From Prochlorococcus sp. AG-347-J20 (GTDB lineage: Bacteria > Cyanobacteriota > Cyanobacteriia > PCC-6307 > Cyanobiaceae), in contig QCBW01000003.1 of assembly GCA_003281485.1 (NCBI GenBank), positions 1 to 64,000 on the forward strand: a DNA stretch of 64,000 nucleotides, in the 5' to 3' direction. The translations under genes were made by a program, and so were the position numbers. Below are positions 1 through 64,000 of the stretch, piece by piece (position 1 is the stretch's first letter; every line of letters begins with the position of its first letter). The notes beneath the pieces were generated by a model. The model was not told where the DNA came from. It saw only the letters and a list, made by a program, of their open reading frames with translations, and searched no databases.

Positions 1-141
1 ACCATCAACACGGCTATTAGTTACTGCAATTTCTTCTGCAGGGTTGAAGTCATTAATAGTAACTTCATTTGCTGTAGCAGACATTGGTGCTAAAAGACCT
101 AATGTCGCTGGCGCTACAAGCAAGCTTTTAAAAAGCTTCAT
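1..141 (-). CDS. Porin-like outer-membrane protein, N-terminal part only
   Basis: The gene reads leftward off the window edge, so only 47 codons are visible. They encode a Sec-type signal peptide (MKLFKSLLVAPATLGLLAP, with probable cleavage after the Ala-Thr-Ala region near residue 24) followed by a short acidic mature start. This N-terminus resembles picocyanobacterial porins of the SomA/OprB type, which carry an SLH domain and a beta barrel. That assignment is inference from the leader alone, because the diagnostic domains lie outside the window. Any secreted protein with a similar leader is possible. Confidence 0.55.
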   Translation of the reverse strand, partial: MKLFKSLLVAPATLGLLAPMSATANEVTINDFNPAEEIAVTNSRVDG

Positions 142-371
142 AAATTTCCTCACACGAAATTTAAAGGACACCTTAAAATACTGTATTTATGCCTACTAAA
201 TCAAGTATCTATGGATACATAATTGATTTTTTTGTGCCAGTTTAATAACCTAAACACCTATTTGATAAAATTTAAAAGCCAAGATACGAGTTATAGGTTA
301 AATAATCAAAGTAGTTTACTTTGATATCGTCTATCTATAAAATATATGAAAATTAAAACAAAGTTAAAAAT

Positions 372-539
372 TTAGTCAGACTTTTTAGATATTTTGAAAG
401 CAACCTTTTTTGTTTTATATCTTTTTTTCTTATTGCTATCTGGAGAATCAACGTACCATCCAGAAGCTATACGAGTATCTATTTCTTCATAACTTTGGGA
501 ATGATCTAAATTGCTCAAAGCTTTCTTTTTATAGTCCAT
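372..539 (-). CDS. Small basic hypothetical protein (55 aa)
   Basis: This short gene has an ATG start and a TAA stop. The product is soluble and strongly basic at the C-terminus (a KKKRYKTKK stretch), with an acidic and serine-rich first half and a GWYVDSP segment in the middle. No signal peptide or membrane segment is visible. I do not recognise the family. Sensible codon use and the lysine-rich tail, as in small nucleic-acid-binding proteins, suggest it is real, but no function can be assigned. Confidence 0.5.
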   Translation of the reverse strand: MDYKKKALSNLDHSQSYEEIDTRIASGWYVDSPDSNKKKRYKTKKVAFKISKKSD

Positions 540-755
540 CCTTTCGATTTCATTTGTAAACCTAATATGAATACTAGCAATAAAAAAATCTTAAGTACAA
601 ATTACTTACAACAAATAACTAAAGATTTAATATCCTAAGAGTTTTTTCAATTGAATTCTTTAGAAAAAAGAAAAATATCAAAGATTATTCCTCAACAGAA
701 AATTAAATTAGTTATATTTTTTGAAATTAACTATACCTGAGGAGCACAAGGTTAA

Positions 756-860
756 ATGACTCAATTAAAAATTTTTATGAATTCTTTACCGAGAGACTTA
801 TCCGAATTCGCATTTTTTCTTCTAGTTGGATACACGGCCGGCTCTATAGGATTAATTTAA
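756..860 (+). CDS. Tiny membrane protein (34 aa)
   Basis: This 34-residue reading frame follows a good ribosome-binding site: GAGGAG ends about 11 bases before the ATG. The first half contains NSLPRDLSEF. The second half is one hydrophobic helix (FAFFLLVGYTAGSIGLI), so a single-pass inner-membrane or thylakoid peptide is expected. It is convergent with apt. Small one-helix proteins are common in this genome type, but the family is not recognised. Confidence 0.5.
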   Translation: MTQLKIFMNSLPRDLSEFAFFLLVGYTAGSIGLI

Positions 861-907
861 ATTATTTTCTGAATAACACAATTTTCTCTTCCAAAGTTAT
901 TTGACTA

Positions 908-1420
908 TCAAATCCTTAATTCTGAATGAACAGGGAATTTAAATTTATCTCTTCCTTTCAAATTATTTAATTCAACTACCGTCAAAAGTCCTGTAACATT
1001 TTTGCCTTCTTTTACCAATAAATCCGAAACCGATTTAGCAGTACCTCCTGTAGCGATCAAATCATCAACAATAGAAAAATTATTATAATTTTTTAAGGCT
1101 TTCTTTTGTATTGAAATAGTATTTTCTCCATATTCAAGTTCATAGTTTTGTTCAATAATTAAACCTGGTAGTTTTCCAGGTTTTCTTGCACATATCATTG
1201 GTTTAGATGTTTGAAATGCAATTGCCGAGCCAAAAATAAACCCTCTAGCATCTATTGAAATTATGGCTTCAGAATCTTTTATAATTTGATTGGAAGACAT
1301 TTTAAGTATTAAGTCCCTAAAGATTTCTGGCTCTTGAACAACTTGTAGTACGTCTTTAAAAGAAATCCCTTTTCTAGGAAAATCGTTATATGTTGGTATA
1401 AATTCCGATAATTTTCTCAT
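908..1420 (-). CDS. apt: Adenine phosphoribosyltransferase
   Basis: The enzyme makes AMP from adenine and PRPP in purine salvage, in the cytoplasm. The 170-residue product has the usual family length. It opens with the family's FPRKGISFKD stretch, carries SIDARGFIFG near residue 55, and has the PRPP-binding loop FSIVDDLIATGGTAKS near residues 115-130. The start MRKLSEFI fits bacterial Apt proteins. The gene stands alone between two small accessory genes and shows no sign of decay. Identification is secure from these motifs; other type I phosphoribosyltransferases lack this combination. Confidence 0.92.
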   Translation of the reverse strand: MRKLSEFIPTYNDFPRKGISFKDVLQVVQEPEIFRDLILKMSSNQIIKDSEAIISIDARGFIFGSAIAFQTSKPMICARKPGKLPGLIIEQNYELEYGENTISIQKKALKNYNNFSIVDDLIATGGTAKSVSDLLVKEGKNVTGLLTVVELNNLKGRDKFKFPVHSELRI

Positions 1421-1550
1421 ATTTGAATTTCCAAGAACTTTTCAAATGATTTCTTTTCAAAATAACTTAATTCTAAAAATGTGTTAAGCAAAAAACTTTT
1501 TAGCTATTAGTATTCATAGGCTAATGAATTAGGTTGAAATATAAAAAAAA

Positions 1551-2240
1551 TCAACGTTTAAATGGAAAAGAAAAATCTAATACTTTAAAGTTACTAAAAC
1601 AATGAAGAAAAATCCCTGTCGATAACAAAAATTCAAAAATTTCTTGATCATTCCGAATTTGTTGCGTTGTTGAAGCCCAAGATACATCAAAGTAAAAATA
1701 AAAAAGTGCTACAGATAGAAAATATAAAGATAATTTTTTATTTGGAAGAGCCTTTACATTCTTAAACCTTCTCCACCCAATCCATCCAAGAAAAATGCAA
1801 CTAATCTCAAAGATTGGATCAAGTAAATAATTATGAAAAAAAGGTAAGTTATGAAAATTAGTTTCTCCTTGGACATTTATATCAGAAATAGAACTAATTC
1901 CGATCCCAGTTATTCGCTCACCCCAGCTAATTTCTTCACCAGCTATTAGAAAAGTTAAAAAAGCTATCAAAAGCCAAACGATTGAATCTATATCATTTTT
2001 TCTTTTTCTTTTTATATAAATTAATAGTGCCAATAGAGATGAAATTGCATACTCTAGAAATTGAATCCACTCCAAAGGACCATCTTCGCTTCTAAACCAG
2101 TCAAACCAACTAATACCAATAATATCTCTTCCGTAAGGAAGAATATATAAAAAGCCATAAATAAAAAATAAATAATAAATAGGGAATAAGCTCACTTGAG
2201 GAATTATTTCTCCCCATGGTGTTTTAATTTTTTTTGGCAT
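1551..2240 (-). CDS. Six-helix membrane protein with GEEISW motif, copy 1
   Basis: This 229-residue protein has about six hydrophobic segments (near residues 18-36, 57-76, 86-101, 137-155, 171-188 and 203-220). The most conserved part, AGEEISWGERITG followed by NVQGETNFHNL (about residues 100-132), sits after helix 3 and is rich in Glu, His and Asn, as in a membrane-embedded active or metal site. A second member lies at 16734-17405 and shares the TPWG start, EWLQF/EWIQF, GEEISW, QGETNFHNL and FYFYFD blocks. I know no function for the family. Having two copies in one island suggests duplication or independent acquisition. Confidence 0.75.
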   Translation of the reverse strand: MPKKIKTPWGEIIPQVSLFPIYYLFFIYGFLYILPYGRDIIGISWFDWFRSEDGPLEWIQFLEYAISSLLALLIYIKRKRKNDIDSIVWLLIAFLTFLIAGEEISWGERITGIGISSISDINVQGETNFHNLPFFHNYLLDPIFEISCIFLGWIGWRRFKNVKALPNKKLSLYFLSVALFYFYFDVSWASTTQQIRNDQEIFEFLLSTGIFLHCFSNFKVLDFSFPFKR

Positions 2241-2315
2241 TTACTTTAACAAGGTTTGTTGGATTTTATACCCATGTCTAAAATAACTTAGTTTAAGCAA
2301 AAGATAAATCGTTAC

Positions 2316-2462
2316 TCAATTAATTAATAATTGATAATTTAGACTAAAATTTTGATTTTTTCCAACCCATGATTTCCTACATAAAGCACCACCAAAACTT
2401 TCAGCATTAACAGCAGTAGGTAAAGCGAGGGCTGCTAGTAGTGGTAGTAACAAGCGTTTCAT
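2316..2462 (-). CDS. Small secreted protein, probably truncated (48 aa)
   Basis: The start at the internal ATG gives a clean Sec signal peptide (MKRLLLPLLAALALPTAVNA), a leader I associate with many tiny Prochlorococcus secreted proteins. The mature part is only about 28 residues and contains one Cys (GGALCRKSW). An upstream ATG at 2498 would add 12 residues without improving the leader. The short, unfeatured mature part suggests a C-terminal truncation. A decayed paralogue with the same leader lies at 5728-5975. Confidence 0.5.
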   Translation of the reverse strand: MKRLLLPLLAALALPTAVNAESFGGALCRKSWVGKNQNFSLNYQLLIN

Positions 2463-2482
2463 TTTTAAATATTTTTTAAGTA

Positions 2483-2509
2483 AAGCGGGTGTCATCAAAC
2501 TTCCCGCTT
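2483..2509. repeat. Inverted repeat upstream of the small secreted protein
   Basis: AAGCGGG at 2483-2489 and CCCGCTT at 2503-2509 are perfectly complementary around a 13-base loop. On the minus strand the hairpin ends about 20 bases before the secreted-protein ATG. It lacks a T-run, so it looks more like a 5'-UTR hairpin than a terminator. Confidence 0.35.
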
Positions 2510-2637
2510 AATTGAAAAAAAACATTAGCGACAAATTAGCGAGGATTAGTAAATTTTCCTCAAAAAATGGCTTTTTTATAAATATTTTGAAAATTTAGTC
2601 TTTAACAGATGCATGTTATGGACTAAGATCTTATTAG

Positions 2638-2711
2638 CGGGGCGTGGCGCAGCTTGGTAGCGCGGGTGCTTTGGGAGCACTAGGTCGCAGGTTCGAATCC
2701 TGTCGCCCCGA
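2638..2711 (+). tRNA. tRNA-Pro (anticodon TGG)
   Basis: A complete cloverleaf is visible over 74 nt. The acceptor arms CGGGGCG and CGCCCCG pair fully with discriminator A. The D stem is GCGC/GCGC, the anticodon stem GGTGC/GCACT with loop TTTGGGA (anticodon TGG), and the T arm is GCAGG-TTCGAAT-CCTGT. CCA is not encoded. From base 2662 onward the 3' part is repeated perfectly at 3554-3624, so this gene is the probable integration target of the neighbouring accessory DNA. Confidence 0.96.
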
Positions 2712-2732
2712 TCAGTTATAGCAGTAAGTCTC
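2662..2732 (+). repeat. Attachment-site-like direct repeat, left copy (in tRNA-Pro)
   Basis: These 71 bases cover the 3' two thirds of tRNA-Pro plus 21 bases beyond it. They match 3554-3624 perfectly, and the match continues after one mismatch to 2740/3632. A direct repeat of a tRNA 3' end flanking a short foreign interval is the classical footprint of tyrosine-recombinase integration. Calling it an att site is inference. Confidence 0.75.
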
Positions 2733-2762
2733 AGCTAATAATATATTTAACCTAAAAAGTAG

Positions 2763-2783
2763 AGTGCCCAAAAAGTGCCCAAA
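2763..2783 (+). repeat. Paired 10-bp repeats, possible integrase arm sites (left)
   Basis: AGTGCCCAAA occurs at 2763-2772 and again at 2774-2783, an 11-bp step. The same 10-mer recurs at 3458-3467, preceded 11 bp earlier by the degenerate AGTACCCATA (3447-3456). The pairs therefore bracket the gene at 2808-3434, just inside the long direct repeats, where arm-type recombinase sites would be expected. Confidence 0.45.
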
Positions 2784-2807
2784 TAATTATGAGTTATAAT
2801 TTTGATT

Positions 2808-3434
2808 ATGAAAATATTCCTCAAAAAATTTCAATTTAAATGGTGGAGCTGGGAAATTGATGCAATAAAGATTTTGAACTATTTAATTATTATTCTGGCT
2901 TTCTTGCCCATTCTTCCTTATGAGAAGAAAGATGGGAAATTAATTTCTGTAATGGGTTTTGAAGCTAGAGAGAATAATTTTTATATTCTTGGTGATTTTT
3001 CATTGATGGATACAAATTCTGAGGAAAGGTTAAAATATGAGGTTCAAAAAACAAATAAAGTTCAAGAAAATAATTTAAGTATTTTGGCCGAGATTGGAGA
3101 ATATCTAGAAAAAAATGGAATTGTAAATAATGAAAAATATAAGAACTATCTGGACTCAAAAAATTACAGCGAAGAATTAAAAACCTGTCTTATTTTAAGA
3201 AATATGCTTATGAGTAGTACGGTTGTTGATTCTAAGATAAGAAGAGTTCTCCATGATTATGTACCATCTCCAGTACCTGCTATCTGGGTATTAAGAATAT
3301 TTATTCATTATATTTTGGATTATTTAAGTACTCCTTACTTCACCTCAGAGATGCTTGAGAGAGGTGCCAAAAAATGTAGTGAATTTGAACATCTTTGGCC
3401 ATCAGAAAAATATCTTGATATAACCTTTGAATAA
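2808..3434 (+). CDS. Unknown protein carried between the tRNA-Pro repeats (208 aa)
   Basis: This is the only gene between the two tRNA-Pro repeats. I chose the ATG at 2808; a TTG two codons upstream is possible. The product has one N-terminal hydrophobic segment (about residues 24-36, YLIIILAFLPILPY), then a mainly soluble, charged domain with a helical stretch near residues 75-105 and an aromatic C-terminus with two Cys. I see no recombinase, nuclease, methylase or helix-turn-helix motif and do not recognise the family. Its position suggests mobile-element cargo. Confidence 0.6.
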   Translation: MKIFLKKFQFKWWSWEIDAIKILNYLIIILAFLPILPYEKKDGKLISVMGFEARENNFYILGDFSLMDTNSEERLKYEVQKTNKVQENNLSILAEIGEYLEKNGIVNNEKYKNYLDSKNYSEELKTCLILRNMLMSSTVVDSKIRRVLHDYVPSPVPAIWVLRIFIHYILDYLSTPYFTSEMLERGAKKCSEFEHLWPSEKYLDITFE

Positions 3435-3446
3435 AAAAGTGTAATT

Positions 3447-3467
3447 AGTACCCATAAAGTGCCCAAA
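3447..3467 (+). repeat. Paired 10-bp repeats, possible integrase arm sites (right)
   Basis: AGTACCCATA (3447-3456) and AGTGCCCAAA (3458-3467) have the same 11-bp step as the pair at 2763-2783. Together they frame the 208-residue gene. The right-hand pair has one slightly decayed member. Confidence 0.4.
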
Positions 3468-3553
3468 ATCAAAGATATTAGTACAAATTAGGCCATACCT
3501 ATTTCCGTAAAAATCCTGATATAGCTTTAAGTCTCAATTATAGCCTTGTTTGT

Positions 3554-3624
3554 GCGGGTGCTTTGGGAGCACTAGGTCGCAGGTTCGAATCCTGTCGCCC
3601 CGATCAGTTATAGCAGTAAGTCTC
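3554..3624 (+). repeat. Attachment-site-like direct repeat, right copy (partial tRNA-Pro)
   Basis: This is a perfect 71-bp copy of 2662-2732. It begins inside the D-arm region, so it lacks the acceptor 5' half and cannot be a functional tRNA. It ends the interval that holds the 208-residue gene. Confidence 0.75.
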
Positions 3625-3639
3625 GGCTAATACATATTT

Positions 3640-3675
3640 CACGCAAATTATTGCTTCACGCAAAACTCACGCAAA
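3640..3675 (+). repeat. Three CACGCAAA direct repeats beside the partial tRNA
   Basis: CACGCAAA lies at 3640-3647, 3657-3664 and 3668-3675, with steps of 17 and 11 bp. A decayed version (TTCACGCATAACTCGCAAAAG) follows the decayed tRNA copy at 9748-9812. These look like arm-type recombinase sites of a second, different element, an inference from position and spacing. Confidence 0.4.
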
Positions 3676-3765
3676 AGTTATTTTCTCAAAATAATTGACA
3701 TAACTTTAGGAGATAGTCAGGTATTTGGTTCTGCCCGACTTATGGTGTAACTATCAAGAGGTTTT
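3676..3765 (+). repeat. Island flank repeated near 10306-10398
   Basis: The stretch from AGTTATTTTCTC through GGTATTTGGTTCTGC and GACTTATGGTGTAAC is recognisable again at 10306-10398 with many substitutions. It directly follows the CACGCAAA repeats here, but in the second copy it is separated from them by the DUF805 gene. No gene is visible in it. Confidence 0.5.
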
Positions 3766-3805
3766 CTGTAACCCTTTTTTTATTACTTGGCTTACTAGTT
3801 CTAAA

Positions 3806-4777
3806 TTACCTTCCTATTCTTCCAATAGCCTCAATTGATTTTTTTAAAATTTCTCCTTTCAAGGGAACGAAACCCAAGGCAGGAGCTTTATCTTGGTATT
3901 CATCGCTGAGTAATTTATAGAATGTATCTTGAATTACCTTAGTATTCCTGCCATTACCTTTTTCATAAGCAAGTATCCAAGTTAAGGTTGCTATTGGATA
4001 AGCTCCTTTAGCAGCAGGATTTGGATTTTTACCTGCCAAATTTTCATCTAGATTTATTCCATTTAAAGCTATTGCGCCTGATTCAGTATTGGGGGTAACG
4101 AATTCACCAGAAAGATTTTGAAGTGCAGCAGCCTTAACATTACTTTTAATGTATGATTGGTTTACATAACCAATTGCGCCAGGGGAGTTTTGAATAACAC
4201 CTGCAACACCAGAATTACCTTTAGCACCAACACCTGCCGGCCATTTTACAGACTTACCTGTACCTAATGTCCAGGTTTTTGAAAAAGCTTCCATAGAGTT
4301 TGTGAAAGCTTTAGTTGTACCTGATCCATCAGAACGATGAGTCCAAGTCAATTTCCCTGATTTACAACCTAATTCTTTCCAATCTTTAATCATTCCCATT
4401 GCTACTTGAACAGCTTGTTCTTGTGTTAGTTTCAGGTCGCAATCGTAGTTATATCCAAACGCAATTGTTCCACCAACCATAGGTATTTGAACAAGTCCTC
4501 TAGTAACTTTCTCTATATCAGAATCTTTCATAGGATCATCTGACGCACCAAAATTTACAGTTTCGTCTATGAAAGCTTTTCTTCCAGATCCAGAACCTAC
4601 TGCTTGATAATTAACTCTAGGGCCTCCAGATTTAGCTAAGTCAAAAAACCACCTGGTATAAATTTTCGAAGGAAATGATGCACCAGCTCCACTCAATCTT
4701 TTTGAAGCCATCGCAGATGGAGAAAGTATTAATGAAATTGCAGAAGATAAAATGAGAGTTTTTTTAAAAATACTCAT
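3806..4777 (-). CDS. pstS: Phosphate ABC transporter substrate-binding protein
   Basis: This periplasmic protein binds phosphate and delivers it to the PstCAB importer. The 323 residues start with a Sec signal peptide (cleavage near Met-Ala-Ser, residue 25). They contain the family blocks LSGAGASFPSKIYTRW (about 28-43), VNYQAVGSGSGRKAF, FGASDDPM, WTHRSDGSGTTKAFT and NSGVAGVIQNSPGAIGYV, which hold the phosphate-contacting Ser, Arg, Asp and Thr residues. No pstC, pstA, pstB or phoB is nearby, so this is an isolated island copy, as is common in ocean strains adapted to low phosphate. Family identity is clear. Confidence 0.93.
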   Translation of the reverse strand: MSIFKKTLILSSAISLILSPSAMASKRLSGAGASFPSKIYTRWFFDLAKSGGPRVNYQAVGSGSGRKAFIDETVNFGASDDPMKDSDIEKVTRGLVQIPMVGGTIAFGYNYDCDLKLTQEQAVQVAMGMIKDWKELGCKSGKLTWTHRSDGSGTTKAFTNSMEAFSKTWTLGTGKSVKWPAGVGAKGNSGVAGVIQNSPGAIGYVNQSYIKSNVKAAALQNLSGEFVTPNTESGAIALNGINLDENLAGKNPNPAAKGAYPIATLTWILAYEKGNGRNTKVIQDTFYKLLSDEYQDKAPALGFVPLKGEILKKSIEAIGRIGR

Positions 4778-5071
4778 TAGCCACTTAGATTAAAGACAAT
4801 TTATTTATAGCATCAAACAAAAGACGAAATTTAAAGATTAAGAAATGGAGCAAATTATTTTGATATAATCAATAATTCTTGATATATAACCTAGCCACTC
4901 TTTTAAAACGCTTACTAATTGCATAAAGAAGCTGAGCCTGCATTATTTATTACTTACATCTAGGCTTATTTTTCCAAACAGGTAATTATTAAAAATATCT
5001 TCTACGAGATCTTCTAAAAAATTGGCAGTTTTAATGAAATTTGCTTTTATGAGTGTAGGGTTATTTTTATT

Positions 5072-5197
5072 ATGCAAATCTCATTCTTTGCAAAAGTAGT
5101 TTTGTTTTTAACTCTTTATTGTATTTCTGATTTATCAATTAAAAATAATATTTTGAGAAAGGTAATTAATAGAGCTAATAGAGCTAAAAAAATTTAA
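5072..5197 (+). CDS. Tiny membrane protein with basic tail (41 aa)
   Basis: The product has a single hydrophobic helix (FFAKVVLFLTLYCISDL) followed by a strongly basic tail (RKVINRANRAKK), a typical N-out, C-in one-pass layout. The plan matches the small proteins at 8341-8487 and 8570-8686, although sequence similarity is weak. It ends 12 bases before the next small gene, so the two may be co-transcribed. Family unknown. Confidence 0.45.
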   Translation: MQISFFAKVVLFLTLYCISDLSIKNNILRKVINRANRAKKI

Positions 5198-5209
5198 ACT
5201 TCCCTATTA

Positions 5210-5323
5210 ATGGAATTTTTAACTAATTTTTGGAATAATCAACCCACTACAGTTATGGGAATCGGAGTAGCAATATTTGTATTATTAGGAATTTATATAT
5301 CTTTACTCCAGACATATCAATAA
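5210..5323 (+). CDS. One-helix membrane protein (37 aa) with a decayed paralogue
   Basis: A short amphipathic start (MEFLTNFWNNQP) is followed by one membrane helix (VMGIGVAIFVLLGIYISLL). A paralogue at 10650-10763 aligns without gaps over all 37 residues but has TGA in place of the Trp8 TGG codon. The existence of an alignable paralogue supports this short frame being a real gene. The function is unknown; the size and helix recall small photosystem or membrane-complex subunits, but nothing specific supports that. Confidence 0.6.
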   Translation: MEFLTNFWNNQPTTVMGIGVAIFVLLGIYISLLQTYQ

Positions 5324-5324
5324 A

Positions 5325-5642
5325 TTAGTAAATTATTTTTTTAATTTTTTCTAGATTCCATTTATCAAATATTAATTTCATTTCTCTTTCGTAGTATCTT
5401 ACTTTCTTTGCAAGAGGTAGTTGTTGAATAATTATCCCAAAAGGAAATTTAAAAAAAGAAGAGACATAAACAATATAAAACTCGACAAATGAAGGTTTTG
5501 GCGGGAGAGGTAAATTTTTTATATAAGCCCAATCAATACAAGGTTTTAGTTGCTTATCACTAGCGATAATATTTTTTTTACATCTCCACCAAGAGAATAG
5601 ATAAATGCAAATAAAAATCGGTAACGGAATAAGTCGCAACAT
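5325..5642 (-). CDS. Small membrane-anchored hypothetical protein (105 aa)
   Basis: The protein has an N-terminal hydrophobic helix (about residues 1-17) ending in a WWRCKK stop-transfer, a Pro-rich middle (LPLPPKPS), a second hydrophobic region near residues 52-75, and a charged C-terminus (KVRYYEREMKLIFDKWNLEK). It converges with the one-helix gene, leaving a single base between the two stops. I do not recognise the family. Codon use looks like that of its neighbours. Confidence 0.5.
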   Translation of the reverse strand: MLRLIPLPIFICIYLFSWWRCKKNIIASDKQLKPCIDWAYIKNLPLPPKPSFVEFYIVYVSSFFKFPFGIIIQQLPLAKKVRYYEREMKLIFDKWNLEKIKKIIY

Positions 5643-5727
5643 TAATTAAAAAGGTATTTCTTCAGGGGTTGTTGATTCAAGATAACCAAGCCTTAATTTA
5701 TCTGCGGCGCAAGTAATAAGCGATTCA

Positions 5728-5975
5728 TTAAAATCTTAAATTACATCTATCAGCATACTCTTTGACTTCACTTTTAAGACTACTTGAAGTCGTACCATAT
5801 ACTTCATGATAACTAGCTTCTAATATTGCTAAGGATACAGTATCGCAAGCCACACCTTTTTCGCCCATTCTGAAATACATATCAGCCATATTTAAGCTAG
5901 TTTTTCCGCACTATTTGCATTAACCGCAGTAGGGAAAGCGAGGGCAGCTAGAAGCGGGAGTAGTAGGCCTTTCAA
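5728..5975 (-). pseudogene. Frameshifted small secreted protein
   Basis: The leader KGLLLPLLAALAFPTAVNAN is the same signal-peptide type as in the gene at 2316-2462, but the start codon is TTG and the frame ends after about 27 codons. In a shifted frame a well-formed 50-residue stretch continues (MADMYFRMGEKGVACDTVS, then SSSLKSEVKEYADRCNLRF and stop), with two Cys that could form a disulfide. One frameshift would restore a roughly 80-residue secreted protein. I read it as a recent pseudogene. Confidence 0.55.
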
Positions 5976-5977
5976 AA

Positions 5978-6262
5978 TTAATCAGAAATCCAACGATTTA
6001 TTATTGTCCCTTCATAAATATGGCCGGATGCTTCAACTATTGGCTTAGTTTCTGGATTAACAAAGATGTCGTAACAAGTATTTACTGGCCCTTGAAACAT
6101 AACGGTTGCTCTTTTGGGGTCTTCTAATGATTTGCCAATATAAAAAGTTTTTACTCCCATCTCTTTAAACATGGCTTGTTGTTCAGGAGCATTCATATGA
6201 GCTTCATATTCTTCAAAAGTATTACTTAATTTGAAATCTAAAACAGTTGTTTCAATTGACAT
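5978..6262 (-). CDS. DUF3764-like small protein, copy 1
   Basis: The chosen ATG gives MSIETTVLDFKLSNTFEEY, which lines up with the paralogue at 25048-25368 (MVVKTTIIDFQLSNTFEEY). An ATG 12 codons upstream is less likely. The 94-residue product has blocks EMGVKTFYIGKS, DPKRATVMFQGP, ETKPIVEASGHIYEG and ends in RWISD. The size and alternating pattern fit a ferredoxin-like alpha/beta fold such as the dimeric barrels. I assign DUF3764, a picocyanobacterial family, from memory of its pattern. Function unknown. Confidence 0.65.
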   Translation of the reverse strand: MSIETTVLDFKLSNTFEEYEAHMNAPEQQAMFKEMGVKTFYIGKSLEDPKRATVMFQGPVNTCYDIFVNPETKPIVEASGHIYEGTIINRWISD

Positions 6263-6418
6263 AAAAGAAGGACCTAATTGCCCCTTATTGTAGATCAACT
6301 TTCAAATACTAACTATTGGCGATGATAGTAGTAGCGTTTAATCCTTTTGCGCATGCAGTTCCTGAAGTCTTTCTCAAAATAGGAATAATATATTCATAAT
6401 CAAAATCTTTAAAAATAA

Positions 6419-6757
6419 TTAACCTGAGAATCCCATTTTCTGTTCTGCTGCCATTAATGAACCAACAAGCTTATGCTCAGCAACTTTTTCATCATCAGTC
6501 ATAACTGGCTTGATATCAAAATCTATATCAAACTTAACTTTCCAAGGAGCAAAGTGTTCTGTCATTTTTATACCTGCTGAAGCTTGAACAATAATATAAA
6601 CATTATTTGAGTAAGAGGCATGATACCTTCCCAAAACTTTGAATCCTTCAAACTCATCATTCAAAGTTCCATCTTCAACAACCTTTAAAAAAAGATCGTA
6701 AGCTGCACCCATGAGAGCAACATTCTTAAAAGTGGCAGTTACAAAATAAGTATTCAT
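6419..6757 (-). CDS. DUF3303-like small alpha/beta protein, copy 1
   Basis: The 112-residue protein starts with a beta strand (NTYFVTATFKN) and carries the block FEGFKVLGRYHASYSNNVYIIVQA, then APWKVKFDIDFDIKPVMTDDE. The two other members in this window (16093-16365 and 18629-18940) share the strand-helix-GRYH/LNRV-strand-TPVxTDEE order. Together they fit the dimeric alpha/beta barrel family DUF3303. This copy is the most diverged, with an N-terminal strand of TYFVTATF type and a longer C-terminus. No catalytic residues can be named. Confidence 0.6.
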   Translation of the reverse strand: MNTYFVTATFKNVALMGAAYDLFLKVVEDGTLNDEFEGFKVLGRYHASYSNNVYIIVQASAGIKMTEHFAPWKVKFDIDFDIKPVMTDDEKVAEHKLVGSLMAAEQKMGFSG

Positions 6758-6857
6758 TTGATAAATTAATCACAAATTATTTCTAGGATATATTGTTTAA
6801 AATTGAGTTGGGGATCTTGAAATGAATACTTCTGATTAAGTAATCACTTTAGATCGA

Positions 6858-7010
6858 ATGTCAAATTCTCACCAATATTTACCTGCTAATCCCATAATGA
6901 CATATCTGAATCTCCTGATAATCTTTGCATCCAATGGATTTTCCAAATCACATCATCTAAGAGCTATAAAATCTTTTTTAAAAAAATTGGTTAATGAAAT
7001 ACCTTTTTAA
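6858..7010 (+). CDS. Possible small protein (50 aa), doubtful
   Basis: An ATG-to-TAA frame of 51 codons encodes a moderately hydrophobic middle (MTYLNLLIIFASNGF) and a basic second half (SHHLRAIKSFLKKL). There is no convincing ribosome-binding site and no paralogue in the window. It fills the gap before the Hli gene and could be chance, given the AT-rich composition. Confidence 0.25.
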   Translation: MSNSHQYLPANPIMTYLNLLIIFASNGFSKSHHLRAIKSFLKKLVNEIPF

Positions 7011-7063
7011 CCTATTTAGCATTTTTAGTTTTTAAGATATATAAAATTTAAATTTTTAATAAA

Positions 7064-7318
7064 ATGATTGAAAAAAAAGAAGACAATATTCGAAGCGAAA
7101 GCTTTTACCCAGATAGTAATTTTTATCTTGATCAGGAAAATACCCTTAAAGAGATCCCACTTTCAAAAGATCAAATATCCAATTCTTCTAAATTTGAATG
7201 GCCAAATAGCTATTGGTTTATTGCCGAAAGGACTAATGGCAGACTTGCAATGATTGGATTTATGGCTGTGATTATTAACTACACTTTATTTGGTTGGATA
7301 GCATATCCATTTCTTTAA
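7064..7318 (+). CDS. High-light-inducible protein (Hli), extended N-terminus
   Basis: Hli proteins are one-helix members of the chlorophyll a/b-binding superfamily that sit in thylakoids and protect photosystems under light stress. Here 84 residues include the diagnostic helix AERTNGRLAMIGFMAVIINY (about residues 54-73), with Glu/Arg and Asn/His-type pigment ligands, followed by LFGWI. The first 45 residues are a charged extension, longer than in the 42-residue Hli at 30943-31071. The next gene starts immediately at the stop (TAA-ATG), so translation is probably coupled. Confidence 0.88.
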   Translation: MIEKKEDNIRSESFYPDSNFYLDQENTLKEIPLSKDQISNSSKFEWPNSYWFIAERTNGRLAMIGFMAVIINYTLFGWIAYPFL

Positions 7319-7546
7319 ATGAGTAATTTAAATTTTGATAAAGATGGAGTTGATAGTTCTGGAGTCCACTGGCTTCAATATGCTGCATTTGTTATAACTG
7401 CATTCGGTATTTATTTTGGTTGGGCTTTTTTAAATGATGCTAATTTTCATCACTTTTCTGTAAAAATATTTAAGTTCTTAAATTGCAATGGATATAACCC
7501 TTTGAGTTATTGCATAATACGTTGGAAAGTAGATTTTTATCCTTAA
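7319..7546 (+). CDS. Small membrane protein coupled to the Hli gene
   Basis: The ATG follows the Hli stop codon with no gap, which argues for an operon. The first 45 residues look like a complete one-helix protein: an acidic start (NFDKDGVDSSGVHW), a helix (LQYAAFVITAFGIYFGWAFL) and a short DANFHH tail. The last 30 residues are Cys- and aromatic-rich, lack features, and overlap the convergent gene by 4 bases. They look like read-through past a lost stop codon. Function unknown, but the context suggests thylakoid membranes. Confidence 0.55.
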   Translation: MSNLNFDKDGVDSSGVHWLQYAAFVITAFGIYFGWAFLNDANFHHFSVKIFKFLNCNGYNPLSYCIIRWKVDFYP

Positions 7547-7791
7547 AAATAATTTCTAAAGATAGATGTTTTCTTCCATCCCTCCTCTAAAAGTTGTTTA
7601 TATTCTTTCCTTGCTTTCTCAAGGCTTTCCACTCTACTTCCCTTCATAACTGGTTTGCTACTTCTCTTATAAACACATCCATAACTAATCATCATTGCAT
7701 CTATAGAAGGAGAAGGTTTAGATACATCCTCAAATGGTTCAAATACTTTTATCCTACTCCTATCTTTATTTATGAGAGTAAATTTCTCCAT
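7543..7791 (-). CDS. DUF1651-like small protein
   Basis: The 82-residue protein has a beta-rich N-terminus (EKFTLINKDRSRIKVFEPF), a KPVMKGSRVES block and the C-terminal signature ARKEYKQLLEEGWKKT, the Ala-Arg/Leu/Gly-Trp ending I associate with DUF1651 of picocyanobacteria. A broken close relative is at 19234-19464; more distant relatives are at 13681-13938 and 30008-30277. Its start overlaps the stop of the upstream gene (TAATG), indicating translational coupling with 7791-8042. Function unknown. Confidence 0.6.
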   Translation of the reverse strand: MEKFTLINKDRSRIKVFEPFEDVSKPSPSIDAMMISYGCVYKRSSKPVMKGSRVESLEKARKEYKQLLEEGWKKTSIFRNYF

Positions 7792-8042
7792 TAATTACCT
7801 TTAGATAAGAGATAATTTAAAAAGATACCTCCAAAAACTAATAACCCTCCTATAGCTAAAAATATAAATAAATCAATTAATGATTTATCTTTATTTATTT
7901 GTAGAAAAGTTAAAGTAAAAGATATTGGAGGGAATAATAATATTGCTTTTGGAATAAGTGCCTTATTCCATTTCTTTATATCAGTATCTTTTTCGTTTAG
8001 TTCCTGATACATACTTACTAACTTTTCTCTCTCTTCTCCCAT
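7791..8042 (-). CDS. Two-helix membrane protein (83 aa)
   Basis: I chose the ATG at 8042, which overlaps the stop of a preceding tiny frame (TAATG), over a TTG six codons upstream. The N-terminal 30 residues are charged and helical (MGEEREKLVSMYQELNEKD), followed by two hydrophobic helices (about residues 33-48 and 57-78). The stop codon shares a base with the ATG of the DUF1651-like gene. The chain of TAATG overlaps implies one polycistronic message. The family is not recognised. Confidence 0.5.
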   Translation of the reverse strand: MGEEREKLVSMYQELNEKDTDIKKWNKALIPKAILLFPPISFTLTFLQINKDKSLIDLFIFLAIGGLLVFGGIFLNYLLSKGN

Positions 8043-8113
8043 TAAATAAGTAAAATGCAAACAATTGTTCCAATACTAAAAATTAAGCTCCACCCCTGCG
8101 AGTTAATAGTCAT
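8042..8113 (-). CDS. Very small hydrophobic peptide (23 aa) in an overlap chain
   Basis: The peptide (MTINSQGWSLIFSIGTIVCI and a short tail) is essentially one membrane helix. Its stop overlaps the next ATG as TAATG, the same junction used between the next two genes. That arrangement is the main argument that it is translated. It could act as a small membrane peptide or only as a leader that couples translation. Confidence 0.35.
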   Translation of the reverse strand: MTINSQGWSLIFSIGTIVCILLI

Positions 8114-8118
8114 TCAAC

Positions 8119-8187
8119 TTATTTATTTAATAATGCCAAATTAATCCATAATTCAACAGAGTAAAAAATAATCACTATCGACATCAT
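8119..8187 (-). CDS. Very small hydrophobic peptide (22 aa), doubtful
   Basis: The frame starts with two ATG codons and encodes a hydrophobic helix (MMSIVIIFYSVELWINLALL). It ends 5 bases before the 23-residue frame. Support is only its position at the head of the overlap chain and its membrane-helix composition, so chance is a real alternative. Confidence 0.2.
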   Translation of the reverse strand: MMSIVIIFYSVELWINLALLNK

Positions 8188-8340
8188 TACTGTAATTAGT
8201 ATACTTTTCGTTTAATTTAAAATCTGCTCATATCATTAAATTAAAAATTATCTAGGTTTTTAATCACCTTTTTATTAAAAAAATAGCGATTCAATAAATT
8301 CTAACCATAACAAGTCCAATGATCATTGCTTTTACCCCTT

Positions 8341-8487
8341 ATGAAGCTTTACTTTGTTGCATCGTTATTAATCCTAATTAATACTGTTTTCTTCATTGTA
8401 TTGATAGAGCTATTTATTATTAAGAGATACAGGATTATTTGTGCTGATTATTTGAGATTACTAGGACGCAGATTCGAATCCTTGTAG
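8341..8487 (+). CDS. One-helix protein whose frame runs into a tRNA remnant
   Basis: The first 32 residues form a hydrophobic helix (YFVASLLILINTVFFIVLIE) and a basic stop-transfer (IIKRYR), the same layout as 8570-8686. The remaining residues are encoded by the decayed tRNA-Pro copy at 8449-8496 and end at a TAG inside it. The C-terminus is therefore probably accidental, made when tRNA-derived DNA was placed downstream. Function unknown. Confidence 0.35.
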   Translation: MKLYFVASLLILINTVFFIVLIELFIIKRYRIICADYLRLLGRRFESL

Positions 8488-8496
8488 CCCTGACTC
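8449..8496 (+). repeat. Decayed tRNA-Pro 3' fragment (old attachment site)
   Basis: Compared with the intact tRNA, the pattern TTTGaGAttACTAGG then aCGCAGaTTCGAATCC (lower case marks differences) and a decayed acceptor CTTGTAGCCCTGA are recognisable, with one inserted base. The T-arm core CAG-TTCGAATCC is almost intact. It cannot form a tRNA. It is the third copy of this segment in the window. Confidence 0.6.
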
Positions 8497-8569
8497 TAAT
8501 AATCCATTCGTAGAATGATTTCCCAGCCTACCTTTTTATTGAGATTTGATATATTTTTATTTATTCCAT

Positions 8570-8686
8570 ATGCGTGCCTTTACTTATTTATTCGTAGTAA
8601 TCTTAATTATTCAATATGTCATCCCAGAAATAGTCTTTTTATTAGAAAAATTTAATTTAATAATTAAGAGAACATATAGATATTGA
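8570..8686 (+). CDS. One-helix membrane protein with basic tail (38 aa)
   Basis: The product has a hydrophobic helix (YLFVVILIIQYVIPEIVFLL) and a basic C-terminus (NLIIKRTYRY). It resembles 8341-8487 in plan and in the IIKR-Y tail, so the two may be diverged duplicates. It lies directly behind the decayed tRNA fragment and 43 bases before the next small gene. No functional clue. Confidence 0.45.
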   Translation: MRAFTYLFVVILIIQYVIPEIVFLLEKFNLIIKRTYRY

Positions 8687-8729
8687 AAAAGCTTCCTCAA
8701 ATTTAATTTGTTTGTTTCACAATATTTGT

Positions 8730-8876
8730 ATGACAGATCCTGTTCTCTATTTATCAATGATTTTAGGACTTGGAGGAGTGTATGTATTAATCTCCTCTTT
8801 CCACGATGATGATGATGGCGACGATGACGGAGAGAAATATATTTACAATATAAAATACTCTAATTTAGCAAGATAA
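8730..8876 (+). CDS. One-helix protein with Asp-rich tail (48 aa)
   Basis: The protein has an MTDPVLYLSMILGLGGVYV membrane helix, then SSFHDDDDGDDDGEK, an acidic patch that could bind divalent cations or pigment-complex partners, and a short C-terminal extension. I recall similar tiny proteins with an MTDP start and acidic tail in picocyanobacteria. The last 12 residues (IYNIKYSNLAR) may be an extension past a lost stop. Function unknown. Confidence 0.5.
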   Translation: MTDPVLYLSMILGLGGVYVLISSFHDDDDGDDDGEKYIYNIKYSNLAR

Positions 8877-8929
8877 TTATGAGTAATTAAATCCTAATAG
8901 GCTATTAATGGGAATAGAAAAAGTTTTAT

Positions 8930-9568
8930 TTAAAACAAACTCATTTGATCAGTTTGTTTTTTGTTAGATTCTTCTACTACCCATCCGCTTGGCGACCAAC
9001 CTACCATGAGGGATATTAAATCTTTTAATTCATCAGAATCTTTTACTTGTTCAGTCCATTGCTCCTCAAATCCATTTGGGACAACAACAGGCATACGATG
9101 ATGTAAAGGTTTAATTAAATCATTTGGTTTAGTTGTTAGAACGCAGCAACTCTCTATTTCAGCTCCATCGATTGAAGTCCACTTGCTCCAAATTCCTCCT
9201 AGCCAAAAAGTATCATAATTTTCTTTGCGAATACGAAATTTTTTTTCAAAAAAACCACTCGCCGGGATTAGACATCTTCTATGCTTCCAACTTTTACTAA
9301 ATAATTTTTTTTCTTCTACTGTTTCTGATCTTGCATTAAATGGTCTTATATTTTTTTTATTAAATGGATCTTTAGCCCAAGGAGAAATTAATCCCCAAGT
9401 CATAAAGGTAGTTTTTATTTTCCCTTCATTCTTAATCACTAAAACTGGATCAGTTGGTCTTATTAAATTTTGATTCTCGTACTTACTAGCAAGACCACTT
9501 GGGAAGTCTTTTTTTAAAAGTTTTGGTAACTTATCAAATTTAGTTTTCAGTTCAAATCTACCACACAT
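8930..9568 (-). CDS. yedK: YedK/HMCES-type abasic-site DNA-protein crosslink protein
   Basis: SRAP-domain proteins form a covalent thiazolidine crosslink between an N-terminal Cys and abasic sites in single-stranded DNA, shielding them from cleavage. All key residues are visible: Cys2 after the removed Met (MCGRFEL), the RPFNARSET block with the substrate Asn and Arg, the catalytic Glu in ASGFFEKKF, and the His in LHHRMPVVVP. At 212 residues it has the normal family length and looks intact. Neighbours are accessory, so it gives no operon clue; it may be an island-borne DNA-damage function. Confidence 0.92.
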   Translation of the reverse strand: MCGRFELKTKFDKLPKLLKKDFPSGLASKYENQNLIRPTDPVLVIKNEGKIKTTFMTWGLISPWAKDPFNKKNIRPFNARSETVEEKKLFSKSWKHRRCLIPASGFFEKKFRIRKENYDTFWLGGIWSKWTSIDGAEIESCCVLTTKPNDLIKPLHHRMPVVVPNGFEEQWTEQVKDSDELKDLISLMVGWSPSGWVVEESNKKQTDQMSLF

Positions 9569-9747
9569 TTTTTTTCAAATATTTTTATCAAAAACCCACT
9601 TTTAATAACAAGCTGATTTCTTTTTGATTTAGATAGGTTTAAATAAGATAATTATGTCATATATATTATCTGAGAGATAATTTATCAGGAAAAACTAAGT
9701 AGAAAAATGTTATGACTGAAACCTCAGCGTTGTAAAAGTCAATCTAT

Positions 9748-9812
9748 TGCTTTGGGATCACTTTTTCACAGGTTGAGATCTTATCGCCACAATCATTAAT
9801 ATCAGTAATTCT
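9748..9812 (+). repeat. Decayed tRNA-Pro 3' copy (old attachment site)
   Basis: This stretch aligns without gaps to 2667-2731 of the tRNA-Pro region, with 49 of 65 bases identical by eye, including TGCTTTGGGA at the left end and ATCA, CAGTAA and TCT beyond the tRNA end. Decayed CACGCAAA-like repeats follow at about 9844-9864, as they follow the copy at 3554. It is the fourth copy of the segment. Confidence 0.65.
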
Positions 9813-9924
9813 AAGAAAATATATAATTCTCACAAATTTGTTCTTCACGCATAACTCGCAAAAGAAAAATTACTAACCTTAAAAATGACTATATTATTAG
9901 GTTTAACAAAAACTTTTAATTTCA

Positions 9925-10269
9925 ATGATTAACTCATACAAAACTTTTTGGGCCAAAGCTTTTGACTTTAAGGGGCGTAGTACTAGAAGTGAATATTGGT
10001 GGGCTTATTTGGCAAATACTATTATTTATATTTTACTATCTATTTTCGTTGATATTTCATCTACCATAGATTATTTCTTAGAATTATTATTTACTACTAT
10101 TTTTATTCTTTACGCTTTAGGTCAATTTATTCCAAGTATCTCAATTTGCATTCGCAGAGTGAGAGACATGGGGAAGGGTTGGCAATGGATATTTATAAAT
10201 TTAATCCCTTTTGTCGGAAGTATTTGGTATCTCGTTCTCCTCTGTCAACCATCTTTACCAAATGGTTGA
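9925..10269 (+). CDS. DUF805 family membrane protein
   Basis: The 114-residue protein starts with the family opening (KTFWAKAFDFKGRSTRSEYW), has hydrophobic helices near residues 24-40 and 49-66, and contains the signature CIRRVRDMGKGWQW followed by NLIPFVGSIWYLVLLCQPS. DUF805 proteins are small inner-membrane proteins of unknown function. The gene lies between two parts of a repeated island flank (see 3676-3765 and 10306-10398), so it appears to have been inserted, or retained, inside older mobile DNA. The typical motifs are intact. Confidence 0.88.
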   Translation: MINSYKTFWAKAFDFKGRSTRSEYWWAYLANTIIYILLSIFVDISSTIDYFLELLFTTIFILYALGQFIPSISICIRRVRDMGKGWQWIFINLIPFVGSIWYLVLLCQPSLPNG

Positions 10270-10305
10270 ACATACGAGTCGGTTGTATACTTAACCAAAA
10301 AAACT

Positions 10306-10398
10306 TAAGTAAAACTTATTTTCTCCAGAATAGTTGGTATGAATTCAGAAGGTAGTTTGGTATTTGTTTCTGCTGGACTTATGTCGTAACAATCAGCT
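10306..10398 (+). repeat. Second, diverged copy of the 3676-3765 flank
   Basis: TTATTTTCTC, GGTATTTGTTTCTGC and GGACTTATGTCGTAAC line up in order and spacing with TTATTTTCTC, GGTATTTGGTTCTGC and CGACTTATGGTGTAAC at 3676-3765. It carries no gene of its own. Confidence 0.5.
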
Positions 10399-10649
10399 TA
10401 ATTTTGTCGTCCTTTTTATTAATTAGTCCCTAAACCGCATTATTAATTTAACAACAATAATAGGATAATAGTAAGTATATATATTGGACGTCTTACGAAA
10501 CTCATTACTCCTTTCACAATCCTCAATTAAAACTTCCAAGGAATGGATTTAATTAGAGAAACAACGAATAAAAGAAGATTAGCTACTGAAAAATTGCATG
10601 AAGATTATTGAAAATGTACAAAAATCACCAATTTTCTTATTAGTACTTA

Positions 10650-10763
10650 ATGGAATTTTCAAAGGAGCTTTGACAAAATCAACCAAATATAGTTATTGGG
10701 GTAGGTTTAGCAGTATTAGTATTGCTGGGAATTTATATAAAATTACTCGATATGTATAAGTAG
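10650..10763 (+). pseudogene. Nonsense-mutated copy of the 37-aa one-helix protein
   Basis: Codon for codon this aligns without gaps to the gene at 5210-5323: MEFSKEL, a TGA stop, then QNQPNIVIGVGLAVLVLLG and a short tail ending in KLLDMYK. The TGA sits exactly where the functional copy has TGG (Trp8), so one G-to-A change explains the break. The helix after the stop is well preserved, so the mutation is recent or the downstream part is still used from another start. Confidence 0.65.
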
Positions 10764-10771
10764 TAATAGTT

Positions 10772-11074
10772 TTATCCAATACTTTTGATTTTTAAAATTT
10801 CATCCCTTGTTTTAATTTTTTTTTGATTTAATTTTCTACTATTATCTCTAATTTCAAATTTTGAATTAAATGTTTCTGTAAGACCAAGTATTGAGAAAAA
10901 AACTATTACAACGCCAAAAAAAGATGAGATTATTCGTGCAAATTTTTTGCCAAAAAGATTTACCATTCGCCTCTGTTTATAGTTATTCCAGTACCAATCC
11001 CAATCATTTTGACTAGCAAATAATATTAATATCCCCATGGCTAAAGCTAAAAAAAGTAAAAAAAACCAAGTCAT
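10772..11074 (-). CDS. Two-helix membrane protein (100 aa)
   Basis: The protein has an N-terminal helix (TWFFLLFLALAMGILILFA), a tryptophan-rich linker (SQNDWDWYWNNYKQRR), a second helix (about residues 48-66, ISSFFGVVIVFFSILGL) and a charged tail rich in Lys and Arg. The layout suggests a hairpin in the membrane with the basic loop inside. It looks intact, but I cannot name a family. It converges with the nonsense-mutated one-helix gene. Confidence 0.5.
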   Translation of the reverse strand: MTWFFLLFLALAMGILILFASQNDWDWYWNNYKQRRMVNLFGKKFARIISSFFGVVIVFFSILGLTETFNSKFEIRDNSRKLNQKKIKTRDEILKIKSIG

Positions 11075-11629
11075 AAAAAAAAGAGAGTTTTATCCCCTTA
11101 TCTTAGATCAACTGTCAATTAATATAAAATTTTATATTTAATCCACTACTTTCCCTCCATATTCATTCGCTATTACATCTAAACACCTAAAAATATCCTT
11201 GTTTTTTAGTAGATCTTAAATGCACCAAATTCTGCACAATAAATAATATGTTTATTCAGAAGTAAGGTGTATAAGGAACTTCTGTTTTCATTGAGTCGCC
11301 ATAATAACTTTCGGCAGACTTTACTAATATCCAATAGATAAAGTTAAGGCATGAATTTTCCATTAGAGTATTTATTGCTTTCCTAATTCAAATCATAATT
11401 TCGAATTAAAACAACGTAAGAAATACTTATTGAAGCTTCCCAAGCATAATCGTAATCATCATGGATATCTTTTCACCATAACCTAGCGAGTTTTCCTAGT
11501 AGAGTTTTACTTCCTAACCTTTTGCTCTTCTGGGGCAAAGGAAGTCATATATTAGAATTTTTTGTTTATAAAATTAGGCCCAAATTGCATGCAAACATAA
11601 TTTCATTAACCTCATAAAGGTGATTTTGA
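11075..11629 (-). other. 555-bp gap with probable decayed coding sequence
   Basis: No intact gene is visible. On the minus strand, short sensible fragments appear in changing frames (HDDYDYAWEASISISYVVL, AESYYGDSMKTEVPYTPYF, then IFLGVCLDVIANEYGGK), each cut by stops. This looks like a gene broken by several frameshifts, but the family is not recognisable and chance cannot be excluded. Confidence 0.3.
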
Positions 11630-12352
11630 TTAATCAAATGTTTTTGAAGAGTCATCGAGTAATCCATTTAATTTTGATAGTTCTTCTTTTGTGAACTCTC
11701 GATATTTTCCTGTTGGCACATCTAATTTTATATTCATAATTCTTACACGTTTTAATGATTTTACTCTATATCCTAAAGACTCACACATTCTCCTTATCTG
11801 ACGATTAAGTCCTTGAGTAAGTATTATTTTGAATTTTTTTGCCCCTAATTGTTTTACAAAACAACTCTTAGTTATGGTGTCTAATATTTCAACTCCATTA
11901 CTCATTCTTTTAATAAAGTCTTTATTAATTTGACGATTTACTACTACGATATATTCTTTTTCGTGATTATTTTTTGCCCTTAAAATTTTATTTACGATAT
12001 CTCCATCGTTTGTTAAAAAAATTAATCCCTCACTAGGCTTATCCAATCTTCCTATAGGAAAAATTCTTGTAGGAAATTTAATGTATTCTATTATGTTATT
12101 GGGTTCACGTCTTTTATCTGTAGTACAGACAACTCCTACAGGTTTGTTAAAAGCTAAGTAAATATTTTTTTGTTTAGTCGACTTCTCTATTCTTTTACCC
12201 TCAACTTTTACTTGATCACCTTCCTTTACCTTGGTACCCATTTCTGGAATTTGATCGTTAATGGTTACTTTTCCTTCTTCAATTAGTTTATCTGCTGCTC
12301 TTCTAGAGCAGTAACCTACTTCACTTAAATATTTATTTATTCTGCTAGCCAT
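11630..12352 (-). CDS. rluF: RluF-like 23S rRNA pseudouridine synthase
   Basis: RsuA/RluB/E/F-type enzymes isomerise uridine to pseudouridine in rRNA. The 240-residue protein has an N-terminal S4 RNA-binding domain (RINKYLSEVGYCSRRAADK), then the catalytic block FPIGRLDKPSEGLIFLTNDG with the catalytic Asp near residue 103. HEKEYIVVV and QGLNRQIRRMCESLGYRVK follow, a combination I associate with the RluF branch. It sits among accessory genes and resembles proteobacterial forms more than expected, suggesting acquisition. Catalytic residues are intact; the target site is inferred. Confidence 0.85.
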   Translation of the reverse strand: MASRINKYLSEVGYCSRRAADKLIEEGKVTINDQIPEMGTKVKEGDQVKVEGKRIEKSTKQKNIYLAFNKPVGVVCTTDKRREPNNIIEYIKFPTRIFPIGRLDKPSEGLIFLTNDGDIVNKILRAKNNHEKEYIVVVNRQINKDFIKRMSNGVEILDTITKSCFVKQLGAKKFKIILTQGLNRQIRRMCESLGYRVKSLKRVRIMNIKLDVPTGKYREFTKEELSKLNGLLDDSSKTFD

Positions 12353-12813
12353 CTTTTCAAAGTAAACTTTTTATTTATCCTAAATTTAATCAGCTTCGCA
12401 AAATAAATAACATTAGTTGAGCAATCATAATTTAATATGTTTAATTTAATAGTTTTAAAAAGGCAAATAATCAAAAAAATCCTTAATTTTATTTGAATTT
12501 TAAACAATTATCTAATAAAAGAAACTTCTCTCAAAATTTTTTTTTTTAATTTCAGTACTTGGAAGATTTTACTTTTAATATCTTATTTAAATGATTATGA
12601 TTAATATTTTTTTCAGGAAAAAATAATTATAAATTTTAAAAAAATATTTTAATTAGCTATTTGATTAATTGCAGGTTTCAATTCCATCACCGCGAATTTA
12701 ATAATCCATATATAGAAAGTTTTGTTAATCAGCCTTTTATAGATTAAAAATTATCCATTAATAAATTAAAAATAAATTAAGAAAACTATTGAAACTAGAT
12801 CATGTATTTGGAA
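12353..12813. other. 461-bp AT-rich gap, nothing seen
   Basis: Long A and T runs and no open frame of useful length on either strand. I see no hairpin with a T-run and no repeat shared with other parts of the window. Confidence 0.4.
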
Positions 12814-13122
12814 TTAGCTCCTCCTTACCCAATCGGGAGATCCCCTAAACCAATCAGCAATATCATCATGCTTTGGATCAAAATGATTTTCAGTTTCTAA
12901 GCCATCAAGCCCAAGAGATTGGATCAGTCCATTTATTCCGTCTAAATTTTGTTTCCCATACCTCCTCAAGCTATTTGCTTTCTTAAGCCATGTCCATATA
13001 GTTGAATTATGTTTAGCAAACTTTTCAACATAAATTCTTTCCTCCAATGAAACTTTTTCATTAACAGAAATCCTCTTAACAATATCTTTGATTTTTAAGC
13101 GTGTCTTGTTTGTTAGGAACAT
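12814..13122 (-). CDS. Conserved picocyanobacterial protein (102 aa)
   Basis: This soluble, largely helical protein has a basic N-terminal half (KTRLKIKDIVKRIS and WTWLKKANSLRRYGK) and a distinctive C-terminus (NGLIQSLGLDGLE, then FDPKHDDIADWFRGSPDWV). I recall this C-terminal pattern from marine Prochlorococcus and Synechococcus proteins of unknown function. There is no membrane segment or signal peptide. It stands alone, with long AT-rich gaps on both sides. Confidence 0.65.
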   Translation of the reverse strand: MFLTNKTRLKIKDIVKRISVNEKVSLEERIYVEKFAKHNSTIWTWLKKANSLRRYGKQNLDGINGLIQSLGLDGLETENHFDPKHDDIADWFRGSPDWVRRS

Positions 13123-13497
13123 ATTTATAAAATAAGTTAATGTTTTATAGAAGTTTTTTTTATAAATGTCTTGTCAATCTTCATTCCAAGAAAAAGTATG
13201 ATTTAGAAGGTTTTCAACGACAAAAATTTTCATTTAGAAATACTTAAACTTATTTGGTAAAAATGAATACTTATAGAAATATGAATAACTTATCTATAAA
13301 GGAATGAATCATAAGATTCTCTTACAAATTTAATATTTTATTTGTAAAAAATACTCTAAAAATATCATTATTAATTTTCAACATAAAATAAGGAGAATAT
13401 ATATCTTTATTTATGGCTTATTTTTTTATTAACCCTTTAGAGATTTTTTATATTCATTAGTAAAATTGATTATTTTAGGAATAATTATTAAAATAAA
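13123..13497. other. 375-bp AT-rich gap, nothing seen
   Basis: There is no convincing reading frame. The sequence is close to random A/T with short oligo-T runs, and probably holds the promoters of the flanking divergent genes. Confidence 0.35.
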
Positions 13498-13641
13498 ATG
13501 GGCGTTATTCTTTTTGAAAGACGTGCATGCTTGATTACATCCCTTACCGGAGAAGGGACTGCAATATTCGATCTATCTAGTTATTCTAATGCAGACCAGA
13601 AGCAACAAAAAAACAATCAATTTATTAAATATTTAAATTAA
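13498..13641 (+). CDS. Small soluble protein (47 aa)
   Basis: A 48-codon frame with an ATG start encodes MGVILFERRACLITSLTGEG, a short DLSSYSNADQKQQKNN polar segment and a hydrophilic tail. The first half could form a beta hairpin. The G+C content of the first half is above its surroundings, which favours a coding origin. The next gene starts 39 bases later on the same strand. No family recognised. Confidence 0.4.
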   Translation: MGVILFERRACLITSLTGEGTAIFDLSSYSNADQKQQKNNQFIKYLN

Positions 13642-13680
13642 TAAAAAAGATGACGTGCTTACTACTTGCAAACTTGAATA

Positions 13681-13938
13681 ATGGATAAATCTTATTGGTT
13701 AATTAATTTAAATAGATCAGAAGTTAAAAGATTCGTCAAAAATAATAAGAGTATTAATGGGGTTTTTGAGTATGTTTTTATTGATTCTGGAAAGATTATT
13801 GGGGTTCCTTGGGAAAGTCCACCAGTCATGACAACAACAGTTTCTGTAGAAATAGATTTAGCGAGAGAAATTTATGAAAGATTACTTTCACAGGGCTGGA
13901 AAAAAACTGAAGAAGTTTGGCAAAAAAATGACTTTTAG
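13681..13938 (+). CDS. DUF1651-type small protein
   Basis: The 85-residue product has an N-terminal YWLINLNRSEVKRFVKN (compare KFTLINKDRSRIKVF of 7543-7791), a beta-rich middle with IDSGKIIGVPWESPPVM, and the family-like ending AREIYERLLSQGWKKTEEVW with the conserved Ala-Arg, Leu and Gly-Trp. It is soluble. It lies at the edge of the EF-hand/sigma operon, but on the opposite strand. The function of DUF1651 is unknown. Confidence 0.6.
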   Translation: MDKSYWLINLNRSEVKRFVKNNKSINGVFEYVFIDSGKIIGVPWESPPVMTTTVSVEIDLAREIYERLLSQGWKKTEEVWQKNDF

Positions 13939-14117
13939 GGTACGACATCCCTAAACCTTAAATTCACCACAAATATCCAATAACCTTTCCGAACATTTCA
14001 AATAAAAGAATAACTTTGCAAAGATATGCTTATTAATAAAAGTATTTTAAAAATGAGATTACAACATATTAAAGCAATTTAAAAGATAAGTAATGGACAA
14101 ATTTCTTAAAACATTAA

Positions 14118-14381
14118 CTACAGATCCTCAATAATCCTATAAGTTACGTAATCATTTATTTCATTGACATCAACAAAATTTCTTGATGTCACAATTGGAT
14201 TAATAAAGACGAAAGAAATAATTAATGACGCAAAAGTCAATCTATACGCCTTTGGCTTTAATATCAAATACTTCAGACTTTGGAAAACATACCTAGAATT
14301 AACTAGTTTAACTTCTTCTTGCTCATAAGAAAGGGCATTTTCAATCATTTGATTAAGCCTTTCCTTTTTTAATTTAGACAT
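14118..14381 (-). CDS. Single-pass membrane protein, candidate anti-sigma factor
   Basis: The 87-residue protein begins 8 bases before the end of the sigma-factor gene, so translation is coupled. About 50 N-terminal residues are charged and helical (KKERLNQMIENALSYEQEE) and presumably cytoplasmic. One membrane helix (about residues 49-63) and a short acidic outer tail follow. That topology and position fit a small anti-sigma factor. It has no cysteine, so the zinc anti-sigma motif is absent. The role is inferred from context only. Confidence 0.6.
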   Translation of the reverse strand: MSKLKKERLNQMIENALSYEQEEVKLVNSRYVFQSLKYLILKPKAYRLTFASLIISFVFINPIVTSRNFVDVNEINDYVTYRIIEDL

Positions 14382-14928
14382 ACAATAATTCCTCCAAAAT
14401 AGTTTTTGGCAAAAAAGTTCTTAACTTTTTGCGTGCACGAATAATCAGGCTTTCAGTTGCCTTTTCACTCTTTTTTAAAATATTAGAAACTTCTTTTTGT
14501 TTATAACCGCAAAAATAATGCAGCAAAATAGCTTCTTGTTGATGAGTGGGGAGTTTTTGAATATTATTTAAAAGCAATTTTCTCAATTCATAACTCTCAC
14601 ATTTTTGATTTGTAATTTCAAGGCTTGAATAATTATCTTTATATTCATAAGAAATCTTGTATTTCCGAAGAAAATCCATACAAGTTGAAAAAACTATCTT
14701 ATTTATATAACCTTCTACACTTCCTTTGCTAACCCATTGAGGTGCTGATTGCCATAGTTTGATTAAGGAAATTTGGACAACATCATCTACATCATCAAAA
14801 TGTGTTGAACCTAAAAGCTTAATTGCTGTTGCATGCATTTTATATCCCATATTATTTGCTATAAATCTGAATGATTCCTTATCACCTTCGGCTGTTTTGC
14901 GCATGTAAGAACTCAAGTCATCAGACAT
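14374..14928 (-). CDS. ECF-type RNA polymerase sigma factor
   Basis: This 184-residue sigma-70 family member has only regions 2 and 4. Region 2 includes THFDDVDDVVQISLIKLWQ (about 42-60) and the promoter-melting helix NKIVFSTCMDFLRK. Region 4 is LPTHQQEAILLHYFCGYKQK followed by the recognition helix SEKATESLIIRARKKLR. It is the middle gene of a three-gene operon: a secreted EF-hand protein ends 3 bases before its start, and a small membrane protein overlaps its end. Group 4 sigma factors are usually held by a membrane partner and released by an envelope signal. This one looks island-borne. Confidence 0.88.
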   Translation of the reverse strand: MSDDLSSYMRKTAEGDKESFRFIANNMGYKMHATAIKLLGSTHFDDVDDVVQISLIKLWQSAPQWVSKGSVEGYINKIVFSTCMDFLRKYKISYEYKDNYSSLEITNQKCESYELRKLLLNNIQKLPTHQQEAILLHYFCGYKQKEVSNILKKSEKATESLIIRARKKLRTFLPKTILEELLYV

Positions 14929-14931
14929 TTC

Positions 14932-15234
14932 TTAATCTCCTTCATTCTTTAATTTCTCTATCCTTTTTTTCATTTCCTTCCTAACTGCACGTAATTCTTT
15001 CTTTGATAATTTATCATCATTATCCTTATCAAACTTTTCATATAAGTTATCTATTCGAACTCGATGTGCCTCGATCATCTCGTCCTTTGAGAGAAGTCCA
15101 TCTCTATTCTTGTCAATCTTTTCAAAACGCTTGCGAATCTTACTAAAGTTATTTTTTTCATAATTTGGGTTCGAAAAAGAAGGTAAAGCAATAAAAAATG
15201 TTAATGCTAGAGTTAAAAGTGAAAATCTTTTCAT
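14932..15234 (-). CDS. Secreted EF-hand calcium-binding protein
   Basis: A Sec signal peptide (MKRFSLLTLALTFFIALPSF) precedes about 78 residues with two 12-residue EF-hand loops, DKNRDGLLSKDE (about 41-52) and DKDNDDKLSKKE (about 68-79), each with Asp at positions 1, 3 and 5 and Glu at 12. A lysine-rich helical tail follows. It should bind Ca2+ in the periplasm. Being first in the operon with an ECF sigma factor and a membrane protein suggests a sensor or modulator role. A downstream effector role is equally possible. Confidence 0.85.
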   Translation of the reverse strand: MKRFSLLTLALTFFIALPSFSNPNYEKNNFSKIRKRFEKIDKNRDGLLSKDEMIEAHRVRIDNLYEKFDKDNDDKLSKKELRAVRKEMKKRIEKLKNEGD

Positions 15235-15601
15235 AAAAATTTTATTTATTTATATGATTAACGTACATGAAGTAGAAAATCCTTCGTGTAAAAGATATAA
15301 AATTACTTTAATCGAAGAATTTGTGATTAAGATTTAATATTTACATAGGTAATAATAAAAATTAATTTGTTCATACATAAGCTATTTTATTGGCAACATG
15401 TTAAATATATATTATTTAAAATTTTTAGATATTTAATTTTAATCTACTTAGTTATTTTTAATTGACCTTTGACATTATATGGATTTCAAAATTTAATCGT
15501 TGATCCTCTATCCGTATACATTTGTACCTCAAACCGTACATCTTTTAAAATCAGTTAATGGGGGTAACTAGTTAGAAATAAATAAGGATTTATTCTCCCA
15601 A
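15235..15601. other. 367-bp divergent intergenic region
   Basis: It separates the EF-hand/sigma operon (leftward) from the small genes at 15602 (rightward) and must hold both promoters. I see no gene, and no ECF-type -35 element that I would trust by eye. Confidence 0.3.
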
Positions 15602-15787
15602 ATGCCTTCAACACCAATCAAGTCTTGTAATAAATATGTATTAAGTTACAAAGACTCTTCAAACTCCACAAAACAAATAGGAATCTATGCGAGAGATGCA
15701 TACGACTGTTTAATGCTTGCAAGAAAATTTTATTCTTACTTAGATGAAAATCCAAATTCTTTAGTTAAAATTCAACAAAAATTTTGA
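15602..15787 (+). CDS. Small conserved protein (61 aa)
   Basis: The product is soluble, with two strands (NKYVLSYKDSSNSTKQIGIY) and a helix (ARDAYDCLMLARKFYSYLDE), giving a beta-beta-alpha order. The pattern with ARDAYDCLMLAR looks like a small conserved picocyanobacterial protein. The next gene begins 11 bases after the stop, so they probably share a transcript. Function unknown. Confidence 0.55.
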   Translation: MPSTPIKSCNKYVLSYKDSSNSTKQIGIYARDAYDCLMLARKFYSYLDENPNSLVKIQQKF

Positions 15788-15798
15788 GGTATAAAATT

Positions 15799-15963
15799 AT
15801 GGACTTTAAAAGATCACCCTTCAAAATAAAAGATAAGAACCAAAAAGATCTTGTTAATGCGAGTGATTATCCTACTATTGCTGATCTGTTAAGAGAACAA
15901 AATGTCACTAGCGGTGATGCTAATACCGTTCACCACAGAAGAGATTTAGATTCTCTCGGTTAG
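15799..15963 (+). CDS. Small hydrophilic protein (54 aa)
   Basis: This 55-codon frame is placed 11 bases behind the previous gene. It is basic at the start (DFKRSPFKIKDKNQKD) and has DYPTIADLLREQNVTSGD, then VHHRRDLDSLG. The base composition is clearly less AT-rich than the flanks, supporting a real gene. No membrane helix or known motif. An operon with 15602-15787 is likely. Confidence 0.5.
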   Translation: MDFKRSPFKIKDKNQKDLVNASDYPTIADLLREQNVTSGDANTVHHRRDLDSLG

Positions 15964-16092
15964 TTTATAAAAATTAAATTTTGAAAGAAAGTAAATTTTA
16001 TAAAGACACCTAATAATAAATAGTAATTAACAATATTTATTTTCGGAAATTAGTTTTCTTGCTAATAATAGAAAGCATATTCAAATTAAAAA

Positions 16093-16365
16093 ATGCTTTA
16101 TATTCAGCATTGGTCATTTAAGACTGGATTTCATCAAAAAGGTGCGGAAAAATTCCTAGCTGGGGGAGGAGATTACCCAGGCGTTGAGATGATTGGGAGG
16201 TATCATGCTCCTGGATCTTTAGAGGGTTGGATAGTTTTAAAGACTGAAAATCCAAAAGCAATATATCAACATTCAGCTGAGTGGGGTGAATTCCTAAATT
16301 GGGAAACTACTCCTGTCTTTACTGATGAAGAAGCTGGACCAATAGTTGCTAAAGTCTACTCATAA
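16093..16365 (+). CDS. DUF3303 family protein, copy 2
   Basis: The 90-residue protein starts MLYIQHWSFKTGFHQKGAEK, contains GVEMIGRYHAPGSLEGWIVL, then SAEWGEFLNWETTPVFTDEE. This is the typical order for DUF3303, a small dimeric alpha/beta-barrel family of unknown function in cyanobacteria and other bacteria. It is closest in pattern to 18629-18940 and further from 6419-6757. A strong terminator follows 27 bases after the stop, so it is probably monocistronic. Confidence 0.75.
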   Translation: MLYIQHWSFKTGFHQKGAEKFLAGGGDYPGVEMIGRYHAPGSLEGWIVLKTENPKAIYQHSAEWGEFLNWETTPVFTDEEAGPIVAKVYS

Positions 16366-16391
16366 ATGAAGATTTCATCAAATCTAAACTT

Positions 16392-16415
16392 AGAGGGGTA
16401 AAACCCTCTTTTTTT
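16392..16415 (+). terminator. Rho-independent terminator after the DUF3303 gene
   Basis: AGAGGG (16392-16397) and CCCTCT (16404-16409) pair around GTAAAA, followed by a seven-T run. It fits termination of the 16093-16365 transcript. Confidence 0.85.
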
Positions 16416-16733
16416 AATTTCATCTCTCAAAATAGAAATCAACTATAATTTTATCAAAATGTTCTAGTTGCTTTTAAAATAATAAAGTTACCATTTAGGG
16501 ACAATAAAAGATATTGCTTAAATTCATAAATAAATATAGAAATAACTTAAGGAAGAAAATATTCCTATCTTAAGGGTATCCTTTTTAATTAGAATATTTA
16601 CTAGTGGTTATTTGCCAACTTATCTAATATCCATCCAAATTAATTTAAATATATTTTTTTGTTTTGCTAAATATTCACTGTTGCATTAACCATAACAAAG
16701 GTTAATTTTAAAAAGCCATACAATTTAAATTAT
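16416..16733. other. 318-bp gap, nothing beyond regulatory DNA
   Basis: AT-rich sequence between a terminator and the next plus-strand gene. No reading frame or repeat was seen. It presumably holds the promoter of the membrane protein at 16734. Confidence 0.3.
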
Positions 16734-17405
16734 ATGAAAGAGATTAATACTCCATGGGGACAAATCAAACCTTCTGTTCTGATTTTTCCAGTTTATTATA
16801 TGTTAATAATGTATGGAATAATTTTCTTTTTCCCTTTTGGTTTTTTTGATACGCATTTTTTGAGAGATGATAGTTTTATAGAATGGTTGCAATTCTTTGG
16901 ATACTTTTTTGCATCCTTGATGAGTTTTTTTATTTGTTTTTTCAGAAAAAAAAGCTTCTCAAAACAAAAACTTTATTGGTTTTTACTTGCTATATTTTGC
17001 TTTTACGTTGCTGGTGAAGAAATAAGCTGGACAGAAAGAATTACAAATTTTGGAATAGATTCAGTTAAAGAAATTAATCTACAGGGAGAAACAAATTTTC
17101 ATAATTTAAAAAATGTAAATAATTATCTTCATTTTTCATTCATTTTTTCAGGATTATTTTTTGGATGGGCTGGATGGAAATTCTGGCCAAATATTGAAGC
17201 TTTACCAAGTAGAAAATATACTCTTTTCTTTTTAATTGTTTCGGCTTTTTACTTTTATTTTGATCTATCTTGGATAACCCTTGGTAAAAGAATACTTAAT
17301 ACACAAGAAACGATAGAATTTTTAATGTCCAGCGGTCTATTTTTGCATTGTTTTGAATATTTCAAAGTAGAATTCAAAAGAAATTTCCTTAATAAGGTAA
17401 GCTAG
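16734..17405 (+). CDS. Six-helix membrane protein with GEEISW motif, copy 2
   Basis: This 223-residue paralogue of 1551-2240 shares TPWGQIKPSVLIFPVYY at the start, EWLQFFGYFFASLMSF, AGEEISWTERITNFG, NLQGETNFHNL and FYFYFDLSW, with the same spacing. About six hydrophobic segments are visible. The Glu-Glu and QGETNFHN motifs at the end of helix 3 and in the following loop are the invariant parts and are likely to face each other. I know the pattern as a bacterial membrane family without known function. The gene is intact. Confidence 0.75.
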   Translation: MKEINTPWGQIKPSVLIFPVYYMLIMYGIIFFFPFGFFDTHFLRDDSFIEWLQFFGYFFASLMSFFICFFRKKSFSKQKLYWFLLAIFCFYVAGEEISWTERITNFGIDSVKEINLQGETNFHNLKNVNNYLHFSFIFSGLFFGWAGWKFWPNIEALPSRKYTLFFLIVSAFYFYFDLSWITLGKRILNTQETIEFLMSSGLFLHCFEYFKVEFKRNFLNKVS

Positions 17406-17536
17406 TAAAATTAATAATTAAAATCATTATTCGATTTATTTACTTTAAATAAAAACTATATTGAAATCATTAAGGTAAAGTAATATTAAATTTAAAGCTT
17501 GAATCGATTATTAAGTTTTAAGAGATTTTTTTAAAA

Positions 17537-18106
17537 ATGATTTTAGCGATATTTTTAATTTGTATTGTTTCCTTAACTCCATTACCAACTTTACCGATGG
17601 TAATTTTCTATTACTCTAAGTTTGGTTTAGTAGATGGTTTTATTGTTGTAACTATTGCATCCAATTTAAAGATTCTTATTCATTACAACATAGGCAAAAT
17701 TCTAAGAAATAAAAAATTAAAATTCTTTAATTTAGATAAAAAACTTTCAAAAGCAAAAAAGAAGTATAAATTCCTTAAAACTAAAGATATTTTATTAATT
17801 AGACTATCAAACTTATTTATAACTAGGATTCTAAATATATTCTTAGGATTTTCAAACTTTTCTTTAAAGAAGACATTTATTATAAATAATATTGCTCTGC
17901 TTCCTTGGCAATTACTATATTTTTATTCCGCGACGAAATTAGACCCTTTATCAGAAATAATTTCAAGATTAGGGATAAATATTACAATCGTAAAATTACT
18001 TTCATTTATATCTATAACTTCTATAACTTTCTTAAGTATTAGGATTTTAATAGGAGTTTTAAAAAGATTTAAGATTATAAATAAAATAGGAGAGTTTATA
18101 AAATGA
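17537..18106 (+). CDS. VTT/DedA-like membrane protein (189 aa)
   Basis: Five to six hydrophobic segments are visible. The opening TPLPTLPMVIFYYSKFG and the later RLSNLFITRILNIFLGFSNF with an LLPWQLLYFY block resemble the order of VTT-domain (DedA/TMEM41/SNARE-associated) proteins, which have a re-entrant loop, an Arg-Pro-like loop and a conserved Gly-Phe-Ser segment. That family moves lipids across membranes in characterised cases. The match here is weak, because the proline-glycine loop is not fully conserved, so this is an informed guess. The gene is intact and solitary. Confidence 0.45.
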   Translation: MILAIFLICIVSLTPLPTLPMVIFYYSKFGLVDGFIVVTIASNLKILIHYNIGKILRNKKLKFFNLDKKLSKAKKKYKFLKTKDILLIRLSNLFITRILNIFLGFSNFSLKKTFIINNIALLPWQLLYFYSATKLDPLSEIISRLGINITIVKLLSFISITSITFLSIRILIGVLKRFKIINKIGEFIK

Positions 18107-18628
18107 AATTTTATTTTTGAATTACTATCTATTTCCAAAAATCTAGTAAAAGTAACTTCCACTTTCCTCTAGGCCGAATATTTTACCAACCCAAAAAAGG
18201 TTAAAAAGTGTAATTATTATTTCAGCAATAATTAATTTATAAATAAAACAATTTGGATAGTACTAATCCATTAGAGACTTAAAGGTATTAAGAAATATCT
18301 TAAGATTGATGCTAATTCACAGATACGATCGGCTTCCTCAATTAATAGTTTTACCTCTAGATCCTTAAGAATAACTATTTATTAACCTTACTTCGGCTTG
18401 CTTATAGAGAATTACAGCATTTGAATCATCCTTCTTTACTCCTTTGTAAAAGCAAATTATTCTTTTGAAATCTTACTATTCGAATATTTTCTTATTTAGC
18501 TTAATGGCTGCCCAATTCTCAAAGGGTGATTTATTTTGACTCTGAAATAGTAGTTTCAAGGGAACTTAAAAAATTAGCAAATTAATAATTTTTGTTCTCA
18601 AACATTAAATTTTTTAAAAGATTTGTTT
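18107..18628. other. 522-bp gap, no gene recognised
   Basis: The region lies between convergent genes. Base composition is slightly more mixed than in other gaps, which may reflect decayed coding DNA, but I could not follow any protein-like stretch across it. Confidence 0.3.
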
Positions 18629-18940
18629 CTAAGTAATTGATGTTGCGATTTCTTTATGAACCGACAGGAATTCTTGGTCTGTTAAAACTGGTGTGACTTC
18701 AATTTCAACGCCAAAATTATCGACCCAGACACTACTCCATTTCCAAATGTTCTGATGGTTTGAAGATTCAACTATTGCCCAACCATTTGCTCCCTCAGGA
18801 TTTACTACTCGATTAAGAACTTTAAACCCATCAAATTCATCACCTTCGCATCCTCCTTCAACAAAATCCGCAAAAGCTTCGGCCCCTTGCATATGACTTT
18901 CTTGATCTGGAAATTGCCAGTGAACGATGTAAGTTTGCAT
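18629..18940 (-). CDS. DUF3303 family protein, copy 3
   Basis: The 103-residue protein starts QTYIVHWQFPDQESHMQGAE, with FDGFKVLNRVVNPEGANGWA, then WSSVWVDNFGVEIEVTPVL and TDQEF. The FxGFKVL block is shared with copy 1 (6419-6757) and the HWxF start with copy 2 (16093-16365), so it bridges the two. An acidic insert (EGGCEGDE) is specific to this copy. The upstream minus-strand leader contains a terminator-like hairpin at 19045-19067. Confidence 0.7.
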   Translation of the reverse strand: MQTYIVHWQFPDQESHMQGAEAFADFVEGGCEGDEFDGFKVLNRVVNPEGANGWAIVESSNHQNIWKWSSVWVDNFGVEIEVTPVLTDQEFLSVHKEIATSIT

Positions 18941-19044
18941 GAATAAAAATATTTTTTTAATTATTAATTATCGAATTTAAAAATTAAATAAAAAGTCTTT
19001 AAACACTAATTTAAAAGCGCTTAAGCGAAGAAGGAAAAAATAAC

Positions 19045-19067
19045 AAAAAAAAAGACTCTTACGAGCC
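19045..19067 (-). terminator. Terminator-like hairpin upstream of DUF3303 copy 3
   Basis: On the minus strand GGCTC-GTAA-GAGTC is followed by nine T. It lies about 105 bases before the DUF3303 start and downstream of no minus-strand gene. It may therefore end a short RNA or act as an attenuator. Confidence 0.6.
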
Positions 19068-19096
19068 TAGGTGATGGGGACTCCTATAATGACAAA

Positions 19097-19236
19097 TTAA
19101 TCAGAAACGAACAACCCCATCAATAGGTAATTTTAAATACTTACAAACACCACATATAGTGCTAAGATTTCAAAAAGGTTGGGTGATGGGGATTATCCTG
19201 CTTTTTAATTGGGGCGAAGCTTACGCCCTTTTTTTG
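19097..19236 (+). ncRNA. Candidate small RNA with closing stem and terminator
   Basis: A perfect TATAAT (19085-19090) precedes about 140 bases in which CCCCATCA (19115-19122) can pair with TGATGGGG (19184-19191). A strong terminator at 19212-19235 follows. No credible protein is encoded. Another TGATGGGG lies at 19072-19079, just upstream of the promoter. Promoter, long-range stem and terminator together suggest a free-standing small RNA. I do not recognise it as a known family. Confidence 0.45.
19212..19235 (+). terminator. Rho-independent terminator
   Basis: GGGCG (19212-19216), loop AAGCTTA, CGCCC (19224-19228), then seven T. It ends the candidate small RNA and lies directly against the broken DUF1651 copy. 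Confidence 0.8.
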
Positions 19237-19464
19237 CGAAAATTTACTTTAATCAATAAAGCCATATCGAGGATTCAAGTATCTGAAGTTTTTGAAGATA
19301 GTTCTTGGAACTCTTCTATTATTAATGAAATTTTTATCCCTTATGTTTGTATTTTTAAGCAATCAAGAAAGCCAGTTATGAAAGGCTCTTGGGTTGAATC
19401 CATCGAAGATGCGAGAAACGAATATAAAAATCTATTGGAGGAAGGGATGGGGAAAAACTTATAA
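19234..19464 (+). pseudogene. Broken DUF1651-like copy
   Basis: LRKFTLINKAISRIQVSEVF and SRKPVMKGSWVESIEDARNE match 7543-7791 closely, but the only in-frame starts are a TTG fused to the terminator T-run or a GTG 25 codons further up inside the RNA candidate. Near the end, one extra G changes the expected EEGWGKT into EEGMGKN and stop; removing it restores the Gly-Trp ending. Loss of the start and the C-terminal frameshift argue for a pseudogene. Confidence 0.6.
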
Positions 19465-19561
19465 ATTCAATAGTTTTTTTAATATTGGATAGGTACTTTA
19501 CCTAAAATTTGACATTAACAAAAGTTAATTGCTAGATAAGCTTCAGAATTAAAGGTTGAAT

Positions 19562-19729
19562 ATGAAAAAAGACATTTATTCAAATATTAAAGATTCTGAT
19601 GCTTTGCAAAGTTTTTTTGAATGTATAACTTCTTGTAGCATCAATAGTGAGGGAGTAGATTGCACAACAGCATGTTATGTAAAACATTTAGAACCAAACA
19701 ATATCGACTACCCATTAAAATTTTCATAA
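19562..19729 (+). CDS. Small cysteine-motif protein (55 aa)
   Basis: This soluble acidic protein has four Cys in the pattern FFECITSCSINSEGVDCTTA, then CYVKHLE: two CxxxC pairs separated by eight residues. Such spacing could form two disulfides or bind a metal. No signal peptide is present. A close arrangement (CTTACYVKHLE) is familiar from picocyanobacterial small proteins of unknown function. A 31-residue frame follows 33 bases later. Confidence 0.55.
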   Translation: MKKDIYSNIKDSDALQSFFECITSCSINSEGVDCTTACYVKHLEPNNIDYPLKFS

Positions 19730-19762
19730 GCAAAGCTTATTGATAATTGTTATATTTCATTG

Positions 19763-19858
19763 ATGTTATTTCCACCTCCTCAAGTTATTTTTGGTCTATT
19801 CCTTTTATCTATAGGAATATTTCACATCTGGGATATTAGATACAATCCTTTTGGATAA
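19763..19858 (+). CDS. Tiny membrane peptide (31 aa)
   Basis: Pro-rich start (MLFPPPQV), one helix (IFGLFLLSIGIFHIW) and a short DIRYNPFG end. It probably shares a transcript with the Cys-motif gene upstream. The composition and exact one-helix layout favour a real gene, but 32 codons alone are weak evidence. Confidence 0.4.
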   Translation: MLFPPPQVIFGLFLLSIGIFHIWDIRYNPFG

Positions 19859-19879
19859 GACGCAGACGGAATTTAATCT

Positions 19880-19996
19880 TTAGCTAGGAAGCTGATTTGT
19901 AGGGGGTGCGTGAAATTGCCGTTTCTTTCTTTTGAGTCTTTTGTAAGCAACTAAAGAGCCTAATAATAAAAATGTAATAGCTATTGAGTTAATCAT
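19880..19996 (-). CDS. Tiny membrane protein with basic tail (38 aa)
   Basis: One hydrophobic helix (INSIAITFLLLGSLVAY) followed by KRLKRKKRQFHAPPTNQL. The very basic stop-transfer segment sets the topology with the tail inside. It converges with the 31-residue gene. No family recognised. Confidence 0.45.
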   Translation of the reverse strand: MINSIAITFLLLGSLVAYKRLKRKKRQFHAPPTNQLPS

Positions 19997-20178
19997 ATGA
20001 AGTAGCTTTTACATATAAAAACAAATATGTTCCAAATATCAATGATTTAAAGCTATTTTCTTAAAAAGTTAATAATTATGGACTAATTTTTAATATTTAG
20101 CTTTGACATTAGGTACTTAAAACAATCAAGAGAAAACACTGATCTTACCAAAAGTAATATCTATGCTATGAGAATAAA

Positions 20179-20283
20179 TCACTTTTTCTTATTTCTCATT
20201 TGATATTGAAGAACAGCTTTTAAGTGATGTACTTCTTTTTCTAAAGTCTTAATTCTTTTTTCTAGTTCTTCATTAGTTGCCAT
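20179..20283 (-). CDS. Small coiled-coil protein (34 aa)
   Basis: Nearly the whole peptide is one heptad-patterned helix (ATNEELEKRIKTLEKEVHHL, then KAVLQYQMRNKKK), with Leu/Ile at a and d positions. Such patterning over 30 residues is unlikely by chance. It probably dimerises. Function unknown. Confidence 0.5.
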   Translation of the reverse strand: MATNEELEKRIKTLEKEVHHLKAVLQYQMRNKKK

Positions 20284-20426
20284 ATTTTTGAGATAAATTC
20301 CTTAATATTTATACTATTAAAAAAGCGACTTGTTACTCATGGTAAATGTCTAATAAGTAATAGAACCTATTGATGTGCATAATTTCTCTAGATAAATTAT
20401 GCAGAGTATAAATTTAGGGGTAATTT

Positions 20427-20570
20427 ATGAGTGGAGATTATGAGACACTAGAAATAAATCAACCTAAAATTACATATTTTCAAAAAAGATCCGAAAATAA
20501 TACAGAATGGTTAGATGAATTAATCAACCAAATTGAAGATATGAAAAACAATATATCCAAATCTGCTTAA
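20427..20570 (+). CDS. Small hydrophilic protein (47 aa)
   Basis: An acidic start (SGDYETLEINQPKITYF) and a helical second half (TEWLDELINQIEDMKNNISK). AGGGGTAA before the ATG is a reasonable ribosome-binding site. The stop overlaps the next ATG (TAATG), but that next frame runs into a DUF411 remnant, so the overlap may be left from an older gene order. Confidence 0.5.
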   Translation: MSGDYETLEINQPKITYFQKRSENNTEWLDELINQIEDMKNNISKSA

Positions 20571-20692
20571 TGAAAGAAAAAGAGTTGAAAGAATTAGAGG
20601 AATTTGCAAAAGAAAATGCATATAATAAGGACATGTCCCGATTAAATCAATCAACAAACTATTTAGAGAAAAACCAAATATCAATGGGATAG
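20570..20692 (+). CDS. Short coupled frame overlapping the DUF411 remnant, doubtful
   Basis: An ATG overlapping the upstream stop opens 40 codons: a Lys/Glu-rich helix (KEKELKELEEFAKENAYNK), then residues read out of frame through the DUF411 remnant. The first part could be a genuine helix cut off by decay. The second half is almost certainly accidental. Confidence 0.25.
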   Translation: MKEKELKELEEFAKENAYNKDMSRLNQSTNYLEKNQISMG

Positions 20693-20832
20693 CAGTTCCT
20701 GGCATGCCACTTGGCTCTCCAGGGATGGAAATGCATTCTCACGAATCGCACTCTCATGATTATGAGAACTACAAAGTAGTTTCATTTAGTAAAACTGGCA
20801 AAACAAAAATATTTGATATAATCTCTCCTTAA
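20629..20832 (+). pseudogene. DUF411 protein, C-terminal fragment
   Basis: The stretch GHVPIKSINKLFREKPNING and AVPGMPLGSPGMEMHSHESH is the diagnostic C-terminal part of DUF411, a metal-associated family with Met- and His-rich ends. Here the His-rich HSHESHSHD segment is visible. A stop codon lies directly before the Gly-His, and the N-terminal Cys-containing half is missing, so only about 67 codons remain. It stands directly before DUF3721- and PepSY-like genes, so the cluster was probably complete once. Confidence 0.75.
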
Positions 20833-20853
20833 TACAAATACTTATTTGAAATA

Positions 20854-21075
20854 ATGCATATTTTTCTTAGAAATTTTAAATTTTTTATTTTTTTATTTTC
20901 CTTATCTCTAAATTTCAATAGTTATTCGAATGCACATATTAGGGGTACATTTCTTTCTGAAGAGGACGCCGAAAATAGATCTTTAGAACTTGGTTGCGAA
21001 GGAATACATAAGAATCAAGATAAATGGATGCCATGCAAAAACGAAAAAGAATTACATATCTATTTGAGGAAATAG
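20854..21075 (+). CDS. DUF3721 family secreted protein
   Basis: The 73-residue product has a signal peptide (FKFFIFLFSLSLNFNSYSNA, about residues 8-27), then EEDAENRSLELGCEGIHKN and KWMPCKNEKELH. The LGCxGxH and WMPC motifs, with two Cys and a His, are the DUF3721 hallmark and look like a metal-binding site. It sits between a DUF411 remnant and a PepSY-type membrane protein, directly abutting the latter (TAG-ATG). A role in envelope metal handling is inferred from that company. Confidence 0.75.
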   Translation: MHIFLRNFKFFIFLFSLSLNFNSYSNAHIRGTFLSEEDAENRSLELGCEGIHKNQDKWMPCKNEKELHIYLRK

Positions 21076-21336
21076 ATGGAAAAATTAAAAACAAATCAAA
21101 GAAAAATTCACAGAAAAATAACCGCAATTTCAGCAATCCCATTACTAATTACTATTGTATCTGGGACTATTTATAGTATTCTTCAGCCCCTAGGAATAGA
21201 TGCTTTTTGGTTAATAAAATGGCATACAGGTAATTTTGGCATTATTAATTTGCAACCTTTTTACTCGATATTTCTAGGTATAGCTTCAATAATCTCAATA
21301 ATATCTGGAGTTAAACTATTACAAAAAAAAACTTAG
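21076..21336 (+). CDS. PepSY-associated membrane protein (86 aa)
   Basis: The opening RKIHRKITAISAIPLLITIV and SGTIYSIL, then IKWHTGNFG and QPFYSIFLGIASIISIISG, match the two-helix PepSY-associated membrane type, with His in the first cytoplasmic turn and in WHTG. The gene starts right after the DUF3721 stop. Related proteins occur with copper or iron uptake and reduction genes. Intact, with no further domain. Confidence 0.7.
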   Translation: MEKLKTNQRKIHRKITAISAIPLLITIVSGTIYSILQPLGIDAFWLIKWHTGNFGIINLQPFYSIFLGIASIISIISGVKLLQKKT

Positions 21337-21364
21337 ATATATTTTAAGCTAAGCCAAAGGCTAA

Positions 21365-21565
21365 TTAATTAATACTATTTGCGCCCCCACTTACTAAAAA
21401 AATTATCGCTCCTAGTGCCATTGTTGCAACACCCATATAAGGATATTTCTTAATTCTTGATTTAGTAATTGGAAGCCATGAAAGGTATCTATCAGATTTA
21501 TTTAATTCAATTTTTTTTTGTCTAGGTGGTAATCCTAATTTTTCTCTTCTTTTAGCTTCACCCAT
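21365..21565 (-). CDS. DUF2839-like protein, copy 1
   Basis: The product begins MGEAKRREKLGLPPRQKK, the conserved N-terminus of a small cyanobacterial family I assign to DUF2839, and ends in a single membrane helix (MGVATMALGAIIFLVSGG). A second member is at 23761-23976. The basic N-terminus faces the cytoplasm or stroma side. The stop of the PepSY-type gene is 28 bases away on the other strand. Confidence 0.7.
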   Translation of the reverse strand: MGEAKRREKLGLPPRQKKIELNKSDRYLSWLPITKSRIKKYPYMGVATMALGAIIFLVSGGANSIN

Positions 21566-21669
21566 AATCTTAAATTTGTTTATGTATCAATCTTAAAAAT
21601 TATGTTCTAAAGCTGCGAGATAACTTTATTAAAAAAGAGGTCCTTTTAGATAAACAAATTATTTAAAAT

Positions 21670-21816
21670 TTATTTAGCCTTCTTTAAATATAGATTCTTT
21701 GTATTTGCCTGATCTGATGTAAACAACAAAATTAAAATAGTTCCAACTAGAAATGAAAAAATCATTGTCAAACCAACAACTTCGACCATTTCACTAGGCA
21801 GATAATTTAAAAACAT
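21670..21816 (-). CDS. One-helix membrane protein (48 aa)
   Basis: A short N-terminal part (FLNYLPSEMVEVVG), a helix (LTMIFSFLVGTILILLF) and a hydrophilic tail (TSDQANTKNLYLKKAK). Layout and composition fit a real single-pass protein. Family unknown. Confidence 0.45.
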   Translation of the reverse strand: MFLNYLPSEMVEVVGLTMIFSFLVGTILILLFTSDQANTKNLYLKKAK

Positions 21817-21966
21817 AATCAATAGAACTCTTATTTTAAACTTAGCAACTGTATTTTTTATGTAAAGTATTCCTCCTTAAATTTCAAAACGAACTTTCTG
21901 AGACTTTTTAATCTTTATTTTTTTTTATTTGCTGGATAAATCTAGTTCTAGCCGATTACAATTTTC

Positions 21967-22257
21967 TTACTTAGTTATTCCTATATTCTTAAGCAATTTC
22001 AGGTAAGGCAGTGCCCAATTACCAAAGGTAAAAGAGATAGTCGTATATTTTGTAGTTGGTAATAATGTTTTAGAACGTGTAGAGGCTAATTTAGAAAATA
22101 TCTTAATAGTCTCTGCTTCTAGATTATCCATATACAATTTTTTTTTAATACCTCGATCTTTCTTTTGGGGCAAATAATTTTCTATAAACCATAAAACTTG
22201 ATCTAAATTTGATTTATTGGGTAAGGTTTTAATTTGTTTATTTTTCTTTTTAAACAT
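21967..22257 (-). CDS. Basic hypothetical protein (96 aa)
   Basis: Very basic at the start (FKKKNKQIKTLPNKSN), then a helical LDQVLWFIENYLPQKKDR and a C-terminal half with KLASTRSKTLLPTTKYTTIS and NWALPYLKLLKNIG. No membrane helix. The pattern does not match a family I know, but the length, start and codon use are sound. A terminator for the gene upstream on the same strand lies before it. Confidence 0.5.
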   Translation of the reverse strand: MFKKKNKQIKTLPNKSNLDQVLWFIENYLPQKKDRGIKKKLYMDNLEAETIKIFSKLASTRSKTLLPTTKYTTISFTFGNWALPYLKLLKNIGITK

Positions 22258-22392
22258 ATTTATTTACCTCTTAATTACTGAATTAAATTTGCCATTTATA
22301 TAATTAAAATCAATAGTAAAAGCATCAAAATTATGTTCTTTTTAATAATCAATAATCAAAAAAAATTAATAATTACGTTGTTTTTATAAAAA

Positions 22393-22419
22393 TAAAAAAG
22401 AGAGGGATAAACCCCCTCT
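22393..22419 (-). terminator. Rho-independent terminator (minus strand)
   Basis: On the minus strand AGAGGG, a seven-base loop and CCCTCT are followed by a T-rich run (22393-22400). It lies 26 bases after the stop of 22445-22615 and should end that transcript. Confidence 0.75.
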
Positions 22420-22444
22420 TAATTGATCAATATCAAAAAAGAAT

Positions 22445-22615
22445 TTAATTTTTTGAGTCTTTCAATTTCATTTCTTTTTGTGTTTTCCTGATTCTTTCTT
22501 CAAAGATGGATCTTCTATATGGAGTAACTTCTCCGCTTTTAGTAGCCAAAAGTTGGGCTTCATAAAGCCTATTGGCTCTTTTGATTTTTTCTCTTATTTG
22601 TAAGAGGTTATTCAT
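22445..22615 (-). CDS. Small basic helical protein (56 aa)
   Basis: Almost fully helical and basic: NNLLQIREKIKRANRLYEAQ, then SGEVTPYRRSIFEERIRKTQ. The gene has its own terminator. I recall similar short proteins in picocyanobacteria but no function. The Arg/Lys richness would allow nucleic-acid binding, though no motif shows it. Confidence 0.6.
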   Translation of the reverse strand: MNNLLQIREKIKRANRLYEAQLLATKSGEVTPYRRSIFEERIRKTQKEMKLKDSKN

Positions 22616-22802
22616 GATCTTTTGCAGTTAATGAGAATCCCGTTCCCTACTCCCATTTCATGCGTCCAGAGATATAAACTTGGATGAACGTTAGTGAACG
22701 ATAACATCTTTAAAAAAATTTCGCGAGAGTAATTTTTATTAAATTTTTCTAAAAAATAAATATTGAATAGATAGTACAAATAAGGTTTTAATATTTCCTA
22801 AA

Positions 22803-23078
22803 TTAGGATAAGAAAATTGTTTGCGACCCATCATTATTATCCTGAATCACTATTTTTTTATTTGGGAAAATATTTGATAATATTCTTTTCAAATTTGAAT
22901 TATCTGAAGTGATTATTTTACTCATATTTTTTGAATTAATTTTCCAATTTTCATCCACAAATAGTTCTTTATCATGACCTTTTTCATTCTCCAGTGATGT
23001 CTTATTTAGAATCTTAAGTAACAGTTCTGAATCATAATCTTTAAATTCTACAGGGTCCTCTTTAAAATTTTTAATCAT
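22803..23078 (-). CDS. Hypothetical soluble protein (91 aa)
   Basis: An acidic N-terminal helix region (EFKDYDSELLLKILNKTS), a middle with WKINSKNMSKIITSDNSNL, and a C-terminal strand (KKIVIQDNNDGSQTIFLS). The DNNDG turn between strands is notable, but too short to be called a calcium loop. No signal peptide or helix. Family unknown. Confidence 0.5.
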   Translation of the reverse strand: MIKNFKEDPVEFKDYDSELLLKILNKTSLENEKGHDKELFVDENWKINSKNMSKIITSDNSNLKRILSNIFPNKKIVIQDNNDGSQTIFLS

Positions 23079-23304
23079 TATTTAGAAATCTAATGTTTCT
23101 AAATATTGCATAAGAAAATTGAAGAATACAAGTTATTAATTACCTAAAAAATTTCTCTAAAGATAAAAAATCCGGATGCAAATAAAATAATTTTCTTTGG
23201 AAAATTTAATTCCAAAATAAGTAAAGAATGATATTTAAAAAGATTAATTAATCATTTACACCATTTATTTACTTGTTAGGTTGCAATTAAGGGATTCAGA
23301 AAAG

Positions 23305-23436
23305 ATGCCAAGAGTAATTAACAAAAAAATTAGACTTTTAAGATGGTTAAACTCAGGAATGATACTACCATTTATCATTATGGCTGCATCCTCATCAATC
23401 ATTCTTTATGGTGTTTTATTTATCCTAATAAAATAG
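23305..23436 (+). CDS. One-helix membrane protein (43 aa)
   Basis: A basic start (PRVINKKIRLLRWLN), then a long hydrophobic stretch (ILPFIIMAASSSIILYGVLF). The positive-inside rule puts the N-terminus in the cytoplasm. No family recognised; supported by layout only. Confidence 0.45.
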   Translation: MPRVINKKIRLLRWLNSGMILPFIIMAASSSIILYGVLFILIK

Positions 23437-23446
23437 TTTTTTTAAT

Positions 23447-23581
23447 TTAAGCAGCTAAGTTTTCCTCAGACTTAGACATAATTATTGCAGCTTTTTTTAA
23501 TAAACTAACTACTTCTTTTCTTCCAACTGCATTATCAGCTTGACGCATTATTTCATCATATTTTTTATTTATATTTTTCAT
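23447..23581 (-). CDS. Small helical protein (44 aa)
   Basis: I chose the internal ATG giving MKNINKKYDEIMRQADNAVG; an upstream start would add 16 residues that look like intergenic DNA. The block RQADNAVGRKEVVSLLKKA is a pattern I have seen in several picocyanobacterial small proteins. It is probably a helical hairpin. It converges with the one-helix gene. Function unknown. Confidence 0.5.
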   Translation of the reverse strand: MKNINKKYDEIMRQADNAVGRKEVVSLLKKAAIIMSKSEENLAA

Positions 23582-23760
23582 AAATAGTTTTACTTTATCT
23601 AAAATTACAACAACATATGATGGTGTCAATTGTAAATAATTCTCATATATTATTTCTTTGATTATTTTTGCAGAATAAAAATTACTAATATATTATCATT
23701 CAAGTTTTTTAATTGATGATGCCAAAAGATCATAAATATCAAAATTAATAATCCTTATAA

Positions 23761-23976
23761 TTAAGCTAAATTGAAGGGTTTGAAAACATAAAATAAACCT
23801 CCGATTAGGATCAATATTGCAGCTCCATAAAAAAGAAAAGGGATAATTGGATATTTATACAATGTAGACCTTACTTCTTGTTGTATGGCTTTTTTATCAA
23901 GTTGAGGCAACTTTATATCTTCAGTTTTTTCTCTAGGCGGAATACCTAACTTTTTTCTTCTCTTTGCCTCTCCCAT
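23761..23976 (-). CDS. DUF2839-like protein, copy 2
   Basis: I started at the ATG that gives MGEAKRRKKLGIPPREK, because copy 1 (21365-21565) begins at the same place; an ATG nine codons upstream is less likely. A charged linker (EDIKLPQLDKKAIQQEVR) precedes a C-terminal membrane helix (FLFYGAAILILIGGLFYV). The preceding minus-strand gene ends two bases before the start, so translation is probably coupled. Confidence 0.7.
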   Translation of the reverse strand: MGEAKRRKKLGIPPREKTEDIKLPQLDKKAIQQEVRSTLYKYPIIPFLFYGAAILILIGGLFYVFKPFNLA

Positions 23977-23978
23977 AA

Positions 23979-24209
23979 TTAATACTGAGGTATTCCCATA
24001 CATTTTAAATAATTGTTATCAGCTAAATCTAAAATTTGATTCCATTCTTCATGAGATGTTTCCAAATTATTTTCAAAATCTTTTTCAAATTTAAGAATAC
24101 ATCTTTTTTCTATATTTTCTAAAGAATTATAATTTCTTAAAAAAGAAACACTCAAATACGATAATGATGAAAAAACTATAATTATTTTAGCAATCCTTAA
24201 ATTATCCAT
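23979..24209 (-). CDS. Small membrane-anchored protein (76 aa)
   Basis: An N-terminal helix (RIAKIIIVFSSLSYLSVSF) acts as an anchor. The rest is hydrophilic, with two Cys (EKRCILKFEKDFENN and NNYLKCMGIPQY) that could form one disulfide outside the membrane. It ends two bases before the DUF2839-like gene. Family unknown. Confidence 0.5.
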   Translation of the reverse strand: MDNLRIAKIIIVFSSLSYLSVSFLRNYNSLENIEKRCILKFEKDFENNLETSHEEWNQILDLADNNYLKCMGIPQY

Positions 24210-24290
24210 ATCTTAAATGATATTGCCTTATAAATAAATAAGGTACTTGTTAGTTTTATAATTAATTTTATCTATTAAAACAATTATCAA

Positions 24291-24488
24291 ATGATAAATT
24301 CGATGAATTTTAACGATTTGCCTATTCAGGATTTGGTTGTTTCGGGGTTAATAATCTTTATAATGTCGACGATTATTGCCAATATTTATGACCCATTATT
24401 AGGAATTACTTATGCATTTGGGAATATACTTACTCTTACTTTTTTGAGCTGGTTATACAAAGAGACTTGGAGTGATCCGAAGAAATAA
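24291..24488 (+). CDS. Two-helix membrane protein (65 aa)
   Basis: Two hydrophobic segments (IQDLVVSGLIIFIMSTIIA and ILTLTFLSWLY) flank an ANIYDPLLGITYAFG loop; the end is charged (KETWSDPKK). The start could be either of two close ATG codons. Convergent with the one-helix gene that follows. No known family. Confidence 0.45.
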   Translation: MINSMNFNDLPIQDLVVSGLIIFIMSTIIANIYDPLLGITYAFGNILTLTFLSWLYKETWSDPKK

Positions 24489-24517
24489 ATCAAATTAAGA
24501 AAAAGATAAATAAAAAA

Positions 24518-24631
24518 CTACTTCTGTATTTTTAATTTTGAAGAATATTTTAAGTTAACAATATATGTTGCGACAAGAGATAGTATTAAAAAAAATAATA
24601 AACTCTCCAAAGTTGATTGAGGCATAACCAT
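24518..24631 (-). CDS. Tiny one-helix membrane protein (37 aa)
   Basis: A single helix (LESLLFFLILSLVATYIV) with a basic tail (NLKYSSKLKIQK). The start may be at 24631 or two codons later. Evidence is the layout only. Confidence 0.4.
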   Translation of the reverse strand: MVMPQSTLESLLFFLILSLVATYIVNLKYSSKLKIQK

Positions 24632-24770
24632 GAGATGGACCAAAAATGATATATCTTTAGAGAAACTAATTCTGAAGAAAAATCAACCCTTTAATTATTT
24701 TTTATTTTCAAATTAATAAATTTAATAACCTTAAAAATCTACCAGAAAAAAAATTTTTAATAATTAACAG

Positions 24771-25070
24771 CTAACCAATAACAAGTCCTTTTTCAAGAAG
24801 TAAATCGAAAACCTCCACACTTTTAGTTTTCCCTAATTTAAGTGGCTGATGTAAATCTAATATTTCAGCTAGACACATAATCCAATAAGTATCTTTTTTT
24901 AAATTAAGTTTCTCACAAATATGTTGGGGCGCCGATTTAAAACAAACAAATTCTGTTGAAATATTAATGTTCATGATTTGAGCTTCAAGTTCCAGACTTA
25001 AGAGTTCTATTTCTTGCTCAGATAGGGCTGTCCCAAATGAATATGATTCAATTAAAAGTTGATAATTCAT
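24771..25070 (-). CDS. Acidic helical protein overlapping DUF3764 copy 2 (99 aa)
   Basis: The likely start is the ATG giving MNYQLLIESYSFGTALSEQE; the longer frame upstream lies inside the DUF3764-like gene. It has a Glu/Leu-rich helix (EIELLSLELEAQIMNIN), three Cys, and a C-terminal LGKTKSVEVFDLLLEKG. It overlaps the end of the DUF3764-like gene by 23 bases, as if that gene had lost its normal stop. Family unknown. Confidence 0.5.
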   Translation of the reverse strand: MNYQLLIESYSFGTALSEQEIELLSLELEAQIMNINISTEFVCFKSAPQHICEKLNLKKDTYWIMCLAEILDLHQPLKLGKTKSVEVFDLLLEKGLVIG

Positions 25071-25368
25071 AAAAGTTTTTATTGTTTTGAGAAATCCAGC
25101 GCGATATTTTTGAACCCTTATAAATATGTCCTGAAGCCTCAACAATATGTTTTGTTTCGGGTTTCATAAAAATATCATATAGAACATTTTCTGGTCCTTG
25201 AAAAATTACATTTGCCCTTTTGGGATCGTCAAATGATTTACCAATATAAAATATTTTAACTCCCATTTCACTAAACATAGTCTGATGTTCCTTAGCATTA
25301 ATATGTGCTTTGTACTCCTCGAAGGTATTACTTAGTTGAAAATCAATAATAGTCGTTTTAACAACCAT
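25048..25368 (-). CDS. DUF3764-like small protein, copy 2
   Basis: Its first 94 residues align almost without gaps to 5978-6262 (FQLSNTFEEYKAHINAKEH, EMGVKIFYIGKSFDDPKRA, VEASGHIYKGSKISRWIS). Where copy 1 stops after RWISD, this one continues with 12 more residues (NNKNFYELSTFN) into the next gene. Loss of the ancestral stop is the simplest explanation. Probable alpha/beta fold; function unknown. Confidence 0.65.
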   Translation of the reverse strand: MVVKTTIIDFQLSNTFEEYKAHINAKEHQTMFSEMGVKIFYIGKSFDDPKRANVIFQGPENVLYDIFMKPETKHIVEASGHIYKGSKISRWISQNNKNFYELSTFN

Positions 25369-25500
25369 TAGAACAATAAAATTTTTTTATTCTAAATCTT
25401 TTTCAAAAAAGTTAACCCAAAAAAATTAGTTTTTATTAAGCACCATATTAACTATTTTTTATTTATGAGTTATAAACAACTATAAAATCGGTTTTTAATT

Positions 25501-26844
25501 TTGGACTCAAAAATTTCTCAAAGAGAGCAATGGACTAGTAAGCTTGGATTCATTCTCGCTGCTGCTGGTAGTGCAGTAGGTCTTGGAAACCTTTGGGGTT
25601 TTGCTTACAGAGCCTCTCAAGGCGGAGGTTCTGCCTTTGTAATTTTATACATATTGATCGTTTTGATTGTATGTCTTCCTGTATTTGTTGCTGAAATGGC
25701 TTTAGGGAGAAATGCAATGTCAAGTACATTACTCGCACCAGTTAAACTGGCTGGGAAAAATTGGTTTCCATTAGGGATTCTGTTTTTTATAGCTCCTTTA
25801 GGTATTGCATCTTATTATTCAGTAATAATGGGCTGGACAGCCGATACCTTATTCCATTCTTTATTTTTTGGTTTACCAAAGAATTTAACTGAAGCAGAAA
25901 ACTTCTTTGGCTCGATTAGTAGTGGAAGCAGTGTCTTATTGGGGCACCTATTAAGTCTTGTGCTCACAGCAATAATAGTTTCATCAGGTATAAAAAAGGG
26001 CATTGAAAAGGTCACTAGATATTTCATGCCAATCCTTTTCATAATTATTATAATTCTTGCTATTTGGGCTACTTCACTCTCTGGGGCATGGGAAGGATAT
26101 AAAACATTTTTACTTAAATTTGATTTTAATGAGTTAAGAAATCCTCAAACGATAAGAAACGCTTTTACACAAGCATTCTTTTCATTAAGCTTAGGAATTG
26201 GAATTATGGTTACCTACGCATCTTATTTAAATAAAAAAAGTAATCTTCCAAAACTAAGTATTGGAGTTGCAACATTAGATACTTTGGTTGGACTAATGGC
26301 TGGATTTATAACTTTCCCTATAGTTTTAACATTTGGTTTAAGTGACGCTATATCTGAATCCACCGTTGGTGCTCTATTCATATCAATTCCGACAGGCCTA
26401 GGTTCATATGGTGCAGCAGGAAGAATTGTGGCTGTTGCATTTTTTGCCTTAGCTTACATTGCAGCTATAACTTCATCTGTTTCATTATTAGAAGTTCCAG
26501 TTTCCTCTTTAATGGATAAATTTGGTTTTAAAAGAGAAAAGTCGGTTTGGTTGATAACTCTATTCTTATTCTTAGCAGGCATTCCTTCTTCATTGAATTT
26601 AAACATTTTAGGAACAGTTGACTCGATTTTTGGAGGTGTATTACTAATCTTTGGTGGATTCTTAGTAACTTTCTTTATGGGATGGGTAGTCCCTGGAAAA
26701 TTTAATGAAGAGCTTAGTGGTTCAAAAGTTGGAGTAAAAACGACACGTTATTTAAAATTCATGACAAGATGGGTCGCGCCTCCAATTATTGGTTTTGGAC
26801 TATTTATTAGTGTGTTTGATTTATTGAAAGGATGGGTAAGTTAG
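25501..26844 (+). CDS. Sodium-dependent transporter of the NSS (SNF) family
   Basis: NSS transporters couple import of amino acids or related solutes to the Na+ gradient (LeuT fold). The 447-residue protein has about 11-12 membrane helices and begins QREQWTSKLGFILAAAGSAV with GLGNLWGFAYRASQGGG, the unwound helix 1 that forms the sodium and substrate sites. FSLSLGIGIMVTYASYL marks helix 6. The start codon is TTG. The substrate cannot be told from sequence. It lies in the accessory half, separate from any metabolic operon, and looks intact. Confidence 0.9.
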   Translation: MDSKISQREQWTSKLGFILAAAGSAVGLGNLWGFAYRASQGGGSAFVILYILIVLIVCLPVFVAEMALGRNAMSSTLLAPVKLAGKNWFPLGILFFIAPLGIASYYSVIMGWTADTLFHSLFFGLPKNLTEAENFFGSISSGSSVLLGHLLSLVLTAIIVSSGIKKGIEKVTRYFMPILFIIIIILAIWATSLSGAWEGYKTFLLKFDFNELRNPQTIRNAFTQAFFSLSLGIGIMVTYASYLNKKSNLPKLSIGVATLDTLVGLMAGFITFPIVLTFGLSDAISESTVGALFISIPTGLGSYGAAGRIVAVAFFALAYIAAITSSVSLLEVPVSSLMDKFGFKREKSVWLITLFLFLAGIPSSLNLNILGTVDSIFGGVLLIFGGFLVTFFMGWVVPGKFNEELSGSKVGVKTTRYLKFMTRWVAPPIIGFGLFISVFDLLKGWVS

Positions 26845-27211
26845 AAAATTTTTACTGGTAATATAGTTTGGAATTAAGGGAGGGGGTTTCAGAAAAAAAA
26901 TTTAAATTGTTAAACTTTTCATATTATTTTTGGAAACTTAATAAAATGCTTTTTAATAAATGAATATTTATAGAGTTTTTAATTAAAAAATTGATATGGT
27001 GGCTAAGTTCTTTTTTGATTTGTAAAGGTCTAAACATTTTTCTAAAAAGATGCTCTAATGCAGAACCTTTTTTAAAAATAAATATTAAATTCTAACTTCT
27101 TTTTAATCTCAAACGTATCGTCACAAACCATCACTAATAGAATATATATAAAATATCAACATGTTGAATTTAGAGAAATTACAACGCAATCAAGAATAAA
27201 TAAAAAATTTG
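26845..27211. other. 367-bp gap, nothing seen
   Basis: AT-rich sequence with no frame, hairpin with T-run, or repeat that I can support. It separates the symporter and SelO-type genes, which are probably transcribed separately. Confidence 0.3.
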
Positions 27212-28915
27212 ATGTCAACTGAACCTGATTACTTAAAAGAAAAGCTTACAGAAAATTTCTCTGAATTTTCTCAACTATCTGACTATTCTTTTATGAATTA
27301 TCTTAAAGCAGATCCTCAATCAACAAAAGATGGAAATGACCATAAGCCACGCTCAGTATATTCTGGACATTACGTACCGGTTGTTCCAACAGCAATTCCA
27401 GAACCAATATATATCTCCCACAGCAAAAATCTTTTCAAAGAACTTGGACTAAGCTCAGATCTTACAAAAGACCAAAACTTTTGTCGTTTTTTCTCAGGTG
27501 ACATTTCTGTTGCTATTTATCCAATGAATCCTTTTGGTTGGGCGACTGGTTATGCATTATCAATTTATGGGACTGAATATATCCAACAATGTCCCTTTGG
27601 TACTGGTAATGGTTATGGAGATGGCAGGGCAATTTCTGTATTTGAAGGTTTATTCAATGGCAAAAGAATGGAGATGCAACTAAAAGGTGGAGGTCCAACT
27701 CCCTACTGTCGAGGAGCAGATGGTAGGGCTGTATTACGTTCTAGCGTTAGAGAATTTCTTGCACAAGAATTTATGGATGCTTTGGGAATCCCAACCTCAA
27801 GATCATTAACGCTTTTTGTCTCCAAATCAGAAATAGTTAGAAGGCCATGGTATTCCAAAGGGTCCAAATATTTTGAACCTGATATCATGATTGATAATCA
27901 AGCGGCAATTACCACGAGAGTCGCTCCATCTTTTTTACGTGTAGGCCAGATTGAACTTTTTGCAAGACGAGTTCGTAATAATGCGCATAATGAGGCCCTC
28001 AATGAACTAAAAATGATAGTTCAACATCTTATTGATAGAAATTATAAAGATGAAATTGAACATGAGATTTCAATTGAAAGTAAAGTAATAAAACTGGCTT
28101 CTTTATACAGATCAAGACTCATATCACTCATAGCCAACTGGATGCGAGTTGGTTATTGTCAGGGTAACTTCAATAGTGATAATTGTGCTGCTGGAGGCTA
28201 TACCTTAGATTATGGCCCCTTTGGATTCTGTGAATTATTTGATCCAAGATTTCAACCATGGACAGGTGGAGGTGAACATTTCTCATTTTTTAACCAACCT
28301 TCTGCTGCGGCAATCAACTTTAAAACATTCTGTTCTTCTCTTAGTCCTTTACTTTCAGAAAGCAAACAAGATCAAGAAAAGTTAGATCACCTTGAAAAGG
28401 ATTTTTCAGAATTGATGAACAAAGAATTGAAGAAAATGTGGGCAAACAAGCTTGGTTTAGAACATTACAACGAAGATCTAATAAATGATTTTTTTAATCT
28501 TATGATAATTTCAAAAGCAGACTATACAATTTTATTCCGTAAACTCTCTGAAATACCTGATAACTTAGATTCGTTAAAAGACAGTTTTTATTTACCAATT
28601 AATGATGAGCTCAATAATAGATGGGAAATCTGGCTTAAAAACTGGCAATCAGTCTTGAAGAAAGAGAAGAATACTAAAGCAAAATCGGCATCGATGAAAT
28701 CCCTCAACCCAGTCTATACATGGCGCGAATGGATGGTTGTCCCTGCATATGAAGAAGCAGAAAAAGGAAATTTCAACAAAATAAAAGAATTGCAGGATAT
28801 ATTTAGCAATCCATATATAGAACAACCTTCAGAAATAGATCAAAAATATAATCGACTAAAGCCAAGTCAGTATTTTAACTATGGAGGAGTATCTCACTAC
28901 AGCTGTTCTTCATGA
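27212..28915 (+). CDS. selO: SelO/YdiU family protein adenylyltransferase
   Basis: SelO is a pseudokinase that transfers AMP from ATP to protein hydroxyl groups and acts in redox stress. The 567 residues include the nucleotide-binding block MQLKGGGPTPYCRGADGRAV and LRSSVREFLAQEFM, then NWMRVGYCQGNFNSDNCAAG, where the active-site Asn and Asp of this family lie. YTLDYGPFGFCELFDPRFQP and WTGGGEHFSFFNQPSAAA follow, and the redox Cys near the end is in HYSCSS. I prefer the ATG at 27212 over the TTG one codon upstream. Length and motifs are complete. Confidence 0.92.
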   Translation: MSTEPDYLKEKLTENFSEFSQLSDYSFMNYLKADPQSTKDGNDHKPRSVYSGHYVPVVPTAIPEPIYISHSKNLFKELGLSSDLTKDQNFCRFFSGDISVAIYPMNPFGWATGYALSIYGTEYIQQCPFGTGNGYGDGRAISVFEGLFNGKRMEMQLKGGGPTPYCRGADGRAVLRSSVREFLAQEFMDALGIPTSRSLTLFVSKSEIVRRPWYSKGSKYFEPDIMIDNQAAITTRVAPSFLRVGQIELFARRVRNNAHNEALNELKMIVQHLIDRNYKDEIEHEISIESKVIKLASLYRSRLISLIANWMRVGYCQGNFNSDNCAAGGYTLDYGPFGFCELFDPRFQPWTGGGEHFSFFNQPSAAAINFKTFCSSLSPLLSESKQDQEKLDHLEKDFSELMNKELKKMWANKLGLEHYNEDLINDFFNLMIISKADYTILFRKLSEIPDNLDSLKDSFYLPINDELNNRWEIWLKNWQSVLKKEKNTKAKSASMKSLNPVYTWREWMVVPAYEEAEKGNFNKIKELQDIFSNPYIEQPSEIDQKYNRLKPSQYFNYGGVSHYSCSS

Positions 28916-28959
28916 ATTTCAATCCTCATAATGCAGACTGAACCACTTTGAGAAAAATC

Positions 28960-29389
28960 TTATTTATTTATGGCCTTAGGAATTCCAAATACTGAAACAA
29001 ATTCCTCAAGAAGTATAGCCCGCTTCTTTCCAACATTCTTCACAAAGTGTGCCTCTTCATTTTTGCTCTCTATAAAAGCATCAACTTCTTTAAAGAAATT
29101 AATTTCTTTCCCCTAACGTGCTTTAATCCCTCTCTTGTGAAATGAATCAACATGGGGAAAAGTGCATGTGAATTTGAGTTTCTATTTCTATCCCTGCTGG
29201 AATTTTTACTTTTAAAAGTCTTAATTCAGGCTTACCTTCTTGAAAATTAAAATTTTTGCCACTTAATCAATCATTTTGAAGTTTGAATAATAGTAATAAC
29301 CTCACTCTTTTCCTCTGCGACAGAAGATTGGGTCACAAAAAAGTCCAAATAAAAAGGAAGTAAAATGGAATAAATTTTATTAACTTCAT
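28960..29389 (-). pseudogene. Decayed secreted cupin-domain protein
   Basis: On the minus strand a signal-peptide-like start (MKLIKFIPFYFLFIWTF) is broken by a frameshift. It continues in other frames as VTQSSVAEEKSEVITIIQTS, then FNFQEGKPELRLLKVKIPAG, IHMHFSP, INFFKEVDAFIESKNEEAHF and VKNVGKKRAILLEEF up to a TAA. Leu-Lys-Ile-Pro-Ala-Gly followed by His-x-His, GDAF-like and HxxxNxG-like blocks is the order of a small cupin barrel. At least three frame changes are needed, so it is not functional. Confidence 0.6.
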
Positions 29390-29442
29390 TAGATATTTGA
29401 GTTTCACTAAAAATAGTTAATTTGCAAAAATAATTAACTAAT

Positions 29443-29604
29443 TTATTTTTTATATAGCTTTTCTAATCGCTTAATTTCCTCCCTTAAATCCTTACCCTTC
29501 TTATTTATTTGATTATTCTTAATAACTATTGGGATAATCCACCAGGCTTGAAGACCTAAAAAGATAAATACTAGAATCAATAATTCAAAAGTGCCAGGCT
29601 GCAT
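29443..29604 (-). CDS. One-helix membrane protein with charged tail (53 aa)
   Basis: One N-terminal helix (FELLILVFIFLGLQAWWIIP) precedes a basic, helical tail (NKKGKDLREEIKRLEKLYKK) with a heptad-like pattern. It is a neat, intact single-pass protein that might dimerise through the tail. The PGTFELLILVFI start resembles small conserved cyanobacterial proteins, but I cannot name the family. Confidence 0.55.
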   Translation of the reverse strand: MQPGTFELLILVFIFLGLQAWWIIPIVIKNNQINKKGKDLREEIKRLEKLYKK

Positions 29605-29677
29605 TTGATAAATTAACCTTCTATGTAAATACCAATATTCTAAAAGCTATTAAATATTCATGAGATTCGAAATATTT

Positions 29678-29860
29678 CTAGGCTGCCTCTAATTCAATAT
29701 GAAGTTTAATATCACTTGAAATGATTACTTCTTTAAATTCAATAAGTTTGGAAATTATTCTTTGCTTCTCTTGATAAGTTTTATAGATATCCTCTACAAC
29801 CTACTGCATTGCAAGTGTTACTTTTTGAAGTTTGATTTCTAAATCTTCCCTATAATTCAA
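29678..29860 (-). pseudogene. Helical protein frame with an internal stop
   Basis: From a TTG at 29860 the minus strand reads NYREDLEIKLQKVTLAMQ, a TAG, then VVEDIYKTYQEKQRIISKLI, EFKEVIIS and SDIKLHIELEAA. Both sides of the TAG are coherent amphipathic helix in one frame, so a single nonsense mutation in a short helical protein is likely. The original start is not clear. Confidence 0.4.
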
Positions 29861-30007
29861 AAACTTAAAGAAATTACATTTTTTTAAAAAAAAGAATAAT
29901 TGCTAGTAAATTAGTACTTAACCTTAAAAGGATTGACGCCTAAGGAAATAGGATATAATTTATAGTACAAATGTATTAATATTCAATTTTCATATTAAAG
30001 TGAAAGC

Positions 30008-30277
30008 ATGAAGCCTAAGTACTCATTTGGTTGTAGCATTAGCAAGCCAAACGGATGCCTACTAAATCCCGAAGGAAGCAGAATAATCTTTTTCGAAGAA
30101 TGCAGAAATCCCCCCAAACCTAATCTAAAAATTCATACTCACCTTTTTTATGCAAATCACCTTGGAGAACCAGGAGGATACAAATCCTCAGAGAAACTAA
30201 ACATAGATGCAGCTTGGGAGAAGTGGCACGAACTTCAACAAAAAGGCTGGACGGAGGTCTATTACCATTACGGATGA
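30008..30277 (+). CDS. DUF1651-type protein with Cys-rich start (89 aa)
   Basis: The C-terminal half (LNIDAAWEKWHELQQKGWTE) has the Ala/Trp-Leu-Gly-Trp ending of DUF1651. The first half contains three Cys (FGCSISKPNGCLLNPEGSRI and FFEECRNPPKPN) and an IHTHLFYANHLG strand with two His, so metal binding is conceivable. Soluble and intact. Relatives in the window are 7543-7791 and 13681-13938, although similarity outside the ending is low. Confidence 0.5.
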   Translation: MKPKYSFGCSISKPNGCLLNPEGSRIIFFEECRNPPKPNLKIHTHLFYANHLGEPGGYKSSEKLNIDAAWEKWHELQQKGWTEVYYHYG

Positions 30278-30440
30278 GGATTCCCGGGAAATAAATACTC
30301 AAAAAATCAACTATTTAACTTAATATGTAATGATATTGCTACATATTTGTAGCATATATCTTGAAAATAACTTATTTTTGGCCCAATACTTTACATTTGT
30401 TAATAGTAGTGTTACATTAATTAACAATTACACAACTTCA

Positions 30441-30647
30441 ATGGCTAATTCAAACGTTACTACTGAATCAGGTGGCAGACAGAATATGTTTCCTACTGAG
30501 ACACGTCCTTACATAGATGAGTCTGTTTCTTACGACAGCTACCCACAAAATGCAGAAAAAGTTAATGGTCGTTGGGCAATGATTGGGCTTGTTGCGTTAG
30601 TAGGTGCTTACGTTTCAACCGGACAAATTATTCCTGGCATTTTTTAA
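30441..30647 (+). CDS. High-light-inducible protein (Hli), cassette gene 1
   Basis: I chose the ATG at 30441 (MANSNVTTESGG); the frame is open further upstream, but that part is hydrophobic nonsense with promoter-like DNA. The 68 residues end in the one-helix domain EKVNGRWAMIGLVALVGAYV and the STGQIIPGIF tail typical of cyanobacterial and cyanophage Hli proteins. They protect photosystems and chlorophyll-binding proteins in thylakoids. The stop overlaps the next Hli start (TAATG). Confidence 0.9.
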   Translation: MANSNVTTESGGRQNMFPTETRPYIDESVSYDSYPQNAEKVNGRWAMIGLVALVGAYVSTGQIIPGIF

Positions 30648-30907
30648 TGAGTCCACTTTCAGGTTTCTTAGCCATAATTGTATTCATTACAGCCATCCTT
30701 GTTGCTTATCTTACAAAGCAATTTCAAAACGAAAATTTAAACTATTCATCTTCTAATAAAATGAAAAACACAAACACAAAAGTTAAAACAATTGAGAAAG
30801 AAAAAGTCGTCGCTGAAACACTTAACGGCAGATTCGCAATGCTTGGATTAATTGCTGCAGTTGGAGCATATCTAACAACAGGTCAAATAATACCTGGTTT
30901 CGTTTAA
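30647..30907 (+). CDS. High-light-inducible protein (Hli), cassette gene 2, two helices
   Basis: It starts at the ATG overlapping the previous stop. Unlike the others it has an extra N-terminal membrane helix (LSGFLAIIVFITAILVAYL), then a charged linker of about 35 residues and the Hli helix AETLNGRFAMLGLIAAVGAY followed by TTGQIIPGF. The Hli domain is near-identical in plan to gene 1. The added helix might help it anchor or pair inside the membrane. Confidence 0.88.
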   Translation: MSPLSGFLAIIVFITAILVAYLTKQFQNENLNYSSSNKMKNTNTKVKTIEKEKVVAETLNGRFAMLGLIAAVGAYLTTGQIIPGFV

Positions 30908-30942
30908 AACTTACTATTTAATAAACCTTCAACTCACATAAT

Positions 30943-31071
30943 ATGGAAAATTCAAAATCAACTTATTGGCAAATTGCTGAGAGAACCAATGGAAGAATGG
31001 CAATGATGGGCTTATTTGCATTAGTTGTAAATTATGGCTTATTCGGCTGGATTATCCCAGGAATCTTTTAA
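30943..31071 (+). CDS. High-light-inducible protein (Hli), cassette gene 3, minimal
   Basis: A minimal Hli of 42 residues: YWQIAERTNGRMAMMGLFAL, then VVNYGLFGWIIPGIF. The AERTNGR-MAM core carries the chlorophyll-binding Glu, Asn and Arg residues. It resembles the C-terminal half of 7064-7318 more than the two genes before it, so two Hli subtypes are mixed in this cassette. Too short for most gene callers, but the motif is unmistakable. Confidence 0.88.
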   Translation: MENSKSTYWQIAERTNGRMAMMGLFALVVNYGLFGWIIPGIF

Positions 31072-31072
31072 A

Positions 31073-31252
31073 ATGAATTTAGGCTTACTTTTCCTTAAAG
31101 TTAATACTTTAGGAGTAATAACTCTTTCAGAACTTGATTGGATAACTAATCATCAATCCGAATTTTCTAGGTTAGATATGGCTTTAGTTATTAAAATTGG
31201 CCGTCTTATGGATTCTGGAGTGGTGGAAATCGATAATAGATTACCTGTATAA
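31073..31252 (+). CDS. Small protein at the end of the Hli cassette (59 aa)
   Basis: The ATG lies one base after the Hli stop. The product (NLGLLFLKVNTLGVITLSEL, then DWITNHQSEFSRLDMALVIK) is soluble and mostly helical and ends with GVVEIDNRLPV. I remember it as a regular companion of Hli genes in high-light Prochlorococcus, which fits its tight packing here. Function unknown. A strong terminator follows within 25 bases. Confidence 0.65.
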   Translation: MNLGLLFLKVNTLGVITLSELDWITNHQSEFSRLDMALVIKIGRLMDSGVVEIDNRLPV

Positions 31253-31275
31253 TTTTAAAAAACTTGATCGTTATG

Positions 31276-31313
31276 AGTGTTTGTCAATAGGGATACTGAC
31301 AGACACTTTTTTT
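31276..31313 (+). terminator. Strong terminator of the Hli cassette
   Basis: AGTGT-T-TGTCA, loop ATAGGGATAC, TGACA-G-ACACT and a seven-T run give a stem of ten pairs with one internal mismatch. It closes the transcript 30441-31252. Confidence 0.9.
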
Positions 31314-31455
31314 ATGAGAAAAATTTAAAAAAAGAGATTTTTTCTTAGCTAACAACAATCTCTCAATTACCTAATTCTTACAAGAAAATTTCGAGTAAGC
31401 TCATAGATATTAACTGATTTCTTTTTTTAGTAAATACGCAAAAATACTTTTTTAT

Positions 31456-31671
31456 TTATCTTTTTAAACCACCTCTTTTTATCCATAGGAACCATGTAAC
31501 CCAAATAGGAGGAAGAAATCTGATTAGAAAAGAAATTTTATATATATAAAATGGGGCATTTTCACTTTGAAATAAATTCAATAAAAAAGAAGATATAGTA
31601 ACCCAGAGCAAAATTATTAATATATTTGCTCCCAACAAAGCGAACTTATTTTGTTTGAATATCTTTGGCAT
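31456..31671 (-). CDS. Two-helix membrane protein (71 aa)
   Basis: A basic start (PKIFKQNKFA), helix 1 (LLGANILIILLWVTISSFLL), a short loop and helix 2 (FLIRFLPPIWVTWFLWI) with a basic end (KRGGLKR). Both ends should be inside. It is one of three small membrane genes in a row on this strand (31456-32331). Family unknown. Confidence 0.45.
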   Translation of the reverse strand: MPKIFKQNKFALLGANILIILLWVTISSFLLNLFQSENAPFYIYKISFLIRFLPPIWVTWFLWIKRGGLKR

Positions 31672-31726
31672 AAGGTAAATTTTTTATTCTTAATTTTAAA
31701 TAATCTCCTGAAATAATCATACATTT

Positions 31727-31978
31727 TCAAAAAAACTTCAAATTTAGAATCCATATCCAAATAAAAAAAGTACTAAATTTCAACCCCTCTCCAAATAACA
31801 ATCCAAAAGCGATAGGAGGAGAAAATATTAAAAAAAGAATAGAGAATAAACTAAATAAAGCGAAAGATCCTCTTAGAAAAAGATTTTTTCTTTTTTTTCT
31901 TCTTAGGTTTTTTAAGGTATTCCACTCCCATTCGATAAACCTATAGAACTTTTCTGATAATAAAAATAAATACTTCAT
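31727..31978 (-). CDS. Membrane protein with very basic loop (83 aa)
   Basis: An amphipathic N-terminal half (FLLSEKFYRFIEWEWNTLKN) leads into a basic stretch (LRRKKRKNLFLRG) and then two hydrophobic segments (ALFSLFSILFLIFSPPIAFG and FSTFFIWIWILNL). Probably a membrane hairpin with a cytoplasmic domain. Family unknown. Confidence 0.45.
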   Translation of the reverse strand: MKYLFLLSEKFYRFIEWEWNTLKNLRRKKRKNLFLRGSFALFSLFSILFLIFSPPIAFGLLFGEGLKFSTFFIWIWILNLKFF

Positions 31979-32031
31979 TACTATTATTAATTTCTATCGG
32001 CTTTTCTTATTTATAAAATTAATTTCGCTTG

Positions 32032-32331
32032 TTAGCAATAAACTTTTTTCCCTTCTTGAGAAAGATAGTAAATTCTATTTTCTGAACTTAAAAAGAAAGT
32101 TAATCCCTTATATTGGGATCTTTTAAATTTTTCTAATCTAAATTTATGTAAATCCCAATTATCTGTACTTAAATCAGGATTATTTTCTTGCTCTTTAAAA
32201 AAGGGAAAAGAAGATGGGATAATTTTTGTTTTTTTTACTGAACTTTTTCTTTGCTTTAAATAAAAAAATGTAAAAGAAAAAAATATTAAAATAAGAATAA
32301 GAAACAAAATAATTATTAAAGTATTTGTCAT
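32032..32331 (-). CDS. Membrane-anchored protein (99 aa)
   Basis: The ATG at 32331 is preferred to a TTG two codons upstream. One long N-terminal helix (TLIIILFLILILIFFSFTFF) is followed by a hydrophilic domain with KQRKSSVKKTKIIPSS, NWDLHKFRLEKFKRSQYKGL and SSENRIYYLSQEGKKVY. The soluble part looks like a small domain with a C-terminal strand pair. No family recognised. Confidence 0.5.
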   Translation of the reverse strand: MTNTLIIILFLILILIFFSFTFFYLKQRKSSVKKTKIIPSSFPFFKEQENNPDLSTDNWDLHKFRLEKFKRSQYKGLTFFLSSENRIYYLSQEGKKVYC

Positions 32332-32495
32332 TGTCAATTTATGTATTTTTAAAAAAATTTATTTTCAAAAATCAATACTGTTTCAAAATAACGTTTTTTG
32401 AGTAAGTAAAAAATCCTATTTTCATATTCTTGTATTTTTGAATACTTATCAAGCACTTATGGAAATAAGAATATAAAAATAGTCGCTTTTTCTAC

Positions 32496-32642
32496 ATGAC
32501 ACAAAATTCAATGAATACTCCTTATGCCAAAAGAGTAGCAGAAAAATTTAGAGAATCTAAAAACTACTTAAAAACAAACGGTTTTATTAGATCAACTAAA
32601 CATTTACTAGAAGATATTGAAAATACAGTTGAAAAAAATTAA
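32496..32642 (+). CDS. Small soluble helical protein (48 aa)
   Basis: TQNSMNTPYAKRVAEKFRES, then KNYLKTNGFIRSTKHLLEDI and ENTVEKN: two basic helices with a turn at TNGF. Composition and helix periodicity support coding. I believe similar short proteins occur in other Prochlorococcus, but this is from memory and gives no function. Confidence 0.5.
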   Translation: MTQNSMNTPYAKRVAEKFRESKNYLKTNGFIRSTKHLLEDIENTVEKN

Positions 32643-32947
32643 AGTTAATTTCATAAAACATTTAAAAGATATATTATGAATATTTTTATGGTCTACCTAA
32701 TATTATTTGTCTAATATGAATTTTTTTCGGATTAGTTTTTTTTTAATTACCGATCTTTAATTTAAAATTAAACTTTATAATTCAATAGTTTAATATCAAG
32801 TTTAATTTTTAAGTTAATATATTTTATAAAAATATTTAATAATGCAATTTTTTACCTCTCCAAGAATTTAAAATAAATTCCAATACTCTAAAAATATTAA
32901 ATATCAAAAAACTAATCTCTAATCTACAAATAAGAATTTTTCTAACA
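32643..32947. other. 305-bp gap before the TPR lipoprotein
   Basis: Extremely AT-rich, with no gene. From about 32886 the frame of the TPR protein is open upstream of its ATG without a standard start codon, so the true lipoprotein start could lie here. Confidence 0.3.
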
Positions 32948-33724
32948 ATGTTGATTCTTTTGAGTATATCTTCTTGTTCATTCCTTGATTCAAGAAATAA
33001 ATCATCAAAAGAAAAACATACCATTATCAATAAAGAAATAATAAAAAACTATTCTAAAGCAATTGCAAAAAACCCTAATAATTTTTTCTTTTATTTAGAA
33101 AGAGGAAAGTCTAGACAAAATTTCGGGGATTTTAAAGGGGCTATAAAAGACTTTAATTACTCATTTAAACTTAATCCAGATAAGAAATTTATTTTTTATA
33201 GAGCAAATGCAAAATTTGATTACGGAGACTATTCAGGAGCTATTAAGGATTATGAGAAAGTGATTTCCATAAAAGATTTAAGAGATGAAATTTTTTTTAA
33301 TATTGGTTCTGCAAAATTAACAAATTTAAACTATCAAGGAGCTATTAAAAATTATTCTAAAGCAATTTTATATGACGAGAGTGATTCATATGCTTATGTA
33401 AATAGAGGAAATGCAAAATTCAAATTAAATGACTTTGAGGGAGCGATTGAAGATTACAGCAAATCATTATCTATAAATAACAAGTCTTTCATTTCTTTTA
33501 ATAATAATGGCGTTAGTAAATATAAGTTAGGCAACTTCAAAAGTGCTTTAGAAGATTTTAAAAAGTCGTTAAAAATAAATCCTAAAAATTACAATACACT
33601 ATACAATAAGGCTCTTACTTATTTGCAATTAAAAGACAAAAAAAAAGCTTGTATTGATTTAAAAAAATCAATCAAGCTTGGTAAAGAGGTTTTTGAAGAT
33701 GAATATTTAAAAATTTGTAATTAG
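32948..33724 (+). CDS. TPR-repeat lipoprotein
   Basis: The protein begins with a short hydrophobic segment ending in a lipobox-like SISSC (Cys at residue 10), so it is probably lipid-anchored in the envelope. About six tetratricopeptide repeats follow (for example AIAKNPNNFFFYLERGKSRQ and SFKLNPDKKFIFYRANAKFD, with GDYSGAIKDYEKV and KLNDFEGAIEDYSKS), each about 34 residues with Gly-Ala and Asp/Asn-Pro at the usual places. TPRs scaffold protein complexes. The leader is unusually short, so the start may be further upstream. It overlaps its convergent neighbour by 4 bases. Confidence 0.82.
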   Translation: MLILLSISSCSFLDSRNKSSKEKHTIINKEIIKNYSKAIAKNPNNFFFYLERGKSRQNFGDFKGAIKDFNYSFKLNPDKKFIFYRANAKFDYGDYSGAIKDYEKVISIKDLRDEIFFNIGSAKLTNLNYQGAIKNYSKAILYDESDSYAYVNRGNAKFKLNDFEGAIEDYSKSLSINNKSFISFNNNGVSKYKLGNFKSALEDFKKSLKINPKNYNTLYNKALTYLQLKDKKKACIDLKKSIKLGKEVFEDEYLKICN

Positions 33725-34041
33725 TCTTCTGCTATTAAAGCTTCTAAAGCTTCTACATCAGCTTGTAAATCAGCAGTAGGTAGACCTGCAGCAGCAGCCT
33801 CAGCTAATTTTCTTTTTTTAAAAGATAATTTAACTTTTGCTTTTTTAACTTTTTTAGCTTTCTTTGCTGCAGCAGAATTACCCCCTCCTCCGCCTCCACA
33901 TGCTAATAAATTTTCATTTTCCAGTTCGTATTCAACTTTCTCTGAAAGATGACTTGCAAGTAGTTCACTACCTAGAAAAAAACTTACTGGCAAAGCAAAA
34001 AACGCACCAATAGTAAATCTGAGAACTTTGTTTAACTTCAT
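33721..34041 (-). CDS. Secreted Gly-run, Lys/Ala-rich protein (106 aa)
   Basis: An N-terminal hydrophobic segment (about residues 7-30) serves as signal or anchor. An acidic stretch (SEKVEYELENENLL) leads to a Cys plus six glycines (ACGGGGGG). Then comes a Lys/Ala-rich part (NSAAAKKAKKVKKAKVKLSF) and an Ala/Leu/Glu helix (ADLQADVEALEALIAED). The Ala-Cys-Gly-Gly site could be a cleavage or lipidation point, but the residues before it are charged, unlike a normal lipobox. I recall similar CGGGGG proteins in Prochlorococcus without known role. Confidence 0.6.
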   Translation of the reverse strand: MKLNKVLRFTIGAFFALPVSFFLGSELLASHLSEKVEYELENENLLACGGGGGGNSAAAKKAKKVKKAKVKLSFKKRKLAEAAAAGLPTADLQADVEALEALIAED

Positions 34042-34142
34042 TAATTAAATAAAATTTTGAATATCCTATATTGCCAATCAAAACATGTAAAGTTGTTTAG
34101 TGTTTTTTAAAAACATGATTAACAATAAGTTACAAATATAGT

Positions 34143-35423
34143 TTATTTTTTTATCAAATCTATCAACTCCAGTGCAAGTATGGAACTAATTTCACTCGCA
34201 GCAAATTCTGTAAAATGACTATAATCTAAAAACCAATTGGTAGCTTCTGCTTTTTGGGAATAATCCAAGAAAATTATATTTTTATGATTTTTCATTTCAC
34301 TAAACAAAGTTTCTCTGTAATCTTTCTCTATTAATGACATCTCCCTCTCAAGAATTTTAATTGGGAATCTTGGACTTTCTACTAAATGTTTAATACCAAT
34401 TAAATATTTATAATGACCTCCATTTAATTGCTCCTCTGATAGAGAACTAAAGTAATTTGGTGCATAAACATAAATATATTGACTATCAATCTCAAAATTA
34501 CTGGTTGCGATTATATTTCTTAGAGTTGATTTAATTGAATATCTTTTTATCTTCTCATATTCTTGCAAATCCAAATTAAAACTATCATTTATAACATTTT
34601 TAAGATTCTTATTTTGATTATTAGACTGGATATCTATTGTTAATTGAACTTTTTCGTAAACCCCCGGCTTTATTTTTTTAATTAATGCTAGATTTTCAAT
34701 ATAAGAAAGGATTCTACTATTTGTCTTTATCGAAGTTAAGAATGAAAAAATACCACTTTTAATATTTCCTAAAGAACTACTTGTTATAAAATTTATATAT
34801 TCAATGCTTAATTTGTTAATCATCATTCCATTTGCAAAACTATATTTACTTTCCTTTTTATTATTTGCAGTAGATAAAAGCCTTATAAAATTCCAAAAAT
34901 CTTGAATCCCTCCAAAGCTCAAAATAAGATCCGCTGGAGGCAACTTATTATTATAAGGTTCTGAATTTAAATATCTAAAAGTCTCAACATGTTCTTGCCA
35001 TGTATTAAAACCTGAGTAAGCAGCATTTACAAGATCAATAGAAGGATCCTTCATTCTTAAGTAATTTTCTAATTGACTAGCAAAGGTTTTCTCATTATTA
35101 AATCCATATAATCCTTCTCCCATGGCTACACTATTTCCCAAAAGCAATACACCGTAGGTATTTTCTAATTTATTTTTTGTTTCATATGGAGTCTTAATAA
35201 AACCATTTTCATCACAAATTAAAAAGTCTAAATTTTCTGGATTACTATCCTTTTTATCACAATTATTCCGCCAGCCAGTAAGAGAATCATAAATTGTTCT
35301 ACTCACAAATTTATTATTTGATTTGTTAAACAAAAGAATTGATATTTCTAAAACAAAAATGACCACTGGGAAAAGCAAGATGGTATAAATAAATATTTTT
35401 ACAATTTCGCTTTTTCTCCTCAT
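34143..35423 (-). CDS. Membrane-anchored SGNH-hydrolase-like protein
   Basis: The 426-residue protein has one N-terminal helix (about residues 8-31) and a large outer domain. The blocks LLLGNSVAMGEG (GNS at 96-98, the usual GDS), LSFGGIQDFWNF (GxxQD for the usual GxND) and the C-terminal LDYSHFTEFAA (DxSHF with catalytic Asp-x-x-His) follow the SGNH order. Such enzymes deacylate or modify surface sugars and lipids. Asn and Gln at the oxyanion positions depart somewhat from the consensus. It lies in a group with a carbamoyltransferase, which points to cell-surface or secondary metabolite modification. Confidence 0.65.
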   Translation of the reverse strand: MRRKSEIVKIFIYTILLFPVVIFVLEISILLFNKSNNKFVSRTIYDSLTGWRNNCDKKDSNPENLDFLICDENGFIKTPYETKNKLENTYGVLLLGNSVAMGEGLYGFNNEKTFASQLENYLRMKDPSIDLVNAAYSGFNTWQEHVETFRYLNSEPYNNKLPPADLILSFGGIQDFWNFIRLLSTANNKKESKYSFANGMMINKLSIEYINFITSSSLGNIKSGIFSFLTSIKTNSRILSYIENLALIKKIKPGVYEKVQLTIDIQSNNQNKNLKNVINDSFNLDLQEYEKIKRYSIKSTLRNIIATSNFEIDSQYIYVYAPNYFSSLSEEQLNGGHYKYLIGIKHLVESPRFPIKILEREMSLIEKDYRETLFSEMKNHKNIIFLDYSQKAEATNWFLDYSHFTEFAASEISSILALELIDLIKK

Positions 35424-35588
35424 AGAAACAAATATGAATTGGGATTGTATTCATTTTAAAAAAAATATTCAAACTTACAATTTAAAATCAAGCATTTCCT
35501 TAATTAAATATACAAGGTTAATATTTGTTGAAAGAAAATATATAAAATTAAATTTTTCTAAATTTTAAAAATATTTTAAAGTTAGAAT

Positions 35589-35753
35589 TTATATAGCTAT
35601 ATATGTGAAAGGGACAATTGCTTGAACAACACTTATAATCAATATAGTGATAATTGCAAGTAAGATTGCAGTTATTAATGCGGCCTGAATAGGTGTTGCA
35701 TTCTTCCAAACAGAAAATACTATATGTTTTAAAAATCGGAAAAAATTAAACAT
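35589..35753 (-). CDS. Small membrane protein behind the carbamoyltransferase (54 aa)
   Basis: An amphipathic start (FNFFRFLKHIVFSVWKN), then a long helix (ALITAILLAIITILIISVVQ) and AIVPFTYIAI at the end. It begins 9 bases after the carbamoyltransferase stop. The size, place and VPFxY-type ending recall DUF5989 proteins, which in other bacteria accompany NodU-type carbamoyltransferases; this is a resemblance, not a proven match. Confidence 0.6.
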   Translation of the reverse strand: MFNFFRFLKHIVFSVWKNATPIQAALITAILLAIITILIISVVQAIVPFTYIAI

Positions 35754-35762
35754 TTTGTAAAT

Positions 35763-37499
35763 TTAAAGTTTTTTAATTAACAATCCATAGTCAGTTAATA
35801 GATAACGCAATGAAGTTCGCATGCAAACCATAAGTCCATCAATTAAATCAAAGCATGTTGGATCTCCACTCACATTTAAAGAGGAATTAGCCAAGATCTC
35901 AATGCCAATGGGCTCTAAATTATAAAGTAACTTATCAAAAATGCTATCCTTTTCTATAATTTGAATTCTTGCCGTTCCGTCAACATGAGTCGTAGGGAAA
36001 TCTAAAGAAATATTTCCTTTAAGGCATTTACAAGTTGCGCTCATAGATTTATAACAGTCTAAAAGTTCAGGTCGAAGTTCAAAATATTTCTTTGCAGTTT
36101 CATACCTCATTACAGGTGCAGTAGGTCTAAAAGGACTTCTGTTCTTAATCACTGTATTTAAGTTTTTCACAGCATCTTTATTTTTACCATCGCAAATCAG
36201 AGACCTGTTACCAAGCGCTCTTGGTCCTGTTTCACTTTGAGATAAGATCGTTCCTATTATCTCTCCAGATTTTATAAGCTCTGCAGCTTTTAAGAAAGCG
36301 TCATCTTCATTTCTCTCTAAAAAATTAAATTCATTAATTATGATTTTTTCTGTAAGTTTTTTTTCATTATATTTCTCTTTCATGGAGGGAAATAAAGAAG
36401 GCTTCGGAATAAATGAATTCTTAAAAGAATTGGATTTTATGTAACAGTATAAGGCTGCTCCAATAGCACAACCAGCATCTCCAGAACTTGGAGGAATAAT
36501 TATCTCATCGACAAATGATAATTGTGCAAGACTCTCTATTGAAGCTGAATTCATAGAGACCCCACCTGAAAAAACAAATCTTCTTGAACTAGTTAACTGG
36601 TTAGCATGCATAAAAATTCTTCGAAGCAAATAAACAGTTAAATCTTGAGCTCCTCTAGCTATGTTTGCACATCTCTTGAAGTCATCATCTCCAGGCACAA
36701 GCGGAATAAAGGGGTTGCGCGCAGGTCCTAACAAATCCTCTAATTTACTACTGTATGAATTTGATATTGATAAATGATAATCAAAATAACTCATATCAGA
36801 AGATAATTTATTAGAGCTAGAGTCCCAATCCATTAAACCTTTTACTAATTTGGCTGATTTACTATTAGGGTCACCATAGGCAGATAAACCCATTACTTTA
36901 TATTCCCCTTCATTAACTATGAAACCCAAAAAATCAGTGATAGCTGAATAGAAAAGTCCCAAAGATATAGGATATTCACACGCCCATAATTCATTAATCT
37001 CATCCAAGTCAACTACTTGACTAATTGATGCAGTACTTCTATCACCAAAACCATCTACAACTATAGAGCAAATATTTTTCTTAGTTTTAGAGTATGCAAG
37101 AGCAGTTAGTGTATGTGATAAATGATGATCAGAATAGATTAGTTTTTTTTCCAAGCCTTTAAATTGTTTTGCAAGGTCTAGATAGCACGATAAAGATGAA
37201 TGGTTAAAATTACGAAATTGATGTGAAAGGAAAGCAAGACTTTTGGGCATATTTAAAGAGGCTTCTTTTACTGTATGGAGAAAAGAACTTAATGGTCTTT
37301 CATAAAATGCAACTTTTTCAATATCCTTAATTTTAAGATTACTTGAAATAAGTATTTTTTTTATTGACCTCCTTGGGAATGATTTATCACCCTTAATCCG
37401 ACTTAAAGATTCTTCTTTGCAAAAATCAATAAGATTTCCATTCTTATCAACCAATGCTGCAGACGACTCATGATTATATCCAGTAATACCAATAAACAT
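35763..37499 (-). CDS. NodU/CmcH-type carbamoyltransferase
   Basis: These enzymes move a carbamoyl group from carbamoyl phosphate, via carbamoyl-AMP, to a hydroxyl of a sugar or antibiotic. The 578 residues show the N-terminal Kae1-like domain (GITGYNHESSAALVDKNG, then YSDHHLSHTLTALAYS with the metal-binding His near 125-130, and VSMNSASIESLAQ) and the YrdC-like C-terminal domain (SETGPRALGNRSLICD, RSPFRPTAPVM). Length and motifs are complete. It follows a ferritin-like gene by 25 bases and precedes a tiny membrane gene by 9. The acceptor is unknown. Confidence 0.9.
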   Translation of the reverse strand: MFIGITGYNHESSAALVDKNGNLIDFCKEESLSRIKGDKSFPRRSIKKILISSNLKIKDIEKVAFYERPLSSFLHTVKEASLNMPKSLAFLSHQFRNFNHSSLSCYLDLAKQFKGLEKKLIYSDHHLSHTLTALAYSKTKKNICSIVVDGFGDRSTASISQVVDLDEINELWACEYPISLGLFYSAITDFLGFIVNEGEYKVMGLSAYGDPNSKSAKLVKGLMDWDSSSNKLSSDMSYFDYHLSISNSYSSKLEDLLGPARNPFIPLVPGDDDFKRCANIARGAQDLTVYLLRRIFMHANQLTSSRRFVFSGGVSMNSASIESLAQLSFVDEIIIPPSSGDAGCAIGAALYCYIKSNSFKNSFIPKPSLFPSMKEKYNEKKLTEKIIINEFNFLERNEDDAFLKAAELIKSGEIIGTILSQSETGPRALGNRSLICDGKNKDAVKNLNTVIKNRSPFRPTAPVMRYETAKKYFELRPELLDCYKSMSATCKCLKGNISLDFPTTHVDGTARIQIIEKDSIFDKLLYNLEPIGIEILANSSLNVSGDPTCFDLIDGLMVCMRTSLRYLLTDYGLLIKKL

Positions 37500-37524
37500 C
37501 TTTAAAATAATTTTTTAATTAAAG

Positions 37525-38220
37525 TTAGAGAACAGATTTAGATGAAATATTCATAAGATTTTTTCCTTCTCTTTTGTATTCATCTAAATCTAATTTGTTC
37601 GCCATAAATCCTGCTAAAAAAGCCACACCTTTGTATAAAGGAGTAAGAAGCCTTTCTAAAAACTTTAAATTAGCATCATATATTTTTCTTCCTTTATTAT
37701 TTAAAGTCTCTTTGGTTCGGTAAATCATTAACTGCCAAGGTTGTAAAGCAGGATAGTGATTTAAGAAAAATTTTTTAGCCATACCATGGTGCAATAATTC
37801 ATCAGACATAATATTTGAAATTTTTAACCCTTCTTTAGTATATGGGCCCACCAATTTTAGTATTTTCTCAAAAGATGACTTAGCTAAAAGTTCGTTTGTA
37901 TAAACAAAGGCTATGAAGTCTTTTAAATGCATATTCTCAATTAAAAAGCCCTTATTTGATATGTAGCCCTTTTTTATCAATGAAGGGGCCACAAATCTAA
38001 ATTTCCTTGCAATTTCTACTGAAGATTTCTTGCCTCTGGTAGAAAGCATTTTAAAAAAACATTTAGCATGATTATATTCATCTTTAGCATGCATAAAATA
38101 ACCAAATGCTTGGTTTGGCTTTTCTGTTTTTTTGCATGCTGCAAGCATTTCTAAGGCAGACGCTAATTCAGCATGTGCCGTTTCATAAAAAATTGGTAAG
38201 TGAGAACGGTTGTTTTTCAT
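37525..38220 (-). CDS. Ferritin-like di-iron protein (231 aa)
   Basis: A four-helix core carries carboxylate/His motifs typical of di-iron sites: AHAELASALEM, then KDEYNHAKCFF (ExxH type), YTNELLAKSSFE and SDELLHHGMAKKF. I chose the ATG that starts 4 bases beyond the ychF stop; an ATG four codons earlier would overlap ychF by 8 bases. It sits between ychF and the carbamoyltransferase on one strand, so the three may form an operon. An oxygenase, oxidase or ferritin-like role cannot be told apart by eye. Confidence 0.7.
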   Translation of the reverse strand: MKNNRSHLPIFYETAHAELASALEMLAACKKTEKPNQAFGYFMHAKDEYNHAKCFFKMLSTRGKKSSVEIARKFRFVAPSLIKKGYISNKGFLIENMHLKDFIAFVYTNELLAKSSFEKILKLVGPYTKEGLKISNIMSDELLHHGMAKKFFLNHYPALQPWQLMIYRTKETLNNKGRKIYDANLKFLERLLTPLYKGVAFLAGFMANKLDLDEYKREGKNLMNISSKSVL

Positions 38221-38224
38221 AATA

Positions 38225-39316
38225 TTAAACATTAAATAAGAACTCCATTACATCTCCCTCATTTACGACATATTCTTTACCTTCACTTCTTAGTAAACCT
38301 TTAGTTTTAGCATTTGCTATTGAACCTGAATCAATTAAATTTTGATAGGAAATGGTTTGAGCTCGAATAAATCCTTTTTCAAAATCAGTATGAATGACTC
38401 CTGCTGCTTCTGGTGCAGTCATCCCATCTTTTATAGTCCATGCTTTTGTCTCCTTTTCTCCGGTTGTAAAATAAGTCTTTAATCCCAGTAATTTATAGGT
38501 TGATCTAATTAAAGAACTTAATCCCCCTTCTTGTACTCCTAAGCCCATAAGGTAGTCTTTTTTATCTTCTTCTTCCAACTCTATTAATTCAGATTCAACT
38601 TGAGCTGATATTTTTATACATTCTGTATTCTCATTGCTTGCAAAACTCTGCACTTCTGATGAGAAATCATTACCTTCAGATAAATCATTTTCATTCAAAT
38701 TTGTTGCGTAAATAATTGGTTTTGCAGTAAGAAAACCTAATTGCTTAATTATTAAATTTTCTTCTTCGTTTAAAGATATTGATCTTACTGAAAGACCTTT
38801 TTGTAGCTCTTCTTCAATTTTTTTCAGTAAAAAATCTTCTTTTGCTGCCTCTTTGCTAGTTTTAACTTGTTTCTTAATTCTCTCTCTTCTTTTTTGGAGT
38901 TGGGACAAATCAGCTAAATTCAATTCCAGATTAATTATCTCAATGTCATCCAAGGGATCTACCTTTCCTGAAACATGAATTACTTCACTATCCTCAAAGC
39001 ATCTTACAACATGAACTATTGCGTCAACCTCCCTAATATTTGATAAAAATTTATTCCCCAAACCTTCGCCTTTACTGGCTCCTTTCACTAGTCCTGCGAT
39101 ATCTACAAATTCAATTTTTGTTGGGATAATATTTTGACTAGAACTTAAATTACCTAATTCTTGCAACCTTTGATCTGGGACTGAAACAATCCCCTTATTT
39201 GGTTCTATAGTACAAAAAGGGAAGTTTGCCGCTTGGGCTTTAGCATTTTCTACAAGTGCATTAAATAAAGTTGATTTTCCAACATTTGGTAATCCAATAA
39301 TACCGGCTTTTAACAT
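38225..39316 (-). CDS. ychF: Redox-regulated ATPase/GTPase YchF
   Basis: YchF is a conserved Obg-family P-loop NTPase that binds ribosomes and prefers ATP. The 363-residue protein has the P-loop GLPNVGKST (8-16), the switch segment FCTIEPNKG, FVDIAGLVKGASKGEGLGN and the C-terminal TGS-like domain (FEKGFIRAQTISYQNLI, then RSEGKEYVVNEGDVMEFLFN). Full length and highly conserved. It is the first gene of the leftward group that continues with the ferritin-like protein. Confidence 0.95.
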   Translation of the reverse strand: MLKAGIIGLPNVGKSTLFNALVENAKAQAANFPFCTIEPNKGIVSVPDQRLQELGNLSSSQNIIPTKIEFVDIAGLVKGASKGEGLGNKFLSNIREVDAIVHVVRCFEDSEVIHVSGKVDPLDDIEIINLELNLADLSQLQKRRERIKKQVKTSKEAAKEDFLLKKIEEELQKGLSVRSISLNEEENLIIKQLGFLTAKPIIYATNLNENDLSEGNDFSSEVQSFASNENTECIKISAQVESELIELEEEDKKDYLMGLGVQEGGLSSLIRSTYKLLGLKTYFTTGEKETKAWTIKDGMTAPEAAGVIHTDFEKGFIRAQTISYQNLIDSGSIANAKTKGLLRSEGKEYVVNEGDVMEFLFNV

Positions 39317-39457
39317 TTGAAAAAATTTTTGGAAAAATTATCAAGAAAACATCTTCTAGTAATATAGTATTTACTTAGCCAATCTTGGATAAGTTAATTA
39401 TAATCGTCTTGATTATTTATTTAGATTCTAAATATTTTCTATCTCTATTTTAAAGAA

Positions 39458-40519
39458 ATGCTTGATTTAATAAAAAAAAATATAAATCTAAGAAGTGGAA
39501 TTATATTACTTTCTTTAACTATATTTTTCGTTTTAATAACTAATTCCTTCAAGAAAAATAAGTCAAAAGATATTTCTGATTTTGTTGTTCAAGTTGAAAA
39601 AGGAATTCTCTCAGATTCAATTAATACAAGTGGTGAAGTAAAAGCAATCAGAACAAGCAATATTGGTCCTAGGAAGCAAGGTGTAATAAAAGAAATCAAA
39701 GTAGAAGAAGGAGATCTTGTAAAAAAAGATCAGGTTTTAGCTTTACTTGATGATGAAGACTTCATCTATAAAATTGAAGAACTTGAATTAAATGTAGAAA
39801 AGCAGAAATCTGAATTTTTAAGAAGAGAATACTTATATCAAGAGGGCGCAGTAAGCAAAGAAGATTATGAAAGTTATAAAAATAACTTCAATATTAGTAG
39901 TGCCAAACTTAATGATGCAAAAGCCGAGAAAAGTTTCTATCTAATAAAAGCTCCCTATGGAGGAAAGATAACTGCAAAATATGCTGAGATAGGATCTTAT
40001 GTCACACCAAGCACAAATTTAAGTTCAGACCCTAAAACCAAAAACTTTATTTTCGAACTATCAGAGGGGCTCGAAATTGTTGCCAAAGTTCCTGAGAGTG
40101 ACATTGGTAGAATAAAAATAGGTCAAGAAGCTTCTGTAAGAATTGAGGCGTATCCATCAAAAAATTACAGTGCCATAGTTAAAAAAATAGCCACAAGAGC
40201 TGTAAAAGATAATAATGTAACCTCATTTGAAGTAACTTTAAATTTTAAAGATTATTCTGAAGAAATTAAAATTGGAATGACTGCTGATCTTGAATTTAGA
40301 GTTCAAGGCAATGAAGAAAAAATCTTAGTACCAACAGTTTCTATCGTCACTGAAAAAGGTGAAAAAGGAATCTTGAAAGTCGATAAAAACAATTCTCCCA
40401 AATTTGAAAAAATTGAAATTGGTATTAGTAGTGGAAATAAGACTTCTGTAATTAATGGATTAGAACCTGGAGAGCAAATCTTTATTGATATTCCACCTTG
40501 GGCTAAGAAAAGAAAATGA
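39458..40519 (+). CDS. HlyD/MacA-type efflux periplasmic adaptor
   Basis: A 353-residue membrane-fusion protein: an N-terminal anchor helix (about 12-28), a lipoyl/barrel-sandwich domain (GVIKEIKVEEGDLVKKDQVL), a coiled-coil hairpin (IEELELNVEKQKSEFLRREY), and a beta-barrel/MP domain (YFE-type AKVPESDIGRIKIGQEASVR, IKIGMTADLEFRV). Such adaptors link inner-membrane pumps (ABC or RND) to outer-membrane channels. No pump gene is adjacent; it overlaps polA by 4 bases (ATGA), so the two are co-transcribed. The substrate is unknown. Confidence 0.85.
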   Translation: MLDLIKKNINLRSGIILLSLTIFFVLITNSFKKNKSKDISDFVVQVEKGILSDSINTSGEVKAIRTSNIGPRKQGVIKEIKVEEGDLVKKDQVLALLDDEDFIYKIEELELNVEKQKSEFLRREYLYQEGAVSKEDYESYKNNFNISSAKLNDAKAEKSFYLIKAPYGGKITAKYAEIGSYVTPSTNLSSDPKTKNFIFELSEGLEIVAKVPESDIGRIKIGQEASVRIEAYPSKNYSAIVKKIATRAVKDNNVTSFEVTLNFKDYSEEIKIGMTADLEFRVQGNEEKILVPTVSIVTEKGEKGILKVDKNNSPKFEKIEIGISSGNKTSVINGLEPGEQIFIDIPPWAKKRK

Positions 40520-43452
40520 GATTAAAACCTGAAAACTCTAAAAAACCAATTTTACTTTTAGTAGATGGTCATTCACTCGCTTTTAGAAGCTTCTATGCAT
40601 TTAGTAAAGGGATTGATGGAGGTTTAACTACCAAAGAGGGATTTCCAACAAGTGTTACCTATGGATTTCTAAAAAGCCTTCTGGATAATTGCAAAAATAT
40701 AAGTCCTGAAGGTGTTTGTATTACTTTTGATACCGAAAAACCTACTTTCAGGCATGAACTAGATCCAAACTATAAGGCTAATAGAGATGTAGCACCAGAT
40801 GTTTTTTTTCAGGATATTGAACAACTAGAAATCATCTTAGAAGAAAGTCTTAATTTACCAATTTTCAAATCACCAGGTTACGAAGCAGATGATCTCCTAG
40901 GCACAATTGCAAATGATGCTTCTTCTAAAGGATGGTGCGTAAATATTCTTTCTGGAGATAGGGACTTATTTCAATTAGTAGATGATCAAAAAGATATTTA
41001 TGTACTTTATATGGGTGGTGGTCCATATGCAAAAAGTGGTAATCCAACACTTATGAATGAAAATGGAGTAAAAGAAAAATTAGGTGTTGCGCCAGAAAGA
41101 GTAGTTGATCTTAAAGCTCTAACAGGTGATAGTTCTGATAATATTCCTGGTATTAAGGGGGTAGGTCCAAAAACTGCAATTAATCTACTAAAAGAAAACG
41201 ATACACTTGATGGGATTTATCAGTCTTTGGACAAGATTCAGCAGAACAATGATAAAAAATATAAAGGATTCATAAAAGGTTCGGTAATAGAAAAGCTCAG
41301 AAACGATAAGCATAATGCTTTTCTTTCCAGGGATTTAGCAAAAATAAATACTGAAGTGCCTTTGATATTAAATGATGGTTATGAATTAAAAAATATAAAT
41401 CAAGAACTCCTCTCACAGTCACTGCAAAAACTTGAATTATCAACACTACTCCGGCAAATTGATATTTTCAATTCAACTTTTAGTAAAGGTGGTTTTGACA
41501 AAAATAAAAATAATGTGGCTAAAGAGGAGGAGAAAGATCCAAAGGTCTCTAGTAAAAGTGAATTAGAAAATAGTGAAAATAAATTACCTAAAATCAACGT
41601 AACTGTTGTAAATGATTTCGAATTACTTGATAAATTAATCCAAAGATTAGATAAGACCAATCAAATAGTTTCTTTAGATACAGAGACCAATAGTTTGAAT
41701 CCAATCGATGCAGAACTTGTTGGTATAGGGTTATGTCTTGGAGAAGAAAATGATGATTTATTTTATATACCTCTTGGTCATCAAACAAAAAAAGAGACTT
41801 CCAATCAATTATCAATTGAAGATGTTTTCTCAAAGCTAAGAAATTGGATAGAAGATCCAAATAAAGAAAAGGCACTCCAAAATTCTAAATTTGATAGGCA
41901 AATATTTTTTAATCATGGACTTGATCTTAAAGGCGTAACCTTTGACACCTTGTTAGCAGACTACCTTCTTAATAATCAGGAGAAACATGGGTTAAGTGAA
42001 ATTAGTTTTAGATTATTTGGATTTAAGCCCCCCTCATTTAAGGAAACCCTTGGGAAGAATAAAGACTTTTCATTTGTTGATATTGATGAGGCAAGTATTT
42101 ATTGCGGTTATGATGTTTTTCTAACTTTCAAGATTGTCAAAATTTTTAAAGAAAGTTTTTCAAAGGAAAAAGATGAATTAATTAAATTGTTTGAAGAAAT
42201 CGAGCTGCCTTTAGAGCCCGTATTGTCCCAAATGGAAATGAATGGCATAACCATCGACATCCCTTATTTGGAAAAACTCTCAAAAGAATTAAAAAGTACC
42301 TTAGAAGATATTGAAAGTAAAGTTTATGAGTTAGCAGAGGAGAGTTTCAATCTATCTTCACCAAAACAACTTGGTGAGATCTTGTTTGAAAAATTAAATT
42401 TGGATAAGAAAAAATCACGTAAAACAAAAACAGGATGGAGTACAGATGCAGTAGTTCTGGAAAGATTAGTCGACGAACATGAAATAATCCAATATTTAAT
42501 AAAACATAGAACTCTTAGTAAATTACTTAGCACCTATATTGATGCTCTTCCAAATCTTATTAACGAAAAGACAGGGAGAGTTCATACAAACTTTAATCAA
42601 GCTGCTACAGCGACTGGGAGACTAAGTAGTAGCAATCCTAATCTTCAAAATATCCCGGTTAGGACTGAATTTAGTAGGAGAATCAGAAAAGCATTCTTGC
42701 CTGAAAAAAATTGGAAACTTTTATCAGCTGATTATTCTCAGATCGAATTAAGAATACTCGCTCACTTAGCGGATGAAGAAATACTAATAAATGCATTTCA
42801 TGAAAATGATGACATTCATTCTTTGACTGCAAGATTAATTTTTGAGAAAGAAGAAATTTCTTCTGATGAGAGGAGAGTTGGGAAAACAATAAATTTCGGA
42901 GTTATCTATGGAATGGGAATTAAAAAGTTTGCACGTTCTACAGGAGTAAGTACTCCAGAAGCAAAAGAATTCCTAATAAAATACAAAGAAAGATATTCAA
43001 AAATTTTCAAATTTCTTGAACTTCAAGAAAGGCTTGCCTTATCAAAAGGTTTTGTACAAACAATTTTTGGTAGAAAGAGAGAATTTAAGTTTGATAAAAA
43101 TGGACTTGGAAGACTAATTGGAAAAGATCCTTACGAAATTGACTTGCAATCCGCAAGAAGAGCTGGCATGGAAGCACAGTCACTAAGAGCCGCAGCCAAT
43201 GCCCCAATTCAAGGTTCAAGTGCAGATATTATTAAAATTGCAATGGTTCAACTAAATAAAAAATTCATAGAAATGAATGTTACAGCAAAAATGCTTTTAC
43301 AAGTACATGATGAATTATTGTTTGAAGTTGAACCAGATTCTTTGGAAATTACGATGAAATTAGTAAAGAAGACTATGGAAGATTGTGTAAAATTAAATGT
43401 GCCTCTTTTAGTTGATATTGGCATTGGAGACAATTGGATGGAGACAAAATAA
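40516..43452 (+). CDS. polA: DNA polymerase I
   Basis: It removes RNA primers and fills gaps in replication and repair. All three domains of the 978-residue protein are recognisable: 5'-3' exonuclease (LLVDGHSLAFRSFYAFSKG; GYEADDLLGTIA; TGDSSDNIPGIKGVGPKTA), 3'-5' proofreading (VSLDTETNSLNP with Asp-x-Glu; YCGYDVFLTFK) and polymerase (LSADYSQIELRILAHLADEE; RRVGKTINFGVIYGMG; MLLQVHDELLFEVE). The exonuclease carboxylates are intact, so proofreading should be active. The start overlaps the stop of the efflux adaptor gene. Confidence 0.97.
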   Translation: MRLKPENSKKPILLLVDGHSLAFRSFYAFSKGIDGGLTTKEGFPTSVTYGFLKSLLDNCKNISPEGVCITFDTEKPTFRHELDPNYKANRDVAPDVFFQDIEQLEIILEESLNLPIFKSPGYEADDLLGTIANDASSKGWCVNILSGDRDLFQLVDDQKDIYVLYMGGGPYAKSGNPTLMNENGVKEKLGVAPERVVDLKALTGDSSDNIPGIKGVGPKTAINLLKENDTLDGIYQSLDKIQQNNDKKYKGFIKGSVIEKLRNDKHNAFLSRDLAKINTEVPLILNDGYELKNINQELLSQSLQKLELSTLLRQIDIFNSTFSKGGFDKNKNNVAKEEEKDPKVSSKSELENSENKLPKINVTVVNDFELLDKLIQRLDKTNQIVSLDTETNSLNPIDAELVGIGLCLGEENDDLFYIPLGHQTKKETSNQLSIEDVFSKLRNWIEDPNKEKALQNSKFDRQIFFNHGLDLKGVTFDTLLADYLLNNQEKHGLSEISFRLFGFKPPSFKETLGKNKDFSFVDIDEASIYCGYDVFLTFKIVKIFKESFSKEKDELIKLFEEIELPLEPVLSQMEMNGITIDIPYLEKLSKELKSTLEDIESKVYELAEESFNLSSPKQLGEILFEKLNLDKKKSRKTKTGWSTDAVVLERLVDEHEIIQYLIKHRTLSKLLSTYIDALPNLINEKTGRVHTNFNQAATATGRLSSSNPNLQNIPVRTEFSRRIRKAFLPEKNWKLLSADYSQIELRILAHLADEEILINAFHENDDIHSLTARLIFEKEEISSDERRVGKTINFGVIYGMGIKKFARSTGVSTPEAKEFLIKYKERYSKIFKFLELQERLALSKGFVQTIFGRKREFKFDKNGLGRLIGKDPYEIDLQSARRAGMEAQSLRAAANAPIQGSSADIIKIAMVQLNKKFIEMNVTAKMLLQVHDELLFEVEPDSLEITMKLVKKTMEDCVKLNVPLLVDIGIGDNWMETK

Positions 43453-43476
43453 AACTTATGAAATATTTATTTTAAG

Positions 43477-44946
43477 ATGATCAAACTTTTTAATACTTTA
43501 AGCAAAAAAGTTGAGGTTTTTAAGCCTATTGATGATGTAGTAAAAATTTATTGTTGTGGGGTAACTGTTTATGATTTATGTCATCTTGGTCATGCTAGAA
43601 GTTATATCGCTTGGGATATATTGAGAAGATTTTTAATTTACAGTGATTTCAAAGTGAAGTATGTACAGAATTTTACAGATATTGATGACAAGATCTTAAA
43701 AAGAGCGAAAGAAGAAAGCAGTTCAATGAAGGAGGTATCTGAAAAGAATATCATTGAATTTCATAAAGATATGGATTCTTTAGGGATAATGCGTCCGGAT
43801 AGCATGCCAAGAGCAACGAATCATATATGCAATATCTGCTCCTTCATAACAATCCTTGAGGACAAAGGTTATGCATACTCTAGGGATGGAGACGTTTATT
43901 ATTCTGTTTCCAAAAATAAAAATTATGGAAAACTAAGTAATCAAAATTTACAAGAACAAAATATCAATCAGCAAGGAAGAATGGTTAATGAGGAAAATAG
44001 TAAAAAACTTAATCCGCAAGATTTTGCGCTATGGAAAAAAGCCAAAGATGATGAACCATTTTTTGATTCGCCATGGGGTAAAGGTAGGCCAGGATGGCAT
44101 ATCGAATGTTCGGCGATGGTTAAAGATGAATTAGGAGATACTATCGATATCCATTTAGGTGGTTCTGATTTGATTTTTCCACATCATGAGAATGAAATCG
44201 CCCAATCAGAAGCAGCCAATGGCAAAAAACTAGCAAACTATTGGTTACACAATGGGATGGTCAATGTAAATGGACAAAAGATGAGTAAATCCCTTAAAAA
44301 TTTTAAAACTATCAGAGAGCTAATTAAGTCGGGTATAAGCCCTATGACTTTGCGATATTTTGTTATGACTGTGAATTATAGAAAACCACTTGATTTTACT
44401 GAAGAAGCTTTAAGGAGTGCTTCAGAAGCTTGGAAAAATATTAATGTAGCCCTTTCTTTTATGGATCTTACAGAAGGTGTTTTTAGATCTATTGATAAAG
44501 ATGAATCTATTGAAGAAGAATATAAAGAGAAAATAAGTTATGAATTATCTCAAAAAAAGCTTAAATTTTCTGAGGCTCTGGGAAATGACCTCAATACAGC
44601 AGGTGCTATTGCAATTATTTACGATTTAGCGAAACCATTAAAAAACTTTTTAAACCAATTTCAAAGGGTTGAAGGTTTTAAAATAGACCTAAAACAAAAA
44701 TTCTTTCTACTTGAAAATTTTAAAACTCTTGCAAAGTTGACTGAGGTACTTGGTCTTAAAAAAGAAGTTTCAGTAAAAGAAAGTAAAATAACAGAAGAAG
44801 AAATATCATCTCTTATTAATGAAAGATTGAAAGCAAAAATGGAAAAGAATTATGCGAAGGCCGATGAAATAAGAAATTTGTTAAAAGAGAAAGGTATTGA
44901 ACTTATTGATCAATCAAAGGAAATAACAACATGGATAAGGGGCTAA
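43477..44946 (+). CDS. cysS: Cysteinyl-tRNA synthetase
   Basis: This class I synthetase charges tRNA-Cys. The 489 residues show CCGVTVYDLCHLGHARSY with the HIGH-type HLGH and the first zinc Cys, FTDIDDKILKRA, WHIECSAM with the second zinc Cys, HHENEIAQSEAANG with the zinc His and Glu, and the KMSKS loop in GQKMSKSLKNF. A C-terminal tRNA-binding part follows. It begins 24 bases after polA on the same strand and is of normal length. Confidence 0.97.
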   Translation: MIKLFNTLSKKVEVFKPIDDVVKIYCCGVTVYDLCHLGHARSYIAWDILRRFLIYSDFKVKYVQNFTDIDDKILKRAKEESSSMKEVSEKNIIEFHKDMDSLGIMRPDSMPRATNHICNICSFITILEDKGYAYSRDGDVYYSVSKNKNYGKLSNQNLQEQNINQQGRMVNEENSKKLNPQDFALWKKAKDDEPFFDSPWGKGRPGWHIECSAMVKDELGDTIDIHLGGSDLIFPHHENEIAQSEAANGKKLANYWLHNGMVNVNGQKMSKSLKNFKTIRELIKSGISPMTLRYFVMTVNYRKPLDFTEEALRSASEAWKNINVALSFMDLTEGVFRSIDKDESIEEEYKEKISYELSQKKLKFSEALGNDLNTAGAIAIIYDLAKPLKNFLNQFQRVEGFKIDLKQKFFLLENFKTLAKLTEVLGLKKEVSVKESKITEEEISSLINERLKAKMEKNYAKADEIRNLLKEKGIELIDQSKEITTWIRG

Positions 44947-45028
44947 ATTTTAAGAAAAAAACCAATTTGAAATTTTTGTTTTTTAAATACACCTTTAAAT
45001 GGGAAGATATTAGAAACATCAGAGAAAA

Positions 45029-46258
45029 TTGAAATACATTACTGTGCTCGGTTCTACTGGTTCAATAGGGACTCAAACTCTCGAAATAGCTAGTGAGCAG
45101 CCTGATAAGTTTAAAGCCGTAGCTCTTTCTGCAGGAAGAAATATTAATTTATTAACTGAACAAGTTAAAAAACATAAACCAGAGGTAGTTGCAATTGAGG
45201 ATGAAAGTCTTATAGAAGATTTAAAAGATAATATTAATAACTTAGATTTGGATCATGCTCCCTTGGTTTTAGGAGGGAAGCAGGGGATTAGCGCAGTTGC
45301 AGCATGGGATAAGGCAGATACTGTGGTAACAGGGATAGTAGGCTGTGCAGGCTTAATTCCAACAATGTCAGCAATTAATGCGGGGAAAAATATTGCACTT
45401 GCTAACAAAGAAACTTTAATTGCGGCAGGACCAATTGTTATTCCTGCATTAAAGAAAAATAATAGTAGGCTTTTACCTGCTGATTCAGAACACTCTGCTA
45501 TCTTTCAATGTTTACAAGGATTACCTAATTATGAAAATGCAGATTTTTCAACAGGCAAGATGCCTAAAGGTTTAAAAGCCATACACTTAACAGCTTCTGG
45601 TGGTGCTTTCAGAGATTGGGCCGTTGAGGATTTAAAGCATGTCACAGTGGAAGATGCGACTTCACATCCTAATTGGGATATGGGAAAAAAAATAACTGTA
45701 GATTCTGCAACTCTTATGAATAAAGGATTAGAAGTTATAGAAGCTCATTATTTATTTGGGACCTCTTACGAAAATATCGAAATAGTTATCCACCCTCAAA
45801 GTATTATTCATTCAATGATTGAGATGGAAGATTCTTCAGTATTAGCTCAATTAGGTTGGCCAGATATGAAACTACCTATTTTATACGCAATGAGTTGGCC
45901 TGAAAGATTTAAAACAAGTTGGAAAAGATTAAACCTAAGTGAAATTGGGAAATTAACTTTTAAAGAGCCAGACGAGTTTAAATATCCATGCATGGGACTT
46001 GCCTATGCTGCAGGAAAATCTTCTGGGACTATGCCTGCAGTCTTAAATGCTGCTAATGAAATGGCTGTTGAACAATTCCTCAAAGAAAAAATTTCTTTTC
46101 AAGAAATTCCAACATTTATAAGTAAAGCTTGTGAATCACATATGGAGAATTTGAATTTGAGTCCCGAATTGGAGGATATTCTTGAAGTAGACAATTGGGC
46201 TAGACTTTTTGTTAAGCAAGAAATTAAGAAAGGGAAAAAATACGTGAGTATTGGATAA
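45029..46258 (+). CDS. dxr: 1-deoxy-D-xylulose 5-phosphate reductoisomerase
   Basis: The second enzyme of the MEP isoprenoid pathway: NADPH-dependent conversion of DXP to MEP, feeding carotenoids and the chlorophyll phytyl chain. The 409-residue protein has a Rossmann start ([17 protein letters not shown]), [11 protein letters not shown], the metal-binding [21 protein letters not shown], and [20 protein letters not shown]. The start codon is TTG, preceded by AGAGAA. Complete. The next gene begins 2 bases after its stop with GTG. Confidence 0.96.
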
Positions 46259-46260
46259 AA

Positions 46261-46605
46261 GTGAATATAAAAAAACATCTTCTACTATGCGCAACACCCA
46301 CAAAACAGAAATGCTTTAAAGGCAATGAAGGTCAAAAAACATGGGAATGTCTGAAAAAGACTTTAAAAAAATTTGAGAATGATCCCTCTACAAAAAACGT
46401 TCATATATTAAGATCAAAAGCTGACTGTTTAAGGGTATGTAAGAACGGCCCAATTCTTCTTATTTGGCCTGATGGTATTTGGTATGAGAAAGTTTCTCCA
46501 GAAAAAATTTCTGAAATTTTTACTTCACATATTATTAACGGTAAGCCAATAGAAAAATGGATTTTCAAAAAAACACCATTTTTAAATAGTCCTAGATACT
46601 CATAA
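46261..46605 (+). CDS. Thioredoxin-like [2Fe-2S] ferredoxin
   Basis: A 114-residue protein with four Cys in the order HLLLCATPTKQKCFKGNEG and SKADCLRVCKNGPILLIWPD. This Cys-x7-12-Cys then Cys-x3-Cys pattern with the GP-loop is that of thioredoxin-fold 2Fe-2S proteins (the NuoE/shethna type). GTG start two bases after dxr, so translation is coupled. The redox partner is unknown. The C-terminal 14 bases overlap the convergent hydrolase gene. Confidence 0.8.
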   Translation: MNIKKHLLLCATPTKQKCFKGNEGQKTWECLKKTLKKFENDPSTKNVHILRSKADCLRVCKNGPILLIWPDGIWYEKVSPEKISEIFTSHIINGKPIEKWIFKKTPFLNSPRYS

Positions 46606-47680
46606 ACCAGTTCGTTACAACTTCGTCTGACCAGCAGCCATTAATCGAATGAAAACCATTATGACCTCCTTTTTCAGTTATGAAAATAGTGAATTTATCA
46701 ATAGATTCTTTTCTTAAAATCAAAGTATCCTTATATGGAACCCAGGGATCATCCTTGGCATGAATAAAAAGCATTGGAGGTAATTTTTTTATTGAGTTTT
46801 GGATTCTAAATATTGGAGAAGCTTTAATATAATAATCCTCTAAAGAATTAAATCCCCAACTAGGAGCTGTAAATTTCTGATCAAATTCTCTTATACTTTT
46901 TAAATTTCTAATTTTTATTCTTAATTTCTCGTTATCAAGGAGTTTGCCTTCATCGTTAAATCCCTCCCATAACTGATTTTTTAAGCGGTGAAGTAACCAT
47001 TTTTGGTAGATATAATTTCTTGGTTTTTCAATACAGAGACTGCATGAAGATAAATCTAAAGGGGTACTCACGCAGGCAAGGCCATCTAAAAGTTTTTCTC
47101 CTTTGTTTTCATCGTAATCTAGGCAGGCATTTAAAAGAATTGTTCCGCCTAAAGATAATCCAACTCCGTAAATTGGAAGATTATTATTCCTTGTCATAAG
47201 ATCTTTGAACTCTAAATTAATCAATTTTTTAAAATAATTAATTGCTGAAATAACATCACTGGAGCATCTAGCACAATAATTCCCTTTAGCTAAATATCTC
47301 GCTGATCCAGATCCTCTTAGATTTAATTTAAGAACTCCAAAACCATTATTTGCTAATTTCCTAGATATTCTTCTTAAACCAAATCGTTTAGTTGAGCCCC
47401 CTAAACCATGTGTAACGATCACAAAACCTCTAAGTGAGTTTAAGTTTTCAGGTAATTCTAAAAAACCTAAAAGATAATCACATTCAAATTTTTTAGAAAG
47501 GATTTTATTAATCGGAAAGAATATTTTTTTATTTTTTTTTGATTTACCAAAATCTATAACAAAAGTATCTCTCAAAGTTTGTAAGTCGCCACCTATCCAG
47601 GGTAGGACTTCTCTAAATGGCTTTTTTTTTAAGTAATCTGAAAAACTAAAAGATTTACTATTATTTCTCCCCAACTCCAA
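46592..47680 (-). CDS. YheT-type alpha/beta hydrolase
   Basis: The 362-residue protein has the family order: IGGDLQTLRDTF near the start, FVIVTHGLGGSTKRFGLRRI (oxyanion His-Gly), LKLNLRGSGSARYLAKG, the nucleophile elbow YGVGLSLGGTILLNAC with Ser, LFIHAKDDPWVPY with the acid Asp, and TEKGGHNGFH with the catalytic His. The Cys motif YCARCSSDV is of the UPF0017/YheT type. The start codon is TTG, and the first 20 bases overlap the end of pntB. The substrate is unknown, presumably lipid or ester. Confidence 0.85.
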   Translation of the reverse strand: MELGRNNSKSFSFSDYLKKKPFREVLPWIGGDLQTLRDTFVIDFGKSKKNKKIFFPINKILSKKFECDYLLGFLELPENLNSLRGFVIVTHGLGGSTKRFGLRRISRKLANNGFGVLKLNLRGSGSARYLAKGNYCARCSSDVISAINYFKKLINLEFKDLMTRNNNLPIYGVGLSLGGTILLNACLDYDENKGEKLLDGLACVSTPLDLSSCSLCIEKPRNYIYQKWLLHRLKNQLWEGFNDEGKLLDNEKLRIKIRNLKSIREFDQKFTAPSWGFNSLEDYYIKASPIFRIQNSIKKLPPMLFIHAKDDPWVPYKDTLILRKESIDKFTIFITEKGGHNGFHSINGCWSDEVVTNWFMSI

Positions 47681-49100
47681 GATCCTTTAATTCTCCAATC
47701 AAATCATTGAGTACCTTTTTTGCATCCCCAAAGACCATGGAGGTATTTGGCAGATCAAATAAATCATTTTTTATTCCTGAGTAACCTGCACTCATACCTC
47801 GTTTAATTACAAATACCGTTCTTGCTTCCTGCACATCAAGAACTGGCATGCCATATAAAGGAGAAGAGCTATCATTTTTAGCTTGAGGATTAACTACATC
47901 ATTTGCTCCTAAAACTAAAACAACATCCGTTGCTGGAAAATCAGGATTTACAACGTCCATCTCTTTAAGTTGTTCGTAAGGAACATCTGCTTCTGCTAAA
48001 AGTACATTCATATGTCCAGGCATCCTCCCTGCTACAGGATGTATTGCGTAAACAACTTCAATTCCATTTTGCTCTAGTTTTTTTGTCACTTCCCTTAAAG
48101 TATGTTGGGCTTGAGCTACTGCTAGACCATAACCAGGAACAATAATTACCTTGTTGGCTGCCTCTAAAGTCAATGCACATTCTTCAACACTGCAAGAAGT
48201 TATATTTGTATATTCTCCCGAACCAGAAGAGGCTGTACTTTGTGAAGATAAAGATCCTCCAAAAAGAACTGAGACCAATGATCTATTCATACCCTTGCAC
48301 ATTACTTGAGTAAGTATTAGACCTGCCGCTCCTACCATTGCGCCTGCTACTATCAAAAGCTGACTATCTACAACGAAACCTGCTGCTGCCGCTGCAATCC
48401 CTGAATAGCTGTTTAATAAAGATATAACGACTGGCATATCAGCTCCACCAATTGGCAAAGTAACTCCAATCCCTAATAAAGAAGAGACAAAAACTAAAAG
48501 CCAAATAGAACCTGTATTGCCGTTTATCAAATCAACAAAGGCTATCAAGGAAGCAACTGCAAAAACAATATTTACAAAATGTCTTGCTTTGCTCTGAGTC
48601 CATCCTGGAGTTGACAACCAACCCTGTAACTTTGCCATTGCCACAATTGAACCTGTAAAAGTTATGGCACCAACAAATATAGAGACGGATATTGAAACTT
48701 CGTTAATCAGTGACTTAAAAAAATCAAAATTTTCTTGGCCACCAGATATGGGAAAAATAGCTACTCCTAAGGCCACTAAAAGTGATGACATTCCTCCACA
48801 ACCGTTGAACAATGCCACTGTCTCAGGCATGGAGGTCATAGGAACTTTTTTTGCAAGTATTGCTCCGAACAAACTACCTATGATTGATCCAATTATTATC
48901 CAAATCCATGCCTGAATAGCAATTCCCGAAGTACCTAAATAATAAGAAAGCAATCCTACTACTGATAGCGACATTGCAAATGCAGCTAATCTATTGGCAT
49001 CCCTTGCTGATTTTACTTTTGACAATCCTTTTATTCCTAAAGCCAATAAAAGTACCGCTAGAAGGTCAATAACGAATTTAATGATTACAGGTAGATTCAT
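47661..49100 (-). CDS. pntB: NAD(P) transhydrogenase, beta subunit
   Basis: PntB uses the proton motive force with PntA to transfer hydride from NADH to NADP+. The 479 residues contain about nine membrane helices and a C-terminal NADP-binding domain (VIIVPGYGLAVAQAQHTLRE, VAGRMPGHMNVLLAEADVPY, VVLVLGANDVVNPQAKND, VIKRGMSAGYSGIKNDLF, TSMVFGDAKKVLNDLI). Length and motifs are complete. It is the last gene of the pnt set before the overlapping hydrolase. Confidence 0.96.
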   Translation of the reverse strand: MNLPVIIKFVIDLLAVLLLALGIKGLSKVKSARDANRLAAFAMSLSVVGLLSYYLGTSGIAIQAWIWIIIGSIIGSLFGAILAKKVPMTSMPETVALFNGCGGMSSLLVALGVAIFPISGGQENFDFFKSLINEVSISVSIFVGAITFTGSIVAMAKLQGWLSTPGWTQSKARHFVNIVFAVASLIAFVDLINGNTGSIWLLVFVSSLLGIGVTLPIGGADMPVVISLLNSYSGIAAAAAGFVVDSQLLIVAGAMVGAAGLILTQVMCKGMNRSLVSVLFGGSLSSQSTASSGSGEYTNITSCSVEECALTLEAANKVIIVPGYGLAVAQAQHTLREVTKKLEQNGIEVVYAIHPVAGRMPGHMNVLLAEADVPYEQLKEMDVVNPDFPATDVVLVLGANDVVNPQAKNDSSSPLYGMPVLDVQEARTVFVIKRGMSAGYSGIKNDLFDLPNTSMVFGDAKKVLNDLIGELKDLGVGEK

Positions 49101-49107
49101 TTAATAA

Positions 49108-49401
49108 TTACTTCTTATTTGATGGTTTACGACTAAACATCGCGAGCATTCGATCAGTTACAAAGAAACCCCCTACAACGTTGAAAAGAGCAAATCCAAG
49201 AGAAACTGAACCAATCATTAAAAGTGGTAAGTTACCTTCTGCTTTTACAATTAAAGTCAAGGCTGCAAGCATTGTTATTCCTGAAATTGCATTTGCTCCA
49301 CTCATTAGAGGAGTGTGAAGCGTAGGAGGAACTTTTCCAATTAATTCGAGGCCTAATAAACTACCAAGTAAAAGAACCCAAAGAAGACTTATAAAAGACA
49401 T
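49108..49401 (-). CDS. pntA: NAD(P) transhydrogenase, alpha subunit part 2 (membrane)
   Basis: In many bacteria PntA is split; this is the membrane half. The 97 residues hold three helices and the family sequences FISLLWVLLLGSLLGLELIG, KVPPTLHTPLMSGANAISGI and NVVGGFFVTDRMLAMF. The THTPLMSGANAISG-type loop lines the proton path. It lies 7 bases before pntB and 12 bases after part 1, confirming a three-gene operon. Confidence 0.95.
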   Translation of the reverse strand: MSFISLLWVLLLGSLLGLELIGKVPPTLHTPLMSGANAISGITMLAALTLIVKAEGNLPLLMIGSVSLGFALFNVVGGFFVTDRMLAMFSRKPSNKK

Positions 49402-49413
49402 AAATTTAAAACC

Positions 49414-50544
49414 TCAATTTTCAAAAACTTTTTTTTGAAGAATAACTCCTGCATCGCTTAATAAACATCCAGAAATGAGTTCATCCTCTTTATCTAATTT
49501 AATTAGACCATCTTTTATAAAAGGTGTAATCAAAGATGTTAAGTTCTTCGCATAAAGCGAACTTGCATCATTAGGGACTGATGACGGTAATTCCCCCGCT
49601 CCAATAAGTTTTACCCCATCTTTGATAATAGTTTTATTTGATTTTGTTCCTTCACAATTACCTCCCTGAGAAACTGCCAAATCAATAACTACTGCACCAG
49701 GCCTCATTTTTTCAATCATAAGGGAGTCTATTAGAACAGGAGCCTTCTTACCTAGAACTTGTGCAGTACATATAGCAACATCAGCTTCAGATAAATATTT
49801 AGTTAACGTAGCCTTCTGTTTTGAAAGGAATTCGGGTGTTACTGCTTTTGCATAACCTCCAGTCTCCCCTGGTTTTTCATCCACTTCAGGAAGTTCTATG
49901 AATCTTGCTCCAAGGGACTCTACTTGTTCTTTAACAGCAGGTCTAATATCAGATACAAATACTATTGCACCAAGTCTTTTTGCTGTCGCAACTGCCTGCA
50001 ATCCTGCAACTCCTCCACCAAGAACCACTACTTTGGCAGGTTGAACTGTCCCTGCTGCAGTCATAAGCATAGGGAAGTACCTATCTAACTCACTTGCAGC
50101 CAGAAGAACTGCTTTGTATCCAGCGATATTGGCCTGTGAAGAAAGAACATCAGAGGATTGAGCTCTACTAATTCTAGGAAGCAACTCTAGTGATAAAGCT
50201 GAAATCTTATTACTATTAATAATCTTTTGAAGCTCCTTATTGCCGTATGGATTAAGAAGACCAAGAAGAATAGCGCCTTTCTTTAATTTATTTAAGTTAT
50301 CCTCTGATGGAGTTTGAACACAAAATATTAAGTCCGCTTCACCCCAAATTTTTTGATCTAGGTTACTTATTATTTTACCTCCCGATTCCTCATATGTTAA
50401 GTCACTAAATCCTGATAATTTTCCTGCTGAACTTTCAATATAAACATCACATCCGAGACTTTTTAATTTTTTTACTGCTTCTGGTGTTGCTGAAACTCTC
50501 CTTTCACCAGAGCTTGTTTCGGAAGGAATAAGTATCTTTGTCAA
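49414..50544 (-). CDS. pntA: NAD(P) transhydrogenase, alpha subunit part 1 (NAD domain)
   Basis: The soluble NAD(H)-binding half. Of the 376 residues, ILIPSETSSGERRVSATPEA at the start, then ALSLELLPRISRAQSSDVLS (the RxxRAQxMD region), AGYKAVLLAA, VVVLGGGVAGLQAVATAKRL (Gly-rich NAD fold), ETGGYAKAV and GAVVIDLAVSQGGNCEGT are diagnostic. First gene of the leftward pnt operon. The divergent promoter region of 50545-50671 separates it from the next plus-strand gene. Confidence 0.95.
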   Translation of the reverse strand: MTKILIPSETSSGERRVSATPEAVKKLKSLGCDVYIESSAGKLSGFSDLTYEESGGKIISNLDQKIWGEADLIFCVQTPSEDNLNKLKKGAILLGLLNPYGNKELQKIINSNKISALSLELLPRISRAQSSDVLSSQANIAGYKAVLLAASELDRYFPMLMTAAGTVQPAKVVVLGGGVAGLQAVATAKRLGAIVFVSDIRPAVKEQVESLGARFIELPEVDEKPGETGGYAKAVTPEFLSKQKATLTKYLSEADVAICTAQVLGKKAPVLIDSLMIEKMRPGAVVIDLAVSQGGNCEGTKSNKTIIKDGVKLIGAGELPSSVPNDASSLYAKNLTSLITPFIKDGLIKLDKEDELISGCLLSDAGVILQKKVFEN

Positions 50545-50671
50545 TTTATTTATTTTTTTAACATACTAAATATAAATTGAAGAAAGTCAAAAGTCTTGGA
50601 GTTTTGTTAAAAATATATTTTCTTTTTTATAAAAAATAGCTATCTAAAAGATATAGGTATTTAATAATCCA

Positions 50672-51250
50672 ATGAGTATAAAAGCAATCGAATGCCCTGA
50701 TGGAGTGTGTCACAGTCATCATGGCGGTCACGCTGTGCCAAGGCAAGCTATGCAGAAAAATCTAGAAAAGCATGGTAAAGACTGGTGCGAAAAATTAGCC
50801 GAGAGAATTTATGAAATGTCAGTTGATACTTATTCACAGACAGTAATGCCAAGTCTACATTCAGCAGGTTGGCAAAGAAGACATTTAGATTGGGAATTTA
50901 AGTTGGCAGAAAATGATTCTGAACCTGATGAAACTCTTGTTGAAGGAATAATAAATGCCACTGAAAGCTTCCTAAGGAGTAGTGAGGTGCATCGGTTATT
51001 TATTCAGGAATTGGTCCAGGGCACATTTGAGGAGGCAAATGACAAAAAAATAATTTCTAAGGCAATAAAATCTATTATTGAAGAGGAAATTGTTAGTTCA
51101 CTAAGAGAAAAGAAAGAAACTCTTTTAAAGAAAATATCTGCAAAATTAATATCAGAAGAAAAAGTTAGTGAGGAACTTGCAATAAATTCAGCTAAAGAGG
51201 GCTTTGAGGAAGTTGAAAGACTACTTGCAAACCATAGCGAGGCAGTTTAA
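50672..51250 (+). CDS. Conserved cyanobacterial protein (192 aa)
   Basis: A soluble, highly charged protein. The N-terminus has IECPDGVCHSHHGGHAVPRQ with one Cys pair-like element and four His, a possible metal site. The middle has DWCEKLAERIYEMSVDTYSQ and GWQRRHLDWEFKLA. The C-terminal 80 residues are a long Lys/Glu helix region (SLREKKETLLKKISAKLISE), probably coiled coil. I know this arrangement in unicellular cyanobacteria but not its function. Intact. Confidence 0.6.
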   Translation: MSIKAIECPDGVCHSHHGGHAVPRQAMQKNLEKHGKDWCEKLAERIYEMSVDTYSQTVMPSLHSAGWQRRHLDWEFKLAENDSEPDETLVEGIINATESFLRSSEVHRLFIQELVQGTFEEANDKKIISKAIKSIIEEEIVSSLREKKETLLKKISAKLISEEKVSEELAINSAKEGFEEVERLLANHSEAV

Positions 51251-51404
51251 CCCTAATTCTTTATATTTTCTTTATATTTATTGCAAAAATCTGCTCAAAT
51301 ATAAATTAAAGATTAAATTATTGTTTGGAAGTACAAAGTTGTAACTTATTAGACAATACATAAGCTGTTCGGTGTGTTTAGGTATATACAACTTTTAAGA
51401 TTCA

Positions 51405-51629
51405 ATGGACAATTTCATTAGAAAAAGGATCGACATTGCAACTTGTTGGGCTACCAATAGAATTTCTGCAATGGATACTCTAGAAAGATATGAAGACAGT
51501 TATGCAATTGCAGAAGAATTTAGAGAGTGGATATTACATATTGGCGAAAAGAACGAAAATTTAAAAGATTCTGTTTTAAACTTCCCAAAGGAATTAAAAA
51601 ATTTATTAGACCAAAAAATCAAAGATTAA
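51405..51629 (+). CDS. Conserved picocyanobacterial protein (74 aa)
   Basis: A soluble helical protein (FIRKRIDIATCWATNRISAM, then DTLERYEDSYAIAEEFREWI) with a short C-terminal helix (FPKELKNLLDQKIKD). It sits between the His-rich protein and the NTRC gene, each with its own spacing, so it is probably monocistronic. No motif suggests a function. Confidence 0.6.
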   Translation: MDNFIRKRIDIATCWATNRISAMDTLERYEDSYAIAEEFREWILHIGEKNENLKDSVLNFPKELKNLLDQKIKD

Positions 51630-51708
51630 ATAACAAATCGATCGAGTGAAACCCGCCCTACATTATTTGGGTTCGTTTATTATTATTAATATTGAAATTA
51701 GAAAATAA

Positions 51709-53085
51709 ATGGAGAATAAAGAGAACACTTCAAACGTAGAAAATGTTGTCATTATAGGCTCAGGACCTGCAGGTTATACAGCTGCAATATATGCAGCAAG
51801 AGCTAATCTTCAACCTTTACTAGTAACAGGATTTAATTCTGGTGGAATCCCTGGTGGCCAATTAATGACCACAACATTTGTTGAAAATTATCCAGGTTTC
51901 CCAGATGGAGTACTAGGTCCTGAATTGATGGATCTAATGAAGGCTCAAGCCGAAAGATGGGGTACTAATTTGTACGAAAGTGATGTTGTCTCAATAAATA
52001 CTGATTCACATCCCTTTGAATTAAAAACTTTAGAAGGAACTATAAAAACTAACTCAATTATTATTGCAACTGGAGCAAGTGCAAATAGATTAGGGGTAGT
52101 AAATGAAGATAAATTCTGGAGTAAAGGAATAAGTGCTTGTGCAATCTGTGATGGAGCAACTCCACAATTTAGAAATGAAGAATTAGCTGTTATAGGAGGA
52201 GGAGACTCTGCATGTGAAGAAGCAGCATACCTTACAAAGTATGGCAGTAAGGTGCATTTAATTGTTAGATCAGAAAAATTAAGGGCTAGCGCAGCAATGG
52301 TTGATAGAGTAAAAGCTAATCCAAAGATAGAAATCCATTGGAACACAAAAGTTGATAAAGCTGATGGTTCTGAATGGCTTGAGAAAATAGAAACTATTCA
52401 CTCTCAAGAAGGTAAAGGGGAAATTAATGTAAAAGGTCTTTTTTATGCGATAGGACACACACCAAATACGAAGTTCTTAGGCAAAAAAATTGATTTAGAT
52501 AATAAAGGATACATTGCTTGCAAATCAGGAAGACCAGAAACATCTATTGAAGGCATTTTTGCAGCAGGTGATGTTGTTGATTCTGAGTGGAGACAAGGAG
52601 TTACAGCGGCAGGGACTGGATGCATGGCGGCATTAGCTACCGAAAGGTGGCTAGCAGAGAAAAACTTAGCAAAAACTATAGTCAGAGAAACACCCGAACC
52701 AGAAAAAAAACTTAATTCATCAGACTTTAATGAAGAAGAAGTTAATGAAGATACCTTCGATTCAAATTCCGAATGGCAAAAAGGCAGTTATGCATTAAGG
52801 AAACTTTATCACGAGAGTAAAAAACCTATCTTAGTAATTTTTAGTTCTCCAAGCTGCGGCCCATGTCATGTGCTAAAACCTCAATTAAAAAGGGTAATTA
52901 AAGAACTTGATGGTGCGGTGCTTGGAGTTGAAATAGATATTGATAAGGATCAAAATATTGCAAAACAAGCTGGTATTAATGGCACACCAACAGTTCAACT
53001 TTTTAAAGAAAAATTATTAAAAAAACAATGGCAAGGTGTTAAACAAAGAAGTGAGTTTAAAGAAGCGATAAAAAATCTTATCTAA
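51709..53085 (+). CDS. NADPH-thioredoxin reductase fused to thioredoxin (NTRC)
   Basis: NTRC passes electrons from NADPH to peroxiredoxins and chloroplast-type targets. Residues 1 to about 320 are a flavin disulfide reductase (VIIGSGPAGYTAAIYAARAN; redox CAICDGATP; AVIGGGDSACEEAAYLTK; GIFAAGDVVDSEWRQ). A linker of about 40 acidic residues leads to a thioredoxin domain (FSSPSCGPCHVLKPQLKRV, with active site CGPC; GINGTPTVQLFK). At 458 residues it is complete. Such fusions are typical of oxygenic phototrophs. The active site is SCGPCH rather than WCGPC, a small deviation. Confidence 0.95.
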   Translation: MENKENTSNVENVVIIGSGPAGYTAAIYAARANLQPLLVTGFNSGGIPGGQLMTTTFVENYPGFPDGVLGPELMDLMKAQAERWGTNLYESDVVSINTDSHPFELKTLEGTIKTNSIIIATGASANRLGVVNEDKFWSKGISACAICDGATPQFRNEELAVIGGGDSACEEAAYLTKYGSKVHLIVRSEKLRASAAMVDRVKANPKIEIHWNTKVDKADGSEWLEKIETIHSQEGKGEINVKGLFYAIGHTPNTKFLGKKIDLDNKGYIACKSGRPETSIEGIFAAGDVVDSEWRQGVTAAGTGCMAALATERWLAEKNLAKTIVRETPEPEKKLNSSDFNEEEVNEDTFDSNSEWQKGSYALRKLYHESKKPILVIFSSPSCGPCHVLKPQLKRVIKELDGAVLGVEIDIDKDQNIAKQAGINGTPTVQLFKEKLLKKQWQGVKQRSEFKEAIKNLI

Positions 53086-53094
53086 AATAACTGT

Positions 53095-53361
53095 TTACTT
53101 ATTATTCCTCTTGGGGTTATTTTTATTAGTTGTAGGTCTAGCGCCGCCTGCATTTCTTTCTCTATAAGTTATCCTTCCTCTTGAAAGATCATAAGGACTT
53201 ATCTCAACTAACACTTTGTCTCCAGCTAATAATTTAATTCTAAATTTAGTCAATTTACCAGCAGCTCTACATAAACATTGATGTCCTTCAGGCTGTTCTA
53301 AGGTGACTAAATAAAATCCATTTCCCTGCTCTTTTTCTATTACACCTGAAGTTTCAATCAT
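53095..53361 (-). CDS. infA: Translation initiation factor IF-1
   Basis: IF-1 blocks the A site during initiation on the 30S subunit. The 88-residue protein has the OB-fold sequence IETSGVIEKEQGNGFYLVTL, CRAAGKLTKFRIKLLAGDKV and EISPYDLSRGRITYRERN, plus a short basic C-terminal tail (PTTNKNNPKRNNK) absent from the 72-residue E. coli form. It converges with NTRC and lies 9 bases away. Secure assignment. Confidence 0.95.
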   Translation of the reverse strand: MIETSGVIEKEQGNGFYLVTLEQPEGHQCLCRAAGKLTKFRIKLLAGDKVLVEISPYDLSRGRITYRERNAGGARPTTNKNNPKRNNK

Positions 53362-53453
53362 TAATTAATCTTTTACTAAGTTCATATTATCAGAAAAAGA
53401 TTGGCCAAAATTGATTTAAGAAAAATTACATCCGTAAAAATATGAAATTCAAT

Positions 53454-53666
53454 TCAAATTGAAAATTTAATTTCATTAATTATTTGAAGTTGACCATAGT
53501 AAAAATTAGCTTTTGCAATTTTTTCAGAATCTTCTAATTGATCAAAAAAAACAAAGCCAAGGCTTTCCCATAATGAAGATCCGCAAACATTATTCAATTC
53601 ATTTTTTGCTTCTTTTGCAAAATTATCTAGTTTTCGTTCAAGATTTTTAGACTTAGAAAAGGACAT
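53454..53666 (-). CDS. Conserved small protein (70 aa)
   Basis: A soluble helical protein (KSKNLERKLDNFAKEAKNEL, NNVCGSSLWESLGFVFFDQL, then KIAKANFYYGQLQIINEIKF). One Cys. The spacing relative to infA (about 93 bases) and to ycf39 suggests a separate small gene. I recall similar proteins next to infA in picocyanobacteria but have no function. Confidence 0.55.
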   Translation of the reverse strand: MSFSKSKNLERKLDNFAKEAKNELNNVCGSSLWESLGFVFFDQLEDSEKIAKANFYYGQLQIINEIKFSI

Positions 53667-53721
53667 AGTTTGATATTAATTACATAGTACAAATATACTA
53701 TATAAGTTCATAATTGCAATA

Positions 53722-54684
53722 TTAAAAAGGTAATCTCTTTTTTTCTTCAATATTTAGATCGGCTTCCATTTCCCTTAATCTCTTAAGAATTTGTTGGTAG
53801 TATTCCTTTAAATAATTCTCTAGTGATGTCATATCTTCTTTTTTAAGTTCTAATATTTCGTAAGTTTTGCTCATGTCAGCATCTAATGATTCACCACTAC
53901 TAGTTACTTCAGCAAAAGCCAATCTTTCAGCAACATTTAAAGAATCTTGAAAAAAGGAAACTACTTTCTGAGTGACACTAATTAGAAATGGGGAAACTCT
54001 AAAAATTTTAGCTTTCTTTTCGCTAAATTTTTCACATAGAGATATGACTTCGTTTGAATCCCATGCTTTAGGACCAACCAATGGCAATGATGTCCTATAT
54101 GTTTTTGGATTATTAACTGCGGCGACTATAACTTTTGCCATGTCTTGAGTATTCATGTATGCAATTTTAGTTGGAGTTCCACTCATCCAAACTGCTTGAC
54201 TATCTAAAATTGGGATAGCAAATTGACCTATAACTCCTTGCATAAAAGCTGCACATTTAAAGATTGTATAATCTAGAGCAGATTTCTCAAGAAGTTTTTC
54301 AGTACAAAATTTAATGTCCATTAATGGAACATTTCTAAATTTATCTGTTAAAAGGATTGAAAGGAATATGACTCTTTTTACATTTAAAGATTCACAAGCA
54401 TTAAATAAATTTAGTTTTCCATCCCAATCTATTTCATAAATACTTTTAGGATCATCTGGTTTACTAGTAGCAGCATCAATAACAACTTCAATATCTTGTA
54501 ATGCATATTCAATATCAGAAGAATTCAACAAGTTACCTTTTGTTAATTCACAACCCCATTCTTGTAGGAAGGAAGCTTTTCTTGGGTTTCTTACAAAGCA
54601 TCTGACTTCGTGACCATCTTCTATAGCTCGCTTAGCTACTTGCCTCCCAAGTGTCCCTGTTGCTCCTACTAAAAGAATCTTCAT
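53722..54684 (-). CDS. ycf39: Ycf39-type photosystem II assembly factor
   Basis: Ycf39 belongs to the NmrA/atypical SDR family and helps deliver chlorophyll to newly made D1, working with Hli proteins. The 320-residue sequence opens with the nucleotide-binding MKILLVGATGTLGRQVAKRA, then VRCFVRNPRKASFLQEWGCE, VVIDAATSKPDD, and CTEKLLEKSALDYTIFKCAA. The NmrA-type Gly-x-x-Gly-x-x-Gly is intact. It precedes petM and shares the strand with infA. In this window four Hli genes are also present. Confidence 0.9.
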   Translation of the reverse strand: MKILLVGATGTLGRQVAKRAIEDGHEVRCFVRNPRKASFLQEWGCELTKGNLLNSSDIEYALQDIEVVIDAATSKPDDPKSIYEIDWDGKLNLFNACESLNVKRVIFLSILLTDKFRNVPLMDIKFCTEKLLEKSALDYTIFKCAAFMQGVIGQFAIPILDSQAVWMSGTPTKIAYMNTQDMAKVIVAAVNNPKTYRTSLPLVGPKAWDSNEVISLCEKFSEKKAKIFRVSPFLISVTQKVVSFFQDSLNVAERLAFAEVTSSGESLDADMSKTYEILELKKEDMTSLENYLKEYYQQILKRLREMEADLNIEEKKRLPF

Positions 54685-54742
54685 ATTTTGAGATTTACTT
54701 AACTTGTAGACAATAACTCAATTTGTGATGTGTTCGCGAGAA

Positions 54743-54841
54743 TCAATCTCCCTGAAACTTTAACAATAATGCGCCCCCAACCAATCCTATTGGTATCAGT
54801 ATCCAAAAAACTGCCGCAATACTAAAAATTTCTTTAGCCAT
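54743..54841 (-). CDS. petM: Cytochrome b6-f complex subunit VII (PetM)
   Basis: A 32-residue single-helix subunit of the cytochrome b6-f complex in thylakoids. The sequence [20 protein letters not shown] and [12 protein letters not shown] matches the PetM pattern of a short hydrophilic start, one helix, and a Lys-Phe-Gln end. It lies on the same strand as ycf39, 58 bases upstream of it, and divergent from the next hydrolase gene. Confidence 0.88.
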
Positions 54842-54933
54842 AGTAAAATTTAATCATTACTATAATTTACATTGAGTATACATTTATTTGTTAAAAAAGT
54901 AGATAATGCAAATATCTTGAAAATTTTGAATAT

Positions 54934-55878
54934 ATGAATATAAATTTTAAAGAAAAGAATATTAATCTTCCTAAATATTGGAATTGGAACGGTTTTAAAG
55001 TTTGTTGGAGTGTTTTAGGCGAAGACAATGAAATTCCAATTATATTTCTCCATGGATTTGGCGCCAGTCGAAAACATTGGAGGAACAATTTAGAATATTT
55101 CGCAAAAAGAAATTGTGCTTCATATTCCATAGATTTAATAGGATTTGGAGATTCAGATCAACCTGGGATAAGACAAATTGGAAAACTAAATAATGAGATT
55201 TGGTTTAATCAAGTGAAAGACTTTATTACTCAGGTGATAAGACCAAAGAATTCTGGGAAAGTAATTCTTATTGGCAATTCCCTTGGATCTCTAGTGGCTT
55301 TAACATGTGCTGTTTCATTAGAGGATCAGATTGCAACAGTCATTGCATCGCCACTGCCAGATCAAATTCAAGAATATAAAAAGTTCAAAACAAAAAAATC
55401 ATTATTTAAGAAATTTCAAGATAGCTTCATAACAATATTTTTTATTTTTTTCCCTTTGGAGATCATTTTATTTTTGATAACCAAATTAGGGGTAATAAAA
55501 CTGGGACTAAATTCTGCCTATTTTAAAAAAGACCACATTGATCGCGAACTAATAGATTTGGTGACAAAACCAGTTTTAAGGAGAACTTCAGCTAGATCGT
55601 TACGAGCAATGTGTATTGGAATGTCTTCAAGAGATGAAAAATTTCAGGCTTCTTACCTTTTGAGAAAACTTAGCGCCTCAAGAAAAGTTCCTTTTTTATT
55701 GATATGGGGAGAAAAAGATAATTTCATACCTTTGTTTGTTGGTAAAAAGATTGCAAATTTCCATAGATGGGTAAAATTAAAAATAGTATCCAATTCAGGA
55801 CATTGTATCCATGATGAAGATCCTTCAGTATTCAATAGAATCTCTTATGACTGGATTAGAAATTTAAAAACTTTTTAA
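54934..55878 (+). CDS. Alpha/beta hydrolase
   Basis: The 314-residue protein shows the hydrolase order: [20 protein letters not shown] (oxyanion), [14 protein letters not shown], the nucleophile elbow [14 protein letters not shown] with Ser, a helical lid (about residues 150-215), [16 protein letters not shown] with the acid, and [14 protein letters not shown] with the catalytic His. The family is typical of chloroplast and cyanobacterial ester hydrolases. It is followed 4 bases later by ilvH, so the two are co-transcribed. The substrate is unknown. Confidence 0.85.
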
Positions 55879-55882
55879 AAAT

Positions 55883-56407
55883 ATGAAACATACATTATCA
55901 GTCCTTGTAGAAGACGAATCTGGAGCCTTGAGTAGAATCTCAGGTCTCTTCGCAAGGAGGGGATTCAATATTGATAGCCTTGCAGTAGGGCCTGCAGAGT
56001 CCAAAGGCATTTCAAGGTTAACAATGGTAGTAGAAGGTGATGATGAAACTCTTCAACAAATGACTAAGCAACTTAATAAATTGTTTAATGTTCTGGGAGT
56101 TGTAGATTTTACTAATCTCGCGGCTGTTGAGAGGGAATTGATGTTACTAAAAGTTTCATCGAAAGAAGACACCAGGAGTAATATCCTTGATATAGTGCAG
56201 ATTTTCCGTGCAAAAGTTGTTGATGTATCAGATATTGCTTTAACACTTGAAGTTGTTGGAGATCCTGGGAAGTTAGTTGCTTTAGAGAAATTACTCGAGC
56301 CATACGGCATCCTTGAAATAGCGAGGACTGGCAAGGTAGCTCTTAAACGCTCTTCAGGTGTTAATACAGAAATGTTGAAAATAAACAAATATTCTCTAGA
56401 AATTTAA
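55883..56407 (+). CDS. ilvH: Acetolactate synthase, small regulatory subunit
   Basis: This subunit activates acetohydroxyacid synthase and confers valine feedback inhibition in branched-chain amino acid synthesis. The 174-residue protein starts with the ACT domain [20 protein letters not shown] and [17 protein letters not shown], then [29 protein letters not shown] and a second ACT-like half ([20 protein letters not shown]). Normal length. It overlaps the convergent cyclophilin gene by 4 bases. Confidence 0.95.
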
Positions 56408-57015
56408 TTAGATATCTGGACTGCCTTGATATAGTCTTCTTTATTTATTTTTTTGAGTACATCTAATCCTTTAATAATCTTTCCAAAAATCGTATATCTT
56501 CCATCGAGTTCTGGGATCTTACTAGTTACAAAAAAGAATTCAGTAGATGAAGACTTATTCTTACCACTCTTAACCATAGCGATTGAACCACTCTCAAAGG
56601 TATTAACTAAATTTTTAGTTTCACTAGGATTTTTTATTTGATAGTTATATCTTGGTTTAATTTCTTCTTTGAATTTTATTTCTAAAGGTATTGATAGACT
56701 TGCTTTATACAAGTCTTGTTTTGGTTCAACATAAAGTTTATTTTCTGGTTTAACACCACTATGTATAAACTTTATTTGGGCTAAATTGATTATTTTATAA
56801 AATTTTTGATTTACGTAAATATTATTTTCTATGTTTTCTATAAAATTTGATACTGTTACTGGGTAATCTTTACCAAATAATTTAACCTCAAAATCGCCTT
56901 TTGTAGTTTTAAAATTAACTATTTTATTAATCTGAATACAAGTAAATTTAAGTTTTTGGCAGTAATAATTTGAATCAATTTTATTTCTATAACCACAAGC
57001 TTGCACCAAAAACAA
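56404..57015 (-). CDS. Cyclophilin-type peptidyl-prolyl isomerase, lipoprotein-like
   Basis: The domain [72 protein letters not shown] fits cyclophilins, with the Phe-Phe and His-like positions partly altered (no clear FHR). The listed start is TTG, but the frame is open upstream to an ATA at 57060 that overlaps the ycf4 stop. Adding it gives [20 protein letters not shown] before Cys, a proper lipoprotein leader with lipobox VQAC. I expect the true start there, although ATA is a rare start codon. Activity is uncertain because the catalytic Arg is not seen. Confidence 0.75.
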
Positions 57016-57056
57016 AACTTGTATTAAAGATAACGTTTTTAAAAAATATTTTTTTT

Positions 57057-57614
57057 TTATTTTAAGCCCTCCAAATTAACATCTAAAAATTTAGCAAGAC
57101 GAGCTCCTTCTTCTTCAACTTGAAGCAATGGTTTAAGTTCACCTGCACCGCTTAAAGGGAGAGGTTTTTTTCTACCTTTTAGTACTAAAGCAATTCGTCT
57201 TCTGGGATTAAACCCTTCACTAATATCCAACTTTACAGATTTAATTTCATCGAAATTCAATTTAACTTCAATATCTTTAAATAATCCTTTTCTTTTTATT
57301 TCCACAGATTTTGATGATTTATCAAAATAGTTACTTCCCGAACCAAAGTTTATGTAAACCAAATACCATAAGTAAAAATTTAATAAATTGGCTATTACAC
57401 CGTAAGCTCCCATAATTATTCCTTGAGGGATAAACAATAAAGTTGAAGGGTTCCCTAAAGGTAATAAATCCTTTCCTGTGTAGCTGGATATAGAGGCCAA
57501 AAGAAAGCCAATACCTCCTATTGTTAGCATTCCTCCAATAATATAATTTGAAATTTTTCTTGATCCACCAATTTTTTGTTCGATTTTATCGAAAGACGTG
57601 AGGTCTGAATTCAT
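57057..57614 (-). CDS. ycf4: Photosystem I assembly protein Ycf4
   Basis: Ycf4 is a thylakoid scaffold for photosystem I assembly. The 185 residues have two membrane helices (about residues 23-45 and 66-90) and the family segments RKISNYIIGGMLTIGGIGFL, GLLPLGN-type DLLPLGNPSTLLFIPQGIIM, NFYLWYLVYINFGSGSNYFD, and SEGFNPRRRIALVLKGRKKP, then LPLSGAGELKPLL. Complete. Divergent from psbD, so photosystem I and II genes share the intergenic region 57615-57797. Confidence 0.94.
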   Translation of the reverse strand: MNSDLTSFDKIEQKIGGSRKISNYIIGGMLTIGGIGFLLASISSYTGKDLLPLGNPSTLLFIPQGIIMGAYGVIANLLNFYLWYLVYINFGSGSNYFDKSSKSVEIKRKGLFKDIEVKLNFDEIKSVKLDISEGFNPRRRIALVLKGRKKPLPLSGAGELKPLLQVEEEGARLAKFLDVNLEGLK

Positions 57615-57797
57615 TTTTATCTTTTTTTAGAGCCTAATTCTGATAATTTAACAAACTAAGGGAGTATTCTTACCTAATTTTTAATAAAAAAGTCAGGAAA
57701 GCTTTACAAGGCATTTCAGATATACAAATATTTCCCCACATTACTCTCAATCTTTGTTACAGTCACTGCGTATCCCGAAGCTAAAAAACGATTTCTC

Positions 57798-58874
57798 ATG
57801 ACGATCGCAGTTGGTAGCGCCCCACAAAGAGGATGGTTTGATATCCTCGATGATTGGTTGAAGCGCGACCGCTTTGTATTTATTGGTTGGTCCGGACTAC
57901 TTTTACTTCCTTGTGCATATCTTGCTATAGGTGGTTGGTTCGTTGGAACAACATTTGTTACCTCTTGGTACACACACGGAGTTGCAAGCTCATACCTTGA
58001 AGGTTGTAACTTTTTAACAGCAGCTGTAAGTACCCCTGGTGATGCCATGGGACACAGTCTTCTATTTTTATGGGGTCCTGAAGCCCAAGGTAGTTTCGTA
58101 AGATGGCTACAACTTGGTGGCCTTTGGAACTTCGTTGCATTACATGGAGTATTTGGCCTAATTGGTTTTATGCTTCGTCAGTTTGAAATTGCTGGCCTTG
58201 TTGGCATTAGACCATACAACGCACTAGCTTTCTCAGCAGTAATTGCAGTTTTCACAAGTATTTTCCTTATTTATCCTTTAGGACAGCATAGTTGGTTCTT
58301 TGCACCGTCATTCGGTGTTGCAGCAATCTTCCGTTACATTCTGTTCATTCAAGGTTTTCATAATATTACTTTAAATCCATTCCACATGATGGGGGTTGCT
58401 GGAATTCTTGGTGGTGCTCTACTTTGCGCTATCCATGGAGCTACAGTACAAAACACTTTGTATGAAGATACAAGTATTTATACAGATGGTAAGGTTCAAA
58501 GTTCAACATTTAGAGCTTTCGATCCAACCCAAGAAGAAGAAACTTATTCAATGATTACAGCGAATAGATTCTGGAGTCAAATCTTCGGTATTGCTTTCTC
58601 AAACAAGCGTTTCTTGCATTTCTTGATGCTATTTGTACCTGTTATGGGTATGTGGACATCTTCAATTGGTATTGTTGGCTTAGCACTAAATTTAAGAGCT
58701 TATGATTTCGTAAGCCAAGAAATTCGTGCAGCAGAAGATCCAGAATTTGAAACTTTCTATACAAAAAATATACTTTTGAACGAAGGTATGCGAGCATGGA
58801 TGTCTTCTGTGGATCAACCACACGAAAACTTTGTATTCCCTGAGGAGGTTCTACCACGTGGAAACGCCCTTTAA
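57798..58874 (+). CDS. psbD: Photosystem II D2 protein
   Basis: D2 forms the photosystem II reaction centre with D1. All signatures are seen in 358 residues: [120 protein letters not shown]. Helix His residues that bind pheophytin, chlorophyll and non-haem iron are intact. The upstream region 57615-57797 should hold the promoter. The gene overlaps psbC by 17 bases. Confidence 0.98.
58842..58848 (+). promoter_or_regulatory. Ribosome-binding site of psbC inside psbD
   Basis: GAGGAGG ends 9 bases before the GTG start of psbC and lies within the psbD coding sequence. It is the element that lets psbC be started by ribosomes near the end of psbD and supports the GTG start over upstream ATGs in the same frame. 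Confidence 0.85.
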
Positions 58875-60240
58875 TAGTTTACTTAGAGCCCCTAACCAGA
58901 GCATTGAAGAAACTGGTTATGCTTGGTATGTAGGTAACGCCAGATTAATTAATTTATCTGGCCGTTTACTTGGTGCTCATATTGCACACACTGGTCTTAT
59001 TGTTTTCTGGGCCGGTGCAATGATGTTATTCGAAGTAAGTCATTTCACATTTGATAAACCAATGTGGGAACAAGGCTTAATTTGTATGCCTCACGTTGCA
59101 ATGTTTGGATTTGGAATAGGTCCTGGTGGAGAAGTTACTGATGTATACCCATTCTTTGTGGCTGGTGTGATGCATTTAATTTCTTCTGCAGTCTTAGGAT
59201 TTGGTGGTATCTATCATTCTTTAGCAGGTCCTGAAAAACTTGAGCAAGATTTTCCTTTCTTTTCAACAGATTGGAGAGATAAGAATCAAATGACTAATAT
59301 CTTGGGTTATCACCTAATAGTATTAGGAGTTGGTGCATTATTTTTCGTTTTTGATTGGATGTTCATCGGAGGCGCTTATGACACATGGGCACCTGGTGGT
59401 GGAGAAGTTAGGCTAGTCAGTCCTACATTAGATCCAAGAGTAATACTTGGTTACTTATTCAGATCTCCTTGGGGTGGCGCTGGTTCAATAATTGGTGTTA
59501 ACTCAATAGAAGATATTGTTGGTGGTCACGTATATGTTGGAATTACCGCGATAATTGGTGGTCTTTTCCATATCTTTACCAAACCATTTGGATGGGCAAG
59601 AAGAGCATTCATATGGAATGGTGAAGGTCTACTTAGTTATGCTCTAGGTGGAATTTGTGTAGCAAGTTTTATTGCATCAACATTCATCTGGTTTAACAAT
59701 ACTGCTTACCCTTCAGAATTCTATGGCCCAACAAATGCTGAAGCTTCACAGGCTCAAAGCTTTACTTTCCTAGTGAGAGATCAAAGAATTGGAGCTAACG
59801 TAGGTTCAACAATGGGACCAACAGGTCTAGGTAAGTATCTCATGAGATCTCCTACTGGTGAAATTATATTTGGTGGTGAAACAATGAGATTTTGGGATTT
59901 CAGAGGTCCATGGTTAGAGCCTTTAAGAGGACCTAACGGATTGAGCCTTGAGAAAATTCAAAATGATATTCAGCCTTGGCAAGTAAGAAGAGCTGCTGAA
60001 TATATGACTCATGCTCCTAACGCTTCTATCAACTCTGTTGGTGGAATTATTACAGAGCCTAATGCTGTTAACTTCGTTAATTTGAGACAATGGTTAGCTG
60101 CAGCTCAATTCTTCCTAGGTTGGTTTACATTCATAGGTCACCTTTGGCATGCTGGACGTGCTAGAGCAGCCGCTGCTGGTTTCGAAAAGGGAATCGACAG
60201 AAAGAGTGAACCAGCTCTAGAAATGCCTGATTTAGATTAA
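58858..60240 (+). CDS. psbC: Photosystem II CP43 core antenna protein
   Basis: CP43 binds chlorophyll and transfers energy to the D1/D2 core. The chosen GTG start gives [20 protein letters not shown], the usual cyanobacterial beginning; the 460 residues include [40 protein letters not shown], the large lumenal loop with [20 protein letters not shown] and [18 protein letters not shown], and the C-terminal [20 protein letters not shown]. His residues for chlorophyll are in place. The terminator at 60261-60288 ends the operon. Confidence 0.98.
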
Positions 60241-60260
60241 TTTCTATTTCATCTAAAAAA

Positions 60261-60288
60261 ACCCTATCTAAGGATAGGGTTTTTTTTT
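60261..60288 (+). terminator. Terminator of the psbD-psbC operon
   Basis: ACCCTATC (60261-60268), loop TAAG, GATAGGGT (60273-60280), then eight T. A near-perfect rho-independent terminator, 20 bases after the psbC stop. On the other strand the A-run before the stem could also end maf transcription. Confidence 0.95.
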
Positions 60289-60299
60289 GTTCAATAATA

Positions 60300-60911
60300 T
60301 TATCTATGTAAATTTTCTCTGAGCCATGGCAAACTTAAACCCATTACATTACTGAAACAACCCTCTATTTTTTCAATATACTTACCACCTATACCTTCCA
60401 AAGCAAATCCTCCTGCGCAATATAAAGGTTCATTTGTATCTACATAACTCTTGATTTCCCAATCTTCCAAGTTAGAAAAATAAACTCTTGAACTTACTGT
60501 TTTTTTTCTTATTTCAGTGATTTTAAAAATTTTGGAAGTTGAATCAAAACTCCCAATTATTAAAGTATGACCAGTATGTAAAAATCCAAATTCTCCAGAC
60601 ATTTTTTTCCATCTAATAAATGCCTCCTCTTTATTAGATGGTTTTCCATAAGCTTCTCCTTTAAATTCAAAAATGGAATCGCACCCAAGTATTTCCATAT
60701 GATCGCAATTAAATTCTTCTGGTAATGAAATGTTTTTAATGTTTTCAGATAAACTATTAGCTTTTTGAAAAGATAGTTCTAAAGCCAAATTAAATATATT
60801 CTTTTCTTGAATAGTTGTTTCATCAAAGTTACTCGATATCTGGATAAATTTAATTTGACAATTTTCAAGTAATTTCTTTCTAGATTGGGAAGCAGAGGCT
60901 AGAATTAACAC
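60300..60911 (-). CDS. maf: Maf-like nucleotide pyrophosphatase
   Basis: Maf proteins hydrolyse non-canonical or modified nucleoside triphosphates, and in some organisms affect division. The 203-residue protein begins with the signature [20 protein letters not shown], then SNFDET, and has [40 protein letters not shown], and [23 protein letters not shown] start. Length and motifs are those of the family. It converges on the psbC terminator. Confidence 0.92.
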
Positions 60912-60976
60912 AACTTTTTACCAAATTATAATTCAATTTACTAATTAATAAATTTTATAATTAATATAAATTACTA

Positions 60977-62506
60977 ATGGAGTTTGAAGCAAAATTACAT
61001 GAAATAAAGAGACCAATAATGGTACTAGGAACTTCCAGTGGGGCAGGGAAATCGTTAACTGTTACTGCTATTTGCAGGATTCTTAAAAATTCAGGAGAAG
61101 AACCAATACCTTTTAAAGGGCAAAACATGAGTAACAACGCTTGGGTTGACTGGGAAGGTGGAGAGATGGCATATTCACAAGCACTTCAAGCTTTTGCTTG
61201 TGGTATTAATCCCTCATCAGAGATGAATCCCATTTTATTAAAACCACAGGGCAATTCAATAAGTGAGGTGATTCACCTTGGTAAAAGTATAGGAATAACA
61301 ACTGCTAAAAGTTACTACCAAGATTGGTTTATTCCAGGTTGGGAAGTAATAAAAAAAAGTCTTAGTTCTATTTATAAAAAAAGCCCAAATTGCCGTTTAA
61401 TTGTCGAAGGGGCTGGGAGTCCAGTAGAAATGAATCTAATTCATAGAGATCTCACAAATTTAAAAGTTGCAAAGTATTTAAACGCAAATTGCATTTTAGT
61501 TACCGATATAGAAAGGGGGGGAGTATTTGCACAAATAATAGGAACCCTTACACTAATGAAACCTGAAGAAAAAAAACTTATAAAAGGGATAATTATAAAT
61601 AGATTCCGGGGAGATCTTTCATTATTTGAAGAAGGGAAAAAATGGATAGAGAGAAAAACTAAGGTTCCTGTTATAGGGATTATTCCGTGGTTAAACGATA
61701 CATTTCCTCCAGAAGACTCTCTAGATTTATTAGAAAAAAAATCTCATTTTTCTAATCCTGAAATCAAAGTGGGGATAATTAAATTACCATCAATAAGTAA
61801 CTTTTCAGATTTTGATCCATTAGAAAATGAAGAATCAATATTAATTGAATGGATAAGAGAATCTAAGAACTTAAGCAATTATGACCTTATTATATTGCCT
61901 GGTAGTAAACAGACTATTAGAGACCAAATATTTCTTGAAAATACTGGTTTATCTCAGGACATAAGGGAATATTCAGAAAATAAAGGGAATATTATTGGAA
62001 TTTGTGGAGGTTTACAAATGTTAGGAACAACACTCGAAGACCCATATTTTAAAGAAGGTTCTAATGAATCCTCTGAAAAAAGAATTAATGGAATTGGATT
62101 ACTACCATTAAAAACTACTTTTTTTGAAAAAAAATTAACGCGTCAAATTAACTCTGAATCCTCATGGCCATGCCATTCAAAAATAAATGGATTTGAAATT
62201 CATAATGGCCAAACTGAAATTGAAAATATGCAAAGTTCATTACAAATTAATCCTATTTTCAAAGATTCATGTCTAGGTTGGTACAAAGAAAATAAGAGAG
62301 GTGGAACCATTGCCGGAACATATATTCATGGAATATTTGAAAATGATTGTTGGAGAGAACAATATATTAATTTAATAAGGAAAAGTAAAAAGCTACCGAT
62401 ATTAAGTGGAAAATCAATATCTTATAAAAAGAAGCGAGAGTTGATTATAGAAAATCTCGCGAATGAATTCGCTAAAAATTTAAATCTCACATCATTTTTA
62501 AATTGA
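60977..62506 (+). CDS. cobQ: Cobyric acid synthase
   Basis: CobQ amidates adenosyl-cobyrinate in (pseudo)cobalamin synthesis using glutamine and ATP. Of 509 residues, the N-terminal DTBS-like domain has MVLGTSSGAGKSLTVTAICR and IEGAGSP-type VEGAGSPVEMNLI. The C-terminal glutamine amidotransferase domain has GNIIGICGGLQMLGTTLEDP (nucleophile Cys), FEIHNGQTE and GTYIHGIFENDCW (catalytic His). Complete. The next gene starts with TTG overlapping its TGA stop (TTGA). Confidence 0.95.
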   Translation: MEFEAKLHEIKRPIMVLGTSSGAGKSLTVTAICRILKNSGEEPIPFKGQNMSNNAWVDWEGGEMAYSQALQAFACGINPSSEMNPILLKPQGNSISEVIHLGKSIGITTAKSYYQDWFIPGWEVIKKSLSSIYKKSPNCRLIVEGAGSPVEMNLIHRDLTNLKVAKYLNANCILVTDIERGGVFAQIIGTLTLMKPEEKKLIKGIIINRFRGDLSLFEEGKKWIERKTKVPVIGIIPWLNDTFPPEDSLDLLEKKSHFSNPEIKVGIIKLPSISNFSDFDPLENEESILIEWIRESKNLSNYDLIILPGSKQTIRDQIFLENTGLSQDIREYSENKGNIIGICGGLQMLGTTLEDPYFKEGSNESSEKRINGIGLLPLKTTFFEKKLTRQINSESSWPCHSKINGFEIHNGQTEIENMQSSLQINPIFKDSCLGWYKENKRGGTIAGTYIHGIFENDCWREQYINLIRKSKKLPILSGKSISYKKKRELIIENLANEFAKNLNLTSFLN

Positions 62507-62748
62507 AAAAAACAAATATTAAAATTATATGGCCTAATAACAATGAGACCTACGTTTCAGAGGGGGATGATTGGTTTTCTGCTGCAAAAAAAGCAGGGAT
62601 GGAAATTCCCACTGGCTGTTTAACCGGAAGCTGTGGTGCATGTGAAATAGACGTAAATGGAGATACAATTAGGCCATGTATTTCTAATATTAAAAATCAA
62701 ATTGGACCCCCTCTTAAAGTAACTTACACTACCGATCCGTACTGGTAA
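62503..62748 (+). CDS. Plant-type [2Fe-2S] ferredoxin
   Basis: A small electron carrier. In 81 residues the cluster motif PTGCLTGSCGACEIDVNGDT and IRPC gives C-x5-C-x2-C and a later Cys, close to the plant-type pattern. The N-terminal part forms the beta-grasp fold (KIIWPNNNETYVSEGDDWFS). It starts with TTG overlapping the cobQ stop by 4 bases, so it is translationally coupled, and may supply electrons in cobalamin synthesis. That link is inference from position. Confidence 0.88.
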   Translation: MKKTNIKIIWPNNNETYVSEGDDWFSAAKKAGMEIPTGCLTGSCGACEIDVNGDTIRPCISNIKNQIGPPLKVTYTTDPYW

Positions 62749-62851
62749 AACGTCAAGAAATCTTTTTAAGATCTAAAGAAAATTAAAATAAATCAATGTT
62801 TTTAATTCTTGATTTAAGTTAACATCCATTTTGAAAAAAGATCATATATTT

Positions 62852-63463
62852 TCAGCAATTTAAAAGCTTTTCATTTAAATTTTTACTCTCAATGATATTT
62901 ATTTTAGTTCTTCCAGTTTTGCTATCATAACAACCAAATATCCCTTTATCATCCTTTATGTAGGGTATTGCCAGGATATTTAATTGAGATTCACTAGATA
63001 TCATATTTATTTTAAATAATCTATTTTTTGATTCCCAACTAGAGATATTTAATTTATTTAATAGAGGGACACAAACTTTGGAAGTATTCATAATATTTTC
63101 CTTTTTGGTTAAATGACATCCATTAACTGGGGTAAAACGATTCAAATCTGCCGCCGTTGATGGAACGTAAGATTCACTCATAAATATATTTTTTGCCGCC
63201 AATAGATATGATCTTATAGATATTTTTACTTGTAACAATCTAAATTCTTTTGCTAAATATCCAGAGTTTTTCAATGAATTTAATCCAATTTGAGAATAAT
63301 TTTTTAAGGTTTTAAAAGACTTTTTTACAGGAATTTCTAATTTTGGAATCGCAATTACTGTCAAAATACTAATTAACATTAAAACAACGATTATTTCGGC
63401 GAGGCTAAATCCAAAATTATTTGAAAAGTCTCTTTTCTTTCTAATTTTTTGGATGATGTTCAT
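62852..63463 (-). CDS. Type IV pilin-like protein
   Basis: The N-terminus has a short basic leader (MNIIQKIRKKRDFSNNFG) ending in Gly, then FSLAEIIVVLMLISILTVIA: a prepilin cleavage site (Gly|Phe) with Glu at +5 and a hydrophobic helix. The remaining 150 residues are a globular domain with four Cys (NGCHLTKKEN, SKVCVPLLN, GIFGCYDSKTGR and the last Cys). Length 203. Cells use such pilins for adhesion or DNA uptake. No other pil gene is in the window. Confidence 0.85.
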   Translation of the reverse strand: MNIIQKIRKKRDFSNNFGFSLAEIIVVLMLISILTVIAIPKLEIPVKKSFKTLKNYSQIGLNSLKNSGYLAKEFRLLQVKISIRSYLLAAKNIFMSESYVPSTAADLNRFTPVNGCHLTKKENIMNTSKVCVPLLNKLNISSWESKNRLFKINMISSESQLNILAIPYIKDDKGIFGCYDSKTGRTKINIIESKNLNEKLLNC

Positions 63464-63871
63464 TAGTAATTCAAAGAATTTAAAATTCGATTTATAACAA
63501 TATCAATATATTGCTGAGGAACTTCAACCTATCCTAAGGTATAAAAGCCTTATTACCTATCTTAAGAAAAAGTGGAATCTATGAGGATAATTCAAGCAAT
63601 TAATAAATATTTGACTTAAAAATAATTTATTAATCATTAACAATTTTTAGAAAAAAAAATATATATATGTATGTAAATTTCTTTGGTTAAGATTATAAAT
63701 TTAATATTTATAATTTAACGCTCTTACATAAATAAGGAGAAATTAGTGAAATTATTTTTATTAATAATAAGGGAATGATGCAACTAGAATTTAAATATTA
63801 AAAAATTTTTTTCTGCATTACATTTGGGCTTTAAAGGGGAGCTCTGTAACTAAGTCAAAAAGAATAATTAC
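63464..63871. other. 408-bp gap between pilin-like gene and small RNA
   Basis: AT-rich with no reading frame of note. It presumably holds the promoter of the pilin-like gene (leftward). A short frame reads leftward from 63967 through the small-RNA structure, but it is rejected. Confidence 0.3.
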
Positions 63872-63965
63872 AAAAAAAAAGACCTCTAAAATAGAGATCT
63901 TTTTGGTTTTACTAAAAACAATGTTTCCTTGTTCCCATTGATTTAGTAAATCCACTCCTTCACAC
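63872..63965 (-). ncRNA. Yfr2-like small RNA with terminator
   Basis: On the minus strand TTTACTAAA pairs with TTTAGTAAA, inside which CAATG and CATTG enclose a loop with GGGAACAAGGAAA. The outer stem is followed by a second hairpin (AGATCTCTA / TAGAGGTCT region, 63881-63899) and a nine-T run. A hairpin exposing GGAAACA-type sequence, then a terminator, is the architecture I associate with the abundant Yfr2 family of picocyanobacterial small RNAs. TAATAAT about 6-12 bases upstream of the RNA could be the -10 element. No protein evidence. Confidence 0.6.
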
Positions 63966-64000
63966 ATTATTAACTTATGACATAAAAGCTATTTTCGTGG

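Follow-up and report, generated by a model that had tools for sequence, protein, structure and literature searches.

Integron cassettes are small units that lie arrayed in one orientation, carry attC sites and are served by the integrase IntI. In Prochlorococcus, repeats of the 3' end of tRNA-Pro have reportedly been seen in a genomic island. The tycheposons of this genus are described, in the passages that cite them, as elements of 4–200 kb with a recombinase (Hackl et al. 2023, as cited in PMC10872708 and PMC11389934), and nitrate assimilation is named among their functions in Prochlorococcus in one of those passages (PMC10872708). CIMEs are defined in the text cited here as having no integration or transfer genes while keeping attL and attR (PMC5704250). 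A passage on Dehalococcoides reports 15 ssrA-GIs without an integration module, the ssrA islands using a serine recombinase (PMC3146451). Flexible genomic islands composed of tRNA-inserted cassettes with tRNA-end repeats are likewise outlined for Ca. Actinomarinales (PMC7771536) and for fGI-2 of Ca. Methylopumilus (PMC10872708).

The window analysed here is the whole 64,000-nt stretch at positions 1–64,000 of contig QCBW01000003.1 from Prochlorococcus sp. AG-347-J20 (GCA_003281485.1). An 892-bp unit, which we call cassette 1, sits in its tRNA-Pro (Table 1). The original prediction of a 71-bp perfect direct repeat starting within tRNA-Pro was verified, and this repeat is nested in an 88-nt repeat (95%). 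The 821 bp between the copies were correctly said to hold a single 208-residue gene, P0001; otherwise there is only an overlapping frame of 64 aa. Word pairs with an 11-bp step had been proposed at both ends. On the left, AGTGCCCAAA is exact at 2763 and 2774; on the right it is present at 3458, but its partner at 3447 is degenerate (AGTACCCATA, an 8/10 match). The exact 11-bp-step GTGCCC pair occurs once in the 64-kb window, at 2764. A scan of 266 genus genomes with one mismatch allowed listed the paired pattern 85 times, spread over 50 of them, and the backward-read control 0 times, indicating that the pairs are more than chance. Just outside the right repeat we found a second word that the prediction did not mention, namely TTCACGCAAA at 3638 and 3655 and CTCACGCAAA at 3666.

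Table 1. Features of cassettes 1 and 2 in the window.
Feature	Position	Strand	Remarks
Intact tRNA-Pro (TGG), attachment gene	2638..2711	+	ARAGORN
att copy 1	2662..2732	+	46-bp core 2666-2711, anticodon arm to tRNA 3' end
Conserved left tail of cassette 1, type A (TCAGTTATAGCAGTAAGTCTCAGCTAATA)	2712..2740	+	Type A left end in 49/172 cassettes
Left word pair, AGTGCCCAAA twice, 11-bp step	2763..2783	+	GTGCCC pair starts at core start + 98 bp
P0001, sole cargo gene, 208 aa	2808..3434	+	No convincing match in database searches
Right word pair, AGTACCCATA and AGTGCCCAAA	3447..3467	+	About 110 bp ahead of next core
Conserved right end, type R1 (TATAGCTTTAAGTCTCAATTATAGCCTTGTTTGTGCGG)	3520..3557	+	Combined with type A left end in 29/172 cassettes
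att copy 2	3554..3624	+	46-bp core 3558-3603; shared boundary that closes cassette 1 and opens cassette 2
Cassette 2, eroded, pstS-like cargo	3558..4956	+	93.2% identity to stretches of two genomes
Words of cassette 2, ACGCAAA class	3638..3675	+	17- and 11-bp steps
323-aa ORF, pstS-like by eye, cargo of cassette 2	3806..4777	-	

Cassette 1 shares with tycheposons the host genus and the insertion into a tRNA gene with repetition of its 3' part, and full elements at such sites likewise have a tyrosine recombinase. Unlike tycheposons, it comprises one gene, has no tyrosine recombinase and falls short of the 4–200 kb size. Its structure agrees with the definition of a CIME. It encodes no phage-satellite packaging or capsid-redirecting genes, the sole gene having no significant match in PHROGs or Pfam.

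P0001 also gave no convincing match in PADLOC, NCBIfam or PDB, its structure model was poor (pLDDT 51), and searches of phage records and viral contigs, within their sensitivity, detected no relatives. More than 100 weak matches (about 31% over residues 31–136) mostly indicate a different short protein and were set aside. Full-length relatives were found in 8/266 genus genomes including the window's own, the others being 97, 78, 62, 61, 61, 60 and 30% identical. Six of these eight genomes (the window's own, G009, G149, G082, G006 and G258) have the gene between tRNA-Pro cores, with words of the GTGCCCA class at one end or both; no such cassette ends were found at the gene in G035 and G107. The cassettes of the window, G009, G082 and G258 are compact (inner lengths of 846, 1149, 837 and 1137 bp), and those of G149 and G006 are larger (2534 and 2784 bp).

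The copy of cassette 1 in the array of G009 is 97.6% identical over 777 bp, whereas the five other stretches of at least 300 bp shared by the window and G009 in the compared DNA are 69.1, 77.2, 82.6, 83.3 and 84.0% identical. The ORF adjoining the tRNA is the 77.2% stretch, and a 199-bp stretch with the tRNA is 86% identical. This difference shows that the cassette was transferred recently, and it bears out the original description of the interval as foreign and mobile. Nor does every relative carry the interval at the same site, since full-length relatives of its gene are confined to the eight genomes. That cassette 1 is a real and mobile unit, which has moved between genomes, is well supported by these sequence comparisons. 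The interval had also been said to lack a recombinase of its own, and P0001 indeed gives no recombinase match. The comparison of loci that the prediction had called for yielded no clean empty site, with 20 further regions fetched and the single-core loci L347, L088, L348 and L349 inspected. At L347 and L088 an intact tRNA is followed by an eroded cassette left end with words, the L348 contig stops about 2 kb further on, and the core of L349 lies outside any intact tRNA.

Arrays of tRNA-Pro (TGG) 3' fragments are common in the genus. An 81-bp att sequence was matched in 242/266 genomes, with few candidates scored per genome. We analysed 28 regions, comprising 27 relatives, most of them selected because they had the gene or matched att well, and the first 20 kb of the window. 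They contain the 46-bp core 201 times, partial copies (at least 16 aligned bases) included, at 0–13 per region; with the regions oriented by majority, all copies lie in one orientation and 0 in the opposite one. Six of the regions come from one-contig genomes (G001, G012, G019, G023, G043 and G044), which argues against assembly artefacts. A first set of 131 cassettes had inner lengths of 390–5052 bp (median 1499), and a wider set comprised 172 cassettes of 250 bp to 30 kb. Nine of the 172 contain a full-length integrase ORF and 163 have no recognised integrase, although one of the latter, in G258, contains a 60-residue integrase fragment. When ORFs of 60 aa and longer were counted mechanically in 155 small cassettes, 69 had one and 108 had one or two. 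Nucleotide clustering gave 156 clusters, 14 of them multi-member, and in 0/14 did members share a labelled neighbour. One cluster of 98% identical cassettes occupies positions 2, 6 and 1 of the fetched arrays of three genomes, and a 16-kb cassette cluster is at position 1 in both of its genomes. Soon after the tRNA, type B left ends (e.g. L035 2458) have a hairpin and then a T-run in 66 of 89 cases, as if each type B cassette brought a terminator for tRNA-Pro.

The window itself holds part of such an array. Positions 3554–4956 match G208 and G023 at 93.2% over 1,405 and 1,376 bp, with the left end, words and pstS-like gene included, so the island in the window consists of at least two cassettes. 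No right core of cassette 2 was found in the window after the shared part, beyond which the pstS-like cassette continues differently in G023 and G208 (L082 7519–9118 and L072); these are hybrid cassettes, probably fused after core loss. Further along, window positions 4800–5650 and 5978–6757 match array loci of other genomes at 96% at best, and positions 7064–8060 at about 84%. The island could extend beyond two cassettes.

Most cassettes have such repeated words at their ends. In 105 of 131, the two ends of the cassette have an 8-mer in common that contains three or more G/C, compared with 12% of mismatched pairs from other loci (permutations 0/2000); in the other 26 the ends are unmatched. 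Tandem 7-mers peak at an 11-bp step (90/172 left and 83/172 right ends), and steps of 11 and 12 together account for 113/172 left and 105/172 right ends against 5/172 cassette centres. Where the words are of the window's class, the left pair begins 98 bp past the core start in all eight exact cases, and the right pair lies 108–111 bp before the next core in 9/9. Exact copies of a listed word are present at the left end of 68 of the 163 integrase-less cassettes and at the right end of 63, and 43 have the same word at both ends; reversed words gave 2 and 0 of 172, and centres 1/172. Counted at either end of these cassettes, the window's word is present in 14/163 and the neighbouring cassette's TCACGCAAA in 12/163, followed by TCCCTCAAA (11), GTGGACAAA (10), GATGTCAA (9), GCCGTCAAA (8) and GCACCCAAA (7). 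Repeated words, at fixed spacing and flanking the core on both sides, are a feature expected of a lambda-type integrase substrate, and this arrangement favours the earlier likening of the words to arm-type sites. One cassette with the window's word, L237 (G103:C33), contains a 65-residue piece of an integrase, 77% identical to L154.

One alternative, which we consider unlikely, holds that cassette 1 is a cis-mobilizable remnant of a larger tRNA-Pro element that lost its integrase, and that the 892-bp unit moves, if ever, only together with a neighbouring full element. The interval does have no integrase, tandem CIMEs at tRNA or ssrA genes are known, the same arrays include integrase-bearing intervals of 4.7–23.6 kb, and L237 combines the same word with an integrase fragment. 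Against this, P0001 and this word class occur together in tRNA-Pro cassettes in five further genomes, three of which (G009, G082 and G258) have the compact form; with protein identities of 57–97% across the five, these small cassettes form a lineage of long standing. Different labelled neighbours also flank the members of shared clusters. Because P0001 recurs in this way, in compact form in three genomes, and 163/172 cassettes are integrase-less, the original suggestion of an element that lost its integrase has lost ground. This cargo-only unit, 892 bp long and without an integrase, is no isolated oddity and belongs to a genus-wide pool of cassettes.

We regard as improbable a second alternative, in which ordinary homologous recombination between tRNA cores and conserved ends shuffles the cassettes and the words are fossils. 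The hybrid ends of the pstS-like cassette in G023 and G208 fit such shuffling, as do the 26 of 131 cassettes that mismatch themselves. Drift, however, would erase words that remain paired at the fixed offsets described above, and a full-length integrase reading frame persists in 9/172 units.

These integrases are candidate helpers. In the larger intervals, the integrase gene starts 113–239 bp before the right core. The 7.2-kb interval of G016 has the same left- and right-end families as cassette 1 but the word TTCCCTCAAA, together with a VapE-like gene, and the 16.4-kb interval of G043 encodes an MFS transporter, a molybdopterin oxidoreductase, MoeA and a nitrite/sulphite reductase, a gene set that looks like nitrate assimilation and recalls tycheposons. 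Relatives of the G016 integrase (E 1e-10 or better) occur in 76/266 genus genomes. We examined 78 integrase ORFs in the genus, of which 47 were non-redundant once near-duplicates had been removed. A tRNA-Pro core lies just upstream in 44 of these 47, and in 24 (L176 being doubtful) a tandem pair (8 bases or longer) with an 11- or 12-bp step stands between core and integrase gene. Thirteen have their best repeat at a 10-bp step, of the GTGCAGTCT kind, which may be something else, and a few have no clear pair. Many different word pairs are found beside integrases, and several recur in integrase-less cassettes. With like word pairs bordering integrase genes at tRNA-Pro cores, the proposal that cassette 1 was integrated with help from elsewhere is probably right.

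The search for an integrase with the same arm word had a divided outcome. Neither the window's word nor TCACGCAAA is found beside any of the 78 genus integrase genes examined, and no member of the integrase family was found in the window's genome (94% complete). Sampling 400 genomes across the family yielded 84 with integrases at E 1e-40 or better; a detailed look at 29 such loci revealed a tRNA-Pro core in 24, and four loci in two other genera (L369; L375, L376 and L382) combine the GTGCCCA word pair with a tRNA-Pro core. A further integrase, L385, has the word GTGCCCAAAA of the GTGCCCA class in a stretch without a tRNA-Pro core, where another tRNA end is seen by eye; word and core target seem to evolve separately.

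It is very improbable that every cassette is moved, in the manner of IntI in integrons, by a resident chromosomal recombinase, for example the 389-aa PF00589 protein (G000:C2:23355-23777, L002). This protein is the sole PF00589 match in the window's genome, and frames of 389 aa recur among the matches listed for the genus, in which 140 of 147 genomes have some PF00589 match. One conserved protein, however, does not account for many different words, several of which match those of the mobile integrase family. Separately, integrases of 462–470 aa lie directly upstream of an intact tRNA-Pro at no fewer than 16 loci (L155, L159-L172 and L174). Seven genomes were checked, six with such an integrase and G209 with one of 407 aa. 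In G119, G130 and G209 (L399, L403 and L404) there are two, two and three intact tRNA-Pro copies, and the other four genomes have only one in the fetched stretch. In the first three the arrangement resembles an element that brings a complete tRNA with it, and we did not accept these proteins as an integron-like resident integrase.

Residues R247, K272, R356, H357, H379 and Y388 (G016 numbering) are kept in 28/28 aligned integrases, which fits the tyrosine-recombinase pattern. The integrase model (pLDDT 87.6) has an N-terminus predicted to fold as a helix, three strands and a helix, and in a PDB search XerA ranked first and full-length lambda integrase ranked 3–5, with modest TM-scores of about 0.4. 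Arm sites are recognised, according to the text cited, by variable arm-binding domains at the N-terminus (PMC8138268). When the rest of the protein was allowed for, N-terminal similarity correlated with the word (partial r 0.245, 4/5000, n=24), as it did in a larger set (partial r 0.239, 1/5000, n=48). The rest of the integrase tracks the word as well (partial r 0.178, 19/5000), so the separation of the N-terminus is modest. The best example is L148 and L149, which have GCCGACAA(A) in common and are 86% identical in the N-terminal part and 69% elsewhere, whereas L148 and L152 have different words and are 41% and 72% identical, respectively. L390 and L314 form a counter-case, with a common word and 24% N-terminal identity. 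This covariation suggests that the N-terminal domain may read the words.

Nine viral contigs match 35 bases of the tRNA core exactly, and seven of them have a tblastn match to the integrase family (L310 and L313 partial). At L311, L312, L314, L315 and L316 the integrase adjoins the core, and like words stand on both sides of it in an attP-like arrangement. L312 also encodes matches to a minor tail protein, an Erf-like annealing protein and an SSB, and so looks like a temperate phage. Searched at the protein level with the G016 integrase, viral contigs and phage records had yielded no relatives; because the DNA pattern search did find some in viral contigs, negatives of the protein search carry little weight. 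With the integrase and attP-like words together in viral contigs, phages could deliver the integrase.

Cassette 1 directly displays a discrete unit with conserved ends, paired words at fixed distances and tRNA core bounds. The explanation that we consider probable overall is that it is a mobile cassette, bounded by tRNA-Pro cores, that can be moved in trans by a word-matched lambda-type integrase; the sequence patterns strongly suggest mobilisation by such integrases. Read as arm-type sites, the words would be recognised by the integrase N-terminal domain, and an integrase with a matching arm-binding domain could mobilise the cassette in trans. Strand exchange would take place in the tRNA core, and the cassette would move once a matching integrase arrived on another element or phage. 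Each insertion would rebuild tRNA-Pro and displace earlier cassettes outward, giving rise to arrays.

Such arrays resemble several described systems. As in CIMEs and the Dehalococcoides ssrA islands, tandem units are bounded by RNA-gene repeats and many have no integration genes; the ssrA islands differ in using a serine recombinase, and unit-specific paired words go unmentioned in the passages cited above. Additive flexible genomic islands similarly place gene cassettes at tRNA genes, but those passages describe neither arm sites nor a helper integrase family. With integrons the arrays share small cassettes in a single orientation; where integron cassettes have attC, the boundaries here are tRNA-Pro cores, the associated integrases are arm-binding-like, with a predicted N-terminal sheet domain as in lambda Int, and do not stand at the array head, and cassettes outnumber integrases. 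No sign of integron parts came up in the analyses described here. The most fitting name for the unit is a cargo-only tRNA-Pro cassette with arm-site words, acting like an integron cassette and a trans-mobilised CIME. We recognised no description of cassette-specific arm words in the literature searched, which excluded the original tycheposon paper, and do not claim them to be unpublished.

More broadly, we see an even chance that picocyanobacteria maintain an integron-like cassette economy on a tRNA gene, in which very small units with cargo alone would bear the arm word as an exchangeable address choosing the lambda-type integrase of a tycheposon or temperate phage, and core and address would evolve separately, so that many independent sub-networks share one site. 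The cassettes offer a testable mechanism for the gain and loss of single genes, such as the pstS-like phosphate gene, in Prochlorococcus islands, even though most cassettes have no recombinase. If the word is an address, sequence would predict which integrase moves which cassette.
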